Source: Singulisphaera sp. GP187 (lineage in GTDB: Bacteria > Planctomycetota > Phycisphaerae > Phycisphaerales > SM1A02). Taken from it: DNA of 64,000 bases. Made by a program: the position numbers and the translations under genes. The stretch spans positions 248,001 through 312,000 of the forward strand of contig CAMBXO010000001.1 in the NCBI GenBank assembly GCA_945871915.1, written 5' to 3'. The notes below the pieces were generated by a model. It did no database searches. It was not told the DNA's origin and saw only the letters and a list, made by a program, of their open reading frames with translations. Shown here piece by piece: positions 1-64,000 of the stretch; position 1 is the first letter of the stretch, and each line of letters begins with the position of its first letter.

Positions 1-2
1 CA

Positions 3-788
3 GCCATATGCGTGAGCCAGCCCGCAGCCACCATCTCATTCAGGGCGCTGGGCGCACTTGCTTCAAACGGTGTCGTAGTCGTGGTCTGCGACGAGCGACA
101 CGCGCCAACGGGGATGCTTATGCCTCTGTCAACCCACCATGCGCAGACGCCTCGCTTCGCCGAGCAGGCGGCAATGACGCTCCCCGATCGCAAGCGACTG
201 TGGCAACAAATTGTTCAATCCAAGGTCACTCAGCAGGCACAGGTCCTCAAAGCCGCAAATGGCACAGGGCTGGCTCTCATGGCAATGGTCCCACGCGTGA
301 TGTCAGGTGATACGACCAACATCGAAGCGACGGCAGCGGCTGCGTATTGGCGTGCCCTAATGGGCGACGACTTTCGACGCGACTACGAGGGCAAAGGAAT
401 CAACGCACTCCTCAACTACGGATATGCGATCGTGCGTTCAGCTATGTGTAGGGCAATTTGCGCGTCCGGTCTGCACCCTACGCTCGGACTTCACCACCAC
501 CACCGGGAAAACCCGTTTTGCCTCGCCGATGACTTGATGGAGCCCTTCAGACCGCTGGTGGACTGTGTGGTTTGGCAGATCATGAACACCGATCCCAATG
601 CCGAACTCACTCCTGAGAATAAGCGGCACATTATCGATTTCATTACCGAGCGTCACTGTGTTGCCAACGAGGAACGCACGCTCTTTGATCTCTGTGCTCG
701 TACAGCACAGTCGCTCGTTCGAGCGATCCTAGGGACAGACAAACGATTGGACCTACCAGTATGGGATCTCAATGCCAAGCCGAACTGA
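3..788 (+). CDS. cas1: CRISPR-associated endonuclease Cas1, type II (5' end cut by window edge)
   Basis: Integrase subunit that, with Cas2, inserts new spacers into the CRISPR array. The reading frame is open from the left edge, giving 261 visible residues. Type II Cas1 proteins have about 300, so roughly 40 N-terminal residues are missing. Family motifs are seen: VVVVCDERHAPTG near residues 24-37, NIEATAAAAYW with the catalytic Glu (fragment residue 108), GLHPTLG with the catalytic His (158), and ADDLMEPFRP with the third acidic ligand (180). The stop overlaps the start of cas2 by 17 nt, so the two are translated from one message. The effector gene cas9 would lie to the left, outside the window. 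Family assignment is secure; the II-C subtype is inferred from the 36/30 array geometry and the Cas2 type. Confidence 0.93.
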   Translation, partial: AICVSQPAATISFRALGALASNGVVVVVCDERHAPTGMLMPLSTHHAQTPRFAEQAAMTLPDRKRLWQQIVQSKVTQQAQVLKAANGTGLALMAMVPRVMSGDTTNIEATAAAAYWRALMGDDFRRDYEGKGINALLNYGYAIVRSAMCRAICASGLHPTLGLHHHHRENPFCLADDLMEPFRPLVDCVVWQIMNTDPNAELTPENKRHIIDFITERHCVANEERTLFDLCARTAQSLVRAILGTDKRLDLPVWDLNAKPN

Positions 789-1125
789 ACGACGGAGGCC
801 GCTCTGTGCGTACCGCATAATGTGGATCTTTGCCATGTTTGATCTTCCAGTCCGGACTCGCGAACAGCGGCGGACGCACTCGCGATTTCGAAAGTTCCTC
901 AAGCAGGAGGGCTTTGGAAGGATCCAACTCAGCGTCTACGCTAGGCACTGTCCAAATGAGGATCAAATCAATGTCCACATGGCCCATGTGCGAAAGCGGC
1001 TTCCCGAGGAAGGGGAGGTGCGAATGCTCGCTGTCACCGATCGGCAGTTTGGTCGAATGGAGTCTTACTTCGGCTCAAAACGAACCCCCCAAGAAGTCCC
1101 GCCCACACAACTGATGCTGTTTTAG
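772..1125 (+). CDS. cas2: CRISPR-associated protein Cas2, type II
   Basis: Small ferredoxin-fold partner of Cas1 in the spacer-integration complex. At 117 residues it has the usual size. The segment YRIMWIFAMFDLPV, with the conserved Asp at residue 24, and the stretches RFRKFL, QLSVYARHC and LAVTDRQFG are typical of type II Cas2 proteins. The ATG at 772 lies inside cas1. Another ATG at residue 17 would remove the conserved YRI, so the upstream start is preferred. No csn2 or cas4 follows; the CRISPR array begins 51 nt downstream. This cas1-cas2-array arrangement without a fourth adaptation gene fits type II-C. Confidence 0.93.
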   Translation: MPSRTERRRPLCAYRIMWIFAMFDLPVRTREQRRTHSRFRKFLKQEGFGRIQLSVYARHCPNEDQINVHMAHVRKRLPEEGEVRMLAVTDRQFGRMESYFGSKRTPQEVPPTQLMLF

Positions 1126-1137
1126 CCGGAGCAAGCC

Positions 1138-1170
1138 GAAGCAAGTCTCGCGTGTTGCGAGACTTGCTTC
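1138..1170. terminator. Perfect 14-bp hairpin between cas2 and the array
   Basis: The arms 1138-1151 (gaagcaagtctcgc) and 1157-1170 are perfectly complementary around a 5-nt loop. Neither strand shows a U-tract after the stem, so it is not a classical intrinsic terminator. Its position suggests a transcription boundary: it could end the cas operon message, or end a minus-strand CRISPR transcript running out of the array. It shows no similarity to the repeat, so it is not a tracrRNA anti-repeat. Confidence 0.45.
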
Positions 1171-1176
1171 GTCACT

Positions 1177-1344
1177 AGTGTAGTTGAGCGGCGCTTCTCA
1201 GCCCCCCACAGCGTGTTAGACCCGTTCAGTGGGAGCGGAACAAGTGTAGTTGAGCGGCGCTTCTCAGCCCCCCACAGCGCACTGCACTGCTTGGTGCTGG
1301 AACCGCATAGTGTAGTTGAGCGGCGCTTCTCAGCCCCCCACAGC
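1177..1344. CRISPR. Minimal CRISPR array: three identical 36-bp repeats, two 30-bp spacers
   Basis: Repeats lie at 1177-1212, 1243-1278 and 1309-1344 and are identical. Each begins agtgtagttgag and ends ccccccacagc. Spacers are 1213-1242 and 1279-1308, both exactly 30 nt. A 36-nt repeat with 30-nt spacers is the geometry of type II-C arrays. Read on the minus strand, each repeat ends CTACACT, resembling the promoter-like end of Neisseria II-C repeats (CTACAAT). This suggests crRNA transcription on the minus strand, starting within the repeats. Spacer 1 encodes a methyltransferase motif (see findings). The third repeat runs into trpE. There is no degenerate terminal repeat. Confidence 0.95.
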
Positions 1345-2847
1345 AAAAGTCTGCTCCGCCAAATCAATGGCTCGTCCAAGCGCGGCCGCTTTGTGCATGG
1401 TCTCATTGAATTCTGCGGCGGGATCACTGTCCATCACAATGCCAGCCCCTGCCTGCAAATGCACCTGCCACGGCGCGACCGCCGACGCGCCAGTTGGAAT
1501 CACCATCGTTCGCAACGCAATGGCCATGTCCATGTCGCCAGAAAAACCTGCCACACCAAGAGCGCCCGCATACGGTCCGCGTCGAAGCGGCTCCAGTTGA
1601 TCGATCAATTGAATGGCCCGAATTTTGGGCGCACCGGAAACTGTTCCCACTGGAAGCGTGGCCTGTAACGCATCCCATGCGTCCATGCCCTTGCGAAGTG
1701 TTCCGGTGATCGTGCTGGAAAGGTGCATCACATGGCTATACCGCTCGACATCCATGCATCGCTCCACCGAAATGGACCCGGGTTCGCACACCCTTCCCAA
1801 ATCGTTTCGACCAAGGTCGACCAGCATTGAATGCTCCGCCCGCTCCTTGGGATCAGCCCTGAGGTCTTTCTCCAGCACAGCATCCTGCTCCGGCGTGCTG
1901 CCGCGTGGCCGAGTTCCAGCAAGCGGTCGATTGGTGACGGTACGACCTCGCACACGGCACGCAATCTCCGGGCTGCTCGCCACCAGAATGCAATCGCGTG
2001 CCTGCAAGTACACCTGATAGGGACTGGGATTCACAATTCGAAGCGCTCGATAAATCTCAAACGGATCGATGTCGGTTTTTCGTTCCAATCGTTGTGAGAG
2101 AACAATCTGAAATGCATCCCCGGCGGCGATGGCTTGCTTGGCTTTTTCGACTGCCTGCTTGAACTGCAGAGGCGTCATGGAACCGGGTGACATGTCCGCA
2201 GGATCGGCGTGAACATCCAAAACGATTTCACCGGTGGGCAACGATGCGGACGGCTTCAACATGAGTTGGATGGTTTGATCGATCGCCAAGTCGATGGCTT
2301 TCCGGGCGGCCTGCTCGCTTGCATGTGCCTCGAGCGATTCCGCCGCAACACAATCCACAATCCGCAGCGCGTGATCGAACACCGCAACGCGTTGATAAAG
2401 ACCAAGGTGCATGTCAGGAAGGTTGCGATCGTCGCGCGGCGAGGCAGAAAATGGCAACGCTTTGGGCTCAATCCATCGCACGGCGTCGAACCCAAGAAAC
2501 CCAACCCATCCACCGTGAAACGCATCGGGAACGCAACCGCTGTGGACTGGCTTCCATGCCCCTGAAATGCTGCGAGGCACTTGAAGTGGATTCAAACTCT
2601 CCATTCGCTCGGTCTGACCGTTGGCGTGCAACACTTCCACCGATTGCCCATGTGCAATCACTTGCACCGCCGGACGAGATCCGATCATGGAGTGACGACC
2701 AACCTGCCCGCTCTGATCCACACTCTCAAGCAGAAAGCTTGGAGCGAGTCGATCATCTGGTGCAACCAATCTGCGGTAGGCAAGCACCGGCGTGAGCTGA
2801 TCCGATGGAATGCGCCGGCCATGGATGAGCAGGTTGCCTGCGGACAT
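1330..2847 (-). CDS. trpE: Anthranilate synthase component I
   Basis: Converts chorismate and ammonia (from the TrpG glutaminase) to anthranilate, the first step of tryptophan synthesis. The 505-residue protein has the N-terminal LLES motif (residues 39-42) of the tryptophan feedback site. Its chorismate-binding half contains LPVGTVSGAPKIRA, GPYAGALG and the C-terminal VHLQAGAGIV with its DSDPAAEFNET continuation. The start at 2847 is chosen because the longer frame overlaps ruvC, whose stop is only 4 nt upstream; the two are probably one operon. No trpG is in the window. Oddity: the last codons (Ala-Val-Gly-Gly-stop) are supplied by the last CRISPR repeat. The conserved family sequence ends just before this, so the enzyme is probably intact. 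Confidence 0.93.
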   Translation of the reverse strand: MSAGNLLIHGRRIPSDQLTPVLAYRRLVAPDDRLAPSFLLESVDQSGQVGRHSMIGSRPAVQVIAHGQSVEVLHANGQTERMESLNPLQVPRSISGAWKPVHSGCVPDAFHGGWVGFLGFDAVRWIEPKALPFSASPRDDRNLPDMHLGLYQRVAVFDHALRIVDCVAAESLEAHASEQAARKAIDLAIDQTIQLMLKPSASLPTGEIVLDVHADPADMSPGSMTPLQFKQAVEKAKQAIAAGDAFQIVLSQRLERKTDIDPFEIYRALRIVNPSPYQVYLQARDCILVASSPEIACRVRGRTVTNRPLAGTRPRGSTPEQDAVLEKDLRADPKERAEHSMLVDLGRNDLGRVCEPGSISVERCMDVERYSHVMHLSSTITGTLRKGMDAWDALQATLPVGTVSGAPKIRAIQLIDQLEPLRRGPYAGALGVAGFSGDMDMAIALRTMVIPTGASAVAPWQVHLQAGAGIVMDSDPAAEFNETMHKAAALGRAIDLAEQTFAVGG

Positions 2848-2851
2848 GTTT

Positions 2852-3352
2852 CTAGCGTATCGACACCCGTGCGGAAGAACCTCGCCGTGCACCGCAGAGC
2901 GCAATGGCGATGGCATCGCTGACATCGCTTGGACCCTTGACCACCCGAAGTCTGCACTGAGCCATCACCGCGCGACGAACCTGCTCTTTGGTTGCATGGC
3001 CGCGTCCCACCACAACTCGCTTGACCTCCGAAGGCGCCACTTCAATCACTGGCAATTTGTGCTGGGCTGCCGCAAGAAGCAACACGCCGCGAGCGTGTCC
3101 CATGGTGATCGCGGTTCGAACAAAGTGGGGATGACTGAAAATACCCTCAATAAACATGCAATCTGGAGCCAATTCGCGCATGACTTCGACCGCGTCCGTG
3201 TGCAATTGATGCAATCGCTGCGACAGCGTTCCCTTGGTGCTAATGCGTAACACCCCCGCTTCCACAAGCTTTGGCTCAGACATGCGCGATGTAGTGTGCA
3301 CACATGCATAACCCGTTCGCAAGAGGCCGGGGTCAATTCCAAGAACGCGCAT
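2852..3352 (-). CDS. ruvC: Crossover junction endodeoxyribonuclease RuvC
   Basis: Resolves Holliday junctions in the RuvABC pathway. The 166-residue protein has the family length and the four acidic active-site residues in the expected places: Asp7 in VLGIDPG, Glu69 in FIEGIF, and Asp143 and Asp146 in SDVSDAIAIAL. The ATG at 3352 is preceded by a -10-like TAGCAT with 7 nt between, so the message may be leaderless. ruvA and ruvB are not adjacent; trpE follows 4 nt downstream. Confidence 0.95.
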   Translation of the reverse strand: MRVLGIDPGLLRTGYACVHTTSRMSEPKLVEAGVLRISTKGTLSQRLHQLHTDAVEVMRELAPDCMFIEGIFSHPHFVRTAITMGHARGVLLLAAAQHKLPVIEVAPSEVKRVVVGRGHATKEQVRRAVMAQCRLRVVKGPSDVSDAIAIALCGARRGSSARVSIR

Positions 3353-3365
3353 GGCACCGATGCTA
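3353..3365 (-). promoter_or_regulatory. Putative -10 box of a leaderless ruvC promoter
   Basis: TAGCAT (minus strand, 3360-3365) ends 7 nt before the ruvC ATG, which places the predicted transcription start at the start codon. No Shine-Dalgarno sequence precedes the gene. No -35 element is obvious. Confidence 0.45.
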
Positions 3366-4082
3366 CGGATTTGCAGAAGCCTTCAGCACCAGCGTCACAG
3401 GCGATCCTTCCGACGGCATGACAGCGGTGCGTGCCCGCCACGGAGGTGTTGCAATGTCCACCTTGTCAGGAACCACCTCACGCAACCCCACCACTTCATC
3501 ACCAAAGGTCACCAGACCAATGATGCTTCCACTCTCGTCAGCGGCATAGCGTTCGGTGCCATCTTTCTTCATCACAAAATGGCTTCCAGCAAACACAAAG
3601 TAGGGAGTTGCCGCGCGTGGCACATGCGGAGTGAGAGTCCAATCCACGAGAGCGCACTCGTGTTCACCTGCCGCATCGACCCAGCGAACCAAGACGTGGA
3701 CTTGATCACCGCGTGGTGAAACCGATTGCACGGAACCATTGGGTTGCAATTCCCATCGACCGGGTGCACCCGACTGAAGACCCACCGCCAACAATGCCGC
3801 ATGCACCACCGACGCTGGAACATCGATCACCAGCAGCGACTCATGCTCTCGTGAACCACGCCCGCAGACCATCTGCTCCAGCGGGCCCTGCGTACAGGCG
3901 ACATGTGCTTGCACCTCAACGGCGTGGTTCGCTCGCACAACATGCACCCGTTCATGGAACTCGACACGCTCGCCAGGCACCGAACGGTGCGAGTTGGCAC
4001 ACCCAAAAATGCCTGAAAAACCCACGATCAAAAGGAGTGATCGCGATAAAAAGAAAAGAGGCCCGGCGGAGACAAGTCTCAC
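3363..4082 (-). CDS. YdjY-like predicted lipoprotein
   Basis: Predicted lipoprotein of 239 residues, function unknown. From the GTG at 4082 the N-terminus reads MRLVSAGP followed by a hydrophobic stretch ending GIFG-Cys, an acceptable lipobox. The segment EHESLLVIDVPASVVHAALL resembles the YdjY domain found in planctomycete proteins. The C-terminal half includes WTLTPHVPRA. A GGAAGG Shine-Dalgarno-like site lies just before the GTG. Longer in-frame extensions would overlap the divergent PTPS gene. The chosen start lies inside a terminator-like hairpin (4046-4092), which makes the start and the regulation uncertain. Confidence 0.6.
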   Translation of the reverse strand: MRLVSAGPLFFLSRSLLLIVGFSGIFGCANSHRSVPGERVEFHERVHVVRANHAVEVQAHVACTQGPLEQMVCGRGSREHESLLVIDVPASVVHAALLAVGLQSGAPGRWELQPNGSVQSVSPRGDQVHVLVRWVDAAGEHECALVDWTLTPHVPRAATPYFVFAGSHFVMKKDGTERYAADESGSIIGLVTFGDEVVGLREVVPDKVDIATPPWRARTAVMPSEGSPVTLVLKASANP

Positions 4083-4092
4083 GCCGAGCCCT
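4046..4092 (-). terminator. Strong intrinsic-terminator-like hairpin with U-tract (minus strand)
   Basis: Read on the minus strand, AGGGCTCGGCG (ending at 4082) pairs with CGCCGGGCCT (4059-4068) with one bulge, enclosing a GAGAC/GTCTC inner stem. CTCTTTTCTTTTTAT follows. This is a textbook Rho-independent terminator, yet no minus-strand gene ends here: it overlaps the start of the YdjY-like lipoprotein gene. Confidence 0.65.
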
Positions 4093-4240
4093 TCCGGGGG
4101 CTTGGTAACTGCGTTGAGTCTAACTGTGCTTCGGTTACAGGCAACACCAAACAATCTACTTTTCCCAATTTTGAGAAAAAATCTTATGGCTATCACACCT
4201 TGTTCCTTGACCACAAAACGTGCGTTGGAAAGTAAGGTGT
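4046..4240 (-). ncRNA. Candidate small RNA or 5' attenuator ended by the 4046-4092 terminator
   Basis: The 165 nt between the lipoprotein start and the divergent PTPS start hold no convincing protein. On the minus strand a hairpin with GTTGC...CAAC outer and CTGT/ACAG inner pairing (about 4114-4147) precedes the strong terminator. This arrangement fits a small RNA, or an attenuator leader of the lipoprotein gene. A TTGTGG hexamer lies 18 nt before TAGCCA on the minus strand (about 4190-4222), a weak possible promoter. The 5' end given here is a guess. No known RNA family is recognised. Confidence 0.3.
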
Positions 4241-4247
4241 GCACATT

Positions 4248-5009
4248 ATGAAACTGTGCCGGCGCGTCCATCTCATTTTTTTTCCTGTTTCAGCCACAAA
4301 CGCAAAGTCGTCCAGCACATTAGAACTCGGATCATGGAATATTCCTGTTGAGTTGGATGTCACGGTATCGGGTGATCCAAATGCGACGACCGGGTACATT
4401 CTTGGAATCAATGATATTGATTTGGCAGTCCGATGCGTCTGTCAAGAGCCCCTGCAGGCGGCTCTTTGGGCACAAACCTCAGTTCTTTCAATTCTTGAGC
4501 CACTTCGTCAAGCCATTCAAGCGCGGATCGCACGTCCCGTTGAACGACTTTCCATTCGACAGCAGCACACTTCTACTCTTGCCGTGGAGGCCCTTATGCC
4601 CGATCACGCCATACTGACTCAACGCTTTGACTTTGCCGCGAGCCACCGATTGCATTGCTCAACGTTGGATCATGCAACCAACAAACGAATATTTGGTAAA
4701 TGCAACAACCCGGCTGGCCATGGCCACAACTATCGACTGGAGGTTGAGGTGGCCGTGCCACTCCAAAAAGTGCCTTCGGATTGTTCGGCGGCTTTGGACA
4801 AACTGGTGCGGGACTATGCAGTGGACCGCCTTGATCACAAGCACCTGAATACGGATCTGCCCTGCTTTGAACACCAGAACCCCAGTGTGGAGGCGATCGC
4901 CAAGGTGTGCTTTGACTGGCTGCAGAAACCCATCGCGGGTCTTGGGGCGTCCTTGCGTCGAGTTCGATTATGGGAAACCGAAAAAACTTCGGCCATCTAT
5001 CCCGACTGA
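4248..5009 (+). CDS. 6-pyruvoyl-tetrahydropterin synthase / QueD family enzyme
   Basis: T-fold enzyme acting on 7,8-dihydroneopterin triphosphate, the product of FolE. The catalytic domain is the C-terminal half: zinc ligands are His133 (FAASHRLH) and His158 and His160 in GHGHNY, with Cys152 (KCNNPAGHGHNY) as catalytic Cys. RVRLWETEKTSA carries the pterin-anchoring Glu. The CNNP..GHGHNY form is closer to true PTPS than to typical QueD, but the product cannot be decided from sequence. About 115 extra N-terminal residues (with DPNATTGYILGINDIDL) may form a second T-fold half. TAAGGT lies 9 nt before the ATG. folE is elsewhere in this window (42915). Confidence 0.8.
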   Translation: MKLCRRVHLIFFPVSATNAKSSSTLELGSWNIPVELDVTVSGDPNATTGYILGINDIDLAVRCVCQEPLQAALWAQTSVLSILEPLRQAIQARIARPVERLSIRQQHTSTLAVEALMPDHAILTQRFDFAASHRLHCSTLDHATNKRIFGKCNNPAGHGHNYRLEVEVAVPLQKVPSDCSAALDKLVRDYAVDRLDHKHLNTDLPCFEHQNPSVEAIAKVCFDWLQKPIAGLGASLRRVRLWETEKTSAIYPD

Positions 5010-5016
5010 GTCGCTG

Positions 5017-5217
5017 TTAGGAACCGGCGGCTTCCTTACGCTGACCACTGGCGTCATAGACAAAGGTGCTGCCTTCCGATTCGTCATGACATTTCTTATG
5101 TGATCCATCGCACAATGGAAACTTTTGGCTTAGACCACATGTGCAGACAAAGATCGGTTTTTCCTGAGGTTCAATCTTGAGAGGGTGGGTCCCAGTCATT
5201 CGAACGAGTCGTGCCAT
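5017..5217 (-). CDS. CDGSH iron-sulfur domain protein
   Basis: Small 66-residue protein of the CDGSH (mitoNEET-like) family, which binds a 2Fe-2S cluster through three Cys and one His. The ligands are visible as Cys25, Cys27 and Cys36 in FVCTCGLSQKFPLCDGSH, plus His40. These proteins are linked to redox sensing and Fe-S transfer; no specific partner is evident here. AAAGGA precedes the ATG. The gene lies 12 nt downstream of the ACT-domain gene and is probably cotranscribed with it. It converges on the PTPS gene with a 7-nt gap. Confidence 0.9.
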   Translation of the reverse strand: MARLVRMTGTHPLKIEPQEKPIFVCTCGLSQKFPLCDGSHKKCHDESEGSTFVYDASGQRKEAAGS

Positions 5218-5229
5218 GGAAGTGTCCTT

Positions 5230-5703
5230 TCAGGCGAGATCTTCTTCACCGAGCATGCGAAAGCGCTTCCGCATCAGAATCTGACCCGCCAAGATGTGGT
5301 CATCGACCGCAATTGCAACAATTGGGCTGGCTTCGCTTCGAAGCATCACCGGATAGGCAAATCGGATATTCAGTTCCGCACCTAACAGGTGCAGGCAGAT
5401 GTTGGTCAGCGACTTGCCCTCTGGAAGTTCCACCACCAGCAGATCCACTTCACTGAAGGTGTAGTGATGACTGCGAAGCACCACACGAGCCGCATCGGCG
5501 TTGGTGAAGATCAGCCGAACAACGGCGTGATCGCTGGAGTCCACCACACTGAATGCTGCAACCTGCAAACCAGGCTGTTCGTCAAACAGTTGAAGCAATT
5601 CCAGTAATTTGCCGACCTTGTTATCTAGGAAGACGCCAAATTGCCTGACAGACGGAGCGGTTTCCCCTGCACCGTGGGCAGTTGCTGGCGGTTGAAGGCT
5701 CAT
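5230..5703 (-). CDS. ACT-domain protein (probable tandem ACT, acetolactate synthase-like)
   Basis: 157-residue protein. The first ACT-like unit is VRQFGVFLDNKVGKLLELLQLF...VAAFSVVDSSDHAVVRLIF, and a second follows around residues 85-145. It resembles stand-alone ACT proteins that bind amino acids as regulators. No enzyme domain is attached and no amino-acid biosynthesis gene is adjacent, so the ligand is unknown. TATAGT lies 11 nt upstream of the ATG on the minus strand. Confidence 0.7.
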   Translation of the reverse strand: MSLQPPATAHGAGETAPSVRQFGVFLDNKVGKLLELLQLFDEQPGLQVAAFSVVDSSDHAVVRLIFTNADAARVVLRSHHYTFSEVDLLVVELPEGKSLTNICLHLLGAELNIRFAYPVMLRSEASPIVAIAVDDHILAGQILMRKRFRMLGEEDLA

Positions 5704-5734
5704 CGAGCAAGCAGACTATACAAGAGCGCGTTGA

Positions 5735-6631
5735 TCAGCATGGCTCAGAAACGAACAGGTCATGCGGCGCGGGCGGCAACATGCCCGCCTCCGCTGCCTC
5801 GCTGAGCAATCGCTTCACCGCTTCGCGTCCACGCGGACCACACTCAAGCGTCCAATGATTCACATACAAGTCAACAAAGGTGCCCGCAAGCCCAGCCTCA
5901 AGACCGCGAGCAAATCGCATGGCATACCGCACTCCCTCTTCGTGGTGCTGCATGGCATGGCGAATGCTTGCCTGCAGTAGTTGATTGACTCGGCGCGTGG
6001 TGCCCAGACCGTACCGCTCGTCAAGATCGCGGCGAATTGCGTTCACTCCAAGTGGCAATGGAAGCCCGCTGTGAGACTTCCACCATGCACCCAGATCGGC
6101 CACAAGATGAAGCCCCTGTTCTTCAAACAGAAGTTGCCCTTCATGAATGACCACACCGGCCTGAAAAGTTCCGTCGATCACTCGTTCCATCAATTGGTCA
6201 AATGGAACCTCCTCAAACCGAAACGAATTGGGGCCGAGCATCAGACTCAAGGCGAGAAAACTGGTGGTTCGACGGCCTGGAACAGCGATCGTGCAAGAGG
6301 GTTTGCGTAAGTCGTCAAGCGTCATCGGTTGGTGGCTGACCAGTTTCGGGCCGTAGCCATCCCCCACGCTGCTGCCGCATGCCGTAAGTGCATACCGCTT
6401 TCCAACAAGCGGAATGTTGGCACAACTCATCGCCGTGACATCGAGCAAATGTTCCGTTGCACCGGCCGCGCGGCGATTGAGCGTTTCAATGTCCTGACAC
6501 ACTTGAATCCATTGCAGCCCCGGTTCAGAGATTGCAGGTGGGTTGCCATCGATGCCAAACAGCGGCCACCACATAAAGGCGTCGTCCGGATCGGGACTAT
6601 GACCCAAGGTGATGTGCTGGACGGATTCCAT
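5735..6631 (-). CDS. mqnD: 1,4-dihydroxy-6-naphthoate synthase
   Basis: MqnD converts cyclic dehypoxanthinyl futalosine to 1,4-dihydroxy-6-naphthoate in the futalosine route to menaquinone. The 298-residue protein has the periplasmic-binding-protein-like fold of the family. Hallmarks are HSPDPDDAFMWWPL at the N-terminus, DVTAMSC, GDGYGPKLV, VPGRRTTSFLAL and the GVVIHEGQ segment with its catalytic His. A start-proximal TAGGCT lies 6 nt before the ATG, fitting a leaderless message. The previous pathway enzyme, MqnC, is encoded at 13094. Confidence 0.92.
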   Translation of the reverse strand: MESVQHITLGHSPDPDDAFMWWPLFGIDGNPPAISEPGLQWIQVCQDIETLNRRAAGATEHLLDVTAMSCANIPLVGKRYALTACGSSVGDGYGPKLVSHQPMTLDDLRKPSCTIAVPGRRTTSFLALSLMLGPNSFRFEEVPFDQLMERVIDGTFQAGVVIHEGQLLFEEQGLHLVADLGAWWKSHSGLPLPLGVNAIRRDLDERYGLGTTRRVNQLLQASIRHAMQHHEEGVRYAMRFARGLEAGLAGTFVDLYVNHWTLECGPRGREAVKRLLSEAAEAGMLPPAPHDLFVSEPC

Positions 6632-6643
6632 TTCACAAGCCTA
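6632..6643 (-). promoter_or_regulatory. Putative -10 box of a leaderless mqnD promoter
   Basis: TAGGCT (minus strand, 6638-6643) ends 6 nt before the mqnD ATG. The same hexamer and spacing occur before ilvE. No Shine-Dalgarno sequence is present. Confidence 0.45.
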
Positions 6644-6709
6644 AGTGGCGGGCGTTCATTCTGCGCACATTGCGTATGCAGAGCGGCTCCGCAAGTTCTG
6701 CATCTGGGG

Positions 6710-6721
6710 TAGGGTTCTGTG
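6710..6721 (+). promoter_or_regulatory. Putative -10 box of a leaderless DUF885 gene promoter
   Basis: TAGGGT at 6710-6715 lies 6 nt before the ATG at 6722. The predicted transcription start coincides with the start codon. Confidence 0.4.
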
Positions 6722-8524
6722 ATGCAAGCCATTCTTCGATTCCTTTCCATGACCTGTTGTGCGGGACTGCTTGCTGCACAGGCCGCCCCCACCGCCTCGC
6801 AACAATTGCTCGCGGTCTTCGATGCGATTCAGGCATTTCGAGATCATGAAGACCCCATGGAGGCCATCGCTCGGGGGCGGCCTGCCGAAGCGACTCGCAT
6901 CATGGATCGTTCGCTTGCCGCCATTGAGCGGCGGCAACAATCGTCGATTGACTTTCTGAAACAGTTAAGGGCCATCGATCACGCTGCACTGAGTGAGCGG
7001 GAACGCCTCGATGCGGAGTTGATCGAACGCGACTTGGCGATGGGCATTGAAGGTCACGCGTTTGGCGGATACACACTGGTGGTGGGTCCGTTGGGTGGCC
7101 CGCAGCAAAGCGTTCCGCAGATGTGCGAACAGATGCCCTTTGCCAGGGCAGAGGATGTGCGGAATCATCTTGAGCGATTGCGGGCGGTGCCACAGTCGCT
7201 GCGAGATCAGCGAGTGCTTCTAGAAAAAGGACTGCAACTCCACATCACACCGGCGAAGGCAACGCTTGGTGGCGTGCCCGCCCAATTTGATGCAGTGATT
7301 GCTGGAAAGTTGGAAGTGTTGCGAGAGCCTTTTCGCCGCACCTATCCCGATCTGTCACCAACGCAGGCCGCCGAATTGAAAACGGCTGGAGATGCCGCGG
7401 CGGATGCCATCCTGCGTGAATTTGAGGGGCTGCGAGATTTTGTACGAGACACTTATGTGCCGCAAAGTCGCGAGGCCATTGCGTGCGTGGAACTTCCCAA
7501 TGGAAAGGCGTGGTACGCCTTCAGCCTTCGAGATCAGACAACCACCGACCTTGATCCGCAGGCGATTCATCACATTGGTCTTTCCGAAGTGGCTCGGATT
7601 CGAAGCGAAATGCTGCACGTGATCAGGCGTACGGACTGGTTTACCTCACAACCAGAACACGCAAAGCAACCCGACGACTCGCTCTTTGCCGATTTTGTTG
7701 CGTTTCTTCGAAGTGATCCACGTTTCTATTTCACCAAGGGCGACGAACTTCTAGCTGGCTATCGAGACATTTCCAAACGGATTGACGCGCACCTGCCTGC
7801 ACTTTTTTCAACCCTGCCGCGTCTTCCATACGGCGTGCGAGAGATCCCGCGATTCATGGCGCCGAGTCAGACCACGGCGTATTACATGTCCGGCAATCTC
7901 AAAGCGGGCAACCCCGGATGGTTTTTTGCCAACACGTTTGCACTGGATCAGCGACCGAAATACGAAATGATTCCGCTGACTCTGCATGAGGCTGTTCCCG
8001 GACATCACCTGCAAATCTCTCTGTCACAGGAATTGCCCGACCGCCATCCGCTTCGACGCGACCTTGGATTTAACGCGTTTGTGGAAGGGTGGGCGTTGTA
8101 TGCAGAACGACTTGGAATCGAAATGAATCTTTACACCGATCCCTACGATGACTTTGGGCGGCTGCTCTACGAAATGTGGCGCAGTTGTCGCTTGGTGGTG
8201 GACACAGGCATGCACGCATTGGGCTGGGATCGGGCTCGCGCGATCGATTTCATGCAACGCAACACCGCACTGAGCACCTTAAACATTGAACGCGAAGTGG
8301 ATCGTTACATTGGCTGGCCGGGTCAAGCCTGCGGATACAAACTCGGCGAACTCTGTATCAGCCGTTTGCGGGCCGATGCTCAGAAACGCCTTGGTGCAGC
8401 CTTTGACTTGCGAGCTTTCCATGATGCCGTGCTTGGTGAGGGCGCGTTGCCGTTGGCCGTTTTGGAATCACGCATGCAACGCTGGATCACTTCGCAGGCT
8501 GCGGCATTGCCACCAACCAATTGA
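6722..8524 (+). CDS. DUF885 family secreted metallopeptidase-like protein
   Basis: 600-residue protein with an N-terminal signal peptide (LRFLSMTCCAGLLAAQA). DUF885 proteins are HExxxGHH-type zinc peptidase relatives of unknown substrate. The motif LHEAVPGHHLQ is seen at about residues 421-431, followed by the family features FVEGWALYAERLG and YIGWPGQACGYKLG. It is probably periplasmic or lipid-anchored: the Cys residues at about 13-14 might allow lipidation, but there is no clean lipobox. A GTG 3 nt upstream is an alternative start. It is transcribed alone, divergently from mqnD and convergent with the symporter. Confidence 0.85.
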   Translation: MQAILRFLSMTCCAGLLAAQAAPTASQQLLAVFDAIQAFRDHEDPMEAIARGRPAEATRIMDRSLAAIERRQQSSIDFLKQLRAIDHAALSERERLDAELIERDLAMGIEGHAFGGYTLVVGPLGGPQQSVPQMCEQMPFARAEDVRNHLERLRAVPQSLRDQRVLLEKGLQLHITPAKATLGGVPAQFDAVIAGKLEVLREPFRRTYPDLSPTQAAELKTAGDAAADAILREFEGLRDFVRDTYVPQSREAIACVELPNGKAWYAFSLRDQTTTDLDPQAIHHIGLSEVARIRSEMLHVIRRTDWFTSQPEHAKQPDDSLFADFVAFLRSDPRFYFTKGDELLAGYRDISKRIDAHLPALFSTLPRLPYGVREIPRFMAPSQTTAYYMSGNLKAGNPGWFFANTFALDQRPKYEMIPLTLHEAVPGHHLQISLSQELPDRHPLRRDLGFNAFVEGWALYAERLGIEMNLYTDPYDDFGRLLYEMWRSCRLVVDTGMHALGWDRARAIDFMQRNTALSTLNIEREVDRYIGWPGQACGYKLGELCISRLRADAQKRLGAAFDLRAFHDAVLGEGALPLAVLESRMQRWITSQAAALPPTN

Positions 8525-8529
8525 CGGAC

Positions 8530-9846
8530 TCACCTTGTTGGCGTGTCGTGGTCGAGCACTCGGTGTCGCTGTTCAACCACAGCGGCCGTGACCACATCTC
8601 CCATCACATTCACAACCGTGCGGCCCATGTCCAGGAGCCGATCCACACCGAGTACCAGTGCAAGACCTTCGGGCGGCACGCCCACCTGTGCCATAACAAT
8701 CATCAGCACCGGAAGTGAACCGCCGGGGATGCCCGCAACCCCCATGGACGTGGTGACACACAACAACAGCACCAGCATCTGATGAGACCAATCCAGATGG
8801 ATTCCAAAAACCTGTGCCACAAAGAGCACCACACATCCCTCAAAGAGTGCTGTTCCGTTCTGATTCATGGTGGCACCCAGCGGAAGAACAAAACTCGCCA
8901 CCGCCGGTCGAATGGCAAGGTGGCGTTCGCTGACTTCGATCGCCATGGGCAGCGTGGCATTACTGCTGCTCGTTGAAAATGCGGTCGCCATCAGCGGGCC
9001 ACACGCGCGGAGAAAACCCCACGGCGAACGCACTGCGATGGTAGCCAGCAGCATGGGATAGAACATGAAAAGCTGCACCAGAAACAGACCGAGCACAACG
9101 ACCACAAACAGGCCAAGTTTGCTGAGCAATCCCAAACCAAACTTGCTGGTCGAAACAAAGATCAAGCAGAACACGGCAAGCGGTGCCATCCGAAGGGCCA
9201 TTCCCACGATCCACACCATGGCTTCAGCGATCGAGTCAAGCACAGCCACGATGGGGTCGCGGCGGCGAGCATCAAGGGATCCAATTCCCGCGCCGAACAA
9301 CAGTGCAAACAGAATCATCGGAAGCATCTGCAACTGCGTGATCGCACCAAGAATGTTGCGAGGCAACACCATGTCGAGGGCGCCATTCACTTTGGACAGC
9401 GGCGTTGGCGCCGCCCCCACCGGCTCTGTCGCTTGAATGGCATTGGCCTGCCCCGCAAACGCCTCCATCAGTTCACTGCGAATGGCGGGATCGAATCCTG
9501 CGCCGGGCTTCACCAGATTCATGGCCACCATGCCCAGCACAACAGAAAATGCTGTGATCAGCAGGAACATGACAGCCGTTTGAAATCCCATGCGTCCGAT
9601 GGCGGAAAGGTGTCCAAGTCGTGCGACCGACGACGCGAGGGCGGAAAACACAAGCGGCACGATGACAAAAAACAGTAGCCGTAGAAAAATCTGCCCGATC
9701 GGATAGGCGATCCAGTCGGTGGACCACGACACCGCCGACCGCAACGGTTCAGAATGAATCGAGGCTTCGTACGCCACCAATCCCGCGATCGCACCACCAA
9801 CCATCGCCACCAGAACAGACCAAGGATTGAACGACTTGTGTGACAT
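8530..9846 (-). CDS. Dicarboxylate/amino acid:cation symporter (DAACS family)
   Basis: Inner-membrane sodium- or proton-coupled importer of dicarboxylates or acidic amino acids, 438 residues with about eight membrane helices and two re-entrant loops. Family signatures are STSSSNATLP (HP1 serine-rich tip), PLGATMNQNGTA (the NMDGT region, here with Gln for Met and Asn for Asp), GIPGGSLP and DRLLDMGRTVVNVMGD. Substrate cannot be set. TATTCT lies 7 nt before the ATG, so the message is probably leaderless. Confidence 0.9.
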   Translation of the reverse strand: MSHKSFNPWSVLVAMVGGAIAGLVAYEASIHSEPLRSAVSWSTDWIAYPIGQIFLRLLFFVIVPLVFSALASSVARLGHLSAIGRMGFQTAVMFLLITAFSVVLGMVAMNLVKPGAGFDPAIRSELMEAFAGQANAIQATEPVGAAPTPLSKVNGALDMVLPRNILGAITQLQMLPMILFALLFGAGIGSLDARRRDPIVAVLDSIAEAMVWIVGMALRMAPLAVFCLIFVSTSKFGLGLLSKLGLFVVVVLGLFLVQLFMFYPMLLATIAVRSPWGFLRACGPLMATAFSTSSSNATLPMAIEVSERHLAIRPAVASFVLPLGATMNQNGTALFEGCVVLFVAQVFGIHLDWSHQMLVLLLCVTTSMGVAGIPGGSLPVLMIVMAQVGVPPEGLALVLGVDRLLDMGRTVVNVMGDVVTAAVVEQRHRVLDHDTPTR

Positions 9847-9859
9847 GGGTGTGAGAATA
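9847..9859 (-). promoter_or_regulatory. Putative -10 box of a leaderless symporter promoter
   Basis: TATTCT (minus strand, 9854-9859) ends 7 nt before the ATG at 9846; no Shine-Dalgarno site is present. Confidence 0.45.
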
Positions 9860-9889
9860 CGAAGTGACGCCCCCTACGCGTGCGAGAAA

Positions 9890-10540
9890 TTAAAACCCAC
9901 GAACGATAAACGGATTGCGCCGCCGTTCACGGCCAATCGTGGTCTGTGGTCCGTGACCCGGAAAAACTTGGGTGTCGTCGGGCAATTTCATCAGGACTTC
10001 ATGCAGCGTCGATCGCATGGCCTCGGGGTCGCTGGTGGGAAAATCCACTCGCCCAATGGAATCCAAGAAGAGCGTGTCCCCCACCAACGCCGTCTTGGCC
10101 AGCGGGCACCACAGGGTCACGCCACCCGGTGAATGGCCCGGCGTATGCAGCACCTTCCACTGCGTCGAACCTAGTTCCAATGACTGCTGATCCACCAGCG
10201 TGTCGGTCGGCGAACTCACCGACACAGGCTCGCCGATGAATTGCGAAAGATTCAGCATTGGATCTTCAAACCATGCATGCTCCAGTTGGTGTGCATGCAC
10301 TGGCAGCGGCCCCAACACGCTGCGAACCTCATCCATCCCGGCAATGTGATCGGCGTGTGCATGCGTGCACAGAATGGCAACAGGTTCCAAAGTCGATTCG
10401 CGAACAAACGAGATCAGCGGATGCGGGTCCTCGCCGGGATCCACGATCCAGCATTCATTCCCTGCACCATGTGGCGGCGCAACCACATACGCATTGGTTC
10501 CGCAGCGGCCGAGTTCAAATGCATGAAGTCGAAGTTCCAC
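9890..10540 (-). CDS. Metallo-beta-lactamase-fold hydrolase (glyoxalase II-like)
   Basis: 216-residue MBL-fold hydrolase. The metal-binding signature CTHAHADHIAG (HxHxDH), the third-ligand region HTPGHSPGG and the Asp of VGDTLF are seen, together with the final His in FPGHGP. The compact size resembles glyoxalase II-like or persulfide-dioxygenase-like hydrolases, and the substrate is unknown. The start is taken as the second of two tandem GTG codons (10540), because TACGCT then lies 7 nt upstream; the GTG at 10543 is equally possible. It is divergent from the HEAT-repeat lipoprotein gene, with 45 nt between start codons. Confidence 0.83.
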   Translation of the reverse strand: MELRLHAFELGRCGTNAYVVAPPHGAGNECWIVDPGEDPHPLISFVRESTLEPVAILCTHAHADHIAGMDEVRSVLGPLPVHAHQLEHAWFEDPMLNLSQFIGEPVSVSSPTDTLVDQQSLELGSTQWKVLHTPGHSPGGVTLWCPLAKTALVGDTLFLDSIGRVDFPTSDPEAMRSTLHEVLMKLPDDTQVFPGHGPQTTIGRERRRNPFIVRGF

Positions 10541-10585
10541 CACCCGCAGCGTATCGGCAGCGATGCTCGACCTTATACTCCGAGC
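10541..10585. promoter_or_regulatory. Divergent leaderless promoters between MBL hydrolase and HEAT lipoprotein genes
   Basis: Only 45 nt separate the two start codons. TACGCT (minus strand, 10548-10553) lies 7 nt before the MBL GTG. TATACT (plus strand, 10574-10579) lies 6 nt before the lipoprotein GTG at 10586. The two promoters must share upstream sequence. Confidence 0.5.
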
Positions 10586-11431
10586 GTGCCGTGTCGAGCC
10601 GCCTGTGTCGCTGGTCTGAGTGTGAGCCTGCTGTGTCTGCAAGGCTGTGACACCGCTGGAAGCGATTGGTCCAACTTTACGCAGACCTTCAATCCACCTT
10701 CTCCCGCCGAGGCGGCCCAATGGGCGGTGGATCCCTATGACTCTGAAAATCAGCGGCGCGGCACCATCTTGCTGGCCAATGCGCCGTTCGGTGGCGTTCC
10801 CGCCTACACCAAGATGTATCGGGTCTATGTGGAAGAGAACAGCGATCCGCTGGTGAAGGCTGCCGCCATCGAGGCTCTTGGACGGCACGGCGAACCTGCG
10901 GATGCTGAACTGGTGGCCAAGCAATTGAAAGACAAGTCAGTGCAGGTGCGACTGGCGGCAGCGAAAGCTTTGCAGCGTTTGCACTATCCAAGCGTGTCGG
11001 CCGTCCTGTGTTCGCGCATGATTGATGAAGCCGAAGCGTCGGGCGTGCGAATCGAACTGGCCATTGCACTTGGACAGTACCCAACCGACGATTCCTTTCA
11101 AGCCCTTTCGGCCACACTGGATGCACGCGAACTCGCGGTCAATCTTGCGGCTCTCGACAGTCTGCAATTACTCACGGACAAAGATTTTGGCCTCGATCGC
11201 CCGTTGTGGCTCAGCTGGTATCGCAGCACCAAGACGCCATTTCGAAGTGACTTGCAATATCTCTATCCCACGTACCAGCGCGAATTAGGTTTTTGGGATC
11301 GCATCATTTTCTGGGCACCGATCATCTTTGAAAAGCCCGGCGTTCCCGTTGGGCTGACCGAACCAGAGGGCGAAACTCCCAAAGATCCATTTGGAAATAT
11401 TGGATCAGGCAAGGCGCCCCAAGCCAAGTGA
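10586..11431 (+). CDS. Predicted lipoprotein with HEAT-like repeats
   Basis: 281 residues. The N-terminus MPCRAACVAGLSVSLLCLQGC is a lipoprotein signal with lipobox LQGC. Residues about 75-195 contain helical repeats (DPLVKAAAIEALGRHG, KDKSVQVRLAAAKALQRLH, GVRIELAIALGQYP) typical of HEAT/PBS-lyase repeats, usually protein-binding scaffolds. The C-terminal region with PLWLSWYRS is not recognised. GTG start chosen from the signal peptide and from TATACT 6 nt upstream. The MATE gene follows 35 nt downstream and is probably cotranscribed. Confidence 0.75.
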   Translation: MPCRAACVAGLSVSLLCLQGCDTAGSDWSNFTQTFNPPSPAEAAQWAVDPYDSENQRRGTILLANAPFGGVPAYTKMYRVYVEENSDPLVKAAAIEALGRHGEPADAELVAKQLKDKSVQVRLAAAKALQRLHYPSVSAVLCSRMIDEAEASGVRIELAIALGQYPTDDSFQALSATLDARELAVNLAALDSLQLLTDKDFGLDRPLWLSWYRSTKTPFRSDLQYLYPTYQRELGFWDRIIFWAPIIFEKPGVPVGLTEPEGETPKDPFGNIGSGKAPQAK

Positions 11432-11466
11432 AGATGATTCACTTGCGTTTCTCCTGACTGCCAATC

Positions 11467-13017
11467 GTGACCGCGCCACCGACCCACTCTCACGCAGAAC
11501 CCATTTCGCATACCGCGGCCGGTCCGGACGACCCGGTGGATGCGTTGATGGCGGCTTCCGAAGCCGAAGCGATTCTGGTGGAAGAGGGCGAGATTGCCAG
11601 CGGTCGCTTGGCTGGCAAGAGCATGCGAGCGGCGATTTGGATTCTTGCCGTTCCGGTTCTTCTGCAACAGTTGATGATTGCGTGCGTGGGTCTGGTGGAC
11701 AAAGTGATTGCGGGAAATCTGCCAAGCGAAATGGTGGTGCCCGCGCTCGATGGCATTGGCATTGGAACGTATGTCGCATGGTTTACGGGCATCGCCTTCG
11801 CAGGCCTTGGCGTGGGTGGCCAAGTGATCATCGCTCGGTCGATGGGCTCGGGAATTCGAGGCGACGCGCAGGCGGCGCTTGGTCAAAGCGTCACGCTCGG
11901 TTTCCTGTGGGGGATCGTGGTTGGATTATTGATGGCGGCACTCACGCACCCTCTTGCACGGATTGCAGGACTTTCACTCGAAGCCGAGGGCTATTGCACC
12001 CTGTATGTCACCACGATTGCGTGGAGCATGCCCTTCTGCGGACTTATGAACATTGGAAGCATGTGCCTGCATGGGGCCGGTGAAACAGTGCGGCCGAGCC
12101 TGATTTCCATTGGGGTGAATGTCATCAATCTTGTGGCCACATGGTTGCTCAGCGGCGTGGATCTGCGTGTGCATGGAGCCACGCTGTCCAATCCACTTCC
12201 ACTTGATCCATTGACGTGGGGTGTGTGGGGCATTGCTGCAGGAACATCGCTCTCCTACATCGTCGGAGGCATCATGACTTTTGTGGTGATGCGGCGCGGT
12301 GTGAAGGATCTTCGACTGGATTGGAGCGACTTGCGGCTTACGCGCCAAATGTCGTGGCGCATTTCACGCGTTGGCATTCCAAACTTTCTCGAAGGCCTCG
12401 CCATGTGGGGAAGCAGCTTGGTGTTGATGGCCTTCATTGGTGTGATCTCGCGTGGAGCCGATGGAGCGGCTGCGGTCAGCGGCCTTGTGGGCGCGCACAT
12501 GATCACGGTGCAGTGGGAGTCCTTTAGTTTTCTTCCTGGCTTTGCCATGGGCACGGCGGCGGGTGCACTTGCCGGACAGTATTTGGGCGCTGGCAATGCA
12601 CGACTCGCTCGCAAGTCCATTTGGGCGTGCACGGGCATTGGCATGGCGATCATGGGAGCTATGGGTGTGTTCTTTATGACACAAGGGGCGTGGCTCACGA
12701 GTGTGATTTCGAATGAGCCGGTTCATCTTGAAGAAGTTCCCAAACTGCTTTTTGCGTGCGGGTCGGTGCAAATCTTCTTCGCCCTAGGCATGTCTTTGCG
12801 ACAGGGGCTGCGAGGCGTGGGTGACACCAAGTGGATCTTTGCCATCACGGTGGGAAGCATTTATGTCCTGCGACTTCCATTGGCATGGATTCTTGGAGTC
12901 TCGATGGGCTATGGGCTTGCTGGAATCTGGTGGGCGCTCAGTCTTGAATTGGTGGCTCGCGGCGTCCTGTTCCTGCTGCGTTTCCAGAGTTCTGCATGGG
13001 AACGCCTACGCGTGTAA
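11467..13017 (+). CDS. MATE family efflux transporter
   Basis: Multidrug and toxin extrusion-type antiporter, 516 residues with about twelve membrane helices beginning near residue 54 (IWILAVPVLLQQLMIACVG). Family-type segments include GGQVIIARSMGSG, INIGSMCLHGAGETVRPSL-like and ALGMSLRQGLRGVGDTKW. It has a long hydrophilic N-terminus of about 50 residues. GTG start; the gap after the lipoprotein gene has no clear promoter. Substrate unknown. Confidence 0.85.
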   Translation: MTAPPTHSHAEPISHTAAGPDDPVDALMAASEAEAILVEEGEIASGRLAGKSMRAAIWILAVPVLLQQLMIACVGLVDKVIAGNLPSEMVVPALDGIGIGTYVAWFTGIAFAGLGVGGQVIIARSMGSGIRGDAQAALGQSVTLGFLWGIVVGLLMAALTHPLARIAGLSLEAEGYCTLYVTTIAWSMPFCGLMNIGSMCLHGAGETVRPSLISIGVNVINLVATWLLSGVDLRVHGATLSNPLPLDPLTWGVWGIAAGTSLSYIVGGIMTFVVMRRGVKDLRLDWSDLRLTRQMSWRISRVGIPNFLEGLAMWGSSLVLMAFIGVISRGADGAAAVSGLVGAHMITVQWESFSFLPGFAMGTAAGALAGQYLGAGNARLARKSIWACTGIGMAIMGAMGVFFMTQGAWLTSVISNEPVHLEEVPKLLFACGSVQIFFALGMSLRQGLRGVGDTKWIFAITVGSIYVLRLPLAWILGVSMGYGLAGIWWALSLELVARGVLFLLRFQSSAWERLRV

Positions 13018-13093
13018 CGATTGGCAACGAATCGTCAAGATTTCACCGGGGCATGAATCGACGCAGCGTTCTCTTGCAATTACACTCGCCGGA

Positions 13094-14494
13094 ATGCTGC
13101 CGAGTTACCCGATGCACGATGCCATGGATCGAGGATTGTTGCGAAGCGTTGCCGATGGTGAGGTTCGCCTGACACCCGAACAATCTCTTCGCTTGTTTCA
13201 AGACATGCCGCTTGCCGAACTTGGTTACTGGGCCGACGAGCGGTGTCGCGTGATGCATGGGGAGGCCATTCGCACCTATGTCATGGATCGCAACATCAAT
13301 TACACCAATGTATGCACGGCTCATTGCACCTTTTGTGCGTTTCGACGAGATGGCGATGACAGCGATGCTTACACGCTGACCGTGGACAAAGTCTTGCACA
13401 AAATTCAGGAACTGGTGGACATTGGCGGCACACAGATTCTGATGCAAGGCGGCATGAATCCGGAGTTGCCGCTGGAGTGGTACGAGCACTTGCTCGCCGC
13501 CATCAAGCAACGCTTTTCCCGCGTGCATGTGCATGCCTTTAGCCCCCCTGAATTTGTGGAGTTTGTACGGTTCTTTCAATCACCCGGCGAAACACTTGAG
13601 GCGCAGTTGAAGCATGTGATGGAGCGACTGCGACAGGCTGGTCTGGACAGTATCCCCGGTGGCGGCGGCGAAATTTTTGCTCCAGCCGTTCGTCGCAAGA
13701 TTGGGCTTGGCAAATGCACCGCAGAGGAATGGCTCACCGTCATGCGTGTCGCCCACAGCCTTGGCATGAACACCAGTGCCACCATGATGTTTGGACACAT
13801 CGAAGGCTTGGCGGATCGCATCCATCACCTGGAGCAAATTCGAGCGTGGCAGGATCGGTCCATCGCTGACTTTGCACATGATGGTGGCGGCCGCTGCATG
13901 GCCTTTATTTCGTGGCCTTTTCAACGGGAGAACACACCCTTGGGCCGCGCAAAGAATTGGGGAGAGGGCCCTGGCGATGACCGAAGGCAACCGTTTCCGG
14001 GCGATGTGGTGGCACGGCTCGACGGCAGCGGCACCAAAGAGGGCCATCCGGAATTTGGTCGCCGCGTGCGAATGAGCGGAAGCACCGATTACTTGCGCAC
14101 GCAAGCCATCAGTCGATTGCATCTTGACAATGTGTGGAGCATCGGCAGCAGTTGGGTCACCATGGGTCCACACATTGGTCAGACGGGTCTGCGATACGGT
14201 GCCAACGACATGGGAAGTGTGATGATGGAAGAAAATGTGGTGTCCAGCGCGGGCACCACGCATTGCATGAATCAAGCCGAAATCTGCCGGTTGATTCGAG
14301 ACGCTGGATTTCTGCCCGCACAGCGTGACAATCATTACGACTTACTTCAGGTGCACGATGGCCCCGAAAGTCCGGACTTGTGCGTGACCGACTGGTCGCT
14401 GCATCGCCCACCGACTCTGCATGTGGAACACCGACGCGCCGAACCCACCGCTGTTGCATTGACTGTGGGCGAGCGAGCCGTTACGGACCGCTAG
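13094..14494 (+). CDS. mqnC: Cyclic dehypoxanthinyl futalosine synthase (radical SAM)
   Basis: Radical SAM enzyme of the futalosine menaquinone pathway, acting just before MqnD. The 4Fe-4S motif is CTAHCTFC, preceded by DRNINYTNVC. MqnC features ILMQGGMNPELPLEWYEHLL, HAFSPPE, GLDSIPGGGGEI, TATMMFGH-like, and GANDMGSVMMEENVVSSAG are present; these separate it from MqnE. At 466 residues it is longer than usual (about 370-400), with about 30 inserted charged residues after FQRENTPLGRAK and an extended C-terminus. The start is chosen downstream of the MATE stop; ATG codons at 13112 and 13127 are alternatives. Its 3' end overlaps the convergent gene by 14 nt. Confidence 0.88.
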   Translation: MLPSYPMHDAMDRGLLRSVADGEVRLTPEQSLRLFQDMPLAELGYWADERCRVMHGEAIRTYVMDRNINYTNVCTAHCTFCAFRRDGDDSDAYTLTVDKVLHKIQELVDIGGTQILMQGGMNPELPLEWYEHLLAAIKQRFSRVHVHAFSPPEFVEFVRFFQSPGETLEAQLKHVMERLRQAGLDSIPGGGGEIFAPAVRRKIGLGKCTAEEWLTVMRVAHSLGMNTSATMMFGHIEGLADRIHHLEQIRAWQDRSIADFAHDGGGRCMAFISWPFQRENTPLGRAKNWGEGPGDDRRQPFPGDVVARLDGSGTKEGHPEFGRRVRMSGSTDYLRTQAISRLHLDNVWSIGSSWVTMGPHIGQTGLRYGANDMGSVMMEENVVSSAGTTHCMNQAEICRLIRDAGFLPAQRDNHYDLLQVHDGPESPDLCVTDWSLHRPPTLHVEHRRAEPTAVALTVGERAVTDR

Positions 14495-15401
14495 AACCGG
14501 CAGGCGAAATCGGCTGCGATTCCGGTGCGGCGTGGCTGAGCAACTGTGTTGGTGGCATCACGTCAATGGGATCACGTGCAACATGCCCCCAACGCTGCTC
14601 GGGCGAAATGGCCGAGCCGCACTCGGGGCAGTGTTCCCCAGAAAGGCGATGCAACGGATAGCCGCAACTGCATCGAGGTTCCTCAAATTCAATTCGCAGG
14701 ATCAACTTGCAACCGGGGCACGCAATGGAACCGCTCTGCATGTGAAGCCATTGCATGCAGCGAGGGCACTGCAAGGTGAGATGCGCCCGATCGGGCAGCG
14801 TGGCCAATCGCTGCTTTTCGCGTTTCACTTCCATTCGATTCAATATTGGAAGCGCCGCATGAGCGGTGATGGCTCCAGTGACACCGACCACCCACAGCGG
14901 CCACGGAACGAATTGTGCGATCGTTTCAACCAAGACAACATCAATGGCCGCCGCAATCACCACAGCCGACACCGCCCCCATGGATGCAATCGCCACCACG
15001 CTCACGGCTCGATCCACGGCGCGTCTCAAACGAAGACTGCCAATCATTCCGCAATCAGCCGTGAAGAAGGCGAACGATCCAAGGCCGTACATCCAGCGGA
15101 GACCGATCTCACTTGCTGCGGGGGTTGGCAACAGGTCCCAGATTAAAACCCACGCGATCAGCAAACTGGCGCATGCGGCGGTCACGCCGATGACTGCCAA
15201 CGCTCGCTTGAATTGCGATACCCCTAACAGCAGAGTTGAGCGGTTCAGCCGAAAGCAGACGATGGCCGCAACAACACAGCCGAGCACTCGAGCGGCGTGG
15301 GTCGATTGCGTGAGCGCAAACCACATCGCCATTAAGGCACATGCACCAAGTCCCCACAAAGCGGCTCGATCTAACCGGCTTCCGCGGTTCGTGGGCAGCA
15401 C
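14481..15401 (-). CDS. Membrane protein with C-terminal zinc ribbons
   Basis: 306-residue protein of unknown function. The N-terminal half has about six predicted membrane helices (ALWGLGACALMAMWFALT, ALAVIGVTAACASLLIAWV, VVAIASMGAVSAVVIAAAI and others). The C-terminal part has cysteine pairs of zinc-ribbon type: CPRCMQWLHM...CPGC, then CSCGYPLHRL...CPECG. Such ribbons are common in planctomycete membrane proteins. The GTG start at 15401 lies 1 nt after the ilvE stop, so it is translationally coupled to ilvE; longer frames would run into ilvE. Confidence 0.6.
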   Translation of the reverse strand: MLPTNRGSRLDRAALWGLGACALMAMWFALTQSTHAARVLGCVVAAIVCFRLNRSTLLLGVSQFKRALAVIGVTAACASLLIAWVLIWDLLPTPAASEIGLRWMYGLGSFAFFTADCGMIGSLRLRRAVDRAVSVVAIASMGAVSAVVIAAAIDVVLVETIAQFVPWPLWVVGVTGAITAHAALPILNRMEVKREKQRLATLPDRAHLTLQCPRCMQWLHMQSGSIACPGCKLILRIEFEEPRCSCGYPLHRLSGEHCPECGSAISPEQRWGHVARDPIDVMPPTQLLSHAAPESQPISPAGSSGP

Positions 15402-15402
15402 G

Positions 15403-16293
15403 TCAGTCCTCTGGAGCGTCGTTTCGCACGATGGAATGGAATGCGGTTTCCAATCGCTTGGTGACCGGCCCCACACCACCGGAGCCGATCGCTCGCCCAT
15501 CAATAGTGCTCACGCCAATCACTTCGGCGGCGGTTCCAGTCAGAAACACTTCATCCGCCGCAAACAGATCTTCCACTTTCATTTTTTGTTCAGCAACCTT
15601 GCAGCCAATCGACGGAGCCAGCGTGTCGATGACAAAACGCCGTGTGACACCGCGCAGAATGCCTGCGGTCACTGGAGGCGTTGAAATGTGCCCCCCCTTC
15701 ACCACAAAAATATTGTCGCCGGTGCATTCGGCGACCAACCCATCGGTGTTCAGCATGATGGCTTCATGCACACCGGCATCGATGGCTTCCACTTTGGCAA
15801 GAATGTTATTGAGATAGTTCAGACTCTTGATGGCCGGATCCAGACACGCCGCCGGAATGCGAGGCCGCTTGGCCACAATAATGGGCATGCCGTTCTCGTA
15901 CATTTCCTTTGGATAAAGATGGATGCGATCCACAATAATGATCGTTCCAGAACGCGGGCAGTGATGTGGATTCAGACCAAGCGTTCCCTTGCCTCGCGTA
16001 AGAACCAGCCGGATATAACCGTCCTTCAAGCCACTGGCGGCCACCGCACTTTTGAGCGCGACCTCAAGTTCACTTCGTGACAACGCTGGCGTAAGACGAA
16101 TGGCTTCACAGGAACCCCAGAGTCGATCCAGGTGACTGGCCATCTTGAAGATTCGCCCGCCGTACACGCGAATGCCCTCAAAGACGCCATCTCCATAGAG
16201 AAGCCCATGGTCATACACGCTCACGGTGGCTTCTTCGGGTGCGACCAGGCGTCCATCAATCCATACAACGGGTCCGGTTGCAGTCACATGCAT
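15403..16293 (-). CDS. ilvE: Branched-chain amino acid aminotransferase
   Basis: PLP-dependent fold-type IV aminotransferase that interconverts branched-chain amino acids and their 2-oxo acids. The 296-residue protein has VYDHGLLYGDGVFEGIRVYGG near the N-terminus, the catalytic Lys in PAIKSLNYLNNILAK, the EAIMLNTDGLVAECTGDNIFVV segment and FLTGTAAEVIGV. These match class IV BCATs of about 300 residues. TAGGCT lies 6 nt before the ATG. It is divergent from ispH with only 39 nt between start codons. Confidence 0.92.
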   Translation of the reverse strand: MHVTATGPVVWIDGRLVAPEEATVSVYDHGLLYGDGVFEGIRVYGGRIFKMASHLDRLWGSCEAIRLTPALSRSELEVALKSAVAASGLKDGYIRLVLTRGKGTLGLNPHHCPRSGTIIIVDRIHLYPKEMYENGMPIIVAKRPRIPAACLDPAIKSLNYLNNILAKVEAIDAGVHEAIMLNTDGLVAECTGDNIFVVKGGHISTPPVTAGILRGVTRRFVIDTLAPSIGCKVAEQKMKVEDLFAADEVFLTGTAAEVIGVSTIDGRAIGSGGVGPVTKRLETAFHSIVRNDAPED

Positions 16294-16332
16294 TCAGAAA
16301 GCCTACCAATCATGGGGCTATGATCGAAGTCC
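16294..16332. promoter_or_regulatory. Overlapping divergent leaderless promoters of ilvE and ispH
   Basis: TAGGCT (minus strand, 16300-16305) lies 6 nt before the ilvE ATG. TATGAT (plus strand, 16319-16324) lies 8 nt before the ispH ATG. With 39 nt between genes, each -35 region must overlap the other promoter. Confidence 0.5.
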
Positions 16333-17394
16333 ATGAAACTGATTCTTGCCAACCCTCGTGGATTCTGCGCTGGCGTGTACATGGCCATTGATGTGGTCGA
16401 CCAATTGCTGGAACTCTGCCCGGGCGAAGCGATTTATGTGTATCACGAGATCGTGCACAATCTGCATGTTGTTGAGCGATTTCGCGGTCGAGGCGTTCAA
16501 TTTATTGAGGATCTTGCCGCAGTCCCCGAAGGCGCCATTGTGGTGTTTAGTGCTCACGGCGTAAGCCCTGCACTTCGTTCGCAGGCCTTGGCTCGCCGAT
16601 TGACTGCGATTGATGCCACCTGTCCGCTGGTCACCAAAGTGCACAATGAAGCGATTCGTTATGCCAAGGCGGGCTATCAGATATTGCTGGTCGGCCACTT
16701 GAATCATCAGGAAGTGATCGGCACACGCGGCGAAGCGCCCGATGCCATTCAGGTAGTGGAGAAGCCGCAGGACATTCCACACCTGAAGATCATCGACCCA
16801 AATAAGTTGGTGTATCTCACGCAAACCACGCTGAGTACGGACGATGCCGAGGTGATCATTGCCGCGCTGCGTGCTGCATTTCCGAATTTGAGGGAGCCGC
16901 CGTCAAGTGACATTTGTTACGCCACCACTAATCGGCAGCGAGCGGTGCGGGCCATTGCGCCGGACGTGGATTTGGTGTTGGTGGTTGGAAGCGCTAACAG
17001 CAGCAATTCCGTTCGCTTAACTGAGCTTTCGCGGAAGGTGGGAACCCAAGCGAAGTTGATCGACGACAAGAGTGAACTGAAAGCGGAGTGGTTTCAAGGG
17101 GTGCAGTCTGTGCTGATTACTGCAGGAGCCAGTGCTCCGGAAGACCTGGTGCACGATCTGATTGTGGAATTGATCGATCGGTACGGTGGCGAAGTTGAGC
17201 AGCGAGATATCTACCGCGAAGAAGTGGAATTTGGTTTGCCGGGAACCTTGAAAGAGTTGATGCGCCAGCGAGGAACGGATCCAGCCGATCGACGCGTGAT
17301 TCGTAAGGACAGCGCGGCGCAACTGCATCAGTGGCTTGAAGAACGCCGTATTCCAAATCGGACGGTGGACTTGACGATTGGTGCAACGGCGTAA
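16333..17394 (+). CDS. ispH: 4-hydroxy-3-methylbut-2-enyl diphosphate reductase
   Basis: Last enzyme of the MEP isoprenoid pathway, reducing HMBPP to IPP and DMAPP with an iron-sulfur cluster. The three cluster cysteines are Cys12 (NPRGFCAGV), Cys97 (DATCPLV) and Cys195 (SDICYAT), at family positions. Also seen are YHEIVHN, FSAHGVSP, GHLNHQEVIGTRGE, TQTTLS and GSANSSNSVRL. The C-terminal about 50 residues (LKELMRQRG onward) extend beyond E. coli IspH (316 residues) and are not recognised. rlmN follows 15 nt downstream. Confidence 0.95.
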   Translation: MKLILANPRGFCAGVYMAIDVVDQLLELCPGEAIYVYHEIVHNLHVVERFRGRGVQFIEDLAAVPEGAIVVFSAHGVSPALRSQALARRLTAIDATCPLVTKVHNEAIRYAKAGYQILLVGHLNHQEVIGTRGEAPDAIQVVEKPQDIPHLKIIDPNKLVYLTQTTLSTDDAEVIIAALRAAFPNLREPPSSDICYATTNRQRAVRAIAPDVDLVLVVGSANSSNSVRLTELSRKVGTQAKLIDDKSELKAEWFQGVQSVLITAGASAPEDLVHDLIVELIDRYGGEVEQRDIYREEVEFGLPGTLKELMRQRGTDPADRRVIRKDSAAQLHQWLEERRIPNRTVDLTIGATA

Positions 17395-17409
17395 TCCGTT
17401 GGTGGACGC

Positions 17410-18507
17410 ATGAACACCACTGCATCGTTTTTCGAAATGGATCTGGATGGCGTGCAAGCGTGGGCTGCTGGCCATGGCTTGCCCGCCTTTGCAGCCAAGC
17501 AGTTGATGGATTGGGTGTATCAGCGAGGCGTGGCCGATCCAGCCAAGATGTCCGACCTTTCAAAAGCGACTCGAGAACTTGTGGCACGCGAGATGACTTT
17601 TGAGCAAGGCATGATCCGAAAGCATCTCTTAGCCACCGATGAAACGCAGAAACTTTTGATGGCATGGCCGAGTGAGCCAGTCAAGACTTTGGGGGGCATC
17701 GCACTTCCGGTTGCGCAGCCAGCATCCAAGGAACGGCAGACCGAATGCGTCATGATTCCGGCGGACGGCCGCAAGACGGCGTGCGTGTCAAGTCAGGTGG
17801 GGTGCCCGGTGGGCTGCACCTTCTGCGCCAGCGGCCTTGGTGGACTTGAGGGCAATCTCACGCGAGGTCGCATCGTGGAACAAGTCTGGCAACTGGCACG
17901 GTTGTCGAATGTCCAACGCATTAGCCATGTGGTGTTCATGGGAATGGGCGAACCGCTTGCCAACTTTGAGGCGGTCACCGGAGCCATTCGAACACTCAAC
18001 GCACCGTGGGGCTGCGGCATCAGCGCTCGCCGCATCACGGTGAGTACCGTGGGATTACCTGCGGCCATTCGCAAATTGATGGACTTTGATTTGCCTGTCA
18101 CGCTGGCACTCAGCTTGCATGCCCCAACGGACGAACTTCGGCGGCAGATCATTCCATGGGCGCACTACAGCACCATTCCAGAATTGCTTGAGGCGTGTCA
18201 GGAGTGGTTTCAGAAAACGGGGCGAGAAATCACGCTCGAATACATCGTGCTTGGCGGGTTCAATGACGCCATTGAACATGCGGAACAGTTGGCAGTGCAT
18301 GCACGCAGTCTTCGAGCGAATGTGAATCTGATTCGATGGAACGAAGTGGAGGGTCTTCCCTACCGTCGGCCCGCAACCGAACACGTGCATCGCTTTCAAG
18401 AAACGCTTCGAGCACGAGGCGTGAATGTGCACATTCGATCCAGTCGCGGTCGTGACATTGCGGCAGCGTGCGGGCAACTTCGCCACGAATCCCGAATCAG
18501 CGCGTGA
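17410..18507 (+). CDS. rlmN: 23S rRNA (adenine(2503)-C(2))-methyltransferase
   Basis: Radical SAM enzyme that methylates A2503 of 23S rRNA (and A37 of some tRNAs). The 365-residue protein has the 4Fe-4S motif CPVGCTFC (Cys132, Cys136, Cys139), QVGCPVGCTFCASG context, FMGMGEPLANF, STVGL, LALSLHAP and the C-terminal radical-bearing Cys354 in IAAACGQL. The N-terminal Rlm domain (AAKQLMDWVYQRG) is present. Probably cotranscribed with ispH. It ends 1 nt before the end of the convergent oxidoreductase-like gene. Confidence 0.95.
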   Translation: MNTTASFFEMDLDGVQAWAAGHGLPAFAAKQLMDWVYQRGVADPAKMSDLSKATRELVAREMTFEQGMIRKHLLATDETQKLLMAWPSEPVKTLGGIALPVAQPASKERQTECVMIPADGRKTACVSSQVGCPVGCTFCASGLGGLEGNLTRGRIVEQVWQLARLSNVQRISHVVFMGMGEPLANFEAVTGAIRTLNAPWGCGISARRITVSTVGLPAAIRKLMDFDLPVTLALSLHAPTDELRRQIIPWAHYSTIPELLEACQEWFQKTGREITLEYIVLGGFNDAIEHAEQLAVHARSLRANVNLIRWNEVEGLPYRRPATEHVHRFQETLRARGVNVHIRSSRGRDIAAACGQLRHESRISA

Positions 18508-18508
18508 C

Positions 18509-21500
18509 TTACGACATTACAGGCAACGGAATCCCTCGCATCGCCTGAGCCGTCCAGTCGCGGATGACCGCCGCGTCCATCTGATGCAATTCGCTACGTT
18601 CCGCCGCACTGTGCAATCGGTCGATGGCCTCATGAAATGCAGACGCGTGATGTGGTTCCGCCGCCGCACGCGCGCACAATTCAATGACCGCATCTCGTAA
18701 ATCACGGCCTGAGGGTCGCCCACGCACGCCGTGAGGCACAAGGTGACCAATCATGCGCAGCAGTCGTGCTGGCCAGTCACTGGACCGAAAGTCCAAGCGA
18801 ATAAAGCGGCCAAGCAGCGTGGCTTCGATGCGATAGAGAATCCGCCGCTCCATGTGATCTCCGCGAGCCGGGCGCACATCGAGGCGGCGCCGTGAAAGGC
18901 GTCGCTGTTCCGGACTCGTGCACATGGTGGCCACATACACGGAGTCCCGAATCAACATGGCTTCCGCCAGTGGAAGAACCGCTCGCTCCGCAAGGCCATC
19001 CACCGCCAGCATGCCATCCATCAGCCGCGCATACGCTTCGGCGTAACTCACTCCACCCCACAGCCAGCATCGGTGCAACCCATTCACCATGTCTCGCTGG
19101 GCGCGCCAAAGAACTGGATCCCGACGCCATGCATTGGTTCGTCGAAGCAATTGCCCGAATAACGGTCGCAGTCGTGCCGCCGCTCGCTGGCCACCAAGAC
19201 CGCTGTGTGAAATCTCAAGCAGAAAACGCCGAACCAGCGCCACCGGCTGGTCCGGAGTTCGTTGGTGGGGAGCGTCTCGATTGTCGGACCATTCGGCTGC
19301 AATCACGCGTCCGTAACGCATGGCTTCCAAGCACCGACCAAAGCCGCGTGCTTCGGCTCGTAAGAGTGCGGCTTCAAGAAATTGAACCGACACGGGAACA
19401 AGCCCTCGCTGAAAGGCCGCACCAAGCAGGACGACATCCGTCAATCGATCCGTCAAAAAGGTGCGTCGAGATAGCGTGGCCACATCTCGTAAGAAGGCAT
19501 CGTGTCCGCGGCAGGCAATCGAAATCGCTTCTCCGAGTTCCGCCGCCGCTCGCACACGCGCCGCATCCACTTGATCCTCAAGCACTCCATTGTTCACCAC
19601 CACATACGTTCGATCGGGATCACAGATGCGAAGAAATGGATCGGGCCCAATAGCCCGCAGAGATTCCACTGCATCGGTGCCAAGCAACAGATCCGCCTCT
19701 CCATACGGCGTCTGCGCCGGAATCGCGGTCTCACCACTTTGCTGCCGCGTGAAGAGAACCTGACACCATGCTCGGCGGCCCGGACCAACGGGCGTGGTCT
19801 GAAAACTTGCCTGCACTCGGTAACCCATGGCTCGCCCCGCTTCACATAGCACGGTGGCAACAAGACCAGGCGCGTCGCCTCGCCACCCGGCAAGGTGGGC
19901 TCGCCATTGACCCGCATCGGAGTGAATCACGCGAGGCGGCGGAGGCCGCGGCGCACTGGGTTCCAATTCAATCGGCCGCGGTGGCTTGCTTCGAAGCACT
20001 TCAACTTGTTCAAAGAGCGGGCGAATACGCACTTCGAATCGTGCCGCAGCTCGATCCTGAAGGACTTCAACCGTCAATTCGGTGCGAACAGGATTAGTGC
20101 CTCGCTCAAGCCCTCGCTCCAAGATCACTTCGGGTGCTGCCGGACGAACATCGCATGCCGCGTCGGCAGACCAGATGGCTCGCTGCAACGGAACAAATCC
20201 AAGTCGATCCGCCTCGGCCATCGTGCGATCGAGTGCGGCCACATCTCGGCGTGCGGGCGGACCATCCTGTCCAATGACAACGGTAAGGCCGTCTCGCAGC
20301 GCAGCCGATCGCAGCAATTCGCGAAAGACTGCGCGATCATTCAGATCACCTCGAACAACTTGAATCGGCGCAGCCGCATCCACCGGCGTTGCGGCGCGCG
20401 AAAGTTGTTCAGGATCTGGCCCGGGTTCATCACCCAGATCACACACCACCAGAATGCGCGGACGAATCTCTCGTGCGGCCTGTCTGACCGCTGCCACACC
20501 CTCGGCAGCAAACCGGCGGCGATCCCAAATTTCAACGGTGGCAACGCGATCCGCAACGGGCGCGGTCATGCCCGGCGACCACACGGCCGTGAGCGGCTGG
20601 TCCGGGGATTGAGGACGCTCACCCAGTTCCTTGGCCACATCCTCCACCATGCTTCGCACCGCTTCGATCGCCCCGCTTGCTCCAAGACCAACGCCCCGCT
20701 CAGGAACCGGCCATTGTTCAAGGCGTTCGTCGATGCGAACAAGCCGCCGGTCGATTTTCAAAGACGGTCGAATGCTTGCGAGCAAATGCACGATTTTGCG
20801 AGCCAGAATGCTTGGTCGCGTGCCATCATTGATTTCAAGTCGCGGCGCCTCTGCACCGTCACTTGGAAGTTGGTCCCACCACACGCTCGCGATGCGCTCA
20901 CCCGACCGTCTGCCTGATTCCGCAACGGCCAGCAATTCGGACGCAAGACTTCCAGGGCGCGGCTCCAACACCACAACATTTGCACAGCGAGAGAGCAGCC
21001 GCAACACGGAGGCTTCATCGAGGGGATTGGTCAGACCCACTGAGAGCATCGGAACGCGACCAGCCAATCCCCATTCATCCAGAAGATGCCGAGCCGCCAC
21101 AACACAGGGCCCCACGGCGACCACCCCCCACGGTTCGGTTTCACCTGGCGACGGAAGACTGGAAAGCCGATTCAATTCAAGCCGGCGACCCATGGCCAGC
21201 GGCTCTTCACCTTCGGCCGGAAGTGGTGTGCGCCGAGGTCGCCTCATTTCTAACGCGGCATCGATGCGCTCCAACATTCGATTGGGCTCCATGGCCAGCG
21301 TGTCGAGCGCGCGAAGCAAACTGACATGCACCGAGATCGCCACGGTCACTCGCCCCGCGTCGGCCAATCGAAAGGCATCTTTCACAGCATTACGAAGCCC
21401 CGGAAGATCGCAGGGCGTCAAACAGGGAATCCCAAGGGCGTGCGTTGCACGCAATGGACACGCACCCGGCACCAAATAGGGATTGTCTTCCAGCAGCAAC

Positions 21501-21889
21501 ACCGCTCGGCCCGCACCGCGAATCTCTCGAGTTCCATCTCGCCACGCCGCCGCCATGGCGATGTCCAATTGATCATTGGGAACACAGACCAATCCGCGAC
21601 GACCCATGGCCGCGGCCCGAACCGCCAGCGAAACGCCGCGAGCCGCATCAACCATGGAGATCACATGCAAGCCATGTCGTTCAACCGTTTCGGCACTTCG
21701 CTCATCCATCACCGCTCGAAAGAGCCCTTCCATCGGCGGCCGCCGCGGGGCGACCACTTCACCGATCGGCAATTCATGCTCAAGTAATCCCTTCACGATC
21801 GCCTCAAAGGCAGTGCACAACGCAAATCCGTCGCCTCGCGTCAGCGGTGGTCGCCAGGGCGTCGCATCGAGCAACTCCCCTTCACTCAT
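18509..21889 (-). CDS. Large 2-oxoacid:ferredoxin oxidoreductase-like protein (IorA-IorB-type fusion, probably degenerate)
   Basis: 1126 residues. Residues about 1-210 resemble the pyrimidine-binding POR N-domain of indolepyruvate oxidoreductase alpha (TRGDGFALCTAFEAIVKGLL, GLHVISMVDAARGVSLAVRAAAMGRRGLV). Residues about 250-370 resemble the domain II region. About 671-836 is the gamma/IorB-like domain (GDAPGLVATVLCEAGRAMGYRVQ, ADLLLGTDAVESLRAI). The region where a TPP-binding GDG...N motif should lie (about 410-600) has none, and no CxxCxxC ferredoxin motif is present. Catalysis by the known mechanism is therefore doubtful. The start overlaps the HAD gene stop by 4 nt. It may have a structural or altered role. 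Confidence 0.65.
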   Translation of the reverse strand: MSEGELLDATPWRPPLTRGDGFALCTAFEAIVKGLLEHELPIGEVVAPRRPPMEGLFRAVMDERSAETVERHGLHVISMVDAARGVSLAVRAAAMGRRGLVCVPNDQLDIAMAAAWRDGTREIRGAGRAVLLLEDNPYLVPGACPLRATHALGIPCLTPCDLPGLRNAVKDAFRLADAGRVTVAISVHVSLLRALDTLAMEPNRMLERIDAALEMRRPRRTPLPAEGEEPLAMGRRLELNRLSSLPSPGETEPWGVVAVGPCVVAARHLLDEWGLAGRVPMLSVGLTNPLDEASVLRLLSRCANVVVLEPRPGSLASELLAVAESGRRSGERIASVWWDQLPSDGAEAPRLEINDGTRPSILARKIVHLLASIRPSLKIDRRLVRIDERLEQWPVPERGVGLGASGAIEAVRSMVEDVAKELGERPQSPDQPLTAVWSPGMTAPVADRVATVEIWDRRRFAAEGVAAVRQAAREIRPRILVVCDLGDEPGPDPEQLSRAATPVDAAAPIQVVRGDLNDRAVFRELLRSAALRDGLTVVIGQDGPPARRDVAALDRTMAEADRLGFVPLQRAIWSADAACDVRPAAPEVILERGLERGTNPVRTELTVEVLQDRAAARFEVRIRPLFEQVEVLRSKPPRPIELEPSAPRPPPPRVIHSDAGQWRAHLAGWRGDAPGLVATVLCEAGRAMGYRVQASFQTTPVGPGRRAWCQVLFTRQQSGETAIPAQTPYGEADLLLGTDAVESLRAIGPDPFLRICDPDRTYVVVNNGVLEDQVDAARVRAAAELGEAISIACRGHDAFLRDVATLSRRTFLTDRLTDVVLLGAAFQRGLVPVSVQFLEAALLRAEARGFGRCLEAMRYGRVIAAEWSDNRDAPHQRTPDQPVALVRRFLLEISHSGLGGQRAAARLRPLFGQLLRRTNAWRRDPVLWRAQRDMVNGLHRCWLWGGVSYAEAYARLMDGMLAVDGLAERAVLPLAEAMLIRDSVYVATMCTSPEQRRLSRRRLDVRPARGDHMERRILYRIEATLLGRFIRLDFRSSDWPARLLRMIGHLVPHGVRGRPSGRDLRDAVIELCARAAAEPHHASAFHEAIDRLHSAAERSELHQMDAAVIRDWTAQAMRGIPLPVMS

Positions 21890-22779
21890 TCCGGCACCTT
21901 GGTGGTGGAACGAACCAGTTCACCTTTGAGTAATTGCTCAACAGCAGTGGCGAACCCATCCTCAGCGTGATGTGGAGCAACATGATCGGCCAGTGCCAGC
22001 ACACTGGGATCCGCATTGGCCATCGCAATTCCCAGAGCCGCTTCACGCACCATACGCAAATCATTGAGCCCGTCTCCGATTGCCACCACGCAATCGCGAG
22101 GGATGGAATGGGTGTCACAAACGCGCTCCACCATGGTCCACTTGTCGGTGGTCGGCGCATAAATTTCAAGTAAGTGCGTCACGCTTCCGACAGCCTGCTC
22201 CGCTGTCACCGCACTCCACGATTGCATGACCGCCCGATTTCCAAAGTGCGCCCGCATGGCGCGACATACCGGCTCAAGCCGATCCGCTCGATCGATCGCA
22301 CCCACCCGCAAAATGTGCTGGTGCCCACTTTGTGCGGACTCCGGCAGCGTGTTCACCCGTTTCACCGGAACAGCATGTTGCTCAAGCCACCAAATGGTTG
22401 CTGGGTCCAGCGGTCCCGTGCCAACAAAAACATAATCGTGGGCACAGACATGGTGGTCATGGAGCAGATGGGCGACCAAACCCTCGGCCAGAAGTGACTC
22501 AGTTAATTCATGCACCAGATCGCTCTCGATCACAATTCGATCGAGTGTGGCACCACTCATGGCATCGTTGAGCGCACTACCGCCTGCCGTAATCGCCAAC
22601 CCATCGTGGCCAAGATCCACCAATGTTCGACGGCTCTCGCGCCAACTCCGCCCCGAGGACGGAACCACCATCCACCCCGCGCCTCGAAGCCGCTCCACCG
22701 CGCGGCGGTTGGCTTGACTTACTCGGCCCTTGCCATCCAGGAGCGTTCCATCAAGATCAACGGCAACAAGTCCAACCAT
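21886..22779 (-). CDS. HAD-IIB (Cof-type) phosphatase
   Basis: 297-residue haloacid dehalogenase phosphatase. Motif I is VAVDLDGTLL with the nucleophile Asp, motif II includes VPSSGRSW, motif III the Lys of TDKWTMVERV, and motif IV VAIGDGLNDLRMV. A Cof-type IIB cap lies between motifs II and III. Substrate unknown; relatives act on sugar phosphates or nucleotides. The start is ATG 22779, nine codons inside the longest frame, because TATGCT lies 6 nt before it and homology begins there. The following large oxidoreductase-like gene overlaps by 4 nt. Confidence 0.87.
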   Translation of the reverse strand: MVGLVAVDLDGTLLDGKGRVSQANRRAVERLRGAGWMVVPSSGRSWRESRRTLVDLGHDGLAITAGGSALNDAMSGATLDRIVIESDLVHELTESLLAEGLVAHLLHDHHVCAHDYVFVGTGPLDPATIWWLEQHAVPVKRVNTLPESAQSGHQHILRVGAIDRADRLEPVCRAMRAHFGNRAVMQSWSAVTAEQAVGSVTHLLEIYAPTTDKWTMVERVCDTHSIPRDCVVAIGDGLNDLRMVREAALGIAMANADPSVLALADHVAPHHAEDGFATAVEQLLKGELVRSTTKVPE

Positions 22780-22791
22780 GCGTCGAGCATA
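22780..22791 (-). promoter_or_regulatory. Putative -10 box of a leaderless HAD phosphatase promoter
   Basis: TATGCT (minus strand, 22786-22791) ends 6 nt before the ATG at 22779. It decides the start over the longer frame. Confidence 0.5.
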
Positions 22792-22829
22792 GAGAAGGCG
22801 TGCCAACCTTCGCTACACTGGGTGCCCCC

Positions 22830-23627
22830 ATGGACAAGCGACTCAAGGACATTCAACAGGGCACGCTCACGGAGAGCCGCCTGAATAGTGACTTTCTCTT
22901 CTGGCTCAAGGAAAAAGGCCCCAATTACCTTCTTGCGGCACTGGTTCTGCTGTGCGGCGTGCTTGGCGTGAATTGGTGGGAGCAAAAGAAAAAAATGGGC
23001 CACGATGCCGCATGGAATGAATTGAACGAGGCGTCAACCCCTCAGCTGCTGGTCGAAGTAGCCGACCGCAACGGGACAGTCGACTCGATCGCGGTGCTGG
23101 CCAACCTTGAGGCGGCCGACAGTTACATGGAGTCCGTGCGAAGCGGAAAGCGTTTCGATCGCGAAGCAACGGCCGCGGATGTTGCGGTGACGCCAGAACT
23201 TCGAACTCAATATCTTGACGAAGCCGATCGCTTGTACGCGAAAGTGGCCGCAACACTCGATGGAAAGCCTGCAAGCGAAAGCCTTTTGTTGGCCAGCGCG
23301 TTTTTTGGTCGCGCGGCGGTTGCAGAGTGTCGCCAAGATTTGAAAGCCGCTGAAGAACACTTGAAAGCCGCGGCGGCAGCGACCAAGGATCTGTACCCGC
23401 CATTGGCGGCCACTGCGGAAGATCGCATTGCCACGCTGGGCTCACTGACCAACCGCCCGCCATTGCCTTCGCGACCGCGAACGACACCACCGGAAATGAG
23501 CATGCCCACCATGCCAGTCGCTCCACCAACTGGTGAAGTCACTGCAAGCGAGATTGATCTTCTGACTGGTGGAACGCCACCACCTTCGCTTGCCGCTCCT
23601 GCATCCATTCCTGCACCACCCAAGTGA
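22830..23627 (+). CDS. Membrane-anchored TPR-like protein
   Basis: 265 residues. A single membrane helix (YLLAALVLLCGVLGVNWW, about residues 33-50) is followed by a helical periplasmic region resembling YfgM/TPR_21 proteins (AECRQDLKAAEEHLKAAAAATK, PPLAATAEDRIATLG). A proline-rich tail follows (PSRPRTTPPEMSMPTMP). YfgM-type proteins assist secretion or envelope protein folding; the role here is not established. TACACT lies 10 nt before the ATG. The stop overlaps the GTG of the following pseudouridine synthase (GTGA). Confidence 0.6.
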   Translation: MDKRLKDIQQGTLTESRLNSDFLFWLKEKGPNYLLAALVLLCGVLGVNWWEQKKKMGHDAAWNELNEASTPQLLVEVADRNGTVDSIAVLANLEAADSYMESVRSGKRFDREATAADVAVTPELRTQYLDEADRLYAKVAATLDGKPASESLLLASAFFGRAAVAECRQDLKAAEEHLKAAAAATKDLYPPLAATAEDRIATLGSLTNRPPLPSRPRTTPPEMSMPTMPVAPPTGEVTASEIDLLTGGTPPPSLAAPASIPAPPK

Positions 23628-24721
23628 CAACGGGCGGCGACGATCCGCAGATCGCTGCCGAAGCGAGCGAGAGCGATGACGAGACACCGGTTCGCCTTGT
23701 CTTCACTTTGCAACATGATCTCGACAAGCGGCTCGACCGTTACTTGGTCGATCGGGTCCCCACCCTCAGTCGAACACAAATCCAGAGGCTGATCGAGGAG
23801 CGATCCGTATTGGTGAATGGCCGTCTTCCAAAGGCCAGCACGCACCTTCGCAAAGGTGATTGCGTGGAAGCGATTCTTCCGCCGCCTCCATCCGATGAAA
23901 CACCTGCCGACGACATTCCTTTAGAAATTCTTTTCGAGGACGATGATCTGATCGTTCTCAATAAACAGGCTGGACTCATTGTGCATCCGGCTCGAAGTCA
24001 TAAACGAGGCACGCTTGTGAATGCGTTGGCGTGGCACTTTCAACATGTTTCAGCCGGAAGTTTGAGCACGGTTGGCAAGGAATTCGCTCGGCCGGGTGTG
24101 GTGCATCGACTCGACAAGTGGACCACCGGCGTGATGGTGGCGGCGAAGAGTGACACCGCGCACTGGAGACTGGCCAAACAATTTGAGCGTCGCACCACCG
24201 GCAAGCGATATCTGGCGATTGTGCATGGTCAACCGGAGCCGGAGATGGATCGCATTGACTTGCCGCTGGGCAAGCATCACACAATTCGCGAAATGTATGC
24301 CGTGCGCTGGGACGAAACGGGCAAACCAAGTCAAACTATTTTTCGAGTGCGTGAGCGGTACAAAGATTTTTCTCTCGTTGAAGTGGAGTTGCTCACCGGT
24401 CGCACCCATCAAATTCGTGTTCACATGAGCCATCTCGGCTGGCCGCTTGCAGGCGACGACCTGTACGGCGGCAAGCATTTTTCTGAAGCCGATCTTGGAA
24501 TTTCCAAGGAGGCCACGCGAATGGTTCTTGATCGACAGGCATTGCATGCGTCATGGCTTTCTTTCGAGCACCCTCTGACGCCGCGACCGCTTGGATTTAC
24601 CGCGCCACTGCCTGATGACTTTCGGATCGTGGTTCGGGCTCTGCGGTCGCGCGGCTACACAACGGTAGACCCCAAAGGATGCACTTTGGATCTAGGGCTT
24701 CTTGGAATTCCGCGTTCCTAA
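23624..24721 (+). CDS. RluA-family pseudouridine synthase (RluD-like)
   Basis: Converts uridine to pseudouridine in rRNA, probably 23S. The 365-residue protein begins with a short acidic tail, then an S4 domain (LDRYLVDRVPTLSRTQIQRLIEERSVLVNG). The catalytic domain follows with the motif GVVHRLDKWTTGVMV, containing the catalytic Asp (RLDxxTxG), and TGRTHQIRVHMSHLGWPLAGDDLYGG. S4 plus this motif set fits RluD. GTG start overlapping the upstream stop by 4 nt; converges with aat, overlapping 4 nt. Confidence 0.9.
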   Translation: MTTGGDDPQIAAEASESDDETPVRLVFTLQHDLDKRLDRYLVDRVPTLSRTQIQRLIEERSVLVNGRLPKASTHLRKGDCVEAILPPPPSDETPADDIPLEILFEDDDLIVLNKQAGLIVHPARSHKRGTLVNALAWHFQHVSAGSLSTVGKEFARPGVVHRLDKWTTGVMVAAKSDTAHWRLAKQFERRTTGKRYLAIVHGQPEPEMDRIDLPLGKHHTIREMYAVRWDETGKPSQTIFRVRERYKDFSLVEVELLTGRTHQIRVHMSHLGWPLAGDDLYGGKHFSEADLGISKEATRMVLDRQALHASWLSFEHPLTPRPLGFTAPLPDDFRIVVRALRSRGYTTVDPKGCTLDLGLLGIPRS

Positions 24722-25344
24722 AACCGAACATCCAATTCAATCGCGGCTCGAAGTTGCCTGCGATATTCCTGCGACGAAATTTCCTCGGCGCCAAGTGTCA
24801 TCATGTGGTGGTTGGCATATTGACTGTCTAAGAGCGTAAATCCTCGCTCACGCAGGTGCCCCACCAACCACGCCAAACACGCCTTGCTTGCATTCTTCCC
24901 ACCAAGGTGCGGTCGTACAAACATGCTCTCGCCAAAAAAAGCGCCGCCAAGTGAAACTCCATACAAACCACCAACCAGCACGTCGCCTCGCCACGCTTCC
25001 ACACTATGAGCGTGACCCATCTGGTGCAGTGTGGTGTACGCCGCCACGAGGGCGTCATTGATCCATGTTCGATCGTCGCTGCGACGAGCCACCGCGCACT
25101 CTCGCATGCATTGCTCAAAGGCCGTGTTTGCACGAATGGTGAGATCCCCACCACGCAGACTTCGCACCGCTGAGCGAGGCAACTGAAATCGATCCATCGG
25201 AATCACACAGCGAGGATCGCAGGAGTACCACTTCACTTCACCCGACTCCGCATCGGCCATTGGAAATGCACCATTGGCATACGCACCCAGCAGGCTTTCT
25301 GGCGAGAGATCGATGGATTCGTTTTCAGGCATTCCATCGGGCAT
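24718..25344 (-). CDS. aat: Leucyl/phenylalanyl-tRNA--protein transferase
   Basis: Adds Leu or Phe from tRNA to N-terminal Arg or Lys of proteins, marking them for ClpS/ClpAP degradation. Family motifs are GAYANGAFPMAD, WYSCDPRCVIP, RTWINDALVAAYTTLHQMGHAHSVEAW, GGLYGVSLGGAFFGESMF and LLDSQYANHHMMTLGAEEIS. The length of 208 residues is usual. Start is uncertain: GTG 25353, ATG 25344 and ATG 25332 are all possible and none has a good Shine-Dalgarno site. Its upstream region is divergent from the hairpin-rich tRNA-Gln leader. Confidence 0.92.
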   Translation of the reverse strand: MPDGMPENESIDLSPESLLGAYANGAFPMADAESGEVKWYSCDPRCVIPMDRFQLPRSAVRSLRGGDLTIRANTAFEQCMRECAVARRSDDRTWINDALVAAYTTLHQMGHAHSVEAWRGDVLVGGLYGVSLGGAFFGESMFVRPHLGGKNASKACLAWLVGHLRERGFTLLDSQYANHHMMTLGAEEISSQEYRRQLRAAIELDVRF

Positions 25345-25367
25345 TCTGACCACTTTTTGGCAAGCAG

Positions 25368-25396
25368 TTGAGTCAACGGTCTTGGCTGGTTATGCT
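25368..25396 (+). promoter_or_regulatory. Promoter TTGAGT-17-TATGCT reading toward tRNA-Gln
   Basis: TTGAGT (25368-25373) and TATGCT (25391-25396) are spaced by exactly 17 nt, a good sigma-70-type match. The predicted start is near 25403. No start codon lies at the predicted 5' end. The first stable product downstream is tRNA-Gln at 25649. Confidence 0.55.
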
Positions 25397-25402
25397 TCAC
25401 CC

Positions 25403-25648
25403 CCCTCGGGCCGTCGGTGACGCGCTTCCAATCGGAAGTTCGGCGCCGCACGGGGCATGGCGTCGCGGCTGACGCATGCTTCGGCCTCGATGACAGCCGC
25501 GGCACAGGGATGGTCCCTGACCGCGACAACCGGCATGAATGCCGGCTTTGTGCAGGTCTTGGTGAACTCCCTGGAGACATGGAACGCAATTCAAACCGTA
25601 GACAACCTTGCGATGGCCTCACACTTTGAGGCTTCGATCGAAACCGTT
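25403..25648 (+). ncRNA. Hairpin-rich leader or candidate structured RNA upstream of tRNA-Gln
   Basis: This 246-nt stretch contains several perfect short stems: CTTCC/GGAAG (25425-25438), GCGTC/GACGC (25460-25475), CGCGG/CCGCG (25498-25525) enclosing AGGGA/TCCCT, CCGGCA/TGCCGG with a TGAA tetraloop (25530-25545), and CCTCA/TGAGG (25617-25631). Short frames exist (for example a 68-codon frame from 25457) but end inside the tRNA and have no Shine-Dalgarno site. No similarity to 6S, SRP, tmRNA or RNase P signatures is seen. It may be only a tRNA 5' leader. Confidence 0.3.
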
Positions 25649-25719
25649 TGGCCCGTGGTGTAACGGTAGCACAGGAGGTTTTGGTCCTTCTAGTCCTTGT
25701 TCAAATCAAGGCGGGCCAG
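25649..25719 (+). tRNA. tRNA-Gln (anticodon TTG)
   Basis: Full cloverleaf. The acceptor TGGCCCG pairs perfectly with CGGGCCA (25712-25718), discriminator G. The D stem is GTGT/GCAC. The anticodon stem GGAGG/CCTTC closes the loop TTTTGGT with anticodon TTG at 25681-25683. The T arm is CCTTG-TTCAAAT-CAAGG. CCA is not encoded. It sits 41 nt upstream of the glmU-like gene, so a joint transcript is likely. Confidence 0.93.
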
Positions 25720-25760
25720 TTTCATCGAGTCAAGAAAACATCGCCGGTACCCCATCACCC

Positions 25761-26564
25761 ATGCCACCAACCACTCCACCAACAACGCTCTCTGCCATCG
25801 TGCTTGCCGCAGGCAAGGGCACGCGTATGGGCAGCGACCTTCCCAAGGTCATGCACCCCGCAGCGGGCCAGCCCCTTGTGAAGTGGGTTGTGCAAGTGGT
25901 TCGAGATGCGGGTGCCACCGAAGTGGTTCTGGTTGTGGGCCACATGGCGGAATTGGTTCAAGAGACTTTTTCGCATGATCGCCCTGCGTGTCATTGCGTG
26001 CTGCAGCGACCCCAACTCGGCACCGGTCACGCGGTCGATCAAGCACGCCCGCTGTATGTGCAACACACTCTCGGCGAACATTGCTTTGTGTTGTGTGGTG
26101 ACGGCCCGCTCATTCGCGCTGAAACGCTTGCAACGCTTCTTGCTCGCCATCTTGCCACTGGAGCCGCCGCAAGCCTGGCCACAAGTGTGATTCCAGATCC
26201 AAGTGGATATGGCCGCATTCAGCGTGATTCGCAGGGTCGCTTTCAGCGCATCGTGGAACAGAAAGACACCACCGCCGCTCAACGAATGATTGGCGAGATC
26301 AATCCGAGTTACTACCTCTTTCGGACCCGTGATTTGTTTGACGCTCTTACGCGCGTCACCAATCAGAATGCAAGCGGTGAGTATTACATCACCGATGTCT
26401 TTGAACTTCTCCTCAAGGATGGACACCATATCGAGGTGGTCGATGCCGTTCCACCCGAGGATGTCTTGAGCGTGAACACACCAGAGCAACTCGCCGAAGT
26501 CGACGCGATCCTTCGCCACCGGCTCGGCATGCCCACTTCTTCTCCAGCTAGGAGCCACGCATGA
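25761..26564 (+). CDS. GlmU-like UDP-N-acetylglucosamine pyrophosphorylase (uridylyltransferase domain only)
   Basis: Nucleotidyltransferase making UDP-GlcNAc from UTP and GlcNAc-1-phosphate for peptidoglycan and LPS. The 267 residues cover only the N-terminal GlmU domain: VLAAGKGTRMGSDLPKVMHP signature, QLGTGHAVDQA, VLCGDGPLI, GYGRIQRDSQG, IVEQKD and NPSYYLF. The left-handed beta-helix acetyltransferase domain is absent, so the glucosamine-1-phosphate acetylation must be done elsewhere. The stop overlaps prs by 4 nt. The glmU-prs-rplY-pth order matches the well-known Firmicute cluster. Confidence 0.85.
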   Translation: MPPTTPPTTLSAIVLAAGKGTRMGSDLPKVMHPAAGQPLVKWVVQVVRDAGATEVVLVVGHMAELVQETFSHDRPACHCVLQRPQLGTGHAVDQARPLYVQHTLGEHCFVLCGDGPLIRAETLATLLARHLATGAAASLATSVIPDPSGYGRIQRDSQGRFQRIVEQKDTTAAQRMIGEINPSYYLFRTRDLFDALTRVTNQNASGEYYITDVFELLLKDGHHIEVVDAVPPEDVLSVNTPEQLAEVDAILRHRLGMPTSSPARSHA

Positions 26565-27544
26565 CCGCCACCGATCAAGATCACTTGAAGATTTTTGCCG
26601 GCACCGCAGGGCAGAGTCTTGCAACCGCCATGTGCAAGCATCTGGATTTCCCGCTGGGGCAAGCGGAGACGAAAGTATTTCCAGATGGTGAATTGTTGGT
26701 GAAACTGGAGGAAGATGTTCGAGGCCGCGATTGCTTCGTGGTGCAAAGCACGTCCGCACCGGTGAACGACAGCCTTGTCGAATTGCTGGTGTTCATTGAC
26801 TGCCTGCGCCGCGCCAGTGCCAAACGCATTACAACAGTCATTCCCTACTTTGGGTACGCCAGACAGGATCGCAAAGACGAGGGACGAACTCCAATCACCG
26901 CGAAATTGGTCGCCAACTTGATTACATCCGCTGGAGCAGATCGCGTTTTGTGCATGGATCTTCATGCGGCGCAGATTCAAGGGTTCTTCGACCTGCCGGT
27001 CGACCACCTGACCGCAAGCCCGGTACTGCTTGAACACTTTCGCCGCATTCTTCCCACGCTTGGACCAACCGCTGTGTTGAGCCCCGATGTTGGAAATGCC
27101 AAGACCGCCAATATGTATGCCGACCAACTTGGGCTTGATTTGGCCATTATTGAAAAGCGTCGACACGGTCCAACGGAAGTGCACGCCAACAATGTGATTG
27201 GCGATGTCAACGGTCGTACTGTGATCATGTTTGATGACATGATCACCACAGGCGGAACCGTTACCGAGGCTGCACGCATTGCACGCGACCGCGGCGCCAC
27301 CGCGGTCTATGTGGCCTGCACCCATGCAGTCATGGCGGGCCTTGCGGTCGAGCGACTCAGCAACCCAACCATTACGGGCGTTGTCGTCACCGACACCATT
27401 TCCATTCATGGCCGCCTCGATGCCCTCAAGGACAAACTGACCGTCCTCAGCGTGGCACGCATGCTCGGCGAAGCCGTCCACCGAATTCATCACGATCTCA
27501 GCATCAGCGCTCTGTTTCGCGAGGGCATGGGCCCCCGCCGCTAA
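26561..27544 (+). CDS. prs: Ribose-phosphate pyrophosphokinase
   Basis: Makes PRPP from ribose-5-phosphate and ATP, feeding purine, pyrimidine, His and Trp synthesis. The 327-residue protein shows LKIFAGTAGQSLA, FPDGELLV, YARQDRKDEGRTPITAKLVANL, MDLHAAQIQGFFDLPVDHL, and the PRPP loop VIMFDDMITTGGTV. TAGGAG lies 8 nt before the ATG; the start overlaps the end of the glmU-like gene. A Shine-Dalgarno site is expected for an operon-internal gene. Confidence 0.96.
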   Translation: MTATDQDHLKIFAGTAGQSLATAMCKHLDFPLGQAETKVFPDGELLVKLEEDVRGRDCFVVQSTSAPVNDSLVELLVFIDCLRRASAKRITTVIPYFGYARQDRKDEGRTPITAKLVANLITSAGADRVLCMDLHAAQIQGFFDLPVDHLTASPVLLEHFRRILPTLGPTAVLSPDVGNAKTANMYADQLGLDLAIIEKRRHGPTEVHANNVIGDVNGRTVIMFDDMITTGGTVTEAARIARDRGATAVYVACTHAVMAGLAVERLSNPTITGVVVTDTISIHGRLDALKDKLTVLSVARMLGEAVHRIHHDLSISALFREGMGPRR

Positions 27545-27594
27545 ATGCACGAACTCACGGAATCACTTTTTATTCAATTTGAAGGAGACCTCTC

Positions 27595-28293
27595 ATGGCA
27601 CTGAACACACCAACCCTGCAAGCAACGAATCGCGAACAACATGGCTCTCGTTATGCCAAGCGACTTCGATCCTCAGGCAAACTGCCAGCCGTTTTGTATG
27701 GCCACGGAACCAAACCCATGTCTCTCACGCTCGACGCCAAAGAGACCATTACCACCCTCAAGCACGGTGCACACGTGGTGAAACTGGTCATCGAAGGCGG
27801 CTCCACCGAAACCTGCCTCGTGAAGGATCTGCAGTTTGGATGGCTTGGTGATGATGTCATCCATGTGGATCTGGCTCGCGTGGATCTGGATGAAGTGGTC
27901 ACCGTGAAGGTGCGTTTGATGTTCGTTGGTCAGCCCGAATCGGCCAAGAAGCCCGGCGCTGTGCTGACGCACGATGTCACCGAACTGGAAATCGAGTGCA
28001 AGGTGCGAGACATCCCCGAAGAAATTCGTGTGGACCTTGCCAATGTGCAGGCAGATGTCTACACCGTGGCAGAGTTCAAGTTGCCTGAAGGCTTGAAGGC
28101 GATCACCGATCCGCACTCGGCACTTTCGCGCGTTGTCATCATTGCCGAAGAAGTGGTTGCCGAAGCTGTTGCTCCAACTGGTGCCACCGAACCAGAAGTT
28201 CTTACGGCCAAGAAGGACAAGGATGGCGAAGCCGCGGCGGCTGCACCTGGTGCCAAGGCAGCGGCCCCCACCAAGGAGGCGAAGAAGGGCTGA
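27595..28293 (+). CDS. rplY: 50S ribosomal protein L25/general stress protein Ctc
   Basis: Binds 5S rRNA. The 232-residue protein has the L25 domain first (NREQHGSRYAKRLRSSGKLPAVLYG, residues about 12-36), then the TL5/Ctc C-terminal beta domain (VKVRLMFVGQPESAKKPGAVL, LEIECKVRDIPEEIRVDLANVQ). A low-complexity Ala/Lys tail follows. GAAGGAG lies 7-13 nt before the ATG. It is in the expected place between prs and pth. Confidence 0.94.
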   Translation: MALNTPTLQATNREQHGSRYAKRLRSSGKLPAVLYGHGTKPMSLTLDAKETITTLKHGAHVVKLVIEGGSTETCLVKDLQFGWLGDDVIHVDLARVDLDEVVTVKVRLMFVGQPESAKKPGAVLTHDVTELEIECKVRDIPEEIRVDLANVQADVYTVAEFKLPEGLKAITDPHSALSRVVIIAEEVVAEAVAPTGATEPEVLTAKKDKDGEAAAAAPGAKAAAPTKEAKKG

Positions 28294-28326
28294 TCGGCTT
28301 TCGATCACCCTTTCGAAAGGCATTCC

Positions 28327-28926
28327 ATGCGCATCGTCATCGGACTTGGCAATCCAGGCCTCGAGCACCAAGGCACGCGTCACAACGCGGGGTTCGAGGT
28401 TCTCGATCGCTTGGCTCGCCGCTACTCGGACACTCCGGGTGGATGCGCCAAGAGTCGATTCGCCGGATTGCTGGTGGACGCCACCATCGGATCGGAGCGA
28501 GTTGTGCTGCTCAAACCAACCACCTTTATGAATCTGTCGGGGTCGAGCGTGCTTGAGGCCATCCGATTTCACAAGTTCGACATCGAGCGAGACATGATGG
28601 TGATTACCGACGACTTTTCGCTTCCGTGCGGTGCGATTCGCATCAAGCCTCAGGGCAGCGACGGCGGTCACAACGGTTTGGCTGACATCACTCGCCGGCT
28701 CGGTTCCGATCGGTGGCCTCGACTGCGTGTGGGTATTGGTGCACCCGGACGCATCAGCACGGAGTCGTATGTGCTGGGGTCTTTCACTTCGGAGCAGCGC
28801 CTCGAAATGGAACCAGCCCTTGATGAGGCAACGGATGCGGTGGCGTGCTGGGCGACCGACGGGCTAGAGGCCGCTATGAATCGATTCAATCGCCGAGGCG
28901 CAGGAGCCGAGGCTCCAGGAGGGTAA
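28327..28926 (+). CDS. pth: Peptidyl-tRNA hydrolase
   Basis: Recycles peptidyl-tRNA released during translation. The 199-residue protein has the motifs IVIGLGNPGLEHQGTRHNAGFE with the catalytic His (RHNAGF), KPTTFMNLSGSSV, VITDDFSLPCGAIRIKPQGSDGGHNGL and LRVGIGAPG. AAAGG precedes the ATG. It forms the end of the glmU-prs-rplY-pth run. A CGGATG/CATCCG hairpin just downstream (28928-28943) has no U-tract. Confidence 0.95.
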   Translation: MRIVIGLGNPGLEHQGTRHNAGFEVLDRLARRYSDTPGGCAKSRFAGLLVDATIGSERVVLLKPTTFMNLSGSSVLEAIRFHKFDIERDMMVITDDFSLPCGAIRIKPQGSDGGHNGLADITRRLGSDRWPRLRVGIGAPGRISTESYVLGSFTSEQRLEMEPALDEATDAVACWATDGLEAAMNRFNRRGAGAEAPGG

Positions 28927-29010
28927 ACGGATGGTTTCATCCGATCCCCTCATGACAGGACACCTTTTCTTTATTTCACAATCTCAAACCATTTGAAAGG
29001 ACACAGAACG

Positions 29011-29424
29011 ATGGACGCAATCATGACAGCAGAACGCACTCGACCCTATGAAGGCATGTTTCTCTTCCCGCAGTCGGCCACAAGCGACTTGCAGGCAGCC
29101 ATGGATCATGTCAAAGACATTCTCAACCGCAGCGGCGCCGAGATTCTCTCGATTGCCAAGTGGGACGAACGGCGACTGGCCTACGACATCAAGGGCAACA
29201 AGCGGGGTGTATACATCTTGGCCTTTTTCCGAGTCGTGACCCCCAAGTTGGCGGCGATCGAGCGAGACTGCAATCTCAGTGAAAAGATGCTTCGAACCCT
29301 GGTGACCCGGGCCGAGCACCTGACGGAAGAACAACTCAAGAATGCGGAAGCGATGCAGCGAACAGCCGATGAAGCCAAACTTCGCGGCACGCCAAGTGAA
29401 GAACCGGAACGAACGGAAGCCTGA
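29011..29424 (+). CDS. rpsF: 30S ribosomal protein S6
   Basis: Binds the central domain of 16S rRNA together with S18. The 137-residue protein shows [48 protein letters not shown] and [14 protein letters not shown]. The ATG at 29011 is chosen because GAAAGGA precedes it at 8-14 nt; a longer frame start at 28993 would overlap this site. A strong terminator follows, separating it from ssb. The usual S18 partner gene is not between rpsF and rplI. Confidence 0.93.
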
Positions 29425-29451
29425 TTCAGGTTTCTCAAAGGAAACTCCCAT

Positions 29452-29484
29452 GCGGCCCCGCTTCCCCGGGGCTGCATTTTTTTT
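29452..29484 (+). terminator. Intrinsic terminator after rpsF
   Basis: GCGGCCCC (29452-29459) pairs with GGGGCTGC (29468-29475) with one wobble, followed by eight T residues (29477-29484). Confidence 0.85.
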
Positions 29485-29572
29485 GCCTTTCCACCAAGAC
29501 TTTTCTCCAATGTCCCAAATGTGTCCCGGCCGGTCCATAGAATGCATGCACGCGACATGGAGGCGCGAACCT

Positions 29573-30010
29573 ATGGCAAGTTTCAATAAAGTGATGCTGA
29601 TGGGCAATCTCACGCGTGATGTTGAATTACGTCAATTGCCCAACGGAAACCAAGCGGTGGCCAACTTTGGGATTGCGTGCAATCGAAAGTTCAAGTCACA
29701 ATCGGGTGAAGAACGAGAGGAAGTGACCTTTGTCGACTGCGAGGCGTGGGGCCGCACCGGCGAAGTCATCAAGGAGTATTTCTCCAAGGGCAAGCCCATC
29801 TTCCTTGAGGGGCGACTCAAATTGGATCAGTGGGAGGACAAAGAAGGCAAGAAGCAATCCAAATTGCGTGTGGTGGTGGAGAACTTCCAGTTCATTGACT
29901 CCAAGGGTGGCGGTGGCGCGAGTAGTTCTTCCGAGCGTGGGAGCAGTCGCACAGCACATCCTTCCAATCAAGCCCACACGGAAACCGTGGAAGCAGACAT
30001 TCCGTTCTGA
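29573..30010 (+). CDS. ssb: Single-stranded DNA-binding protein
   Basis: Coats single-stranded DNA in replication, repair and recombination. The 145-residue protein has the OB-fold ([69 protein letters not shown]), a short Gly/Ser linker and the conserved acidic tip EADIPF that recruits partner proteins. GGAGG lies 10-14 nt upstream of the ATG. A TAGAAT hexamer at about 29538 may be its own -10, after the rpsF terminator. Confidence 0.95.
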
Positions 30011-30109
30011 TTCGGTGTTGATTTCCGGCGTCTGAACGACCCTCGGCTCACGATCGCCCAGTGGCGGCAGCACAGGGAAGTTTGGAACGCAATCAAAAGT
30101 GAGTGTCCG

Positions 30110-30153
30110 CCACCTCAACACCCTTTCAAGGGGCTTGAGGTGGCTGGCTTTTT
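30110..30153 (+). terminator. Intrinsic terminator after ssb
   Basis: CCACCTCAA (30110-30118) pairs perfectly with TTGAGGTGG (30135-30143), with further C/G pairing inside, followed by a T5 run at 30149-30153. The 3' arm contains the TTGAGG -35 box of the next promoter. Confidence 0.8.
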
Positions 30154-30163
30154 ACTGCATAAT
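30135..30163 (+). promoter_or_regulatory. rplI promoter TTGAGG-17-CATAAT embedded in the ssb terminator
   Basis: TTGAGG (30135-30140) and CATAAT (30158-30163) are 17 nt apart. The predicted start is near 30170. The -35 box is the 3' arm of the ssb terminator, so the two elements share sequence. Confidence 0.55.
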
Positions 30164-30169
30164 GCGTGG

Positions 30170-30260
30170 CTCGTCGCCGAGAGGTCACCCGCGTGGGTGA
30201 CCCCGAATCGTTGGGTGCTGGCGACCACCCTCACTCCCCTCGATGGGGAAGGACAGCATC
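30170..30260 (+). promoter_or_regulatory. Structured 5' leader of rplI
   Basis: About 90 nt between the predicted transcription start and the L9 start codon contain a perfect GGTCACCC/GGGTGACC hairpin (30183-30202), a weaker GGGTG/CACCC pairing and a CCCC/GGGG hairpin (30236-30247) that abuts the Shine-Dalgarno site. Ribosomal-protein leaders often serve autoregulation; here this is inference only. Confidence 0.35.
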
Positions 30261-30944
30261 ATGGCTACTCGTAAAGTGGAACTCCTTCTGAACAAAACGG
30301 TGGAACACCTCGGCCTCGTCGGCGATGTGGTGAAGGTGAAACCCGGATACGCCCGCAACTTTCTGCTACCGCATGCTTTGGCTGAGCACCCAACAGCGGA
30401 AAAAATTGAGGCCCTGAAGGGTGCACGCATCCAAGCGGCGGCCGAAATGGAGCAATTGCGATCAGATCGAGCAGCCCTCATTGCCCGCCTTGAGGGTGTC
30501 AGCATCAAATTGGTTCGCAGTGTGAACGATCAAGGCGCCTTGTACGGTGCGGTCACCCATCGCGACATTTCAGATCAATTGATTGCCGAAGGTTTCCATG
30601 TGGAGATTCGGGCCGTGCGATTAGGCACCACCATCCGCCGCATCGGCAGTTACACCTGTGCCATCGTCTTTGACCGCGAACTTCGCACGGACATCGCTGT
30701 TGAAGTGGCACCAGACCGCACGCTTGAACTGTACGCGCGAACCGAGGAAACGCACGCCCCAGCCCAACAGGAAGAGTCGGCAAGCGATCAAGGTGACGAT
30801 TCTTCAAGTCCCGAGACCTCCGAGCCAACCGATTCGGCGACGTCTTCGTCCAAGGGCAAGTCTGCTGGTAAAGGCAAGCGAAAGCCTGACAGCGCCGATG
30901 CTGCCGAGCCCACTGCGAAGCGATCGAAATCGAAAAAGGATTAA
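30261..30944 (+). CDS. rplI: 50S ribosomal protein L9
   Basis: Binds 23S rRNA at the base of the L1 stalk. The 227-residue protein has the L9 signature (KVELLLNKTVEHLGLVGDVVKVKPGYARNFLLPHALA) in the N-terminal domain, the connecting helix, and the C-terminal domain to about residue 155. About 70 extra residues form a Ser/Thr/Glu-rich then Lys-rich tail, longer than the usual about 150-residue L9. GGAAGGA precedes the ATG. The longer frame start at 30243 would sit in the Shine-Dalgarno region. Confidence 0.94.
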   Translation: MATRKVELLLNKTVEHLGLVGDVVKVKPGYARNFLLPHALAEHPTAEKIEALKGARIQAAAEMEQLRSDRAALIARLEGVSIKLVRSVNDQGALYGAVTHRDISDQLIAEGFHVEIRAVRLGTTIRRIGSYTCAIVFDRELRTDIAVEVAPDRTLELYARTEETHAPAQQEESASDQGDDSSSPETSEPTDSATSSSKGKSAGKGKRKPDSADAAEPTAKRSKSKKD

Positions 30945-31142
30945 TTTTTTCTCGTTCGGTAGGCGATCGTCAGGGTGAAGCGACTGGTGACACGCCATGA
31001 CCTGTGTTTGGCAGGTCCGCTATTGAGTGCCCTAGCGCCCCTCGGGGCAGTGGTGCGGCGGCCGAGCAGTCGGATCCAATGGAATGTGTGGCGATACACC
31101 CGAAAGGGCCGATGGTGAAAATCGTCAAAGGAGTCATTCACC
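30945..31142 (+). other. 198-nt gap with possible structured leader of the NrdJ-C-like gene
   Basis: No protein is supported. Hairpins seen are GACCTG/CAGGTC (30999-31017), GCCCC/GGGGC near 31037-31049, and CCC-GAAA-GGG with a GNRA-type tetraloop (about 31099-31108). AAAGGAG lies just before the ATG at 31143. I do not see the conserved elements of a cobalamin riboswitch. Confidence 0.3.
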
Positions 31143-31514
31143 ATGAGTGCGATCGCCACCCGCCGAGAAGTGTTGCCGGAAACAAGGCAGAGTCAAACTC
31201 ATAAATTTTTGATTGATAAGCATGAGGGGTACCTCACCATTGGACTCTTTCCAGATGGTCGACCCGGCGAGATTTTTATCAAGATGAGCAAGGAGGGCAG
31301 CACGCTCTCCGGGCTGATTCAGGGATTCTGCCGTGCCTTTAGCCTGGCTCTTCAGCACGGTCTCTCGGTTCATGATGCAAGCGATCGCTTTCGAGGCATG
31401 CGCTTTGAGCCCATGGGTCCTACCAATAATCCCGACATTCCAGAAGCGGCCAGCATCTTGGATTATGTCGCTCGGTATCTGCAAGTGAATTTTGTAGAAC
31501 GCACGACGCGCTGA
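31143..31514 (+). CDS. Stand-alone NrdJ C-terminal (TSCPD-type) domain protein
   Basis: 123-residue protein that closely resembles the C-terminal domain of vitamin B12-dependent class II ribonucleotide reductase NrdJ: HKFLIDKHEGYLTIGLFPDG, RPGEIFIKMSKEGSTLSGLI, SLALQHGL, FRGMRFEPMGPTNNPDIP and a final SILDYVARYL. The catalytic barrel is absent and no RNR gene is adjacent. It may be a separate subunit of a split enzyme or a regulatory paralogue. AAAGGAG lies 9-15 nt upstream of the ATG. The next gene (mfd) is convergent. Confidence 0.8.
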   Translation: MSAIATRREVLPETRQSQTHKFLIDKHEGYLTIGLFPDGRPGEIFIKMSKEGSTLSGLIQGFCRAFSLALQHGLSVHDASDRFRGMRFEPMGPTNNPDIPEAASILDYVARYLQVNFVERTTR

Positions 31515-31545
31515 ACCTGTCAGGATTTTCTACTCGGCACATGTG

Positions 31546-34500
31546 TTACGACGCATCGCGCAGTTGGGACTTGATGTGCTGTTGCGCTATGGGGCCAAGT
31601 CGCTTCCGTAACACCGCCATCAACGAAGCTGGTTCAAGGAATGTCTTGGGCGGCCGCACAAACACCTCGCGAAGTCCCGCTTCGTTCACTCCCCCCACAT
31701 CCCGCACGCTTCCCTGCATGCCCCGAAATGCCCCATGAAACGGGCGAGGATCGCGGCAATGAATCACCACATCAGGACCGGTGACTTGCAGTGAGCGGGC
31801 TCCAAGGATTCCGGCCATCGATCGAATCTCGGCAATCTGGAACAGTTGATGGACGGCTTCGGGCGGATCACCGTAGGCACTCACCACATCTGAAAGAAGT
31901 TTCGCAACTTCGTCGGGACTTTGCACCGTGGCGGAACGCCGATAGACCTCCATGCGGCGTCGGTCGCTTGGGATGTACCCCCTTGGAATCCACCCCACCA
32001 CGCCAAGATGCACCACCACATCGGCACACTTGGGGCGTTCCCGTTTTTGCAAACCATCGACGGCCTCTTGAAGCAACTGGCAATACATCTCGTAGCCCAC
32101 CGCCGCAATGTGTCCGCTTTGTTCGGCTCCAAGCAAATTGCCCGCCCCTCGAATTTCCAAATCACGCATCGCAATACGAAAGCCCGCCCCGAGCATGCTG
32201 TAGTCCTCGATCGCCTTTAATCGACGCAGCGCTTCGTCAGTCACGGGACGATTCTGCGGCAGAAACAAGTAGCAATACGCGCGGTGAGCACTTCGACCGA
32301 CACGCCCTCGCAACTGATGCAGGTCCGCAAGACCGTACAAGTCCGCAAGGTCAATAAACATGGTGTTGGCGTGCGGGTTGTCCACACCGCTTTCGATGAT
32401 GCTGGTGCTTACGAGCACATCACATTCGTGCCGCATGAATCGCAGCATCACGCGTTCCAATTCGTGTGCCGCCATCTGACCGTGCCCCACCTCAATGCGG
32501 GCTTCCGGAACAAGCGCATGCAGACGATCGGCCGCTTCCTGCAATCCCTTGATGCGATTGTGGACATAAAACACTTGCCCTTCGCGAGATAATTCTCGTT
32601 GCACAGCCTGCTGCAGCCGTTCGCTGGAAAACGGAATGACTTCAGTCACAATCGCGCGTCGATCGGGCGGCGGCGTGGTCAAACTGCTGATATCTCGAAG
32701 GCCCAGAAGCGACATGTGCAGCGTTCTGGGAATCGGCGTGGCCGTGAGCGTGAGCACATCGGCGGTGGTTCGAAACGCAAGCAACCGTTGCTTGTGTTCG
32801 ACTCCAAACCGTTGTTCTTCGTCAATCACCACCAAGCCAAGGTCCTTAAATTTCACATCTTTCGAGAGCAGTCGATGAGTGCCAATGACAAGATCGACCG
32901 AGCCGCTCGCCAGATCTGCAAGCACTTTGTTTTGCTCTGCCCCCGTCTTGAAGCGACTCAAGCTTTCCACTTGAAATGGATACGCGCGAAAGCGGTCGCG
33001 GAATGTGCGTTCGTGTTGCTCGGCCAGCACGGTGGTGGGCACAAGCACGGCCACCTGCTTGCCTGCGGCGCACGCTCGAAACGCGGCACGAATGGCAATT
33101 TCCGTTTTTCCAAATCCCACATCGCCACAAATCAGCCGGTCCATCGGCCGAGATTGATGCATGTCTCGTTCGACGGCCGCAATCGCCGTACGCTGGTCTG
33201 GGGTCTCTTCGTATGGGAAGGCCGCTTCAAACTCTCCTTGCCAGGGACCATCTGGCGGAAATGCCAACCCCGGTGAGGCGGCTCGCACCGCTTGCACACG
33301 CAGCATTTCGCTTGCAAGATCGTGAACCGCCTCGCTCACTCGCTCCTTCTGAGCCTTCCATCGCTTGCCTCCCACGGCACTCAATTGAGGTCGCGCCGCA
33401 CCAGCCCCGATGTATTTCTGCACCAAGTCCACGCGCGCAGCCGGAAGGTGAAGGCGTGTGCCACCATCAAATTCCAGCGTGAGGTATTCGCTTTCTCCCG
33501 CGTCGTCGGCAAATCCCTCGTGTTCGCCTCGTTGTTTGAGTTTCGAAAGCAATGTCAGCCCAACAAACTTGGCAACGCCATGATCTCGATGCGTGACATA
33601 GTCGCCAGGTTCGAAGGAAAGAAACGCATCCCGCACGCGTTGCGAACTCCCCATTTCCACCACAGCACCGCGGCGACGGCGAGCCCCCGAGCGATTGAGT
33701 AATTGGTGTTCAGGCACCACGGAGATGGGCCGTGTTCCGGGCTCCATCCAGCGAAATCCCCGATTCACCAATCTGCGTTCGAGTGAAACCTTCCCTTCAA
33801 GTGCATTTCGCTGCAGCAATTCCTCGCCGCGCCGCCCATCTCCTTCGGTCGCGGCCACCAACCAGGTCGGTCCTTCCCTTGCAAGGTCGCCGAGCAATTC
33901 AAATGCTTTGTCTGGACTCTGGTCAAAAATCGGCAAGGCCGCAACGGGCCACGGATTTTCATCCGGGCCGGCCGTTGTGAACTGATTCACCGTCACGGTG
34001 CACGCGGCTGCTTGCGAAACTGCTTGCAGGGCGTCTTTGGGCGGTACCACTCCGGCCGAATCGATCACCCGTTCCCAATAGCCACGCGCCTGCTCCATAA
34101 TTTCAGAGAGTTCCGACCACAGAACAATCGCTCCGGGTGCCAACAGCGCCCCCGGCAATGGATCGTCATCCTGTGGACGAAAGCGTTCGCCGTCAGCGCA
34201 GGGAATTTCTGCATGGGTCAGCGCCCGATCGCTTGCCTGCGTTGCAACATCGATTTCATGCAGACTCTCCAATTCATCCCCGAAAGAATCCATGCGAATG
34301 GGCGGCAGGCCTGCCGGCGCAAAGCAATCCACCACCCCACCACGCACCGCGAAGTCGCCAGGATTTTCAATGGCATCCACCCGGCGATATCCAGCGGAAG
34401 CCAACCACTGCGCCATCGCGGATGGCGATCGCTTGTCACCTTTGCGAACCACCATCCGAAGTCGATCCCGCCGTGACGGTGAGGCGACTGTTTGCATCAA

Positions 34501-34851
34501 GGCAACAATGGGCACAACGGTCACGCGAGGATCGCTGCATGCGTCGCTTGCACGAAGTCGCTCCATGGCCGCTTCGAGTCCACCAAACGAATCGCTCGCC
34601 GCAGTTTCCATCGCTGGAAAAGCTGTGGCCGCAAGACCAAGGTCCAGCAACTCGTCAACGGCTTCCATCGCATCATCCAGATGCGCTACCACCAGCACGA
34701 CTGGCTGCTTCATGGCGGCTAATAGCGCGCCTGCAAGAACTGTTGTGCTGCTTCCCGCGGCGCCGCGAAGGGTGTGATGACCGCCGGCGCGCACCTTCTG
34801 CGCAAGCGCGGCCAGCGCTGGAGAGGTCTGAATGCTGGCGAACCAGTCCAT
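31546..34851 (-). CDS. mfd: Transcription-repair coupling factor
   Basis: ATP-dependent translocase that removes stalled RNA polymerase and recruits UvrA. About 1100 residues: a UvrB-like N-terminal region (about 1-330), RNA polymerase-interacting domain around LSFEPGDYVTHRDHGVAKFVGL (about 410-470), helicase core with Walker A CGDVGFGKTEIA, VIDEEQRFGV, LTATPIPRTLHMSL, and VSTSIIESGVDNPHANTM, and a C-terminal TRCF domain. The start is uncertain: ATG 34851 is used, but GTG 34878 with TACTGT 4 nt upstream, or TTG 34875 with 7 nt, are alternatives. It lies downstream of the ComEA-like gene. Confidence 0.95.
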   Translation of the reverse strand: MDWFASIQTSPALAALAQKVRAGGHHTLRGAAGSSTTVLAGALLAAMKQPVVLVVAHLDDAMEAVDELLDLGLAATAFPAMETAASDSFGGLEAAMERLRASDACSDPRVTVVPIVALMQTVASPSRRDRLRMVVRKGDKRSPSAMAQWLASAGYRRVDAIENPGDFAVRGGVVDCFAPAGLPPIRMDSFGDELESLHEIDVATQASDRALTHAEIPCADGERFRPQDDDPLPGALLAPGAIVLWSELSEIMEQARGYWERVIDSAGVVPPKDALQAVSQAAACTVTVNQFTTAGPDENPWPVAALPIFDQSPDKAFELLGDLAREGPTWLVAATEGDGRRGEELLQRNALEGKVSLERRLVNRGFRWMEPGTRPISVVPEHQLLNRSGARRRRGAVVEMGSSQRVRDAFLSFEPGDYVTHRDHGVAKFVGLTLLSKLKQRGEHEGFADDAGESEYLTLEFDGGTRLHLPAARVDLVQKYIGAGAARPQLSAVGGKRWKAQKERVSEAVHDLASEMLRVQAVRAASPGLAFPPDGPWQGEFEAAFPYEETPDQRTAIAAVERDMHQSRPMDRLICGDVGFGKTEIAIRAAFRACAAGKQVAVLVPTTVLAEQHERTFRDRFRAYPFQVESLSRFKTGAEQNKVLADLASGSVDLVIGTHRLLSKDVKFKDLGLVVIDEEQRFGVEHKQRLLAFRTTADVLTLTATPIPRTLHMSLLGLRDISSLTTPPPDRRAIVTEVIPFSSERLQQAVQRELSREGQVFYVHNRIKGLQEAADRLHALVPEARIEVGHGQMAAHELERVMLRFMRHECDVLVSTSIIESGVDNPHANTMFIDLADLYGLADLHQLRGRVGRSAHRAYCYLFLPQNRPVTDEALRRLKAIEDYSMLGAGFRIAMRDLEIRGAGNLLGAEQSGHIAAVGYEMYCQLLQEAVDGLQKRERPKCADVVVHLGVVGWIPRGYIPSDRRRMEVYRRSATVQSPDEVAKLLSDVVSAYGDPPEAVHQLFQIAEIRSMAGILGARSLQVTGPDVVIHCRDPRPFHGAFRGMQGSVRDVGGVNEAGLREVFVRPPKTFLEPASLMAVLRKRLGPIAQQHIKSQLRDAS

Positions 34852-34893
34852 GCTGCACGTTGCACCGATGTGCAACACCTCGACAGTATCCGC

Positions 34894-35232
34894 TCAGTGG
34901 GTTGAACGCACGAACGGGGCCAATCGCTCCAGAGCCACCGGACCAATCCCGGAAACCCGATCCAGTCCACGAAGTCCGCCAAAGGGGCCTCGATTCACTC
35001 GGTCATCGACGATGCGCTGTGCCAATTTTGGGCCGATGGATGGCAGCAATTGCAACTCTGACGCCGGCGCCGTGTCCACATCAATCAACCACTGTGGAAC
35101 GCCGGTCATTGGTGGATGCAACGCGTCAAACCGCAAGGTTGCAGGACGAAGCCGCTGCACCACCAGCCACATGGCAAGCACGGCGCACAACACAGCCAAT
35201 CCCGCCTGAAATCGTGGATGTGGACCAATCAA
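34894..35232 (-). CDS. ComEA-like helix-hairpin-helix protein
   Basis: 112-residue protein with an N-terminal membrane helix (FQAGLAVLCAVLAMWLVV) and a C-terminal tandem helix-hairpin-helix DNA-binding domain: IDVDTAPASELQLLPSIG, AQRIVDDRVNRGPFGGL, LDRVSGIGPVALERL. ComEA proteins bind incoming DNA during natural transformation; dprA is also in this window. The TTG start at 35232 overlaps the upstream TGA (TTGA), which suggests translational coupling. A longer frame exists but runs antiparallel-free into the upstream gene, so the overlapping start is preferred. Confidence 0.75.
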   Translation of the reverse strand: MIGPHPRFQAGLAVLCAVLAMWLVVQRLRPATLRFDALHPPMTGVPQWLIDVDTAPASELQLLPSIGPKLAQRIVDDRVNRGPFGGLRGLDRVSGIGPVALERLAPFVRSTH

Positions 35233-36761
35233 CCCGGTGGGGTCCCTGCCGCCGTTTCGTCGTTGGCTTCTTGTTCGGCAGCCTTGTGCGAACCGGCAGC
35301 ATGTCCAAGAGGCTTGCGAAGTCGATTTCGAATGGCAACCAACTTGCGTGCAACCGGCTTGGGATTCATCTTTGCATCGAGCAAGCCACAAGAACCCCGC
35401 TCATGTGTGGCCTCATCTCCCAAACGCTCCCACACCAAGGTTTCAACGAACTGCTTGGATAGTGCAATGGTTGAAAGGCTTGCAGCCCAGTGTTCCTGCG
35501 TTGCAGGGCTCCATGGTTTCCGCCACCAACCACCACCAGCAGTGGGTTCACTCGGAACACCAACGGCGCTCAGCATCACTTTGCACTCGTATCCAAGGAA
35601 ACGGTCGAGGACGGTGCTGATCTGCAGCAAATCACGCACCCCAAACCCAACGCCTCCATCGCCCATTCGCATTTGAATACCCACGGCATCCAAATGCACT
35701 CCCTCCTGAAGCAATCGCTCAAGAAACTGCCACGCGGTGATGGCATTCTTGTGTTCGGCGATGGACTCGCCAAAGGGATCGCAGAGTTCCACGATGGTTC
35801 GTGACCCCTTTCGGCTCTGACGCACCAGAAGCGCCGCGCGTCGCGTGAGGTCGATCCGCTCGGAATCTGAAAAGGCGTACCACGCATTGGTATGCAGACC
35901 GCTACAAAGATTCCAAAGTGTGACGACAGCTCGATATCGATGTACCAACTGCTCCATGAGCGCATAACTTCGATCGACAATCGCCTTGAAATCAGTTCGG
36001 TGATTCTCCATCCATGGAGGTAACCACTCAGAATCAAATCGCAGCAGCGGCCCTGCAACGATTGGGCGTTTCGATTGAGCTGCAAGCGTCATCCAGCGAT
36101 CCACCAAATCAAACCGATATTTCCCGGGCTCTGGTTCCACCACGGCCCATGGCATTTCAACTGCCATGACATCCAGTTCGCTCGCGTGCGCACCGGCGAT
36201 CGCTGGATCGCTGCGAGGATCCACCCGCACGCCAATCAGCGTGCTGCTCGCAGGCCGCTGACCAAATCGCCGTTGCAACCCATGTTCTGCATGCATCATG
36301 GTGAGCCGATCACTGGCTTCAAGTCCGGCGACGAGCGACTCGCGAGCCCGCAACTCTGCGTTCACACGATTGGGCTCGTTCATGGCCTGCACAAAGAGCG
36401 TTCTCGCTCGCTCCCAAATTTTGAAACTGTCGCCGCCACTCACTGGATCAAAGAGCAACCACTCCTCACCTTTGGCGATGTATTGCTTGATGCGATGTCG
36501 AGCCAGTTCCAGATTGAGAAGATAGGGCTCGTCCCGTTGGGGCAGCAAACACGTTTGCAACATGAGGCGGCCAATCGGCTCAGCATCCATTTCCAAACTG
36601 AGCGCGGTCGCGGCGGCATCATCGGGAACACAGACAATGCAGCCACCTCGAAACTCCACCGTGCCCGACACCGGCTGGTCATCCCGACCCAGAAGGTGTG
36701 CTCGCACAGGCGGTCGCTCCTTCGACGGCCCTTTCGCATCATGGATCTCAAACTGCAGCAT
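35229..36761 (-). CDS. GH10-like TIM-barrel protein lacking catalytic glutamates
   Basis: About 510 residues. An N-terminal beta-rich region (about 1-80) precedes a barrel resembling family 10 xylanases: VEMPWAVVEPEPGKYRFDLVDRWM, RPIVAGPLLRF, and LDAVGIQMRMGDGG. The acid/base site (family WDVVNE) reads LWNLCSGL, and the nucleophile strand (family ITELD) reads VMLSAVG, so both Glu residues are missing. It is probably not a working glycosidase; it may bind carbohydrate. ATG 36761 is preferred because TACACT lies 10 nt upstream; ATG 36791 is possible. Confidence 0.6.
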   Translation of the reverse strand: MLQFEIHDAKGPSKERPPVRAHLLGRDDQPVSGTVEFRGGCIVCVPDDAAATALSLEMDAEPIGRLMLQTCLLPQRDEPYLLNLELARHRIKQYIAKGEEWLLFDPVSGGDSFKIWERARTLFVQAMNEPNRVNAELRARESLVAGLEASDRLTMMHAEHGLQRRFGQRPASSTLIGVRVDPRSDPAIAGAHASELDVMAVEMPWAVVEPEPGKYRFDLVDRWMTLAAQSKRPIVAGPLLRFDSEWLPPWMENHRTDFKAIVDRSYALMEQLVHRYRAVVTLWNLCSGLHTNAWYAFSDSERIDLTRRAALLVRQSRKGSRTIVELCDPFGESIAEHKNAITAWQFLERLLQEGVHLDAVGIQMRMGDGGVGFGVRDLLQISTVLDRFLGYECKVMLSAVGVPSEPTAGGGWWRKPWSPATQEHWAASLSTIALSKQFVETLVWERLGDEATHERGSCGLLDAKMNPKPVARKLVAIRNRLRKPLGHAAGSHKAAEQEANDETAAGTPPG

Positions 36762-36824
36762 CCGTGGTGCTAGTGTAACCGGAGCCTTCATGCATTCTCA
36801 GCGGCAATACGAAAGTGCATGCCA

Positions 36825-36836
36825 TAAACTGCCCAC
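36825..36836 (+). promoter_or_regulatory. Putative -10 box of a leaderless purC promoter
   Basis: TAAACT at 36825-36830 lies 6 nt before the purC GTG at 36837. A divergent TACACT (minus strand, 36772-36777) serves the GH10-like gene. Confidence 0.45.
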
Positions 36837-37796
36837 GTGCTCGTCCACGCCCACACCAGCAGCGACGGATCGGTGATTGCCACCGATCTTCCCCTTTCCG
36901 GTCGCAGGCAAGGCAAGGTTCGAGATCTCTACGACCTACCACCGAGTGAAGACCGCCTCAATCGGGTGCTGATTGTTGCAAGCGACCGCGTCAGCGCATT
37001 TGATGTGGTCATGCCAACGCCCATCCCTGACAAGGGTCGGCTGCTGACGCGAATTAGTTTGGAATGGTTTCGATTTATTCGCTCCAAGCGACTGGTGGAC
37101 GATCACCTGCTAAGTGCCGATTCTCATGAGGTCCCAGGCCTTTCCGCCGCCGATCACGCATTGCTTCTGGGCCGAAGCATGGTGTGCAAGAAGGTTCGCA
37201 TTATTCCGATTGAATGCGTGGTGCGTGGCTGGCTTGCTGGAAGCGGATGGACGGAATATCAACAGAGTCAATCGATTTGCGGCGTTGCCTTGCCGGCGGG
37301 CATTCCCCAGTGGGGGCAGTTGCCCGAACCGATCTTTACACCAGCCATCAAGAGCGACTCAGGCCATGATGAAAACTGTACGGTGGAGCAGGCGGCGCTA
37401 CGAGTTGGACGGGTAGTCATGGATCGCCTGCAATCCCTCAGTCTTTCGCTCTACGCCGCAGCGGCTGAGCGAGCCGCAACGAAGGGATTGATTCTGGCCG
37501 ACACCAAGTTTGAATTTGGTTTTCCGTTGGATGCGTCAGGTCAACCATCCGATCAACTGGTGTTGGCAGACGAAGTCCTGACACCGGATTCAAGCCGCTA
37601 CTGGCTTTGCGATTCCGTGGGCTTGCATCGAGAACCTGCAAGTTTTGATAAACAATTCCTGCGAAATTGGCTTCTGAACGAGCATCAACACGGTCGGTGG
37701 AATCGCCAATCCCCAGGCCCTGTCATTCCACCGGAGATTGTTCGTTTGACGCGTGAACGATATGAGCGTGCAGCCGAGTTGTTGGGAACCCAGTGA
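36837..37796 (+). CDS. purC: Phosphoribosylaminoimidazole-succinocarboxamide synthase
   Basis: Joins CAIR and aspartate in purine synthesis. The 319-residue protein is of the longer, single-domain SAICAR synthase type: RRQGKVRDLYDLP, LIVASDRVSAFDVVMPTPIPDKG, RIIPIECVVRGWLAGSGWTEY, LPEPIFTPAIKSDSGHDENC and LILADTKFEFGF, then EVLTPDSSRYW. GTG start set by TAAACT 6 nt upstream and by family alignment (about 20 residues precede the KVRDLY motif). It converges with folD. Confidence 0.95.
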   Translation: MLVHAHTSSDGSVIATDLPLSGRRQGKVRDLYDLPPSEDRLNRVLIVASDRVSAFDVVMPTPIPDKGRLLTRISLEWFRFIRSKRLVDDHLLSADSHEVPGLSAADHALLLGRSMVCKKVRIIPIECVVRGWLAGSGWTEYQQSQSICGVALPAGIPQWGQLPEPIFTPAIKSDSGHDENCTVEQAALRVGRVVMDRLQSLSLSLYAAAAERAATKGLILADTKFEFGFPLDASGQPSDQLVLADEVLTPDSSRYWLCDSVGLHREPASFDKQFLRNWLLNEHQHGRWNRQSPGPVIPPEIVRLTRERYERAAELLGTQ

Positions 37797-37842
37797 TGCA
37801 TGTGGAGCGCACTCCGATTCTTCGCAGAGGCAGCAGGACGAT

Positions 37843-38691
37843 TTACGGCTCTCGGCAGGCGTCGACCACATTACTCAGCAGCATGGCGACCGTCATCGGA
37901 CCCACTCCGCCGGGGACGGGGGTAACAAATCCGGCGCGTTGGCGGACGGACTCGTAATGCACATCGCCAATCGTGTTCGTAACACCATCAGCCGCCTTCA
38001 CGCGATGAATGCCCACATCGATCACGATTGCACCAGGCCTTACCCACTCGGCGGTCACCAAATGCGGAACACCTGCGGCCACCACCAGCACGTCCGCTTC
38101 GCTTGCAATCGCGCTCGCATTGTGCGTGTGCTTGTTGCAACTGGTCACGGTCGCCTGTGCCTGCATCAGCAGAACGGCGATTGGTTTCCCAACAATATTG
38201 CTCGCTCCAACACAGACGCACGGTACACCTCGCAAGTCACGCTTGCAGGATTCAATAAGTTCAATCACGGCGCGCGCCGTGCACGGCACCAAGCTGCGGC
38301 GACCATAGACCACATTTCCAATGTTGACCGGATTCACTCCCTCCACATCTTTCGTCGCAGCAATCAGACTCTGCACTCGCTCCACATCCACCCCCTGCGG
38401 CAATGGAAGATGCACCATGATGGCTCGTACGCGCTCGTCTTGATTCAGGGCGATCACTCGCTGGGCAATCTGATCAAAGCCGCTCTCAGCATCAATTCGG
38501 TGCAACACATAGGCGATGCCCGCTTCGTCGCATGTTCGAGCTTGGCTTGCTGCGTACAACTCGGCGGAGGGGTGCGACCCCACCAGCACCGCATCCAATC
38601 GCACCTGCCGGCCTGGCTGTTGAACACGCGCGCGCACTCGACTTCGCACCTCGGCTGACAACGCTTTGCCATCAATGAGTTGAGCAGCCAT
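37843..38691 (-). CDS. folD: Methylenetetrahydrofolate dehydrogenase/methenyltetrahydrofolate cyclohydrolase
   Basis: Bifunctional enzyme of one-carbon metabolism linking methylene- and formyl-THF. The 282-residue protein has AQLIDGKALSAEVRSRV, VLVGSHPSAELYAASQARTCDEAGI with the Lys-equivalent region unusual (usual YVxxKxK; here YAASQARTC, the catalytic Lys being replaced by Gln), MVHLPLPQGVD, the KDVEGVNPVNIGNV segment, CTARAVIELI, GASNIVGKPIAVLLM and PGGVGPMTVAMLL. The substitution of the conserved Lys is worth checking. ATG 38691 is chosen from TATGCT 6 nt upstream. Confidence 0.9.
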   Translation of the reverse strand: MAAQLIDGKALSAEVRSRVRARVQQPGRQVRLDAVLVGSHPSAELYAASQARTCDEAGIAYVLHRIDAESGFDQIAQRVIALNQDERVRAIMVHLPLPQGVDVERVQSLIAATKDVEGVNPVNIGNVVYGRRSLVPCTARAVIELIESCKRDLRGVPCVCVGASNIVGKPIAVLLMQAQATVTSCNKHTHNASAIASEADVLVVAAGVPHLVTAEWVRPGAIVIDVGIHRVKAADGVTNTIGDVHYESVRQRAGFVTPVPGGVGPMTVAMLLSNVVDACREP

Positions 38692-38740
38692 TTGGACAGC
38701 ATACGGGCGCGGGTACCATTCTTGTTTCAAGGAGAAACTC
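38692..38740. promoter_or_regulatory. Divergent promoter region of folD and the TlpA-like gene
   Basis: TATGCT (minus strand, 38698-38703) lies 6 nt before the folD ATG, so folD is predicted leaderless. TACCAT (plus strand, 38714-38719) precedes a short leader with an AAGGAG Shine-Dalgarno site for the TlpA-like gene. The two modes occur side by side. Confidence 0.45.
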
Positions 38741-39799
38741 ATGATCACAGCCGCCATACTCGCCGCCGTTCTTGCCGCCGATGCAACCACTCTCACCATT
38801 GGATCTACGGCCCCGCCACTCACGCCGGAACACTGGGTGAAGGGCATCGATGTCAAGACCTTTGAACCCGGCAAGGTGTATGTGGTCGAATTTTGGGCCA
38901 CGTGGTGTGGACCGTGTGTTGCCAGCATTCCGCATCTCACCGAGATTCAAACAGCCAATCCTGACGCAACGATTATTGGTATTGCAGGCAGCGAGAGCCA
39001 AAAGAAGGGCCAACCTGACAATCGGCTGACGGGACTGACCACCTTTGTCCAAAAGAAAGGTGATGCCATCGGATATCGCATTGCGTTTGATTCGGATCGA
39101 AGCATGAGCGCTGCGTGGATGACTCCCTCCGGTCAGCAAGGCATCCCCTGTACGTTCATTGTTGGGAAGGACGGAAAGATTGAATGGATCGGACATCCGA
39201 TGACCCTCGACCAGCCGCTCGCAGCCGTCTTGGCTGGCACTTGGGATCGAGCGAAGGCAAAGAGTGACTTGGATGCTGCGCAGGCGGCGGAAGCGTTTTA
39301 TCAAACCGAACTTCCAAAGTTGATTCAGGCGGCTGAAGAAACAAAGGACTGGAAACCCGTCATCGCTCGTCTGGACGAAGTCGCCGCCAAGAGTTCCAAT
39401 CCATCCGAAGCGCAGATGGCCAAGTTTCAAGTCCTTTCACAGTCGGGGCAGTTCGCCGACATGATGACCACCGCCAAGCAACTGCTTGCGACCAATCTGA
39501 GTGGAAGTGCCTTTAACCAGATCGCCTGGGTGATTGCGACCGAGGTGCCTGACAATGTTCGAGACTTGGAAGTCGCTCTTTCGGCTGCCGACAAGGCTGT
39601 CTCGGCCACAAAGGGAGAAGACCCCAGCATTCTGGATACACAGGCGAGGGTGTATTGGGAATTAGCCAATCCCACCAAGGCTCTTGAGATTCAGACCAAG
39701 GCCATTGCACTCGCCGAGAAGCAAAACTTGTCCGGTGCCATCATGGATGAGATGAAGACCTCGCTGCAGCTCTACAAGAATGGCGGCGACAAGAACTGA
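38741..39799 (+). CDS. Secreted TlpA-like thioredoxin-fold protein with helical C-terminus
   Basis: 352 residues. A short signal peptide (MITAAILAAVLAADA) precedes a thioredoxin-like domain with the active-site motif ATWCGPC (about residue 50) and the cis-Pro segment GIPCTFIVGKDGKIEW. The C-terminal about 190 residues are helical (TPR-like, e.g. PTKALEIQTKAIALAEK) and not assigned. Likely a periplasmic thiol reductase or a redox-linked chaperone. AAGGAG lies 7-12 nt upstream of the ATG. Confidence 0.8.
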   Translation: MITAAILAAVLAADATTLTIGSTAPPLTPEHWVKGIDVKTFEPGKVYVVEFWATWCGPCVASIPHLTEIQTANPDATIIGIAGSESQKKGQPDNRLTGLTTFVQKKGDAIGYRIAFDSDRSMSAAWMTPSGQQGIPCTFIVGKDGKIEWIGHPMTLDQPLAAVLAGTWDRAKAKSDLDAAQAAEAFYQTELPKLIQAAEETKDWKPVIARLDEVAAKSSNPSEAQMAKFQVLSQSGQFADMMTTAKQLLATNLSGSAFNQIAWVIATEVPDNVRDLEVALSAADKAVSATKGEDPSILDTQARVYWELANPTKALEIQTKAIALAEKQNLSGAIMDEMKTSLQLYKNGGDKN

Positions 39800-39838
39800 C
39801 CTCGGCCTCGCAGCAGTGATTGCCCCCGATGGATCGGG

Positions 39839-40912
39839 TCAAGTGACCGAGACTTCGCGGTCTTCGCGTGCGCTCTGGTAGATCGCGTCAATCACCGCCT
39901 GCACCGTGCGACCCTGCAATGCTGTTGCCGTGGCCTCGCCTGATTGCGCCAGCAACTGCATGAATGCTCGAGCCTGTCCGTCCCACGCTTGATCCATTGG
40001 ATTGTCGGCGTTCAATTGCAGGGTTTCATCAGTGGGTGCCATGCCAGCCTCGGTGGCCAACAACACGGATTGATCTTGCAAACCAATCTTGCAACCACTT
40101 CGATCACCAAAGATCGCCAGTCCATCTGGCAACACACCATCTGGAATGTTCATGGCCCATGTGGCATTGAGTTCAATCGTGGCTCCGCCCTCGCAACGAA
40201 GCAACGCCGTGACATGATCTTCTACATCACACACGCCACTGAGATTCGGTGGCCCGGCCCACATGGAGGTGTATGCGTATTCCTTCATTCGCTTTCCAAA
40301 TGTGGAATAAGTCGCCCCGCTGACTCGCACAATTTTCGGATGACCCATGATGTCTAAGGCCGCATCAAGAAGGTGTACGCCGAGGTCGATCAACGATCCC
40401 CCACCCGACTTGGCCTTGGTGGTGAACCATCCGCCAAGACCCGGCACGCCTCGCCTTCGATACATGCTGGCTTTCACATGGTAAATGTTTCCAAACCGTT
40501 GATCGATGGCCAGTTGTCTGGCCATGGCGACGGCTGGAAGATGGCGACACACGAAACCCATTTGCACTGTTCGCCCAGCGTTCCGAGCAGCATCAAGCAT
40601 GCGATCGCAGGCCGCCACGGTGATGGCCATTGGTTTTTCAAGCAACACATGTTTCCCAGCGGCCAAAGCTTGAATTGCCAAGGGTTCGTGCAGGTCATTG
40701 GGAATGGCAAGAATCACGCCGTCGACATCGCGTCGTGAAAGCAGACTCGCAAGAGTTGGTTCCATTGCAACATGCGGTTGCTCGTTTTGAAATTCGCGCA
40801 TGGCGGCGGGATTGGTGTCCCATGCCGCCGCAACTTCAAGGCCAACCCGTTTCGCGTGGCGAGCATGCACGCGGCCGATGGCGCCGGTTCCGATGATTCC
40901 GATTTTCTTCAT
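39839..40912 (-). CDS. Gfo/Idh/MocA family oxidoreductase
   Basis: 357-residue NAD(P)-dependent dehydrogenase of the Gfo/Idh/MocA family. The Rossmann start IGIIGTGAIGRVHA is at residues about 3-16, the family motif VLLEKPMAIT (EKP) is near residue 95, and the C-terminal domain has GGGSLIDLGVHLLDAAL. Substrate is unknown; relatives oxidise sugars or inositol. The ATG overlaps the upstream ROK stop (ATGA). It ends a three-gene operon with ROK kinase and ureohydrolase. Confidence 0.88.
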   Translation of the reverse strand: MKKIGIIGTGAIGRVHARHAKRVGLEVAAAWDTNPAAMREFQNEQPHVAMEPTLASLLSRRDVDGVILAIPNDLHEPLAIQALAAGKHVLLEKPMAITVAACDRMLDAARNAGRTVQMGFVCRHLPAVAMARQLAIDQRFGNIYHVKASMYRRRGVPGLGGWFTTKAKSGGGSLIDLGVHLLDAALDIMGHPKIVRVSGATYSTFGKRMKEYAYTSMWAGPPNLSGVCDVEDHVTALLRCEGGATIELNATWAMNIPDGVLPDGLAIFGDRSGCKIGLQDQSVLLATEAGMAPTDETLQLNADNPMDQAWDGQARAFMQLLAQSGEATATALQGRTVQAVIDAIYQSAREDREVSVT

Positions 40913-41832
40913 AGCGGCTCCTCTGCAAAGAGCCACGCGGCACCGCGAACGCCACTTGCGTCGCCATGCACCGCGCGCCAGACTCGCGTTTGGAATGAAT
41001 CGCTGAAACAGTGGGGCGCGATGGCCGCAGGAAGTCGCTCTTCCAGACCATGAACCAGACTTGCTCCTCCACCCAGCACAATGACATCGGGATCAAGCAC
41101 ATTGCACACCACCGCAAGTGAACGACCGAGTCGATCAATCCAGCGATCGATAGCGGCCATCGCGAACGATTCGCCAGCAAGTGCACGCGTCGAAATGTCT
41201 TGCAGACGAATGTCGCAGATGCCGCCGTGCCGTGCATAGTCCCGTTCCACCGCCGGACCGCTCACAAACATTTCAAGGCACGGCCCGCGACCGCACCAGC
41301 AGTTGGCGCCATCCAATTCAAGCGCCGTTGCATTGGGTAATGGCATGTGCCCCCATTCTCCAGCAATTCCATTGGCACCGTTTCGAACGATCTTGTCGAC
41401 CACCACACCGCCTCCGCAACCGGTCCCAAGAATCACGCCAAACACGGTGCGCCCCTCCGCCCCCGCGCCATCAATTGCTTCGCTCAATGCAAAACAGTTT
41501 GCATCGTTGCTGCCGCGCAGTGGCAATCCAATCAAGTTTTCCAAGTCCCTAAGGAACGGTTTTCCGTTGAGGCATGTGCTATTGGCATTGCGATGAAGCC
41601 CCGAGATTGGACTGGACGAACCGGGAAACCCAATTCCAACTCCAGGTGCGCCCGGTGCCACGGCGCGAGCCAGTTGGATCAGTGATGCCAGAACCTGCAG
41701 CGTTCCATCGTAATCACCCTGAGGCGTGGCTTCTCGCTGCCTCCACATCATGTGGCCATCCGTTCCAAGAACCGCTGCTTCAATCTTGGTGCCGCCTAGG
41801 TCAACACCAATCAGAGGCTCCGCAAATTTCAC
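40909..41832 (-). CDS. ROK family sugar kinase
   Basis: 307 residues. The ATP-binding IGVDLGGTKIEAAVL is at the N-terminus, and the ROK signature region GVILGTGCGGGVVVDKI with the zinc-binding CWCGRGPCLE motif (Cys residues) is present, as is IVLGGGASL. This form resembles bacterial fructokinase/glucokinase ROK proteins. Substrate not determined. The start overlaps the ureohydrolase stop and its own stop overlaps the dehydrogenase start, each by 4 nt. Confidence 0.88.
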   Translation of the reverse strand: MKFAEPLIGVDLGGTKIEAAVLGTDGHMMWRQREATPQGDYDGTLQVLASLIQLARAVAPGAPGVGIGFPGSSSPISGLHRNANSTCLNGKPFLRDLENLIGLPLRGSNDANCFALSEAIDGAGAEGRTVFGVILGTGCGGGVVVDKIVRNGANGIAGEWGHMPLPNATALELDGANCWCGRGPCLEMFVSGPAVERDYARHGGICDIRLQDISTRALAGESFAMAAIDRWIDRLGRSLAVVCNVLDPDVIVLGGGASLVHGLEERLPAAIAPHCFSDSFQTRVWRAVHGDASGVRGAAWLFAEEPL

Positions 41833-42860
41833 GCCCGCTTGCCCTGAACCGCTTGAATGAAATCGACCACCAGCACCGCCGCAAGTTTCCCGGCGCCACT
41901 GGAATCGCCCTCACCGGGAATACCCTCGCAAATGTGCAGTGACCGTGTGTCGAGCCCCTTGGTCAAGCGATGCACACACATGCGAAGTTGCTCGGCTGTC
42001 ATGCCGGTTGGCGACGAGGCACTCGCGGCCATACCCGCTACGACATCAAGATCCACTTCAAGTGCGACTGGGCCACGACCAGAAAACGAAATGGTGGTGT
42101 CACACGCTTGTTCTAACGAATACGCCCCACGCACAATGGCGTCCCATGTGATGGCGTGCAAAGCGTCTTCCTTTTGAATTCTCGCCGCCATATGGGCGTT
42201 GAGGTACGCCTCGTGAAGTCCGATCGCTGCATACCTCACAAGGTGCCCCGCTTCCATCGCCTTGCTAAAGGCGTTTCCGCTGTGACGATGTGGGTCATTG
42301 CGAAGATCTGCATGCGCATCAAGATTCACACAACTGGGTGGTGCACCAATTCCCTGATGCAGCCCCGCCAGAATTCCCCATCCATTCTCATGGCCACCGC
42401 CCAACACAATCACCCGGTGCCCCGTTTTCACGACCGCCTGCACCACGCTTTGCACACGCGTGTCGACTTCGATCACCAGGTCCGAAAGTTTCTGCCAATC
42501 CGCCGGTCGATTCGCATCCAATCCGATGGCCTGTTGCATCAGATCGTTCACGTGCACTTCGCCAAGGACCACCATGTCGCGGCCGCGAATCATGTTGTTG
42601 TCCTGCATGGCCAGCAGCCGCCGCAATGCGGCCTGAGCCAGATGCGCCGCGCCCGCACGTCCAAAATTGGCACGCACGCCAATGTCTTCGGGAACAAGCA
42701 CCATCGCAAAACTTGCGGCGTCGAGCATCCGAAGCCCCTCTTCGAGTGGCTTGCCTGATGGCAATGTCTGAATCGTCTCCCCCAGTTTCCGTTCGCCCGC
42801 TCGCAACGGTGTCATGGCTCGAAGTGCTTCGGCCGTCATGGCTCGCAGGAATTGGCTCAT
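41829..42860 (-). CDS. Ureohydrolase (arginase/agmatinase/formiminoglutamase family)
   Basis: 343-residue metal-dependent hydrolase of the arginase fold. The manganese ligands are visible in [20 protein letters not shown] and [12 protein letters not shown]. The family includes arginase, agmatinase and formimidoylglutamase; the GGGHEN form is most like formimidoylglutamase-type enzymes, but this is not decisive. It leads the operon with the ROK kinase and dehydrogenase. TAGCAT lies 9 nt upstream of the ATG; the gene is divergent from folE with 54 nt between start codons. Confidence 0.82.
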
Positions 42861-42914
42861 GGCAACCGCATGCTATCGGTGAATCTCCGCGGCATTGCGT
42901 ATCCTGCATCCCCC
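42861..42914. promoter_or_regulatory. Divergent promoter region of ureohydrolase and folE genes
   Basis: TAGCAT (minus strand, 42870-42875) lies 9 nt before the ureohydrolase ATG; TATCCT (plus strand, 42900-42905) lies 9 nt before the folE ATG. Leaders would be 2-3 nt at most. Confidence 0.4.
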
Positions 42915-43517
42915 ATGCATGAGCCCGATCTCAACAGTCCCGAGTCCATTCAGGCCATGGATCACATTCGATCCATTCTTAAATTTATTGGTGAAGACCC
43001 TACGCGAGAAGGACTCCTTGAAACTCCAAAGCGTGTGATTCGCGCCATGCATGAACACTATCGCGGATACGCCATGGATCCGGCGGACGCGTTGGCTCGC
43101 ACCTTTACGGAGGTGGAGGGCTACGACCAAATGGTGCTGCTGACGGACCTCGACATTCAAAGTCACTGCGAACACCACATGGTTCCGTTTGTCGGCAAGG
43201 CCCATATCGCCTACATCCCCGATGGACGCGTAGTGGGGCTCAGCAAACTGGCCAAGGTCGTTGACATTTATTCCAAACGACTGCAGGTGCAGGAGAAACT
43301 CACCGCGCAGATTGCCGAGGCGATTCAAGTTCATCTTCGGCCACTCGGCGTCGCCGTGGTGATTGAGTGCCGCCACTTCTGCATGTGCTATCGCGGGGTG
43401 CATCAGCCTCGTGCATGGACCACCACCAGCAAATTGACCGGCATTTTTCTGAAGAACCTTGCCACGCGTGAAGAATTCCTGCGGCTGATCGCCTCGCGCG
43501 GTCGCGCAAACGACTGA
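42915..43517 (+). CDS. folE: GTP cyclohydrolase I
   Basis: First enzyme of folate (and tetrahydropterin) synthesis, making dihydroneopterin triphosphate from GTP. The 200-residue protein starts at ATG 42915 rather than at the 42852 frame start. It has [15 protein letters not shown], zinc ligands Cys85 and His88 ([10 protein letters not shown]) and Cys156 ([10 protein letters not shown]), and [11 protein letters not shown] with [18 protein letters not shown] lies 9 nt before the ATG. Its product is the substrate of the PTPS/QueD-like enzyme at 4248. Confidence 0.95.
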
Positions 43518-43610
43518 GCCTCCAGCTCAATCTGGCAGCACGCTCAATCTGGCACCGCCCCCGCGGGATCTCGATGCCCGGCTCGCGGTTTTCGTACCAT
43601 CGCGACCCTT

Positions 43611-45140
43611 ATGCCAGGTTCCATGGACGAAATCGTTGCGCTCTGCCGCCGCCGGGGATTCATCTTTCAATCAAGCGAAATCTATGGGGGAATCAATGGC
43701 TTCTGGGATTACGGGCCATTGGGGACGGAATTGAAGCGCAACTTGAAGAATGCATGGTGGCACGATGTGGTGCAAGGTGAATTGATCGGCCCCGATGGCA
43801 ATCCAGTCGACATTGTTGGGCTCGACTCGACCATCATCATGCATCCCAAGGTGTGGGTCGCTTCCGGACATGCCACTGGCTTCAATGATCCGATGGTGGA
43901 CTGTAAGGCCAGTACGCAGCGGTATCGCGCCGATCACTTGGTTGTTCTTGGAGCCATCGAACCCGGTGCCCGGTTGTACGCCTTTGTTCAAGCGGACGAT
44001 GAACAGCGTGCGAAATCTGAAAAGGCACTTCTGAAATATGAGCGGCGGGAAACCTTGGATCCCACCCGCCATGTCTTGAGGCCGTTTACCGCGATCAGCG
44101 ATGACGAGCGAAGCCGCACGCAGGGCCCAGACGCCAAAGAGCCCGGATCGCTTACTGCGGCAAGGCAGTTCAATCTCATGTTCAAAACGCTGGTTGGTGC
44201 GATTGAAGATCCCGCCAACTACGCCTACCTGCGACCTGAAACGGCGCAGGGCATCTTTGCCAACTTTCAGAATGTGGTTGACAGCAGTCGCGTGAAAGTT
44301 CCCTTTGGTATTGCGCAAATGGGCAAAGCGTTTCGCAATGAAGTGACACCCCGCAACTTCACCTTTCGAAGCCGGGAGTTTGAACAGATGGAGATCGAAT
44401 TCTTTATCCGGCCTGACACTGCGGTCGAGTGGTATGGATGGTGGCGCCAGCAGCGTTTCCGCTGGTGGCAATCCATCGGGCTTTCAAGTTCCAATCTTCA
44501 GTTGCGGGAACATGACCGAGACGAGTTGGCCCATTACGCCAAGGCGGGAGCCGGTGTCTGTGACATTGAATACAAATTCCCATTCACCGACCCGGACTTT
44601 GGAGAACTGGAAGGGGTCGCTCACCGAGCCGACTTTGACTTGAGGCAGCACGCCGAGCACAGTGGCAAGGGCGACAAGGCACGGTATTTCGATCAAGAGA
44701 AGAACGATCGATATTTCCCGCATGTCATCGAACCGTCGGCGGGTGCCGATCGCGGGACGCTGGCTTTGCTCTGTGAGGCGTATACACGGGATGAAACTCG
44801 CGCAAGCAAAGTGTTCTTGCGGTTTCATCCAAGAATGGCACCTATTAAGGCAGGAATCTTTCCGCTGGTGAACAAGGACGGTATGCCAGAGATTGCCGAG
44901 AAAATCTGGAAGGAACTTCGCAAATCGCATGTCGTTGAGTTTGACGAGAAGCAGTCGATTGGCAAGCGGTATGCACGCATGGACGAAGCGGGTACGCCGT
45001 TTTGCCTGACGATTGATAGCCAAACGATTCAAGATGGCACGCTGACGGTTCGACATCGAGATGATCAGCGGCAAGAGCGATTGCCAGTGGGCACCATTGG
45101 ATCATGGCTCACCGATCAGATTCAAGGTCGTTTCGACTGA
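43611..45140 (+). CDS. glyS: Glycine--tRNA ligase (alpha2 type)
   Basis: Class II aminoacyl-tRNA synthetase that charges tRNA-Gly. The 509-residue protein is of the homodimeric archaeal/eukaryote-like type: CRRRGFIFQSSEIYGGINGFWDYGPLG, AYLRPETAQGIFANF, FGIAQMGKAFRNEVTPRNF, the EFEQMEIEFF segment and LRFHPRMAPIKAGIFPLV in the anticodon-binding part. The alternative beta/alpha tetramer genes (glyQ, glyS) are therefore not expected. TACCAT lies 10 nt before ATG 43611; ATG 43623 is an alternative start. Confidence 0.95.
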   Translation: MPGSMDEIVALCRRRGFIFQSSEIYGGINGFWDYGPLGTELKRNLKNAWWHDVVQGELIGPDGNPVDIVGLDSTIIMHPKVWVASGHATGFNDPMVDCKASTQRYRADHLVVLGAIEPGARLYAFVQADDEQRAKSEKALLKYERRETLDPTRHVLRPFTAISDDERSRTQGPDAKEPGSLTAARQFNLMFKTLVGAIEDPANYAYLRPETAQGIFANFQNVVDSSRVKVPFGIAQMGKAFRNEVTPRNFTFRSREFEQMEIEFFIRPDTAVEWYGWWRQQRFRWWQSIGLSSSNLQLREHDRDELAHYAKAGAGVCDIEYKFPFTDPDFGELEGVAHRADFDLRQHAEHSGKGDKARYFDQEKNDRYFPHVIEPSAGADRGTLALLCEAYTRDETRASKVFLRFHPRMAPIKAGIFPLVNKDGMPEIAEKIWKELRKSHVVEFDEKQSIGKRYARMDEAGTPFCLTIDSQTIQDGTLTVRHRDDQRQERLPVGTIGSWLTDQIQGRFD

Positions 45141-45252
45141 GACCACGATCGCCACGCCACGGTTCGGTATATTTACCGGGCGATCCTTGAATTCGATCGT
45201 TGATGGAGTTGTATTCACCTGATCGAAATCGGGGGACGAACGATTTCTCCAC
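45141..45252 (+). promoter_or_regulatory. Leader of the flippase gene
   Basis: 112 nt with TATATT near 45168 as a possible -10 box and a TTCGATC/GATCGAA inverted repeat (about 45193-45225). GGGGGA lies about 20 nt before the ATG. No gene is seen. Confidence 0.3.
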
Positions 45253-46824
45253 ATGCTCTCCAAACTTTCCGCATCTTCACTCTTGGCCGTTCTTGCAGCC
45301 GCGTTTTTCGGCAGACTCTCGACAGCGATTGCACAGTTGGTTGCGGCCTTCTATTTGACCCCCACTGACTTTGGGATTTATGCAACGGCCACGGGTGTCA
45401 TCATCGTGACAACCATTTTTCGGGGCGGCGGTACCGGCAACCACGTGCAGACGATGAAGACCTCGGAGTTTGCAAACGACGGTGGAAGATTCTTTCGCTA
45501 CGCCATGGCAGCATCGGGATTGGGGCTCCTGATCACGGCCATGTGCGCTTGGCCCACCGCACGGTGGTATGCACAGCACAATGGCTATTCCGAAAAAACG
45601 CTTGTGTGGATCATTGGCATCTTGGCTCTGAACTATGTGCTCTTTAATTCGGCTTGGTATGCGCGATCGCGGATGATTTCCGAAATGAGGCTGAAAGAAA
45701 TCTCGGCTCTCGACACACTTCTAGGAGCCGTGAAATTGGCCAGCACATGGGCTCTGGCAGCCCTTGGTACGGGGCCGATCGCCTTGGCAGCACCCGTGGG
45801 TATCTGCAGTCTGTTTGAGAATGGATGGACATGGTCTCGATCCGGGATTCGATTGAAAGAGTTACGGGTTCAGCCCGGATGGCTAGGCAGGACCTTTGTC
45901 GAATTGAAGTTGCCCTTGGTGATGGCCGTGTTGACCACGCTAAACAATCAGACGGACAGTTTGGTCGGAAGCGTCTTTGTTCCTGTGGCGGTGTTGGGAA
46001 GTTATTTCTTCGCGTCTCAACTTGCCGTGCAGCCAACCACTATCGTGGGCGCTACTTTGAAATCTGTTTTCACCGCCGCGGCCTCACAAATTCGCGGGGA
46101 CTCCGGTCGAGAATCTTTCGCATTACGCGTCCTATTTAATGGCGCCATGGTCTTCATTCCCATCGTCTCGATGATCATTCCCGCGGTCTTTGTTCCGCTT
46201 GAAATGGCGTGCTGGGGCGGCAAATGGGCGGATTCGCAATGGCCGCTCTTTCTACTTTCGGCAACCATGGTCTACCCCACCGCCCTCCTGCTGGTTTCGG
46301 CACCTGTTGCCGCGATGCGAGACTGGAACCTTGCTATTCGAATCGATCTGGTTCGCGCACTTCCAAAAATCGTTGCCGCCGCACTCGCTGGCGTGGCCAT
46401 TATGTATTGGAACCTTGGAGCGAGTTCCTCTGGAATTGTTCTGGCGGCGTCCGTCGGTGGATTGAGCGGTCTCATTTCATCGCTCAAATTGATCCGCATC
46501 ATGACTCGGGCCGGCCAATCCCGCTCCACAATTCTGTATGAACTCTATTCAACGCCCATGGTGGCCGTCCTCAGTGCGATTGCCGCCATCGGATTGGCCC
46601 AAAGCATCGCCGATCCGCTGAAGTCACTTCTTGAGCCTCGCCCGGCAGCATTCATTGAGGCCATCGTTGCCGGCACAATTTATACGGCGCTCTCGATGGT
46701 CCTTGTGCGATTTGGTTATACCGTCACGCTGGTACGAGTCATTGCTTCCCTGCCACAAACGATTCGACCCGTTGCGTACCGAGTGTTTCTGCTCAAGCCC
46801 TCGGGACGAGCATTCACGCAGTAA
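45253..46824 (+). CDS. Oligosaccharide flippase (MviM/Wzx-like MOP superfamily)
   Basis: 523 residues with about 12-14 predicted membrane helices, starting SLLAVLAAAFFGRLSTAIAQLVAAFYL. The polysaccharide-synthase signature near TPTDFGIYATATGVIIV is typical of Wzx/flippase proteins that move lipid-linked O-antigen or capsule units across the inner membrane. No glycosyltransferase genes are adjacent, so it is not in a visible polysaccharide cluster. Substrate unknown. Its 3' end overlaps astD by 11 nt on the opposite strand. Confidence 0.75.
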   Translation: MLSKLSASSLLAVLAAAFFGRLSTAIAQLVAAFYLTPTDFGIYATATGVIIVTTIFRGGGTGNHVQTMKTSEFANDGGRFFRYAMAASGLGLLITAMCAWPTARWYAQHNGYSEKTLVWIIGILALNYVLFNSAWYARSRMISEMRLKEISALDTLLGAVKLASTWALAALGTGPIALAAPVGICSLFENGWTWSRSGIRLKELRVQPGWLGRTFVELKLPLVMAVLTTLNNQTDSLVGSVFVPVAVLGSYFFASQLAVQPTTIVGATLKSVFTAAASQIRGDSGRESFALRVLFNGAMVFIPIVSMIIPAVFVPLEMACWGGKWADSQWPLFLLSATMVYPTALLLVSAPVAAMRDWNLAIRIDLVRALPKIVAAALAGVAIMYWNLGASSSGIVLAASVGGLSGLISSLKLIRIMTRAGQSRSTILYELYSTPMVAVLSAIAAIGLAQSIADPLKSLLEPRPAAFIEAIVAGTIYTALSMVLVRFGYTVTLVRVIASLPQTIRPVAYRVFLLKPSGRAFTQ

Positions 46825-48319
46825 ACCAGTGATCCTCAACCCGCATGCCTGGCACCGCTGCGGTGGATGGCGTGGCATCATGCATTCCCGATAGTGGAAA
46901 GGCGGCTGAATCAATCGCCAAACTTCCGGCAGGTCGCAAGTTGCCGCTGCGGCCCAATCCGCCAAACGGTAATCGACTACTCGCACCAGCCGTGCCCGTG
47001 TTGTGATTCAGGCACCCAACTCGCAGACCGTCAAAGCAGGCTTGCCACACCCGATCATCCTTGGTGAACACCGAAGCCACCAAACCGAAATTGGTTTCAT
47101 TGGACTGTTGGATGGCCTCGTCGAGCGACTCCACAACACACATCTGGACCAGCGGACCAAAGGTCTCGCAGTCCGTCTCGCGATTGAACCGATCCACTTG
47201 TATGACACCCGGGCCCGCAAACCACCCAGCGCGATCAAACCGAGCTGCTTCAAGCAACACGCGACCGCCTGCACTGGCGAGGGCGGATTGTCGCTGAAAC
47301 ACCGCTTCCCTTGCTGCATGCGTTGCGAGTGGTCCCATGAAGATGGGTTCGGGATCGGTTCCTGCACCGACCACGAGCGTGCTTGCAACTTTGCACAACG
47401 CCGTTGCAAATCGTTCCGCAATGGACGCATGCACAATGATTCGGCGCGTACAGGTGCAACGTTGACCGGTGGTGACAAAGGCAGATCGAGCGCATTCAAT
47501 GACGGCGCGGCGCAGATCGGCATCCTTCCAAACGATCGCGGCATTACTGCCACCCATTTCGAGTGCAATCATTCGACCGGGGCGATCCAGATTGGCTTCA
47601 AGGATGCGCCGCCCAACGGCAAATGATCCAGTAAAGAGAATGCCATCGATATCGTCGTGGGCCACCAAGGCACTGGCAACATCGACGCCACCTTGCACCA
47701 CATTAAAGACTCCAGGTGGCAACCCGGCCTCCACAGCGATCTCTCCAAGAATCTGCCCGGTTGCGGGCGTTCGATCGCTGGGTTTGAAGACGATCGTGTT
47801 CCCCAGCAACAGAGCGGGAATCCAATGCCCATTCGGCAGATGCGCCGGAAAATTAAATGGACCAACCACCGCCATCACGCCGTGCGGACGAAACTGACAG
47901 GTGCCCCGCTTGCCCGGCGCTACGGCCACCTCAACGCTGGCCACGCGACTCAGCGTTGCAGGCTCCAGAGTGATCTCGACTTTGTCTTGCAGCAACTTCG
48001 CTTCGGCGCGACTCTCGGCAAGTGTCTTACCCATTTCCGCCGTGATGGTGCAAGCCAATCGCTCTGCGTGACGGACACTCACCTGCGCGAATCGGCGTAA
48101 AGCATCCGCGCGGTCGTTGATCGCACTCCCCCGCCATGCTGGAAACGCATCACGCGCCGCTTGAATGGCCTGATGCACATGCTTCACGTGCGGAGACCCG
48201 CTCCACACCACTCGATCCGGTGCCGCTGGGTCTCGACTTTGCAACGCATCGCCCGGAATCGGTAACCAATTTCCACCAATCAAGTCTGCGGCTTTGCGAA
48301 CAGGTCCCACGTGGCTCAT
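46814..48319 (-). CDS. astD: Succinylglutamate-semialdehyde dehydrogenase
   Basis: NAD-dependent aldehyde dehydrogenase acting fourth in the arginine succinyltransferase (AST) pathway. The 501-residue protein has the AstD-like active site: the catalytic Cys in FVTTGQRCTCTRRI, catalytic Glu in ALEMGGSNAAIVW, FKPSDRTPATGQ and FNFPAHLPNGH, with FGGLGRSGN near the C-terminus. The start ATG overlaps the astA stop (ATGA). It completes the astC-astA-astD order; astB and astE are not present here. Confidence 0.86.
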   Translation of the reverse strand: MSHVGPVRKAADLIGGNWLPIPGDALQSRDPAAPDRVVWSGSPHVKHVHQAIQAARDAFPAWRGSAINDRADALRRFAQVSVRHAERLACTITAEMGKTLAESRAEAKLLQDKVEITLEPATLSRVASVEVAVAPGKRGTCQFRPHGVMAVVGPFNFPAHLPNGHWIPALLLGNTIVFKPSDRTPATGQILGEIAVEAGLPPGVFNVVQGGVDVASALVAHDDIDGILFTGSFAVGRRILEANLDRPGRMIALEMGGSNAAIVWKDADLRRAVIECARSAFVTTGQRCTCTRRIIVHASIAERFATALCKVASTLVVGAGTDPEPIFMGPLATHAAREAVFQRQSALASAGGRVLLEAARFDRAGWFAGPGVIQVDRFNRETDCETFGPLVQMCVVESLDEAIQQSNETNFGLVASVFTKDDRVWQACFDGLRVGCLNHNTGTAGASSRLPFGGLGRSGNLRPAGSLAIDSAAFPLSGMHDATPSTAAVPGMRVEDHWFTA

Positions 48320-49377
48320 GCGTGGCCACGCCCTCGCGTGCGCTTCCCAGCTGTGTGCTCGGGAAGCGGCGTGACACCCAGTCGATCACCCACGCGAGCC
48401 ATGAGCACCGCGGCCACCGCCTTTGAAAGACGAACATGCGTTGCGGAAATGCTGCACATGCATCGCACAGCGCGGAACCCGTGTTCGGCACTATTGCAAC
48501 TGATCAACGCCGTGGTGCGAAGCCCGGTTGAAGCGAACCCTCGGAGCATTCGTTTCTTTGTGGCTTTGACAAGTGGAATGTTGTCTCGCTTGGCCTCCAA
48601 ATAGGGACCGCCATCAAAGGGGTCCACATGATCCGTCGCCACAAATCCCTGCCGTTCCAGTAACACTTTCGCGGGAATGGTTTCTTCGCCGACCATGCCG
48701 ATCAATGCGCGGGCATCCGGCGGAAGAATGCTGGCGTGAAGTTCACCACGCGGCCACAAACTGGTCATGAATTCCTTGCTGTGCTGACAAAACAGATCGG
48801 CTTCCTGATAGGTGAGATTGATGAATCTGCGACCGAGGTATTCCCACAGCAAGGTTTGACTATCTGGCGTCACAGGGCCCATAAGTTCCGCAAGAATGCG
48901 CTTGTGAAACTTGGCCGGGTGCAGTCCGATGAAGTGAAATCGAATGAGTGACAGCAATGAACCAAGTCTCTCGCGGTGGCCCCGATAGCCCGGTGCAAGA
49001 ATGAGTCCGCCCACTTCGCTAAAGCCGGACTCCTCCGTTCCGAATTCCAATGTGACATGGGTACTGCCCTGTTGAAGGTCGCGACTCCAGTGTTCGCGGC
49101 GCCTCACCTGCAGAAACACATGGGGCCAACCCGGCCACCCTACCCGCCCGATCAGGCAGCAGGTTCCAATGACGCCACCCGATTCGTGATCCTCCAGAAC
49201 AAACATGTATTCGCGCTCTCGCTCATTGGGTTCCTGACCCGCGAAACTCCGGCGGCTTCTGGCGATCTTGGCGACAATCAAATCTCGATCGGCTGGCAAG
49301 TTGAGAAAGTGCACCATCTTCGCCAACTTCAAGAGCGTGGCCAGGTCATCGGGTAGCGCTTGTCGAATCAAAAACAT
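48316..49377 (-). CDS. astA: Arginine N-succinyltransferase
   Basis: Transfers succinyl from succinyl-CoA to arginine, the first AST step. The 353-residue protein aligns with AstA: MFLIRQALPDDLATLLKLA at the start, YMFVLEDHESGGVIGTCC, EVGGLILAPGYRGHRERLGSLLSLIRF, LWEYLGRRFINLTYQEADLFCQ, GEETIPAKVLLERQGF and DPFDGGPYLEA. About 50 C-terminal residues are extra compared with E. coli AstA. AAGGAA precedes the ATG. It overlaps astD by 4 nt and follows the aminotransferase by 12 nt. Confidence 0.88.
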   Translation of the reverse strand: MFLIRQALPDDLATLLKLAKMVHFLNLPADRDLIVAKIARSRRSFAGQEPNEREREYMFVLEDHESGGVIGTCCLIGRVGWPGWPHVFLQVRRREHWSRDLQQGSTHVTLEFGTEESGFSEVGGLILAPGYRGHRERLGSLLSLIRFHFIGLHPAKFHKRILAELMGPVTPDSQTLLWEYLGRRFINLTYQEADLFCQHSKEFMTSLWPRGELHASILPPDARALIGMVGEETIPAKVLLERQGFVATDHVDPFDGGPYLEAKRDNIPLVKATKKRMLRGFASTGLRTTALISCNSAEHGFRAVRCMCSISATHVRLSKAVAAVLMARVGDRLGVTPLPEHTAGKRTRGRGHA

Positions 49378-49389
49378 CGGTGTCGTTCC

Positions 49390-50844
49390 TTAGTGGGTTC
49401 GTGCAAGGCTTCGCTTGAGAATCGCAAACACTTCATCAAACTGCTGGGGTTCCATAACTCCAATGGGCGGAAGAAATCGCAGGTGGCAGGGTCCATGACC
49501 ACACAGGAATGCGATCACGCCATCTTCAAAAAGATGCTGTAACAATCGACTCACTCGCTCCTTGTCACCGCCGAAGGGAGTCAGCCGCATCATGCCGCCA
49601 ACGCCTCCAACCCAGTTCCGACTCTCAATGCCACCGTCTGTCTTGTAAGGCGGAAAGAATTCCGGATGCTGTTTCACCAGTGCGTCGGCACGCGTACGGA
49701 ATGCATCGTACAACTTTGCAATGCGGCCTTCGGGCCCGTAATACCCGCCATCACGCATGCGTTGCAACACACTCCATCCAGCCTGCAGAGCCGAGACACT
49801 GGCACTAAAGGTTCCGCTAAGCAATCCAGCCTTTGGATTCATCGCTTCGGTGTACATGCACGCGCACGCTTGGCTCATTTTTCCCAGAGTGGCCACATCC
49901 ACAAACTCACCAAGATCCATCGCCTCATAGGCAAACATGGTGGTGGTGCGACCGAATGTCTGCACTTCATCAATCCACACTGGAATGCCTGCCTCCCGAC
50001 ACACGGTCATGAGTTCTGCAAAGAATGCGCGAGGAGCGGTCTTAAAACCACCTTCACCTTGCACCAGTTCAAACACAAAGCAACTGTGCTGCTTGGGCCA
50101 GCGACGAATGAGCTCTTTCAGTAACGCCACGCTGGTCGCAATACTTCGCTCCCCAATTTCCGGGTGATAGAACGGGATGTAATCCACCAGCATGTTGAGC
50201 GCCAGCCCCTGCCGATACGCGGGTTCATCTCCAATCTGACTCATGGCCACGCTTCGACCCATGAAGCAATCTCGAAACGCAAGGACACGCGGCGCGGCAC
50301 CGGTTTTCTGTTGGCAGATTTTCAACGCCGCCTCATTGGCCATGCATCCAGAGTTGGTCACAAAGCAGTGTTTCAATCGGCTGGCTCGGCTTGCCTCGTC
50401 ACACAACAATTGAGCCAAGGCGATGCCATCGGCATTGAATTGCAAATTGCCTTCCATCACCACATCACTCAAGGCTGCGTGCAGCGACGCCCGCATCACG
50501 CCGGGATCACAATGACCAAACATGTGGACGCCAATTCCATTAATCATGTCCCATTTCACGCTGCCGTCCATCAACTCCACCAGCGCGCCGCGACCTCGCC
50601 CACTTCCCACATAGGGGTAATACCCACCGCGAGCACGAACCTCTTTCGCTCGAGCCAGCCACTCTTGAAGCAACGCCTTTTTCTCTTCGATCGCCGGCCT
50701 TGCAGATGTGATTCCAGCTCCATCCGCCGCGACCGCTGCGAGAAGAGCCTTGATCGACAATTCCACATCTGTTCGGCATGCCGCCGCCGGAAGCATGGCA
50801 TCCGTCGCAACACCCGTCGTTGCATTCGCCGTGGCGGGGCTCAT
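49390..50844 (-). CDS. Class III aminotransferase, probable succinylornithine transaminase (AstC-like)
   Basis: 484-residue PLP enzyme of the class III family. The PLP region shows NSGCMANEAALK, FELVQGEGGF, PVWIDEVQTFGRTTTMFA and LGKMSQACACMYT, with the Schiff-base Lys in the last motif. The neighbouring astA and astD make a succinylornithine transaminase role likely, though the LGKMSQ site differs from typical AstC/ArgD (usually a KxxG-type motif) and resembles lysine-epsilon aminotransferase-like enzymes. Substrate therefore inferred from context. The start overlaps the phosphoesterase stop (ATGA). Confidence 0.78.
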   Translation of the reverse strand: MSPATANATTGVATDAMLPAAACRTDVELSIKALLAAVAADGAGITSARPAIEEKKALLQEWLARAKEVRARGGYYPYVGSGRGRGALVELMDGSVKWDMINGIGVHMFGHCDPGVMRASLHAALSDVVMEGNLQFNADGIALAQLLCDEASRASRLKHCFVTNSGCMANEAALKICQQKTGAAPRVLAFRDCFMGRSVAMSQIGDEPAYRQGLALNMLVDYIPFYHPEIGERSIATSVALLKELIRRWPKQHSCFVFELVQGEGGFKTAPRAFFAELMTVCREAGIPVWIDEVQTFGRTTTMFAYEAMDLGEFVDVATLGKMSQACACMYTEAMNPKAGLLSGTFSASVSALQAGWSVLQRMRDGGYYGPEGRIAKLYDAFRTRADALVKQHPEFFPPYKTDGGIESRNWVGGVGGMMRLTPFGGDKERVSRLLQHLFEDGVIAFLCGHGPCHLRFLPPIGVMEPQQFDEVFAILKRSLARTH

Positions 50845-51833
50845 GCCCCCATGCTATCGACGGACGCGGGACGCTCCTCTGCGGCAGACGAACGGGCCCG
50901 CACATAGACAAATCGATCGGCCTGCAGCGACTGCTCGCCCTGCCACCGATACGCCGCAAGCAATCCGCCGCGTGCGACCGAGTAATCCACGCATGCAACA
51001 TTGGGTGCCAACGGCCTTGGTTCCGCAGTTGCTGGCAACCAGTAATGCCCGACAATCACCGGCGGCGCATCAAGCGGATAGTGGGTCCACGACTTGACGA
51101 ATTCCGGTGGCAATGGCTGCGACGGCAACCCGTCACGCGGCGGCAATGAAAAATCTGCATAGGTTCGACCGTCTGCTGGCTCATACCACCGTGTTCGAAT
51201 GGCCTTGCGGCGATGTCCTTCCGGATCGGGAAGCGTGACTCCCTCAGGAAGATCAATCTCGCGACCCTTCAAGATGTCCTCAAACGCATCCGCCTCTGGA
51301 GAGCCTCGAAAGTGAACGGCTCGAATGACTTCGGGCGTGCTTTTCCATCGCGGTCCAAAGGCGCGGATCAAAGTTTGCATGGCTGCCTCATCCCAGCATG
51401 CATGCACACAACGCAAGTCCCCTAGGTCCAGCCACCACGGAATGTCGCGAAACCAATCGAGCCATGTTCCAAGTTCCGGCGCAGGAATCTGTCGCAGCGT
51501 TTCTGCATGAATATTGAAATTTCGATCGGTGTGCGGTCGACACCAATCCTGTGCATTCACGGGTGCATGCGATGGCGATCGCGGCGTGGCATACGCCATC
51601 GCATTGGTTTCGTGATTTCCTAGAACGGCCTTCGCCGACCCAGCCTGCACCATCTCTCGCACCACTTGCAATGTGTGGCGAATGTGCGGGCCTCGATCGA
51701 TCCAATCACCAAGAAACACCGCCACTCGATCGGCGTGGCGAAAGGCACCGCCATCCCGGCGATAGTCCATGCGATGGAGCAACTCCACGAGTTCATCCAC
51801 ATGCCCATGCACATCGCCGATCACATCAAACAT
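50841..51833 (-). CDS. Metallophosphoesterase (calcineurin-like, PrpE/ApaH-related)
   Basis: 330-residue phosphoesterase. The metal motifs are FDVIGDVHGHVDEL (residues about 2-15), FLGDWIDRGPH, and LGNHETNAM, with a later HACWDEAAM and the GHYWLP histidine. Such enzymes hydrolyse phosphoproteins or dinucleoside polyphosphates; the substrate is unknown. The start is ATG 51833, 22 codons inside the longest frame, since homology begins at once and TACTCT lies 7 nt before it. It leads the ast operon; its stop overlaps the aminotransferase start. Confidence 0.85.
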   Translation of the reverse strand: MFDVIGDVHGHVDELVELLHRMDYRRDGGAFRHADRVAVFLGDWIDRGPHIRHTLQVVREMVQAGSAKAVLGNHETNAMAYATPRSPSHAPVNAQDWCRPHTDRNFNIHAETLRQIPAPELGTWLDWFRDIPWWLDLGDLRCVHACWDEAAMQTLIRAFGPRWKSTPEVIRAVHFRGSPEADAFEDILKGREIDLPEGVTLPDPEGHRRKAIRTRWYEPADGRTYADFSLPPRDGLPSQPLPPEFVKSWTHYPLDAPPVIVGHYWLPATAEPRPLAPNVACVDYSVARGGLLAAYRWQGEQSLQADRFVYVRARSSAAEERPASVDSMGA

Positions 51834-51846
51834 GTTCGTAAGAGTA
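51834..51846 (-). promoter_or_regulatory. Putative -10 box of the leaderless ast-operon promoter
   Basis: TACTCT (minus strand, 51841-51846) ends 7 nt before the phosphoesterase ATG. It lies just downstream of the guaA stop codon, so the operon need not depend on guaA transcription. Confidence 0.45.
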
Positions 51847-51889
51847 TGGCCCGCGGCACTCGGAACCAAGCCGACCTCGCCCGAATCGC

Positions 51890-53443
51890 TCACTCCCACT
51901 CAATGGTGGCAGGCGGCTTGGTGCTGATGTCGTACACCACGCGATTGACCCCCCGCACTTCATTGACAATTCTGCTTGAAATGCGAGCCAACACATCCCA
52001 TGGAAGCCGACAAAAGTCGGCCGTCATAAAGTCCGTGGTCTCCACGGCCCGAATGCCAACCACGCTGTCGTAGGTCCGCCCATCTCCCATCACGCCAACA
52101 CTGCGAACGGGCAGCAACACCGCAAACACCTGACTGGTGCTGCGATACAAGTTGGCCGCCTGAATCTCCTCAAGCACAATGTGGTCGCACTCTCGAAGCA
52201 ACGCGAGCCGCTCACGCGTGACATCACCGATCACTCGCACCGCAAGACCGGGGCCCGGGAAGGGGTGGCGCCACACCAGTGATGGCGGCAGGCCAAGGAC
52301 TTCACCGAGCTGACGAACTTCGTCTTTGAAGAGGTCTCGTAACGGCTCGACCAACTCGAAGCCAAGATCTTCTGGAAGTCCACCCACATTGTGGTGCAAT
52401 TTGATATTCGCGGCACTGCCCGCATGACTCTGCCCGCTTTCGATTCGGTCGGGATACAGCGTGCCCTGTGCAAGGAATTTGACGCCACCTCTCACCTCGG
52501 CGGCCGCCTGCCGAAACACCTCAATAAACCGATGACCAATCCGTCGACGCTTTTCCTGCGGCTCTTCAATGCCTGCAAGGTCGGCAAGGAAAGCATCGCT
52601 GGCATCCACCACACGCAACTCCGCATCAAAGTGATTGCGAAATGCACTTTCAACCACCTCCCGCTCATTCTTCCTCAGCAGACCATTGTCAACAAATATG
52701 CACGTGAGTTGCGTATGAACTGCTCGAGCGATCAACGCCGCCGCCACCGCGCTGTCCACTCCGCCGGACAGACCGCAGATCACTCGGTTCTTTCCAACTT
52801 GCCGGCGCACACGATCCACTTCTCGATCGAGAAAATCCGCCATCGCCCATGTACCCGTGCAACCGCAGGCTTCCTGCAGAAAATTTCGAAGGATGTCTTC
52901 GCCACAAGGCGTGTGCGTGACTTCCGGATGAAATTGAACTCCCCAAAACGCTCGATGCCGATGCTTCACCGCAGCACATGTGCAACTGGGCGTGCTGGCA
53001 AGAATCTGAAATTCATCTGAGAGTTCGGTCACCTGATCGCCGTGGCTCATCCAAACAGTGGTCGGACTGGCAATGCTCTTCAACAGACCGCCGTCCTGCA
53101 TGACATCCAGCCGAGTTCGGCCAAATTCCCGTGCAGGCGCCTTGCCCACTTCACTTCCAAGAAGCGAGCACCCCAGTTGCATTCCGTAGCAAATTCCAAG
53201 CACCGGAACACCCAGATCAAAAATGGCCTTGTCGCAAGTCGGTGCTCCCCGTTCGCTCACACTCGACGGCCCCCCGCTCAGAATAATTCCCTTGGGTTTC
53301 ATCGCCCGAAGGCTCTCAATCGAGTCGCTTGGCGAAACCAGAAGGCTAAACGCACCCGCTTCGCGAATCCGCCGGGCGATCAATTGCGAATACTGGCTTC
53401 CAAAATCAAGAACAAGGACTGTGTCAGGGGTGGCAGGAATCAT
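51890..53443 (-). CDS. guaA: GMP synthase (glutamine-hydrolysing)
   Basis: Converts XMP to GMP. The 517-residue protein has a glutamine amidotransferase domain ([18 protein letters not shown], nucleophile Cys in [14 protein letters not shown]) and the ATP pyrophosphatase domain with the P-loop [10 protein letters not shown], then the dimerisation domain with [13 protein letters not shown] and [18 protein letters not shown] 53443 is preferred to a longer TTG-start frame. TACCAT lies 21 nt upstream. It is divergent from the small lipoprotein gene, with 38 nt between starts. Confidence 0.95.
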
Positions 53444-53481
53444 GTCGCATCCGGAGGAATTCCGATGGTACAAATGGAATG

Positions 53482-53820
53482 ATGTTCCGTCTCGCTCACC
53501 ATTGGATTCTTGCGGTCACCCTCTGCAATCTTGGTTGCAATTCCTCGCCATCCTTGGGCAGCGCAGAATCCTCAGCCCGCATGGAAGCCTTGATTCAAAG
53601 CGGAGCTAGTGGAAAGGAAACGGAAGTGCCCCGAATTCTCCCCTCCTTAGCAAGTGAGGATCCACTGGTTCGATGGACGGCTCAGCGATCTCTGCTGAAC
53701 CTCACCGGAACATGTAACGGCTATGACTGGGCGGCCAGTCGCCTTGATCGCCAACACGCCATTGAGGCGTGGGTGCAGTGGTGCAAGGACCACGGGCTCG
53801 CCCCGCACCGAGTGGGCTGA
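53482..53820 (+). CDS. Small predicted lipoprotein
   Basis: 112 residues of unknown function. The N-terminus [19 protein letters not shown] is a lipoprotein signal with lipobox NLGC. The mature part includes [16 protein letters not shown], and [21 protein letters not shown] suggests one HEAT-like repeat. Two ATG codons in tandem (53479, 53482) exist; the second has ACAAAT 6 nt upstream. It ends 2 nt before the RsbW-like gene. Confidence 0.6.
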
Positions 53821-53822
53821 CC

Positions 53823-54275
53823 GTGCAATCTGTATTTCACGAGCCGGAAGTTCACATGCAGATTCTCAGCCGTCCGGAGCTGCTCGCTCCGGTGCGGGCC
53901 ATGACCAACGCCATGGCCGCTCGAGTGGGTCTCAACGACATCGACGCGTGTCACCTTGCCTTAGCACTCGACGAAGCCCTGACCAACATCATTCGACATG
54001 GATACGACAGCGATCGCAACGGTCGCATTTGGATTGAGATGGGACCGCTTGCTTTGACACAAGGGCTGCGAATTGAAATCAAGGATCGCGCACGATCTGT
54101 GAATCCCGACGAATTGCAGGGACGCGATCTTGAGGACATTCGGCCCGGCGGACTCGGCATGCATCTCATGCGAACATTGGTGGATCGTTTTGAACATGCC
54201 AACCGACCCGACGGCGGCATGCAGATCGTGCTGGAGAAATCCTCCACACCCGCGAGCGTTTCGAACGCCTCATGA
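53823..54275 (+). CDS. RsbW-type anti-sigma factor / serine-protein kinase
   Basis: 150-residue GHKL-ATPase protein. The HATPase_c_2 signatures are ALALDEALTNIIRHGYDSD (N box with Asn) and PGGLGMHLMRTLVD (G1/G2 region). Such proteins bind sigma factors or phosphorylate STAS-domain antagonists; the neighbouring STAS gene (54316) fits a partner-switching pair. The GTG at 53823 is chosen over the longer frame that overlaps the lipoprotein gene. No sigma factor or PP2C gene is in the window. Confidence 0.83.
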   Translation: MQSVFHEPEVHMQILSRPELLAPVRAMTNAMAARVGLNDIDACHLALALDEALTNIIRHGYDSDRNGRIWIEMGPLALTQGLRIEIKDRARSVNPDELQGRDLEDIRPGGLGMHLMRTLVDRFEHANRPDGGMQIVLEKSSTPASVSNAS

Positions 54276-54303
54276 TGCGGTAGCAATTGCGTGCAGTCGC
54301 CAC

Positions 54304-54315
54304 TACTATGGGGCG
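54304..54315 (+). promoter_or_regulatory. Putative -10 box of a leaderless STAS gene promoter
   Basis: TACTAT at 54304-54309 lies 6 nt before the ATG at 54316, suggesting the STAS gene can be transcribed separately from the RsbW-like gene. Confidence 0.45.
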
Positions 54316-54663
54316 ATGAACGCTGGATCCACCCTTGAAATCGCGGTTGAAACTTCAGGCGAAACCACCATAGTGACGCCCAAAGGCGAAGTGGATATGG
54401 CCCGTTCCCCGCTGCTTCGAAAGAGCATCGCGGATGTGATGAAGGCCAAACCCAAGCGCGTGGTGCTCGACCTCTCGGGCGTTCCGTATATGGACAGTTC
54501 CGGATTGGCAACCATGGTCGAGGCGCTGCAGAATTCTCGCAAGAATCAAATTCCGTTGTTGCTTTGCAGCCTGACGCCGCGAGTCCGCAGCATTCTTGAA
54601 ATTGCTCGCCTGAATACCGTCTTCACGCTCTGCGACGGGCGCGCGCAAGCTTTGAACGGCTGA
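54316..54663 (+). CDS. STAS-domain protein (anti-sigma factor antagonist or MlaB-like)
   Basis: 115-residue STAS protein: ETTIVTPKGEVDMARSPLLRK, KRVVLDLSGVPYMDSSGLATM with the phosphorylatable Ser in DSSG, and SILEIARLNTVFTLCD. Two readings are possible: an RsbV-type anti-sigma antagonist (the RsbW-like kinase gene is just upstream) or the STAS subunit of an Mla lipid transporter (the MlaE permease is just downstream, 10 nt). The DSSG serine favours the anti-sigma reading. ATG 54316 chosen from TACTAT 6 nt upstream. Confidence 0.83.
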   Translation: MNAGSTLEIAVETSGETTIVTPKGEVDMARSPLLRKSIADVMKAKPKRVVLDLSGVPYMDSSGLATMVEALQNSRKNQIPLLLCSLTPRVRSILEIARLNTVFTLCDGRAQALNG

Positions 54664-54673
54664 GCAGGCCTTC

Positions 54674-55498
54674 ATGTCGCGGCTTTCGTCCACTGCTTCT
54701 GGGGTTGCCAACCGATGGGCGGATCAATGGATCGGCATCTTTGAGCTGATCGGCTCCATTACGCTTCTGGCCGGACTGGTTGCCAAGTGTTTGCATGCAT
54801 CGGTCATGCTTCGCAAGGTTCGATTCGGAATGCCCGCGGCCATTGCGCAAGTTGTTCGCGTGGGTGTTCGCAGCGTCTCGATTGTGATGTTGGTGTCTGG
54901 TTGCATTGGAATCATCCTTGCTTTGCAGACTTCGCCAAGTCTTGCTGACTTCGGGCAAACCGACAAGGTTGCCAACCTGATCGCTGTTGCTGTTTTTCGC
55001 GAACTCGGTCCCTTGGTTGCGGCAATCGTGCTCACCGGGTTTGCCGGCGCAAGCATTGCGGCGGAGTTAGGCACCATGGTGGTCGGCGAGGAAATCGAGG
55101 CACTGGAAAGCATGGCCCTTGATCCCATTCGATTCTTGGTTGTTCCACGCGTGGTCGCAGCGGCGATCAGTCTGGTGCTGCTTGCGGTCATCGGCGACCT
55201 CACCAGCGTGATCATGGGCGGTATGACTGGCGTTTTCTTCCTGGATATTCCTTACGAACTTTACAAGAGCAATACCATCGATCAACTTGATGTTGGCGAT
55301 TTCGTTTCCGGTCTTTTTAAGGCGGGTGTCTTCGGAGTCATCTTGGGTTTGATCGCCTGCCACAATGGGCTTCGCGTCACCGGTGGAGCCGCAGGCGTCG
55401 GCAAAGCGACCACAGAAACTGTGGTGCAGACAGTGGTCATGGTGGTGATTGCCGACCTTCTCTTTAGCGCGCTCTTCTATGCGTTCGGGTGGAACTGA
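54674..55498 (+). CDS. MlaE-family ABC transporter permease
   Basis: Inner-membrane permease of Mla/Mce-type phospholipid ABC transporters, 274 residues with about five or six membrane helices. The family motif VFRELGPLVAAIVLTGFAGASIAAELGTM is present, followed by VVGEEIEALESMALDPIRFLVVPRVVA. The ATPase (MlaF) and MCE subunit (MlaD) genes are not in this window. The gene may be coupled to the STAS gene 10 nt upstream. It converges on dprA. Confidence 0.88.
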   Translation: MSRLSSTASGVANRWADQWIGIFELIGSITLLAGLVAKCLHASVMLRKVRFGMPAAIAQVVRVGVRSVSIVMLVSGCIGIILALQTSPSLADFGQTDKVANLIAVAVFRELGPLVAAIVLTGFAGASIAAELGTMVVGEEIEALESMALDPIRFLVVPRVVAAAISLVLLAVIGDLTSVIMGGMTGVFFLDIPYELYKSNTIDQLDVGDFVSGLFKAGVFGVILGLIACHNGLRVTGGAAGVGKATTETVVQTVVMVVIADLLFSALFYAFGWN

Positions 55499-55540
55499 TT
55501 TCAAACTCGGCTGCGCGCGGTGCAGTTGAAGCATCGACCA

Positions 55541-56641
55541 CTATCGAAGTCGGATACCTGAAAGTTCAAGCATGGTCACCGCCGCCATCGCTTCAGCCGC
55601 GCCAAGGCCCGTGCGATCAGCCAGCGCGTCATAGTCAACCCGTCCTATTTCACGAATCACTGCAAGAACGCGCTGATGCGAAGTAGAGAGACCGGTCGCA
55701 GCCCCACCAATTCGATCAACGGGCGGCCGCAGCGCGCCGGCCACCAGCATGGGCGTTGCATGCAGTTGCTCACTGACATCGGCCACGCATGTCACCAGAG
55801 ATGCCCACCCCTCACGAATGGCGCGATGACAACCCGCACTTGAGGAAGAATCCGCGCGGCCAGGTACCGCCATCACTTCGCGACCATGTTCATCGGCAGC
55901 AATCCGACCAGTGATCAGCGCGCCCGAGTTCCTTCGGGCTTCTACCAGCAGCGTGCCCAGACTCAGGCCGCTAATAATTCGATTGCGACGAGGAAATAAA
56001 CCCGCCTCACTTGGAAAGAGAGTCGGAAACTCGCTGCACACGCACCCGCCCGCCTCCACAATGGCATCAAATAGTGGAGCGTGCTCAGGTGGATAGGGGC
56101 GGCCAATTCCACCAGCCAAGACCGCAATGGTTCGGCCACCATGTCGAAGCGCGGCTCGGTGGGCTGCGGCATCAATCCCTCGAGCACCACCTGACACAAT
56201 GGAAAACCCTTGGTCTGAAAGCCAACCGGCAAATCGATCCGCTTGTTCGAGTCCGTAACCGGTACAGGCCCGACTGCCAACCACCGCCACTGAAAATCGA
56301 TCCGCTTGGGTGAATGTGCCCCGCACCCAGAGACCAAGCGGCGCCCCAGGAATCACCTCCAGCAGAACCGGCCAATCTGGATCACCAGGCAGCAGACCGC
56401 ACACCCCAGCTTTCTCCATGCGAGCGAACTCCTGTTCCACATCGACTGCTCGTAAGGCCGCGTGCACCCTCGCCGCGGCAACGCTGCCAAGCACTTGACC
56501 TAAACCAGCGATCGATGCGCCCATGACTGCTGATGCGCCCCCGAATGCCTGCAACAATTTTCTCCCTTCCACGGGGCCAACTCCACCGGCCATCACAAGC
56601 GCCCAATGCTCTTTAGGAATGTCCTGCGGCGTGCGTGGCAT
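55541..56641 (-). CDS. dprA: DNA-processing protein DprA
   Basis: Loads RecA onto incoming single-stranded DNA in transformation. The 366-residue protein has the Rossmann-like DprA core: VAVVGSRACTGYGLEQADRFA, VSGGARGIDAAAHRAAL, TIAVLAGGIGRPYPPEHAPLF, FPRRNRIISGLS and VVEA-like LLVEARRNSGALIT. A winged-helix C-terminal domain (YDALADRTGL...EAMAAVTMLELSG) is present. TAGTGT lies 7 nt before the ATG. A ComEA-like protein is in the same window, so natural transformation is plausible. Confidence 0.93.
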   Translation of the reverse strand: MPRTPQDIPKEHWALVMAGGVGPVEGRKLLQAFGGASAVMGASIAGLGQVLGSVAAARVHAALRAVDVEQEFARMEKAGVCGLLPGDPDWPVLLEVIPGAPLGLWVRGTFTQADRFSVAVVGSRACTGYGLEQADRFAGWLSDQGFSIVSGGARGIDAAAHRAALRHGGRTIAVLAGGIGRPYPPEHAPLFDAIVEAGGCVCSEFPTLFPSEAGLFPRRNRIISGLSLGTLLVEARRNSGALITGRIAADEHGREVMAVPGRADSSSSAGCHRAIREGWASLVTCVADVSEQLHATPMLVAGALRPPVDRIGGAATGLSTSHQRVLAVIREIGRVDYDALADRTGLGAAEAMAAVTMLELSGIRLR

Positions 56642-56654
56642 CGCTGCGACACTA
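56642..56654 (-). promoter_or_regulatory. Putative -10 box of a leaderless dprA promoter
   Basis: TAGTGT (minus strand, 56649-56654) ends 7 nt before the dprA ATG at 56641. Confidence 0.45.
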
Positions 56655-56706
56655 CGGGATCAACCATAGCCCCTTGGACAATCAGTTCCTTTTTTCATGC
56701 ACTGAA

Positions 56707-57477
56707 TCAGTCTGAACCATGCGAACGCAGCCACGCTTGCACATCGTCGCCAGATTCGGTCCATGCGATGGCCGTCCCGTTGTCGAGCGTTTCAAGGCTC
56801 TCGGATGCGGCTGGTTCAAACGGAAGTGGTGGATCTGCCCACTGGAACATTTCCTGCTTTCCCGATTCGGCGGGCTGTGCAAAGTCCTGATTCTCAAGTC
56901 TCTCCGCAACAATCGTTTCGCGCTGGGCAACAATGGATTGGTGCCAGTGCGAAAGGTCGGCGGTCACGTGTGCATCAGACGGTCGCGGTGTCACTGCCAA
57001 GCCCATGATGAGCCCAAGAAAAACAATGGCCGCTCCGCCTCCCATCAGCCAGAGTCTGCGAGGTCCATCGGCCAGTCGCGTAAGCAGCGTGTCCGGTGCC
57101 GCTTCCGGCTGATAGTCGCCGGGCACAACCGTGTCTTCGATCCAATCACTCACCGTGTGTTCAATGCTTGTCGCCATCAGCAACGGTTCATCCCCCTCCG
57201 GCATCAAGTTCAGTTGACTGGCCGCCAGTCGCCGGAGCAGAGATCCATTTCGAGCCTCAAGATCGATCGTAAAGCGGCTGTACGCCTCGAGTCGTTTGGC
57301 ATTCATGCTCTCCCTCAATTCAATCGCAGAAAGTTGCTGTTTCAACTCATGCAGATTTCGCTCTGCGGGAAGCAAAGCCGACGCGATCATGATGGCAAGC
57401 CCGGCCATCGTGAAAAGCCACCCGGGGTCCATTCGAAAAAGCGGGGCGGTTCGCGACATACGTGACTCATCGGCCAT
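56707..57477 (-). CDS. Membrane protein of unknown function
   Basis: About 256 residues. One membrane helix is near residues 19-38 (WLFTMAGLAIMIASALLPA) and another near 140-160 (LWLMGGGAAIVFLGLIMGL); between them is a helical region (AERNLHELKQQLSAIELRESM) suggesting a coiled coil. The C-terminus is acidic and rich in Glu and Pro. No family is recognised. Three Met codons (57486, 57482 out of frame, 57477) crowd the start; 57477 is used. It lies between mdh and dprA on the same strand. Confidence 0.5.
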   Translation of the reverse strand: MADESRMSRTAPLFRMDPGWLFTMAGLAIMIASALLPAERNLHELKQQLSAIELRESMNAKRLEAYSRFTIDLEARNGSLLRRLAASQLNLMPEGDEPLLMATSIEHTVSDWIEDTVVPGDYQPEAAPDTLLTRLADGPRRLWLMGGGAAIVFLGLIMGLAVTPRPSDAHVTADLSHWHQSIVAQRETIVAERLENQDFAQPAESGKQEMFQWADPPLPFEPAASESLETLDNGTAIAWTESGDDVQAWLRSHGSD

Positions 57478-57544
57478 TCCATGCATGCAGCCTTACATTG
57501 GCTGCCTTTCGCCGGCCATTGGGGATCAACCCCAACCGCCTGAA

Positions 57545-58513
57545 TCAGCCAAGGTCTGGGAAAATCTTTCGAACCGACGCAACGAGGTCCTTCACATGTG
57601 CAATGGATTCATCCATGCACTTCTGCTCGGCCGGTTCAAATTGCACCTGCACCACCCGCTCCATTCCAGCCGCACCAAGGACACATGGCACACCCACAAA
57701 GTAACCCTTGCCCTTTTGGCCGGGTGCAACGCCGTAGGCATCTTCGCAATAGGCCGCACATGGCACGATGCGCTTCTTGTCCTTCACAATCGCCTCAACC
57801 ATTTGAATGGTTCCGCTTGCAGGTGCGTAGTACGCGCTGGTGCCCATCAATTGCACAATCTCGCCTCCGCCAACTTTGGCCCGCTGCACGCAGCGATCGA
57901 TGACCTCCGCGGAGAGCAATTGCTGAATTGGAATGCCATGCACGCTGGTGAATCGAGGCAGCGGAACCATGTCATCGCCATGGCCGCCAAGCAGCAACGA
58001 TTGAATGTCCTCAATGCTGCAGCCAAGTTCCATCGCCAGAAAGGTGCGGAAACGCGCAACATCCAGCGCGCCGGCCTGTCCAAGAATTCGGTTGGTCGGA
58101 AATCCCGTCACCTTCCATGCGGTGTACACCATGGCATCCAGCGGATTACTGACCACAATCACCACGCTGCCTGGCGCGTGCGTGGCAACCTGTTCGCTGA
58201 CGGATCGCACGATCTTGACATTGGTCGAAATCAAATCGTCTCGACTCATTCCCGGCTTTCGTGGAAGCCCCGCCGTGATCACAACCACATCGCTGTTGGA
58301 AATGTCTTTGTAATCGCTGGTGCCGATCACGCGGCTATCGAATCGCTCGATCGGACCGCATTGCATTAAATCGAGCGACTTGCCCTTGGCAACGCCCTCT
58401 CGCTCGGGAATGTCCACCAACACAATGTCGCCAAGCTCTTTGGCCGCCGCCCAGTGGGCGCATGTGGATCCGACATTTCCGGCACCGATGATGGAGATCT
58501 TGGCTCGTCGCAT
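57545..58513 (-). CDS. mdh: Malate dehydrogenase
   Basis: NAD-dependent oxidation of malate to oxaloacetate in the TCA cycle. The 322-residue LDH-like protein has the Rossmann GAGNVGSTCAHWAA, VLVDIPEREGVAKGKSLDLMQ, TAGLPRKPGMSRDDLI with the substrate Arg residues, VSNPLDAMVYTAWK and the catalytic His in LLGGHGDDMVPL. Start ATG 58513 is chosen from AGGA upstream and from family alignment; the longer frame adds 36 unlikely residues. TATTCT about 50 nt upstream may be the -10 box. Confidence 0.95.
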   Translation of the reverse strand: MRRAKISIIGAGNVGSTCAHWAAAKELGDIVLVDIPEREGVAKGKSLDLMQCGPIERFDSRVIGTSDYKDISNSDVVVITAGLPRKPGMSRDDLISTNVKIVRSVSEQVATHAPGSVVIVVSNPLDAMVYTAWKVTGFPTNRILGQAGALDVARFRTFLAMELGCSIEDIQSLLLGGHGDDMVPLPRFTSVHGIPIQQLLSAEVIDRCVQRAKVGGGEIVQLMGTSAYYAPASGTIQMVEAIVKDKKRIVPCAAYCEDAYGVAPGQKGKGYFVGVPCVLGAAGMERVVQVQFEPAEQKCMDESIAHVKDLVASVRKIFPDLG

Positions 58514-58613
58514 GGCAATCCTCGTGGTGGTGAGATGCCGCAGCTCAACCGGCTGCGAAGGGGTGAAAGAATAGCGATTCGCCGCATCGTAGGACGCCCG
58601 TTCACGCCGCATA

Positions 58614-58648
58614 AAACGCAACTCGGCCGCCCATGGAGAGGCGGCCGC
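58614..58648 (-). terminator. Terminator after tRNA-Ile
   Basis: CGGCCGCC and GGCGGCCG (58624-58647 in plus coordinates) form a perfect 8-bp stem with an 8-nt loop. On the minus strand, downstream of the tRNA, AGTTGCGTTTTAT follows. This is the likely end of the tRNA-Ile transcript. Confidence 0.65.
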
Positions 58649-58656
58649 GAAGCCAA

Positions 58657-58730
58657 TGCGCCAGAAAGGACTCGAACCTTCGACCTCGCCCTTATCAGGG
58701 GCGTGCTCTAGCCAGCTGAGCTACTGGCGC
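58657..58730 (-). tRNA. tRNA-Ile (anticodon GAT)
   Basis: Complete cloverleaf on the minus strand. The acceptor GCGCCAG pairs perfectly with CTGGCGC, discriminator A. The D arm is GCTC/GAGC; the anticodon stem CGCCC/GGGCG closes loop CTGATAA with anticodon GAT. The T arm contains TTCGAGT. CCA is not encoded. It stands alone and not in an rRNA operon in this window. Confidence 0.95.
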
Positions 58731-58799
58731 ATGAGGGGGCAGAGTATAGCGGCGACCCCGTTGGCCCCTGCCCCATCGATTCATGTGGTTTCAAGATGA
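58731..58799. other. Gap between tRNA-Ile and the secreted protein gene
   Basis: 69 nt with no recognised gene; it contains the upstream region of tRNA-Ile on the minus strand. No clear promoter seen. Confidence 0.5.
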
Positions 58800-59231
58800 T
58801 CAGCGCAGTGCGCTGTAGTGGCTCCGACCATCCTTGGAGACAGTCAATGTGGAGCCTGTGCTCGCAATTTCTTTGCTGGGGAACCAGCCCCATTCCGGAC
58901 GATCCTCAGATCCAAAGAACTCGAATTCCTGACTTCGAATGACGGACTGATTCATTTCGCAGCGAGCCGCCGCAATCTCGTGCAGATCACCGGGCTTCAG
59001 TTCAATCGGTGCATCACTCAGAACTTGATTCAATCGAGCCTCCACTCGTCGGCGCTGCGACCGAAGTTGCTGAGGTGTAATCACTCCCTCCTCTGCTGAT
59101 CGCACGAACCCATCCAGTCGTGCCGTTGACTGCACATACGCCTGCTTCTGCGGCTTGTCATCAGCCGCCCAAGCGCTCGATACGGACAACAGGGCCAGTG
59201 CAAGCGTGAAGGATGTTCGAATGGGTGTCAT
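58800..59231 (-). CDS. Secreted protein of unknown function
   Basis: 143 residues. A Sec signal peptide (MTPIRTSFTLALALLSVSSAWA) ends at an AWA site. The mature part is charged (LRSQRRRVEARLNQVLSDAP, EEGVITPQQL), with no recognised domain. ATG 59231 is used, 33 codons inside the longest frame, because the signal peptide starts there and AAGGA precedes it. It is followed by the tRNA-Ile gene on the same strand. Confidence 0.6.
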   Translation of the reverse strand: MTPIRTSFTLALALLSVSSAWAADDKPQKQAYVQSTARLDGFVRSAEEGVITPQQLRSQRRRVEARLNQVLSDAPIELKPGDLHEIAAARCEMNQSVIRSQEFEFFGSEDRPEWGWFPSKEIASTGSTLTVSKDGRSHYSALR

Positions 59232-59339
59232 GAGTGGATTCCTTGCAAGACCTCTTACGGCGTTTCCCAAGGTTTGTGAGACTGAACTGCAAGGGAATGA
59301 TGGCATGTCCACAGCAAAAATCGAGCCCATTGTTGCGAT

Positions 59340-60314
59340 TTACCACCCCGATATTCGGCCGACCACCGGCTCCAGAAGGTCTCGCAGGCTGATCACGCCC
59401 ACCGGTCGGTGCTGGTCCATCACCAAAGCCAGCGACGCTCCACCCTGCCGGAGAGCGTGCAGCGTGTCCATGGCTCCCATGGATCGAGGCACCCGCACGG
59501 CAGGCCGAGCAATGGAGGCTCGACTCCCCGTCGGCTCGGCAAGCAAGTCAATCGCGGAAATCATTCCCACGCACTCATTGGACGCATTCACCAGCGGATA
59601 GGACGCATGCAGGTTGGTTCGAAGGATCTCAAACAACATGAGTGTTGGGGCCTCCTCGGCAAGCGACGTGACTCGTGCCCACGGAGTCATCAGATCACCA
59701 GCGTTTCGACGGGCAAGTTCTACAACCCGTCCGGCCATGGCAACCTGTCGTTCATCCACGGTGCCTCGACTCTCACGCAAAAGATCCAGCACACGCTGTT
59801 TGGCATCCACCACTTCGCCCGGAGCCAAACCACATTGTCGAATTAGCCTTTGGCCCATCCACTCCAGAAGCGGAACGGCACCAATGCCTGTCAAGAGCCA
59901 ACGCACGCCACGGGCGATCGGCGCAACCTGCACCGTCCATGTATCGCAATGCACACGGAATATTTCTTTGGGCAGCGTTTCGCCAAAGACCACCAGCAGC
60001 GGAAGCAGAATGATGGCGTTGAGAATCATTCCAGCAAGAGGCGAGAACCCCCATGCATCCAGAATGTGCCCGATGGATACGGATGCCAGATATCCAACAA
60101 CGGTGTTGCCGATCAAGAGTGTGGACAACCACCGATTGGGATGTCGCAATTCTTCCAGCAGCACGCGTGCACGAAATTCTTTTCGCTCCGCCCGAATCGC
60201 CAGCCGCAGTCGATTGATGGTGTAACCACCCGTTTCAACGCCACTCAAAAAGGCCGAGGCAAGCAGGCTGAGAAGAAGGACGACCACGGATAGCACCATG
60301 TTGGTGTCGATCAT
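59340..60314 (-). CDS. CNNM/HlyC-type membrane protein with DUF21 and CBS domains
   Basis: 324 residues. Residues about 1-150 form the DUF21 membrane domain (VVVLLLSLLASAFLSGVETGGYTINRL, NAIILLPLLVVFGETLPKEIF with the conserved ETLPK). A CBS pair follows (about 205-320; YPLVNASNECVGMISAIDLLA, VMDQHRPVGVISLRDLLEPVV). The C-terminal CorC_HlyC domain is lacking. CNNM-family proteins transport or regulate magnesium and other divalent cations. The ATG overlaps the stop of the paired gene (ATGA). Confidence 0.83.
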   Translation of the reverse strand: MIDTNMVLSVVVLLLSLLASAFLSGVETGGYTINRLRLAIRAERKEFRARVLLEELRHPNRWLSTLLIGNTVVGYLASVSIGHILDAWGFSPLAGMILNAIILLPLLVVFGETLPKEIFRVHCDTWTVQVAPIARGVRWLLTGIGAVPLLEWMGQRLIRQCGLAPGEVVDAKQRVLDLLRESRGTVDERQVAMAGRVVELARRNAGDLMTPWARVTSLAEEAPTLMLFEILRTNLHASYPLVNASNECVGMISAIDLLAEPTGSRASIARPAVRVPRSMGAMDTLHALRQGGASLALVMDQHRPVGVISLRDLLEPVVGRISGW

Positions 60315-61561
60315 CGATTGAGCCCTTTCACCGGCGACCACGACACCCGATCAATGCGAGTGCCCGTCATGGAAAGAACCCGAACGAGATGGTTGCCAAA
60401 CCGCACCTCATCACCCACCACGGCCACGCGACCAAGCCGCTCCATGATGGCACCAGCAACCGTATCGGCCGCCGACTCTGGGTCGCGTTCGCCAAGTCGC
60501 TCCATCGCCTCGTTCACATCGGCATCCCCCGGTCCAACCCATTCTCCTGTGGATTCCTTCACCCATGCATCCGCTGGTGCATCGGCATCACGCCCGCCAA
60601 TCTCTCCGAGGGCATCTCGCAAAGTCACCACGCCTGCCGTTCCACCAAACTCATCCACCGCAACGGCAAAGCGTTGGCCACTTGTCTCAAAGTACGCCAG
60701 CAACTGAGCAATGGACGCTAACTCCGGAATGAATCCCGCCGGGCTCATATGAGACTGCAAGTCTGTGTTGGTGCCACGTGGGTCAAGCAAAAAACTGCGG
60801 ACATCCAAGAACCCAATCACACCATCCAGATTTGGATCCGCCACCACCAGTCGGCGAAGGCGAGTACGCCTCGCTTCAATTTCAATTTCTTGGCGCGTTG
60901 TGTCACGCGAGACCCACGCAAGAAACACTCGTGGCGTCATCACTTCCTGAACACGGCGATCTCCTAAACGTGTAACGCGCCGAATCGCGTCACTCTCTTC
61001 CTTTGCCAATACACCCAATTGCTGGCTCTGTGAAAGAAGTTCTGCCAACTCGTGCCCCTGAACCTCGTTGGAGGCGGCTGGCCCGACAAGGCGAACCAGC
61101 GGCGCAAGGATGGCGCCCTCCAAAATCCAGCGAAAAGGATGGGTCAATCGATGCAGCAGCAGCATCGGCGGAGCAATCCAACGAACAAGCCTGCGCCGCC
61201 CAATATTGCCGGCGAGTTTGGGAAGCGTTTCACCAAGCAACACCAACAGCAGCAGATTCACAACCGCAACCACGATCTCCCAAACAACCCCTTGATTCAA
61301 TTGCAACGCCAGTCCACTGGAGACCACAAAGTAGAGTGTGTTGACGGTCAAATTGCAGAGCAACACGCTGACAAGCAACGCTCGCGGTTCAGCCACAAGG
61401 TGATTGACACACGTGTTCACGGCGGGCCGATGCTTTGCCAGCCAGTCTCGATCCGCACCAGTCAAACCAAAAAGAGTTGTCTCGGCACAACTGCAGAATG
61501 CACTGGCTGCGATCAGCGGCACCAGCAACAACCACAGCGCCCACAGGAGCGTTTCACTCAC
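60311..61561 (-). CDS. CNNM/CorC-HlyC-type transporter-associated protein
   Basis: 416 residues: DUF21 membrane domain (LLLVPLIAASAFCSCAETTLFGLTG, LLLLVLLGETLPKLAG), CBS domains (RVFLAWVSRDTTRQEIE, VIGFLDVRSFLL) and a C-terminal CorC_HlyC transporter-associated domain (AVAVDEFGGTAGVVTLRDALGEIGG). It is the fuller relative of the next gene; two such genes in tandem suggest a heteromeric complex. GTG 61561 overlaps the upstream J-domain gene's TGA (GTGA), so translation is coupled. Confidence 0.85.
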   Translation of the reverse strand: MSETLLWALWLLLVPLIAASAFCSCAETTLFGLTGADRDWLAKHRPAVNTCVNHLVAEPRALLVSVLLCNLTVNTLYFVVSSGLALQLNQGVVWEIVVAVVNLLLLVLLGETLPKLAGNIGRRRLVRWIAPPMLLLHRLTHPFRWILEGAILAPLVRLVGPAASNEVQGHELAELLSQSQQLGVLAKEESDAIRRVTRLGDRRVQEVMTPRVFLAWVSRDTTRQEIEIEARRTRLRRLVVADPNLDGVIGFLDVRSFLLDPRGTNTDLQSHMSPAGFIPELASIAQLLAYFETSGQRFAVAVDEFGGTAGVVTLRDALGEIGGRDADAPADAWVKESTGEWVGPGDADVNEAMERLGERDPESAADTVAGAIMERLGRVAVVGDEVRFGNHLVRVLSMTGTRIDRVSWSPVKGLNR

Positions 61562-62046
61562 GCTTTGGCATCCTCGTTCGCTCGCCGCAGAGCGCGAAGT
61601 CGACCCAATGCTTCCGCACTGGCCATCCATGCCGACGAATCGCCTTGGAGCAGCGCCGTAAATGAATAGTCGGCATCGTGCTGTGCCGACTGACTCAGTT
61701 GGAGGAGTCGCTGCACAATCTCAGGATCCGTGCGACCACCGTGCTGGTCGATCGCCTCCCGAATCTCCATCATTTCAGCCAGGAACCCTTGCTCGGGACG
61801 AGGGTCGGTCGCGTGTGAATCGGGCCTAAATAGGTTCAAGAGTTCTTGACCCCTTGCCAGTGGATCCAACAAGATCGCTGCGGCCTCATTCACAGCACCC
61901 ATGCGTTCAATCGCTTGGGTTCGCTGAGCCGGATCAAGGCAGCGATCCGGATGCCACCTCGTTGAGAGCTGGCGTTGTGTGTTGCGAATGGTCGAATCGG
62001 ACAAACGCCACGCGCGATCGAGACCAAGCACTTCAAAGGCATCCAC
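61558..62046 (-). CDS. HscB-like J-domain co-chaperone
   Basis: 162 residues. An N-terminal J domain has the HPD tripeptide in STRWHPDR (about residues 29-36) and LLDPLARGQELLNLF, and an HscB-like C-terminal helical part (FLAEMMEIREAIDQHGG). HscB recruits HscA for Fe-S cluster assembly; no hscA, iscU or fdx genes are adjacent, so the role may differ. It follows the FHA-GspE gene by 3 nt. Confidence 0.75.
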   Translation of the reverse strand: MDAFEVLGLDRAWRLSDSTIRNTQRQLSTRWHPDRCLDPAQRTQAIERMGAVNEAAAILLDPLARGQELLNLFRPDSHATDPRPEQGFLAEMMEIREAIDQHGGRTDPEIVQRLLQLSQSAQHDADYSFTALLQGDSSAWMASAEALGRLRALRRANEDAKA

Positions 62047-62049
62047 GAA

Positions 62050-63855
62050 TCAATCTCCCCCTGCGACGCGATCCACCTCTTCCAAACTGGTAAATCCCTG
62101 CGCCGCCAGTTGAAACCCAAACTGTTGAAGCGTGATGAAGTGCCCTTGTGCCAACACCGCACGCAAATCCGAAATGGTGGGTCGCTTCAAAACCACATCA
62201 CGCAATGCTTCGCTGAATTCCAATAACTCAAGCAACGCCCTGCGACCGAAATAACCCGTTTGCAGACAGGCAGAACAACCCGCTGGACAGTGCAGCACGC
62301 TTACCCCCTCGCCCATTCGCCCCATTCGCATGATTTGCGCCGAAGTGGTGCGGGTGGCACGGCGGCATCGCTCACACAACGAGCGACAAAGACGCTGGGC
62401 CACAATCAGGTTCAGTGCATTCGCAACAAGATATGACTCCACGCCAAGATCCAAAAGGCGGAAGATGGCGCCGATGGTGTCTTTGGAGTGCACGGTGCTG
62501 TACACCAAGTGCCCAGTCATGGCGGCTTGCATGGCCACCTGCGCCGTCTCAATGTCTCGGATTTCACCAACAAAAATGACATCGGGGTCCTGACGCAACA
62601 CGCTTCGCAGAATGTTGGCAAACGTGTTTCCCTGCTTGTGATCAATCGGAATCTGCGTGCATCCATCAAGGTGATATTCAACCGGATCTTCAATCGTGAT
62701 CGCATTGCGTGTGTTGATATCGATTTCTCTCAAGCAGGCATACAACGTGGTGGTCTTTCCGCTTCCGGTGGGACCGCATGCAAGCACCATGCCACTGTCA
62801 CGCGCGGCCACCGTACGCAATTTGTCGTACATCCATGGCAGCACGCCAAGTTCGTGCAGCCGCGTCGGTGCATTGGCTGTGTCCAGCACTCGCAACACAA
62901 GCTTTTGCCCGTGCATGGCTGGCGTCAGACTGACTCGAAAGTCAACGCGCTTTCCTTTGATCAGTGCACTGAAGTGTCCATCCTGCACCTGTGACTTTTG
63001 ACTGGTATCGATCTGACACAGAATCTTGATCATTCCCAACAGCCGACGGTAGAGGTCCAATGGAATCTCCGCAGCCAGCACCATGAGGCCGTCCACACGC
63101 AGGCGAATCGCACCCCGTTCCACGCGCGGTTCCACATGCACATCACTCGCACGAGTCCTCAGCGCGGTCAAGAGCACCAATCGGAAAATGCGAACGCTTT
63201 CGCGGGCGTCCTCCATGCTCTGCCCACCCATGGAGGCCGCTTGATGAATGACTTGCCCTCGCATGTCGACCAGTGAGATGTCTTTGGCTTCAAAAGGATG
63301 GTTTGGGCTTTCAATACAAATGCGTTCAAGACGCCCTTCGGCATCGTCGACAGAACCCCCGGCGACCACCTCGTTCAGGTCGACATCAATCGTGCACCCG
63401 GACGGCGCTCGCGGCGGAGTGACCTCCGCTGCACCACCGGGCAACGCCACTTTGGGTGGCTTCTTTTTCGTACGGGTTGGGTTTGCCTTTTCAAGTGGGA
63501 TGGAGGCAAGGGGGTCATCTTGCCGCACGGTCGGCGGCTGAACTGGCCCAGGCCTTGTAACCGCTTGTTCAGGATCAATAAACCGAATCTCAAACCGTCC
63601 AATGGTGACCGTATCACCATGATTCAATTTGTATTCAGGGACCCAAGCGCCATTCACTCGTGTTCCATTCTTGCTGCCGAGGTCCCGAACCCGCCATCCC
63701 ACCTGCGGAATCAATTCAAAGATGCAGTGGCGACGAGAGACCCCCTCCTGATCCGCAACGATGTCACACTCCGGAAGGCGTCCGACCACAATCGGAGCCG
63801 TCGTGAGGTCGATCCGCAAATCTTTCTTACCGCCACGGGCCTCAAGCACTGGCAT
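62050..63855 (-). CDS. FHA domain-GspE/PilB-type secretion ATPase fusion
   Basis: 601 residues. The N-terminal FHA domain (GRLPECDIVADQEGVSRRHC, about residues 25-44, then LGSKNGTRVNG) binds phosphothreonine peptides. After a Pro/Lys-rich linker (about 95-150) comes a GspE/PilB ATPase: Walker A GPTGSGKTTT, the Asp box VGEIRD with DPDVIFV, the His box VYSTVHSKD, and the four-cysteine zinc motif CERCRR...CPAGCSAC before YFGRRALLELLE. It powers type IV pilus or type II secretion assembly. TAGCAT lies 6 nt before the ATG. Confidence 0.92.
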   Translation of the reverse strand: MPVLEARGGKKDLRIDLTTAPIVVGRLPECDIVADQEGVSRRHCIFELIPQVGWRVRDLGSKNGTRVNGAWVPEYKLNHGDTVTIGRFEIRFIDPEQAVTRPGPVQPPTVRQDDPLASIPLEKANPTRTKKKPPKVALPGGAAEVTPPRAPSGCTIDVDLNEVVAGGSVDDAEGRLERICIESPNHPFEAKDISLVDMRGQVIHQAASMGGQSMEDARESVRIFRLVLLTALRTRASDVHVEPRVERGAIRLRVDGLMVLAAEIPLDLYRRLLGMIKILCQIDTSQKSQVQDGHFSALIKGKRVDFRVSLTPAMHGQKLVLRVLDTANAPTRLHELGVLPWMYDKLRTVAARDSGMVLACGPTGSGKTTTLYACLREIDINTRNAITIEDPVEYHLDGCTQIPIDHKQGNTFANILRSVLRQDPDVIFVGEIRDIETAQVAMQAAMTGHLVYSTVHSKDTIGAIFRLLDLGVESYLVANALNLIVAQRLCRSLCERCRRATRTTSAQIMRMGRMGEGVSVLHCPAGCSACLQTGYFGRRALLELLEFSEALRDVVLKRPTISDLRAVLAQGHFITLQQFGFQLAAQGFTSLEEVDRVAGGD

Positions 63856-63867
63856 GTTTCCATGCTA
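63856..63867 (-). promoter_or_regulatory. Putative -10 box of a leaderless FHA-GspE operon promoter
   Basis: TAGCAT (minus strand, 63862-63867) ends 6 nt before the ATG at 63855. It probably drives the four-gene run down to 59340. Confidence 0.45.
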
Positions 63868-63894
63868 TCGGGTTGCTTCCACGGCGCACGCAAT

Positions 63895-63934
63895 GCAAAA
63901 ATGAAATGGGCCTCGCCTTTCGGCGAAGCCCATT
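63895..63934 (-). terminator. Intrinsic terminator after the glycine-rich protein gene
   Basis: On the minus strand AATGGGCTTCGCC pairs with GGCGAGGCCCATT around a GAAA tetraloop (63905-63934), followed by TCATTTTTGC. Confidence 0.8.
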
Positions 63935-63960
63935 GAGTTCTTTCAATTCAGGCGTGAAAC

Positions 63961-64000
63961 TCAGTCGCCGTAACCGCCACCGCCGCCGCCGCCACGACCG
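63961..64000 (-). CDS. 3' end of a glycine-rich protein, probably RRM RNA-binding (partial)
   Basis: Only the last 12 codons and the stop are visible. They encode Gly-Arg followed by seven Gly, then Tyr-Gly-Asp. Such tails are typical of small bacterial RRM RNA-binding proteins. A strong terminator follows. The main domain lies beyond the right edge, so the family assignment is inferential. Confidence 0.45.
   Translation of the reverse strand, partial: GRGGGGGGGYGD

Follow-up and report, generated by a model that had tools for sequence, protein, structure and literature searches.

The locus treated here raises the question of what a protein is for when it has the build of a large redox enzyme and the sites that would hold its cofactors cannot be found in it. 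It lies in the window, that is, the whole stretch of 64,000 nucleotides that was analysed, and an earlier note had described it as a giant protein of 1126 residues that keeps the alpha N-terminal and gamma domains of indolepyruvate-type ferredoxin oxidoreductases (IORs) in fused form, without a TPP-binding motif or ferredoxin cysteine clusters: either a pseudo-enzyme, or a new activity that needs separate TPP or ferredoxin subunits. The extent of the frame given there, 18509-21889, is exact, and the gene runs on the minus strand (Table 1); its size, however, is ordinary in this group, as the intact relatives L031-L037 have 1222-1264 residues. The start codon of the HAD hydrolase gene upstream is uncertain.

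Table 1. Position of the pseudo-IOR gene, its domains and its upstream neighbour in the window.
Feature	Residues	Positions	Strand	Remark
Pseudo-IOR gene		18509..21889	minus	single open frame, 1126 aa + stop
Pyr-like N-terminal domain	14-205	21275..21850	minus	predicted fold match to OFOR Pyr/domain II
Domain II	235-372	20774..21187	minus	
TPP pyrophosphate-binding (PP) domain remnant	395-560	20210..20707	minus	
Fe-S region remnant	561-655	19925..20209	minus	
Gamma (POR) domain	656-865	19295..19924	minus	PF01558 at 676-841
Divergent DUF6537-like C-terminal domain	880-1110	18560..19252	minus	full-length profile alignment
HAD-family hydrolase (PF08282)		21886..22776	minus	upstream; stop overlaps pseudo-IOR start

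Taken by itself, the window protein gives a weak family assignment: it reaches 23.6 bits on PF01558 in a protein search (gathering score 27.4; the same gene gives 28 bits in a six-frame search of the genome), 36.1 bits on PRK13030 (curated cut-off 816) and 16.6 bits on IOR_alpha (IorA, TIGR03336; cut-off 650.9), and a sequence search of the PDB returned no match. Its planctomycete relatives L031, L037 and L043, at 322-449 bits on PRK13030, are also under the cut-off of 816. The comparison of profiles is of another order: 19 members of the window's family (f1) aligned by hhalign on eight fused IORs from the same order (seven intact, and L043 with damaged TPP motifs) with Prob 100 and E 1e-107 over 1086 columns, columns 11-1111 of the first falling on columns 6-1184 of the second. 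The window protein is thus a full-length descendant of a fused IOR, and the fusion of the two domains seen earlier holds over the whole chain, with the order Pyr-II-PP-FeS-gamma-DUF6537 present end to end and the PP and Fe-S parts as remnants only. For the last domain, PF20169 was matched in the intact L031 and L037 and in the degenerate L044, and a search of the window protein with it gave no match. The domain order is shared over the whole length with the fused IORs (NF009589 PRK13030, NF009588 PRK13029), and the Pyr, domain II and gamma parts with the two-subunit IorA/IorB enzyme (TIGR03336, TIGR03334); unlike the window protein, however, IorA has its TPP and ferredoxin parts, and the fused IORs have the TPP motif, the activating glutamate and the set of Fe-S cysteines. 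Since none of these three was found in it, the window protein should not be filed as an IOR.

The intact relatives carry CPGCPHR, GDTGCY, MGDGTFFHSG and AMTGHQ, together with seven cysteines of the Fe-S region. A short-pattern search of 60 distinct f1-type frames, drawn from 67 loci (54 frames of at least 1000 residues, six partial), found CxGC, the GDG-type motif and each of three cysteine patterns in none of the 60, and the same patterns are each present in 44-46 of 47 IOR loci from outside the phylum (L084-L130), which served as an independent control (CxGC in 44, CxxCxxC in 46). They also occur in 22/22 class relatives picked as intact, which proves nothing alone because these were chosen by the same motifs. 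Looser patterns were found in a few f1 frames (GDxGC-type in 3 and TG[HGR][QR] in 10 of the 60), and are taken as chance. In this material L053-L083 are family-type loci from named contigs, assigned to f1 by similarity and not by family code, and L006, L023 and L051 were excluded ahead of the first alignment.

The alignment at the level of sites agrees with these counts. In OFORs a glutamate of the Pyr domain activates TPP, and the roles of the TPP and Fe-S motifs have been described (PMC5020499). This glutamate is replaced in all 31 aligned f1 rows (Ala 24, Pro 4, Ser 2, Gly 1) and is Asp in all five f4 rows; it is kept in 6/6 rows of f5, 4/4 of f2/other-class, 14/16 of f6 and 5/5 of the outgroup. 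Its loss alone would not prove inactivity, because glyoxylate carboligase is also said to lack it. The GDxGC stretch, too, is a gap in 29 of the 31 f1 rows, and the GDG positions hold mostly other residues, often Arg; of the seven aligned Fe-S cysteines six are gone from the window protein, C579 being the sole survivor, and across f1 one of these positions is Cys in 26/31 rows and the others are mostly replaced. When the columns conserved to at least 95% in 21 intact rows are counted, f1 keeps 0/78 in the PP domain (counted over 386-560), 3/43 in the Fe-S part, 5/78 in the Pyr domain, 9/68 in the C-terminal domain, 10/46 in domain II (counted over 206-385) and 22/70 in gamma (counted over 656-868). 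The earlier note was therefore right about the missing motifs, but the regions that bore them persist as alignable remnants, at about 395-560 and 561-655. Given the absence of the TPP/Mg motif, the activating glutamate, CxGC and the ferredoxin-like cysteines, the ancestral reaction, the TPP-dependent oxidative decarboxylation of 2-oxoacids with reduction of ferredoxin, should be beyond this protein.

An AlphaFold2 model made with the f1 alignment is confident as a whole (pLDDT 85.3, pTM 0.82) but contains low-confidence stretches, among them 207-227 and 591-613; the PP remnant (about 395-560) has pLDDT mostly 73-94, and the Fe-S remnant (561-655) is partly below 50. By VIA-align, the Pyr/domain II part is placed on OFOR chains with Z 25-28 (6n2n_A, Z 27.8), so that an OFOR fold is predicted for these two domains, and 510 residues of the model (19-868) lie on the PFOR 7plm_A with Z 26.1 and rmsd 4.8. 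PFOR is known to hold TPP and three clusters; in the PFORs 7plm, 6cin and 1b0p the Pyr domain, domain II and probably gamma fold as in the model of the window protein (491-510 residues, Z about 26), with 10-13% identity in the rows seen. Few structure matches go past residue 382, and the PFOR rows that extend to 868 come from whole-protein searches. The best Foldseek matches are also PFORs (6cip_A, E 2.8e-12), with a loose fit over the whole chain (TM 0.35, rmsd 16.7). The model of an intact IOR, from an alignment of eight rows, was poor (pLDDT 56).

The gene is near-universal among the sampled members of the window's family, a group of aquatic planctomycete bacteria. It is present in 36 of 37 f1 genomes, the sole miss, G029, being 72% complete. 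A search over 301 genomes of the order gave a match in 115 f1 rows, a figure for presence of the gene, the motif state having been read in part of them; two f1 misses stand among the non-matching rows listed, which are apparently ordered by kinship and continue for 111 further rows. At 1e-30, six of 199 genomes from the phylum match; besides the window's own genome these are four from the order and one from the class. Between members of the window's genus, dN/dS is 0.016-0.19 over ten pairs, values that are rough because dS exceeds 1.6 in six of them; the four pairs without high dS give 0.016, 0.071, 0.104 and 0.19, and by domain dN/dS is at most 0.21 wherever it can be computed, two pairs having domains with saturated dS and hence no value. 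Purifying selection thus acts on the gene in this genus, and loss of catalytic residues and purifying selection are found together in it. Since selection still protects a protein devoid of its sites, this protein probably has a new job.

The related families contain other stages of the same decay. All six f5 loci are intact and all six f4 loci are degenerate, with the main TPP and Fe-S patterns lost; the 17 loci of f6 comprise 12 intact, three damaged at TPP and two fully degenerate. In the three damaged ones (L043, L141, L142) the TPP motifs are affected and the Fe-S cysteines are intact, decay being further on at the TPP site than in the Fe-S part; the genome of L141, G188, contains in addition an IorA-like gene that scores above the curated cut-off. 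The two fully degenerate loci (L044 and L143, both of the g37 loci tested) belong to genus g37 and became so by point replacement. The degenerate copies of f4 and g37 have lost the main TPP and Fe-S patterns as f1 has, but their remnants differ from those of f1, with all seven cysteines point-replaced in g37 and deletions in f4, and their gene neighbourhoods differ as well. No genome among the 12 checked has both an intact planctomycete-type copy and a degenerate one.

On the number of losses the tree and the gene order disagree. A careful tree of 32 chosen rows groups f1, f4 and g37 at 95/91, and f1 with f4 at 98/97, on long stems (0.85-1.4). For a quick tree of 67 chosen rows, three arrangements that break this grouping were not rejected (p-AU 0.85, 0.62 and 0.64), and all three have a likelihood above that of its own free search. 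As for gene order, each of the four g37 genomes seen (L044, L169, L172, L173) has a ketoacyl-synthase gene as the divergent neighbour of its degenerate copy, an arrangement found also at the intact genes L037, L163, L165 and at the damaged L168; since g37 shares this neighbour with intact and damaged genes, its copy seems to have degenerated in situ within f6. We lean towards catalytic sites lost more than once.

The reading that we hold to be reasonably likely is that of a retained pseudo-enzyme, which would have taken on a new non-redox role, with domain II and the wing-like gamma domain kept to serve as a putative binding platform. The first half of the earlier alternative, a pseudo-enzyme, gains support from the motifs absent in 60/60 frames, the glutamate lost in 31/31 rows and the low dN/dS. 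A gene merely on its way out and kept by chance would also have lost its catalytic parts, and the stepwise decay in the relatives fits such a course, but 54 of the 60 distinct frames are still at least 1000 residues long and dN/dS is low in every computable domain; with same-genus values so far from 1, a pseudogene was rejected, and we find this reading hardly credible. That TPP is still bound through an altered motif that was not recognised is very unlikely: some TPP enzymes do without the canonical glutamate and the model is fairly confident in the PP remnant, but the gap at GDxGC, the other residues at the GDG positions and the complete loss of the strongly conserved PP columns all argue against it.

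The second half of that alternative, an active oxidoreductase that borrows its TPP or ferredoxin subunit from elsewhere, is in our view even less probable. Split OFORs exist, the Pyr and gamma domains are present, the Pyr/domain II part of the model can be placed on E1-beta chains as well (Z about 23), and in three of the four g37 genomes the degenerate copy is followed immediately downstream by a gene for a TPP-dependent E1-type protein (PF00676). Against this, the search for a complementing subunit in the window genome (a 2.24 Mb assembly, 98.4% complete), which was limited to PF01558, PF01855, PF02775 and PF00676, found none. PF01558 was matched once, by the pseudo-IOR gene, and there was no match to PF01855 and no second POR or POR_N domain. 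The candidates for a separate TPP partner that were examined were rejected: the one PF02775 match is a complete protein, acetolactate-synthase-like to judge by its sequence, and three of the four PF00676 matches have a Pyr partner of their own, two being separate E1-type proteins that each adjoin a Transket_pyr/Transketolase_C gene and the weak one a split transketolase beside its partner; the fourth lies within a 998-residue frame. The wider search, of 151 f1 genomes with the intact IOR TPP/Fe-S segment, gave 23 with a match, in 18 of which it is confined to the remnant stretch (17 at the known place of the pseudo-IOR, the eighteenth being G464), so that 146/151 show no separate match; the Pyr glutamate, besides, is itself lost. 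The other five genomes (G309, G023, G230, G026, G279) carry a separate IOR-type gene, over the curated cut-off in G023 and G309 (701 and 700 bits) and under it in the remaining three; in four of the five, other OFOR-like frames are weakly matched as well. The coexistence of a real or likely IOR with the pseudo-IOR in these five argues for a different role of the latter.

What that role could be is suggested by the residues that are new. In f1, 38 columns conserved to at least 90% carry another residue in the intact relatives; they are scattered across every domain, and 13 are Arg (binomial P 5e-4 against the 12.7% Arg of the protein, a post hoc figure), an excess to which the high-GC composition may add. 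The charged ones are R84, E134, E238, R297, R301, R364, E453, R670, R705, E731, R808, R815 and D818, with R670, R705, R808 and R815 in the gamma domain. R670 and R705 stand in gamma loops where 21 intact rows have an invariant Gly, and this change of two loop glycines to fixed arginines suggests an anionic partner. The argument is limited to f1, because R670, R705 and R808 are missing from the degenerate f4 and g37 copies. The main rival would start from the same residues: a new enzyme, in which the core of gamma, domain II and DUF6537 gained a non-TPP chemistry on an anionic substrate. The newly fixed charged residues and the low dN/dS are consistent with it, but the new positions are spread over every domain and the Pfam, NCBIfam and PDB sequence searches recognised no other enzyme family for the protein, and we regard it as rather unlikely.

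For a retained pseudo-enzyme, then, a docking role is favoured because gamma and domain II keep more of the ancestral columns than any other part. Domain II forms the dimer interface in known OFORs. For StOFOR, domain III is described as forming wings by which ferredoxin is held, with domain II among the parts at the subunit interfaces (PMC5020499). By analogy the pseudo-IOR would dock perhaps through its dimer and gamma domains, and its partner could be an acidic carrier, a protein of the ferredoxin type or a small anionic molecule. The docking step by itself is a guess from sequence, and a tentative one. Equally doubtful is the fuller scenario, in which f1 would have converted a fused 2-oxoacid:ferredoxin oxidoreductase into a non-redox docker with arginine wings, and related lineages would have decayed independently, the TPP site first and the Fe-S part later.

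The gene order gives little help with this role. A HAD match adjoins the pseudo-IOR in 59 of 66 family-type loci, a count in which some genomes are entered twice (e.g. L026 and L067), and three of the seven loci without it start at a contig edge; HAD was rejected as an operon partner, being on the opposite strand in four of the 59 (same strand in 55), and for this reason no operon indicates a role. The block ispH-rlmN-pseudoIOR-HAD-TPR-rluD of f1, which did not recur at any of 15 loci from f4, f5 and f6, looks like an inherited order.

Dead kinases and proteases are well known; it is unusual for an entire bacterial family to keep a dead multi-cofactor redox enzyme of more than 1,100 residues, and no published description of such a pseudo-IOR was found among the papers listed in searches of an open-licence library. 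As intact, half-decayed and fully decayed forms occur in one order, the path from enzyme to pseudo-enzyme becomes readable and testable. Such genes are also a trap for annotation, as surveys of lake and ocean metagenomes could count them towards IOR or ferredoxin metabolism. The homologues on named contigs belong mostly to Phycisphaerales, Phycisphaerae or planctomycete MAGs, and the contig titles include lake (Baikal) and marine names (ALOHA, Arabian, TMED9). A study of Lake Zurich assigns its freshwater Phycisphaerae MAGs to clade CL500-3 and also mentions plancto70 (PMC6461901), which is the source of one of our loci, L065.

The order ispH-rlmN, pseudo-IOR-HAD and TPR-rluD (window 16333-24721), in which pseudo-IOR is the degenerate fused indolepyruvate:ferredoxin oxidoreductase (IOR) and HAD its hydrolase neighbour, is conserved among divergent members of f1, the window's own family, with HAD on the strand opposite to the pseudo-IOR at four loci (L062, L063, L064 and L070). 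Two f1 genomes also carry, together with the pseudo-IOR, a high-scoring fused IOR.

At three loci of f6, another family of the order (L043, L141 and L142), the fused IORs keep their Fe-S cysteines intact and have damaged TPP motifs, and these proteins are possibly redox-only or transitional forms. Directly downstream of the degenerate copy in the f6 genus g37 there is, in three of four genomes, a TPP-dependent E1-type gene; it could encode a substitute TPP subunit, or could be a neighbour with no link to that copy.

The fused IOR-like open frames of f15, a family in the same class (e.g., G352, G409, G340), reach ~1570-1870 aa; being several hundred residues longer than most others, they suggest an extra domain. 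The window also encodes a radical-SAM-like product, which presumably resembles the futalosine-pathway menaquinone enzymes.

Positions of the genes discussed
Feature	Location	Strand	Remark
High-scoring fused IORs	G023:C90 and G309:C1		loci L152, L153
E1-type gene	L044:6764-7999		PF00676 match
E1-type gene	L169:133-1353		directly downstream of degenerate g37 copy
E1-type gene	L172:5302-6474		directly downstream of degenerate g37 copy
Radical-SAM-like protein	window 12821-14494	+
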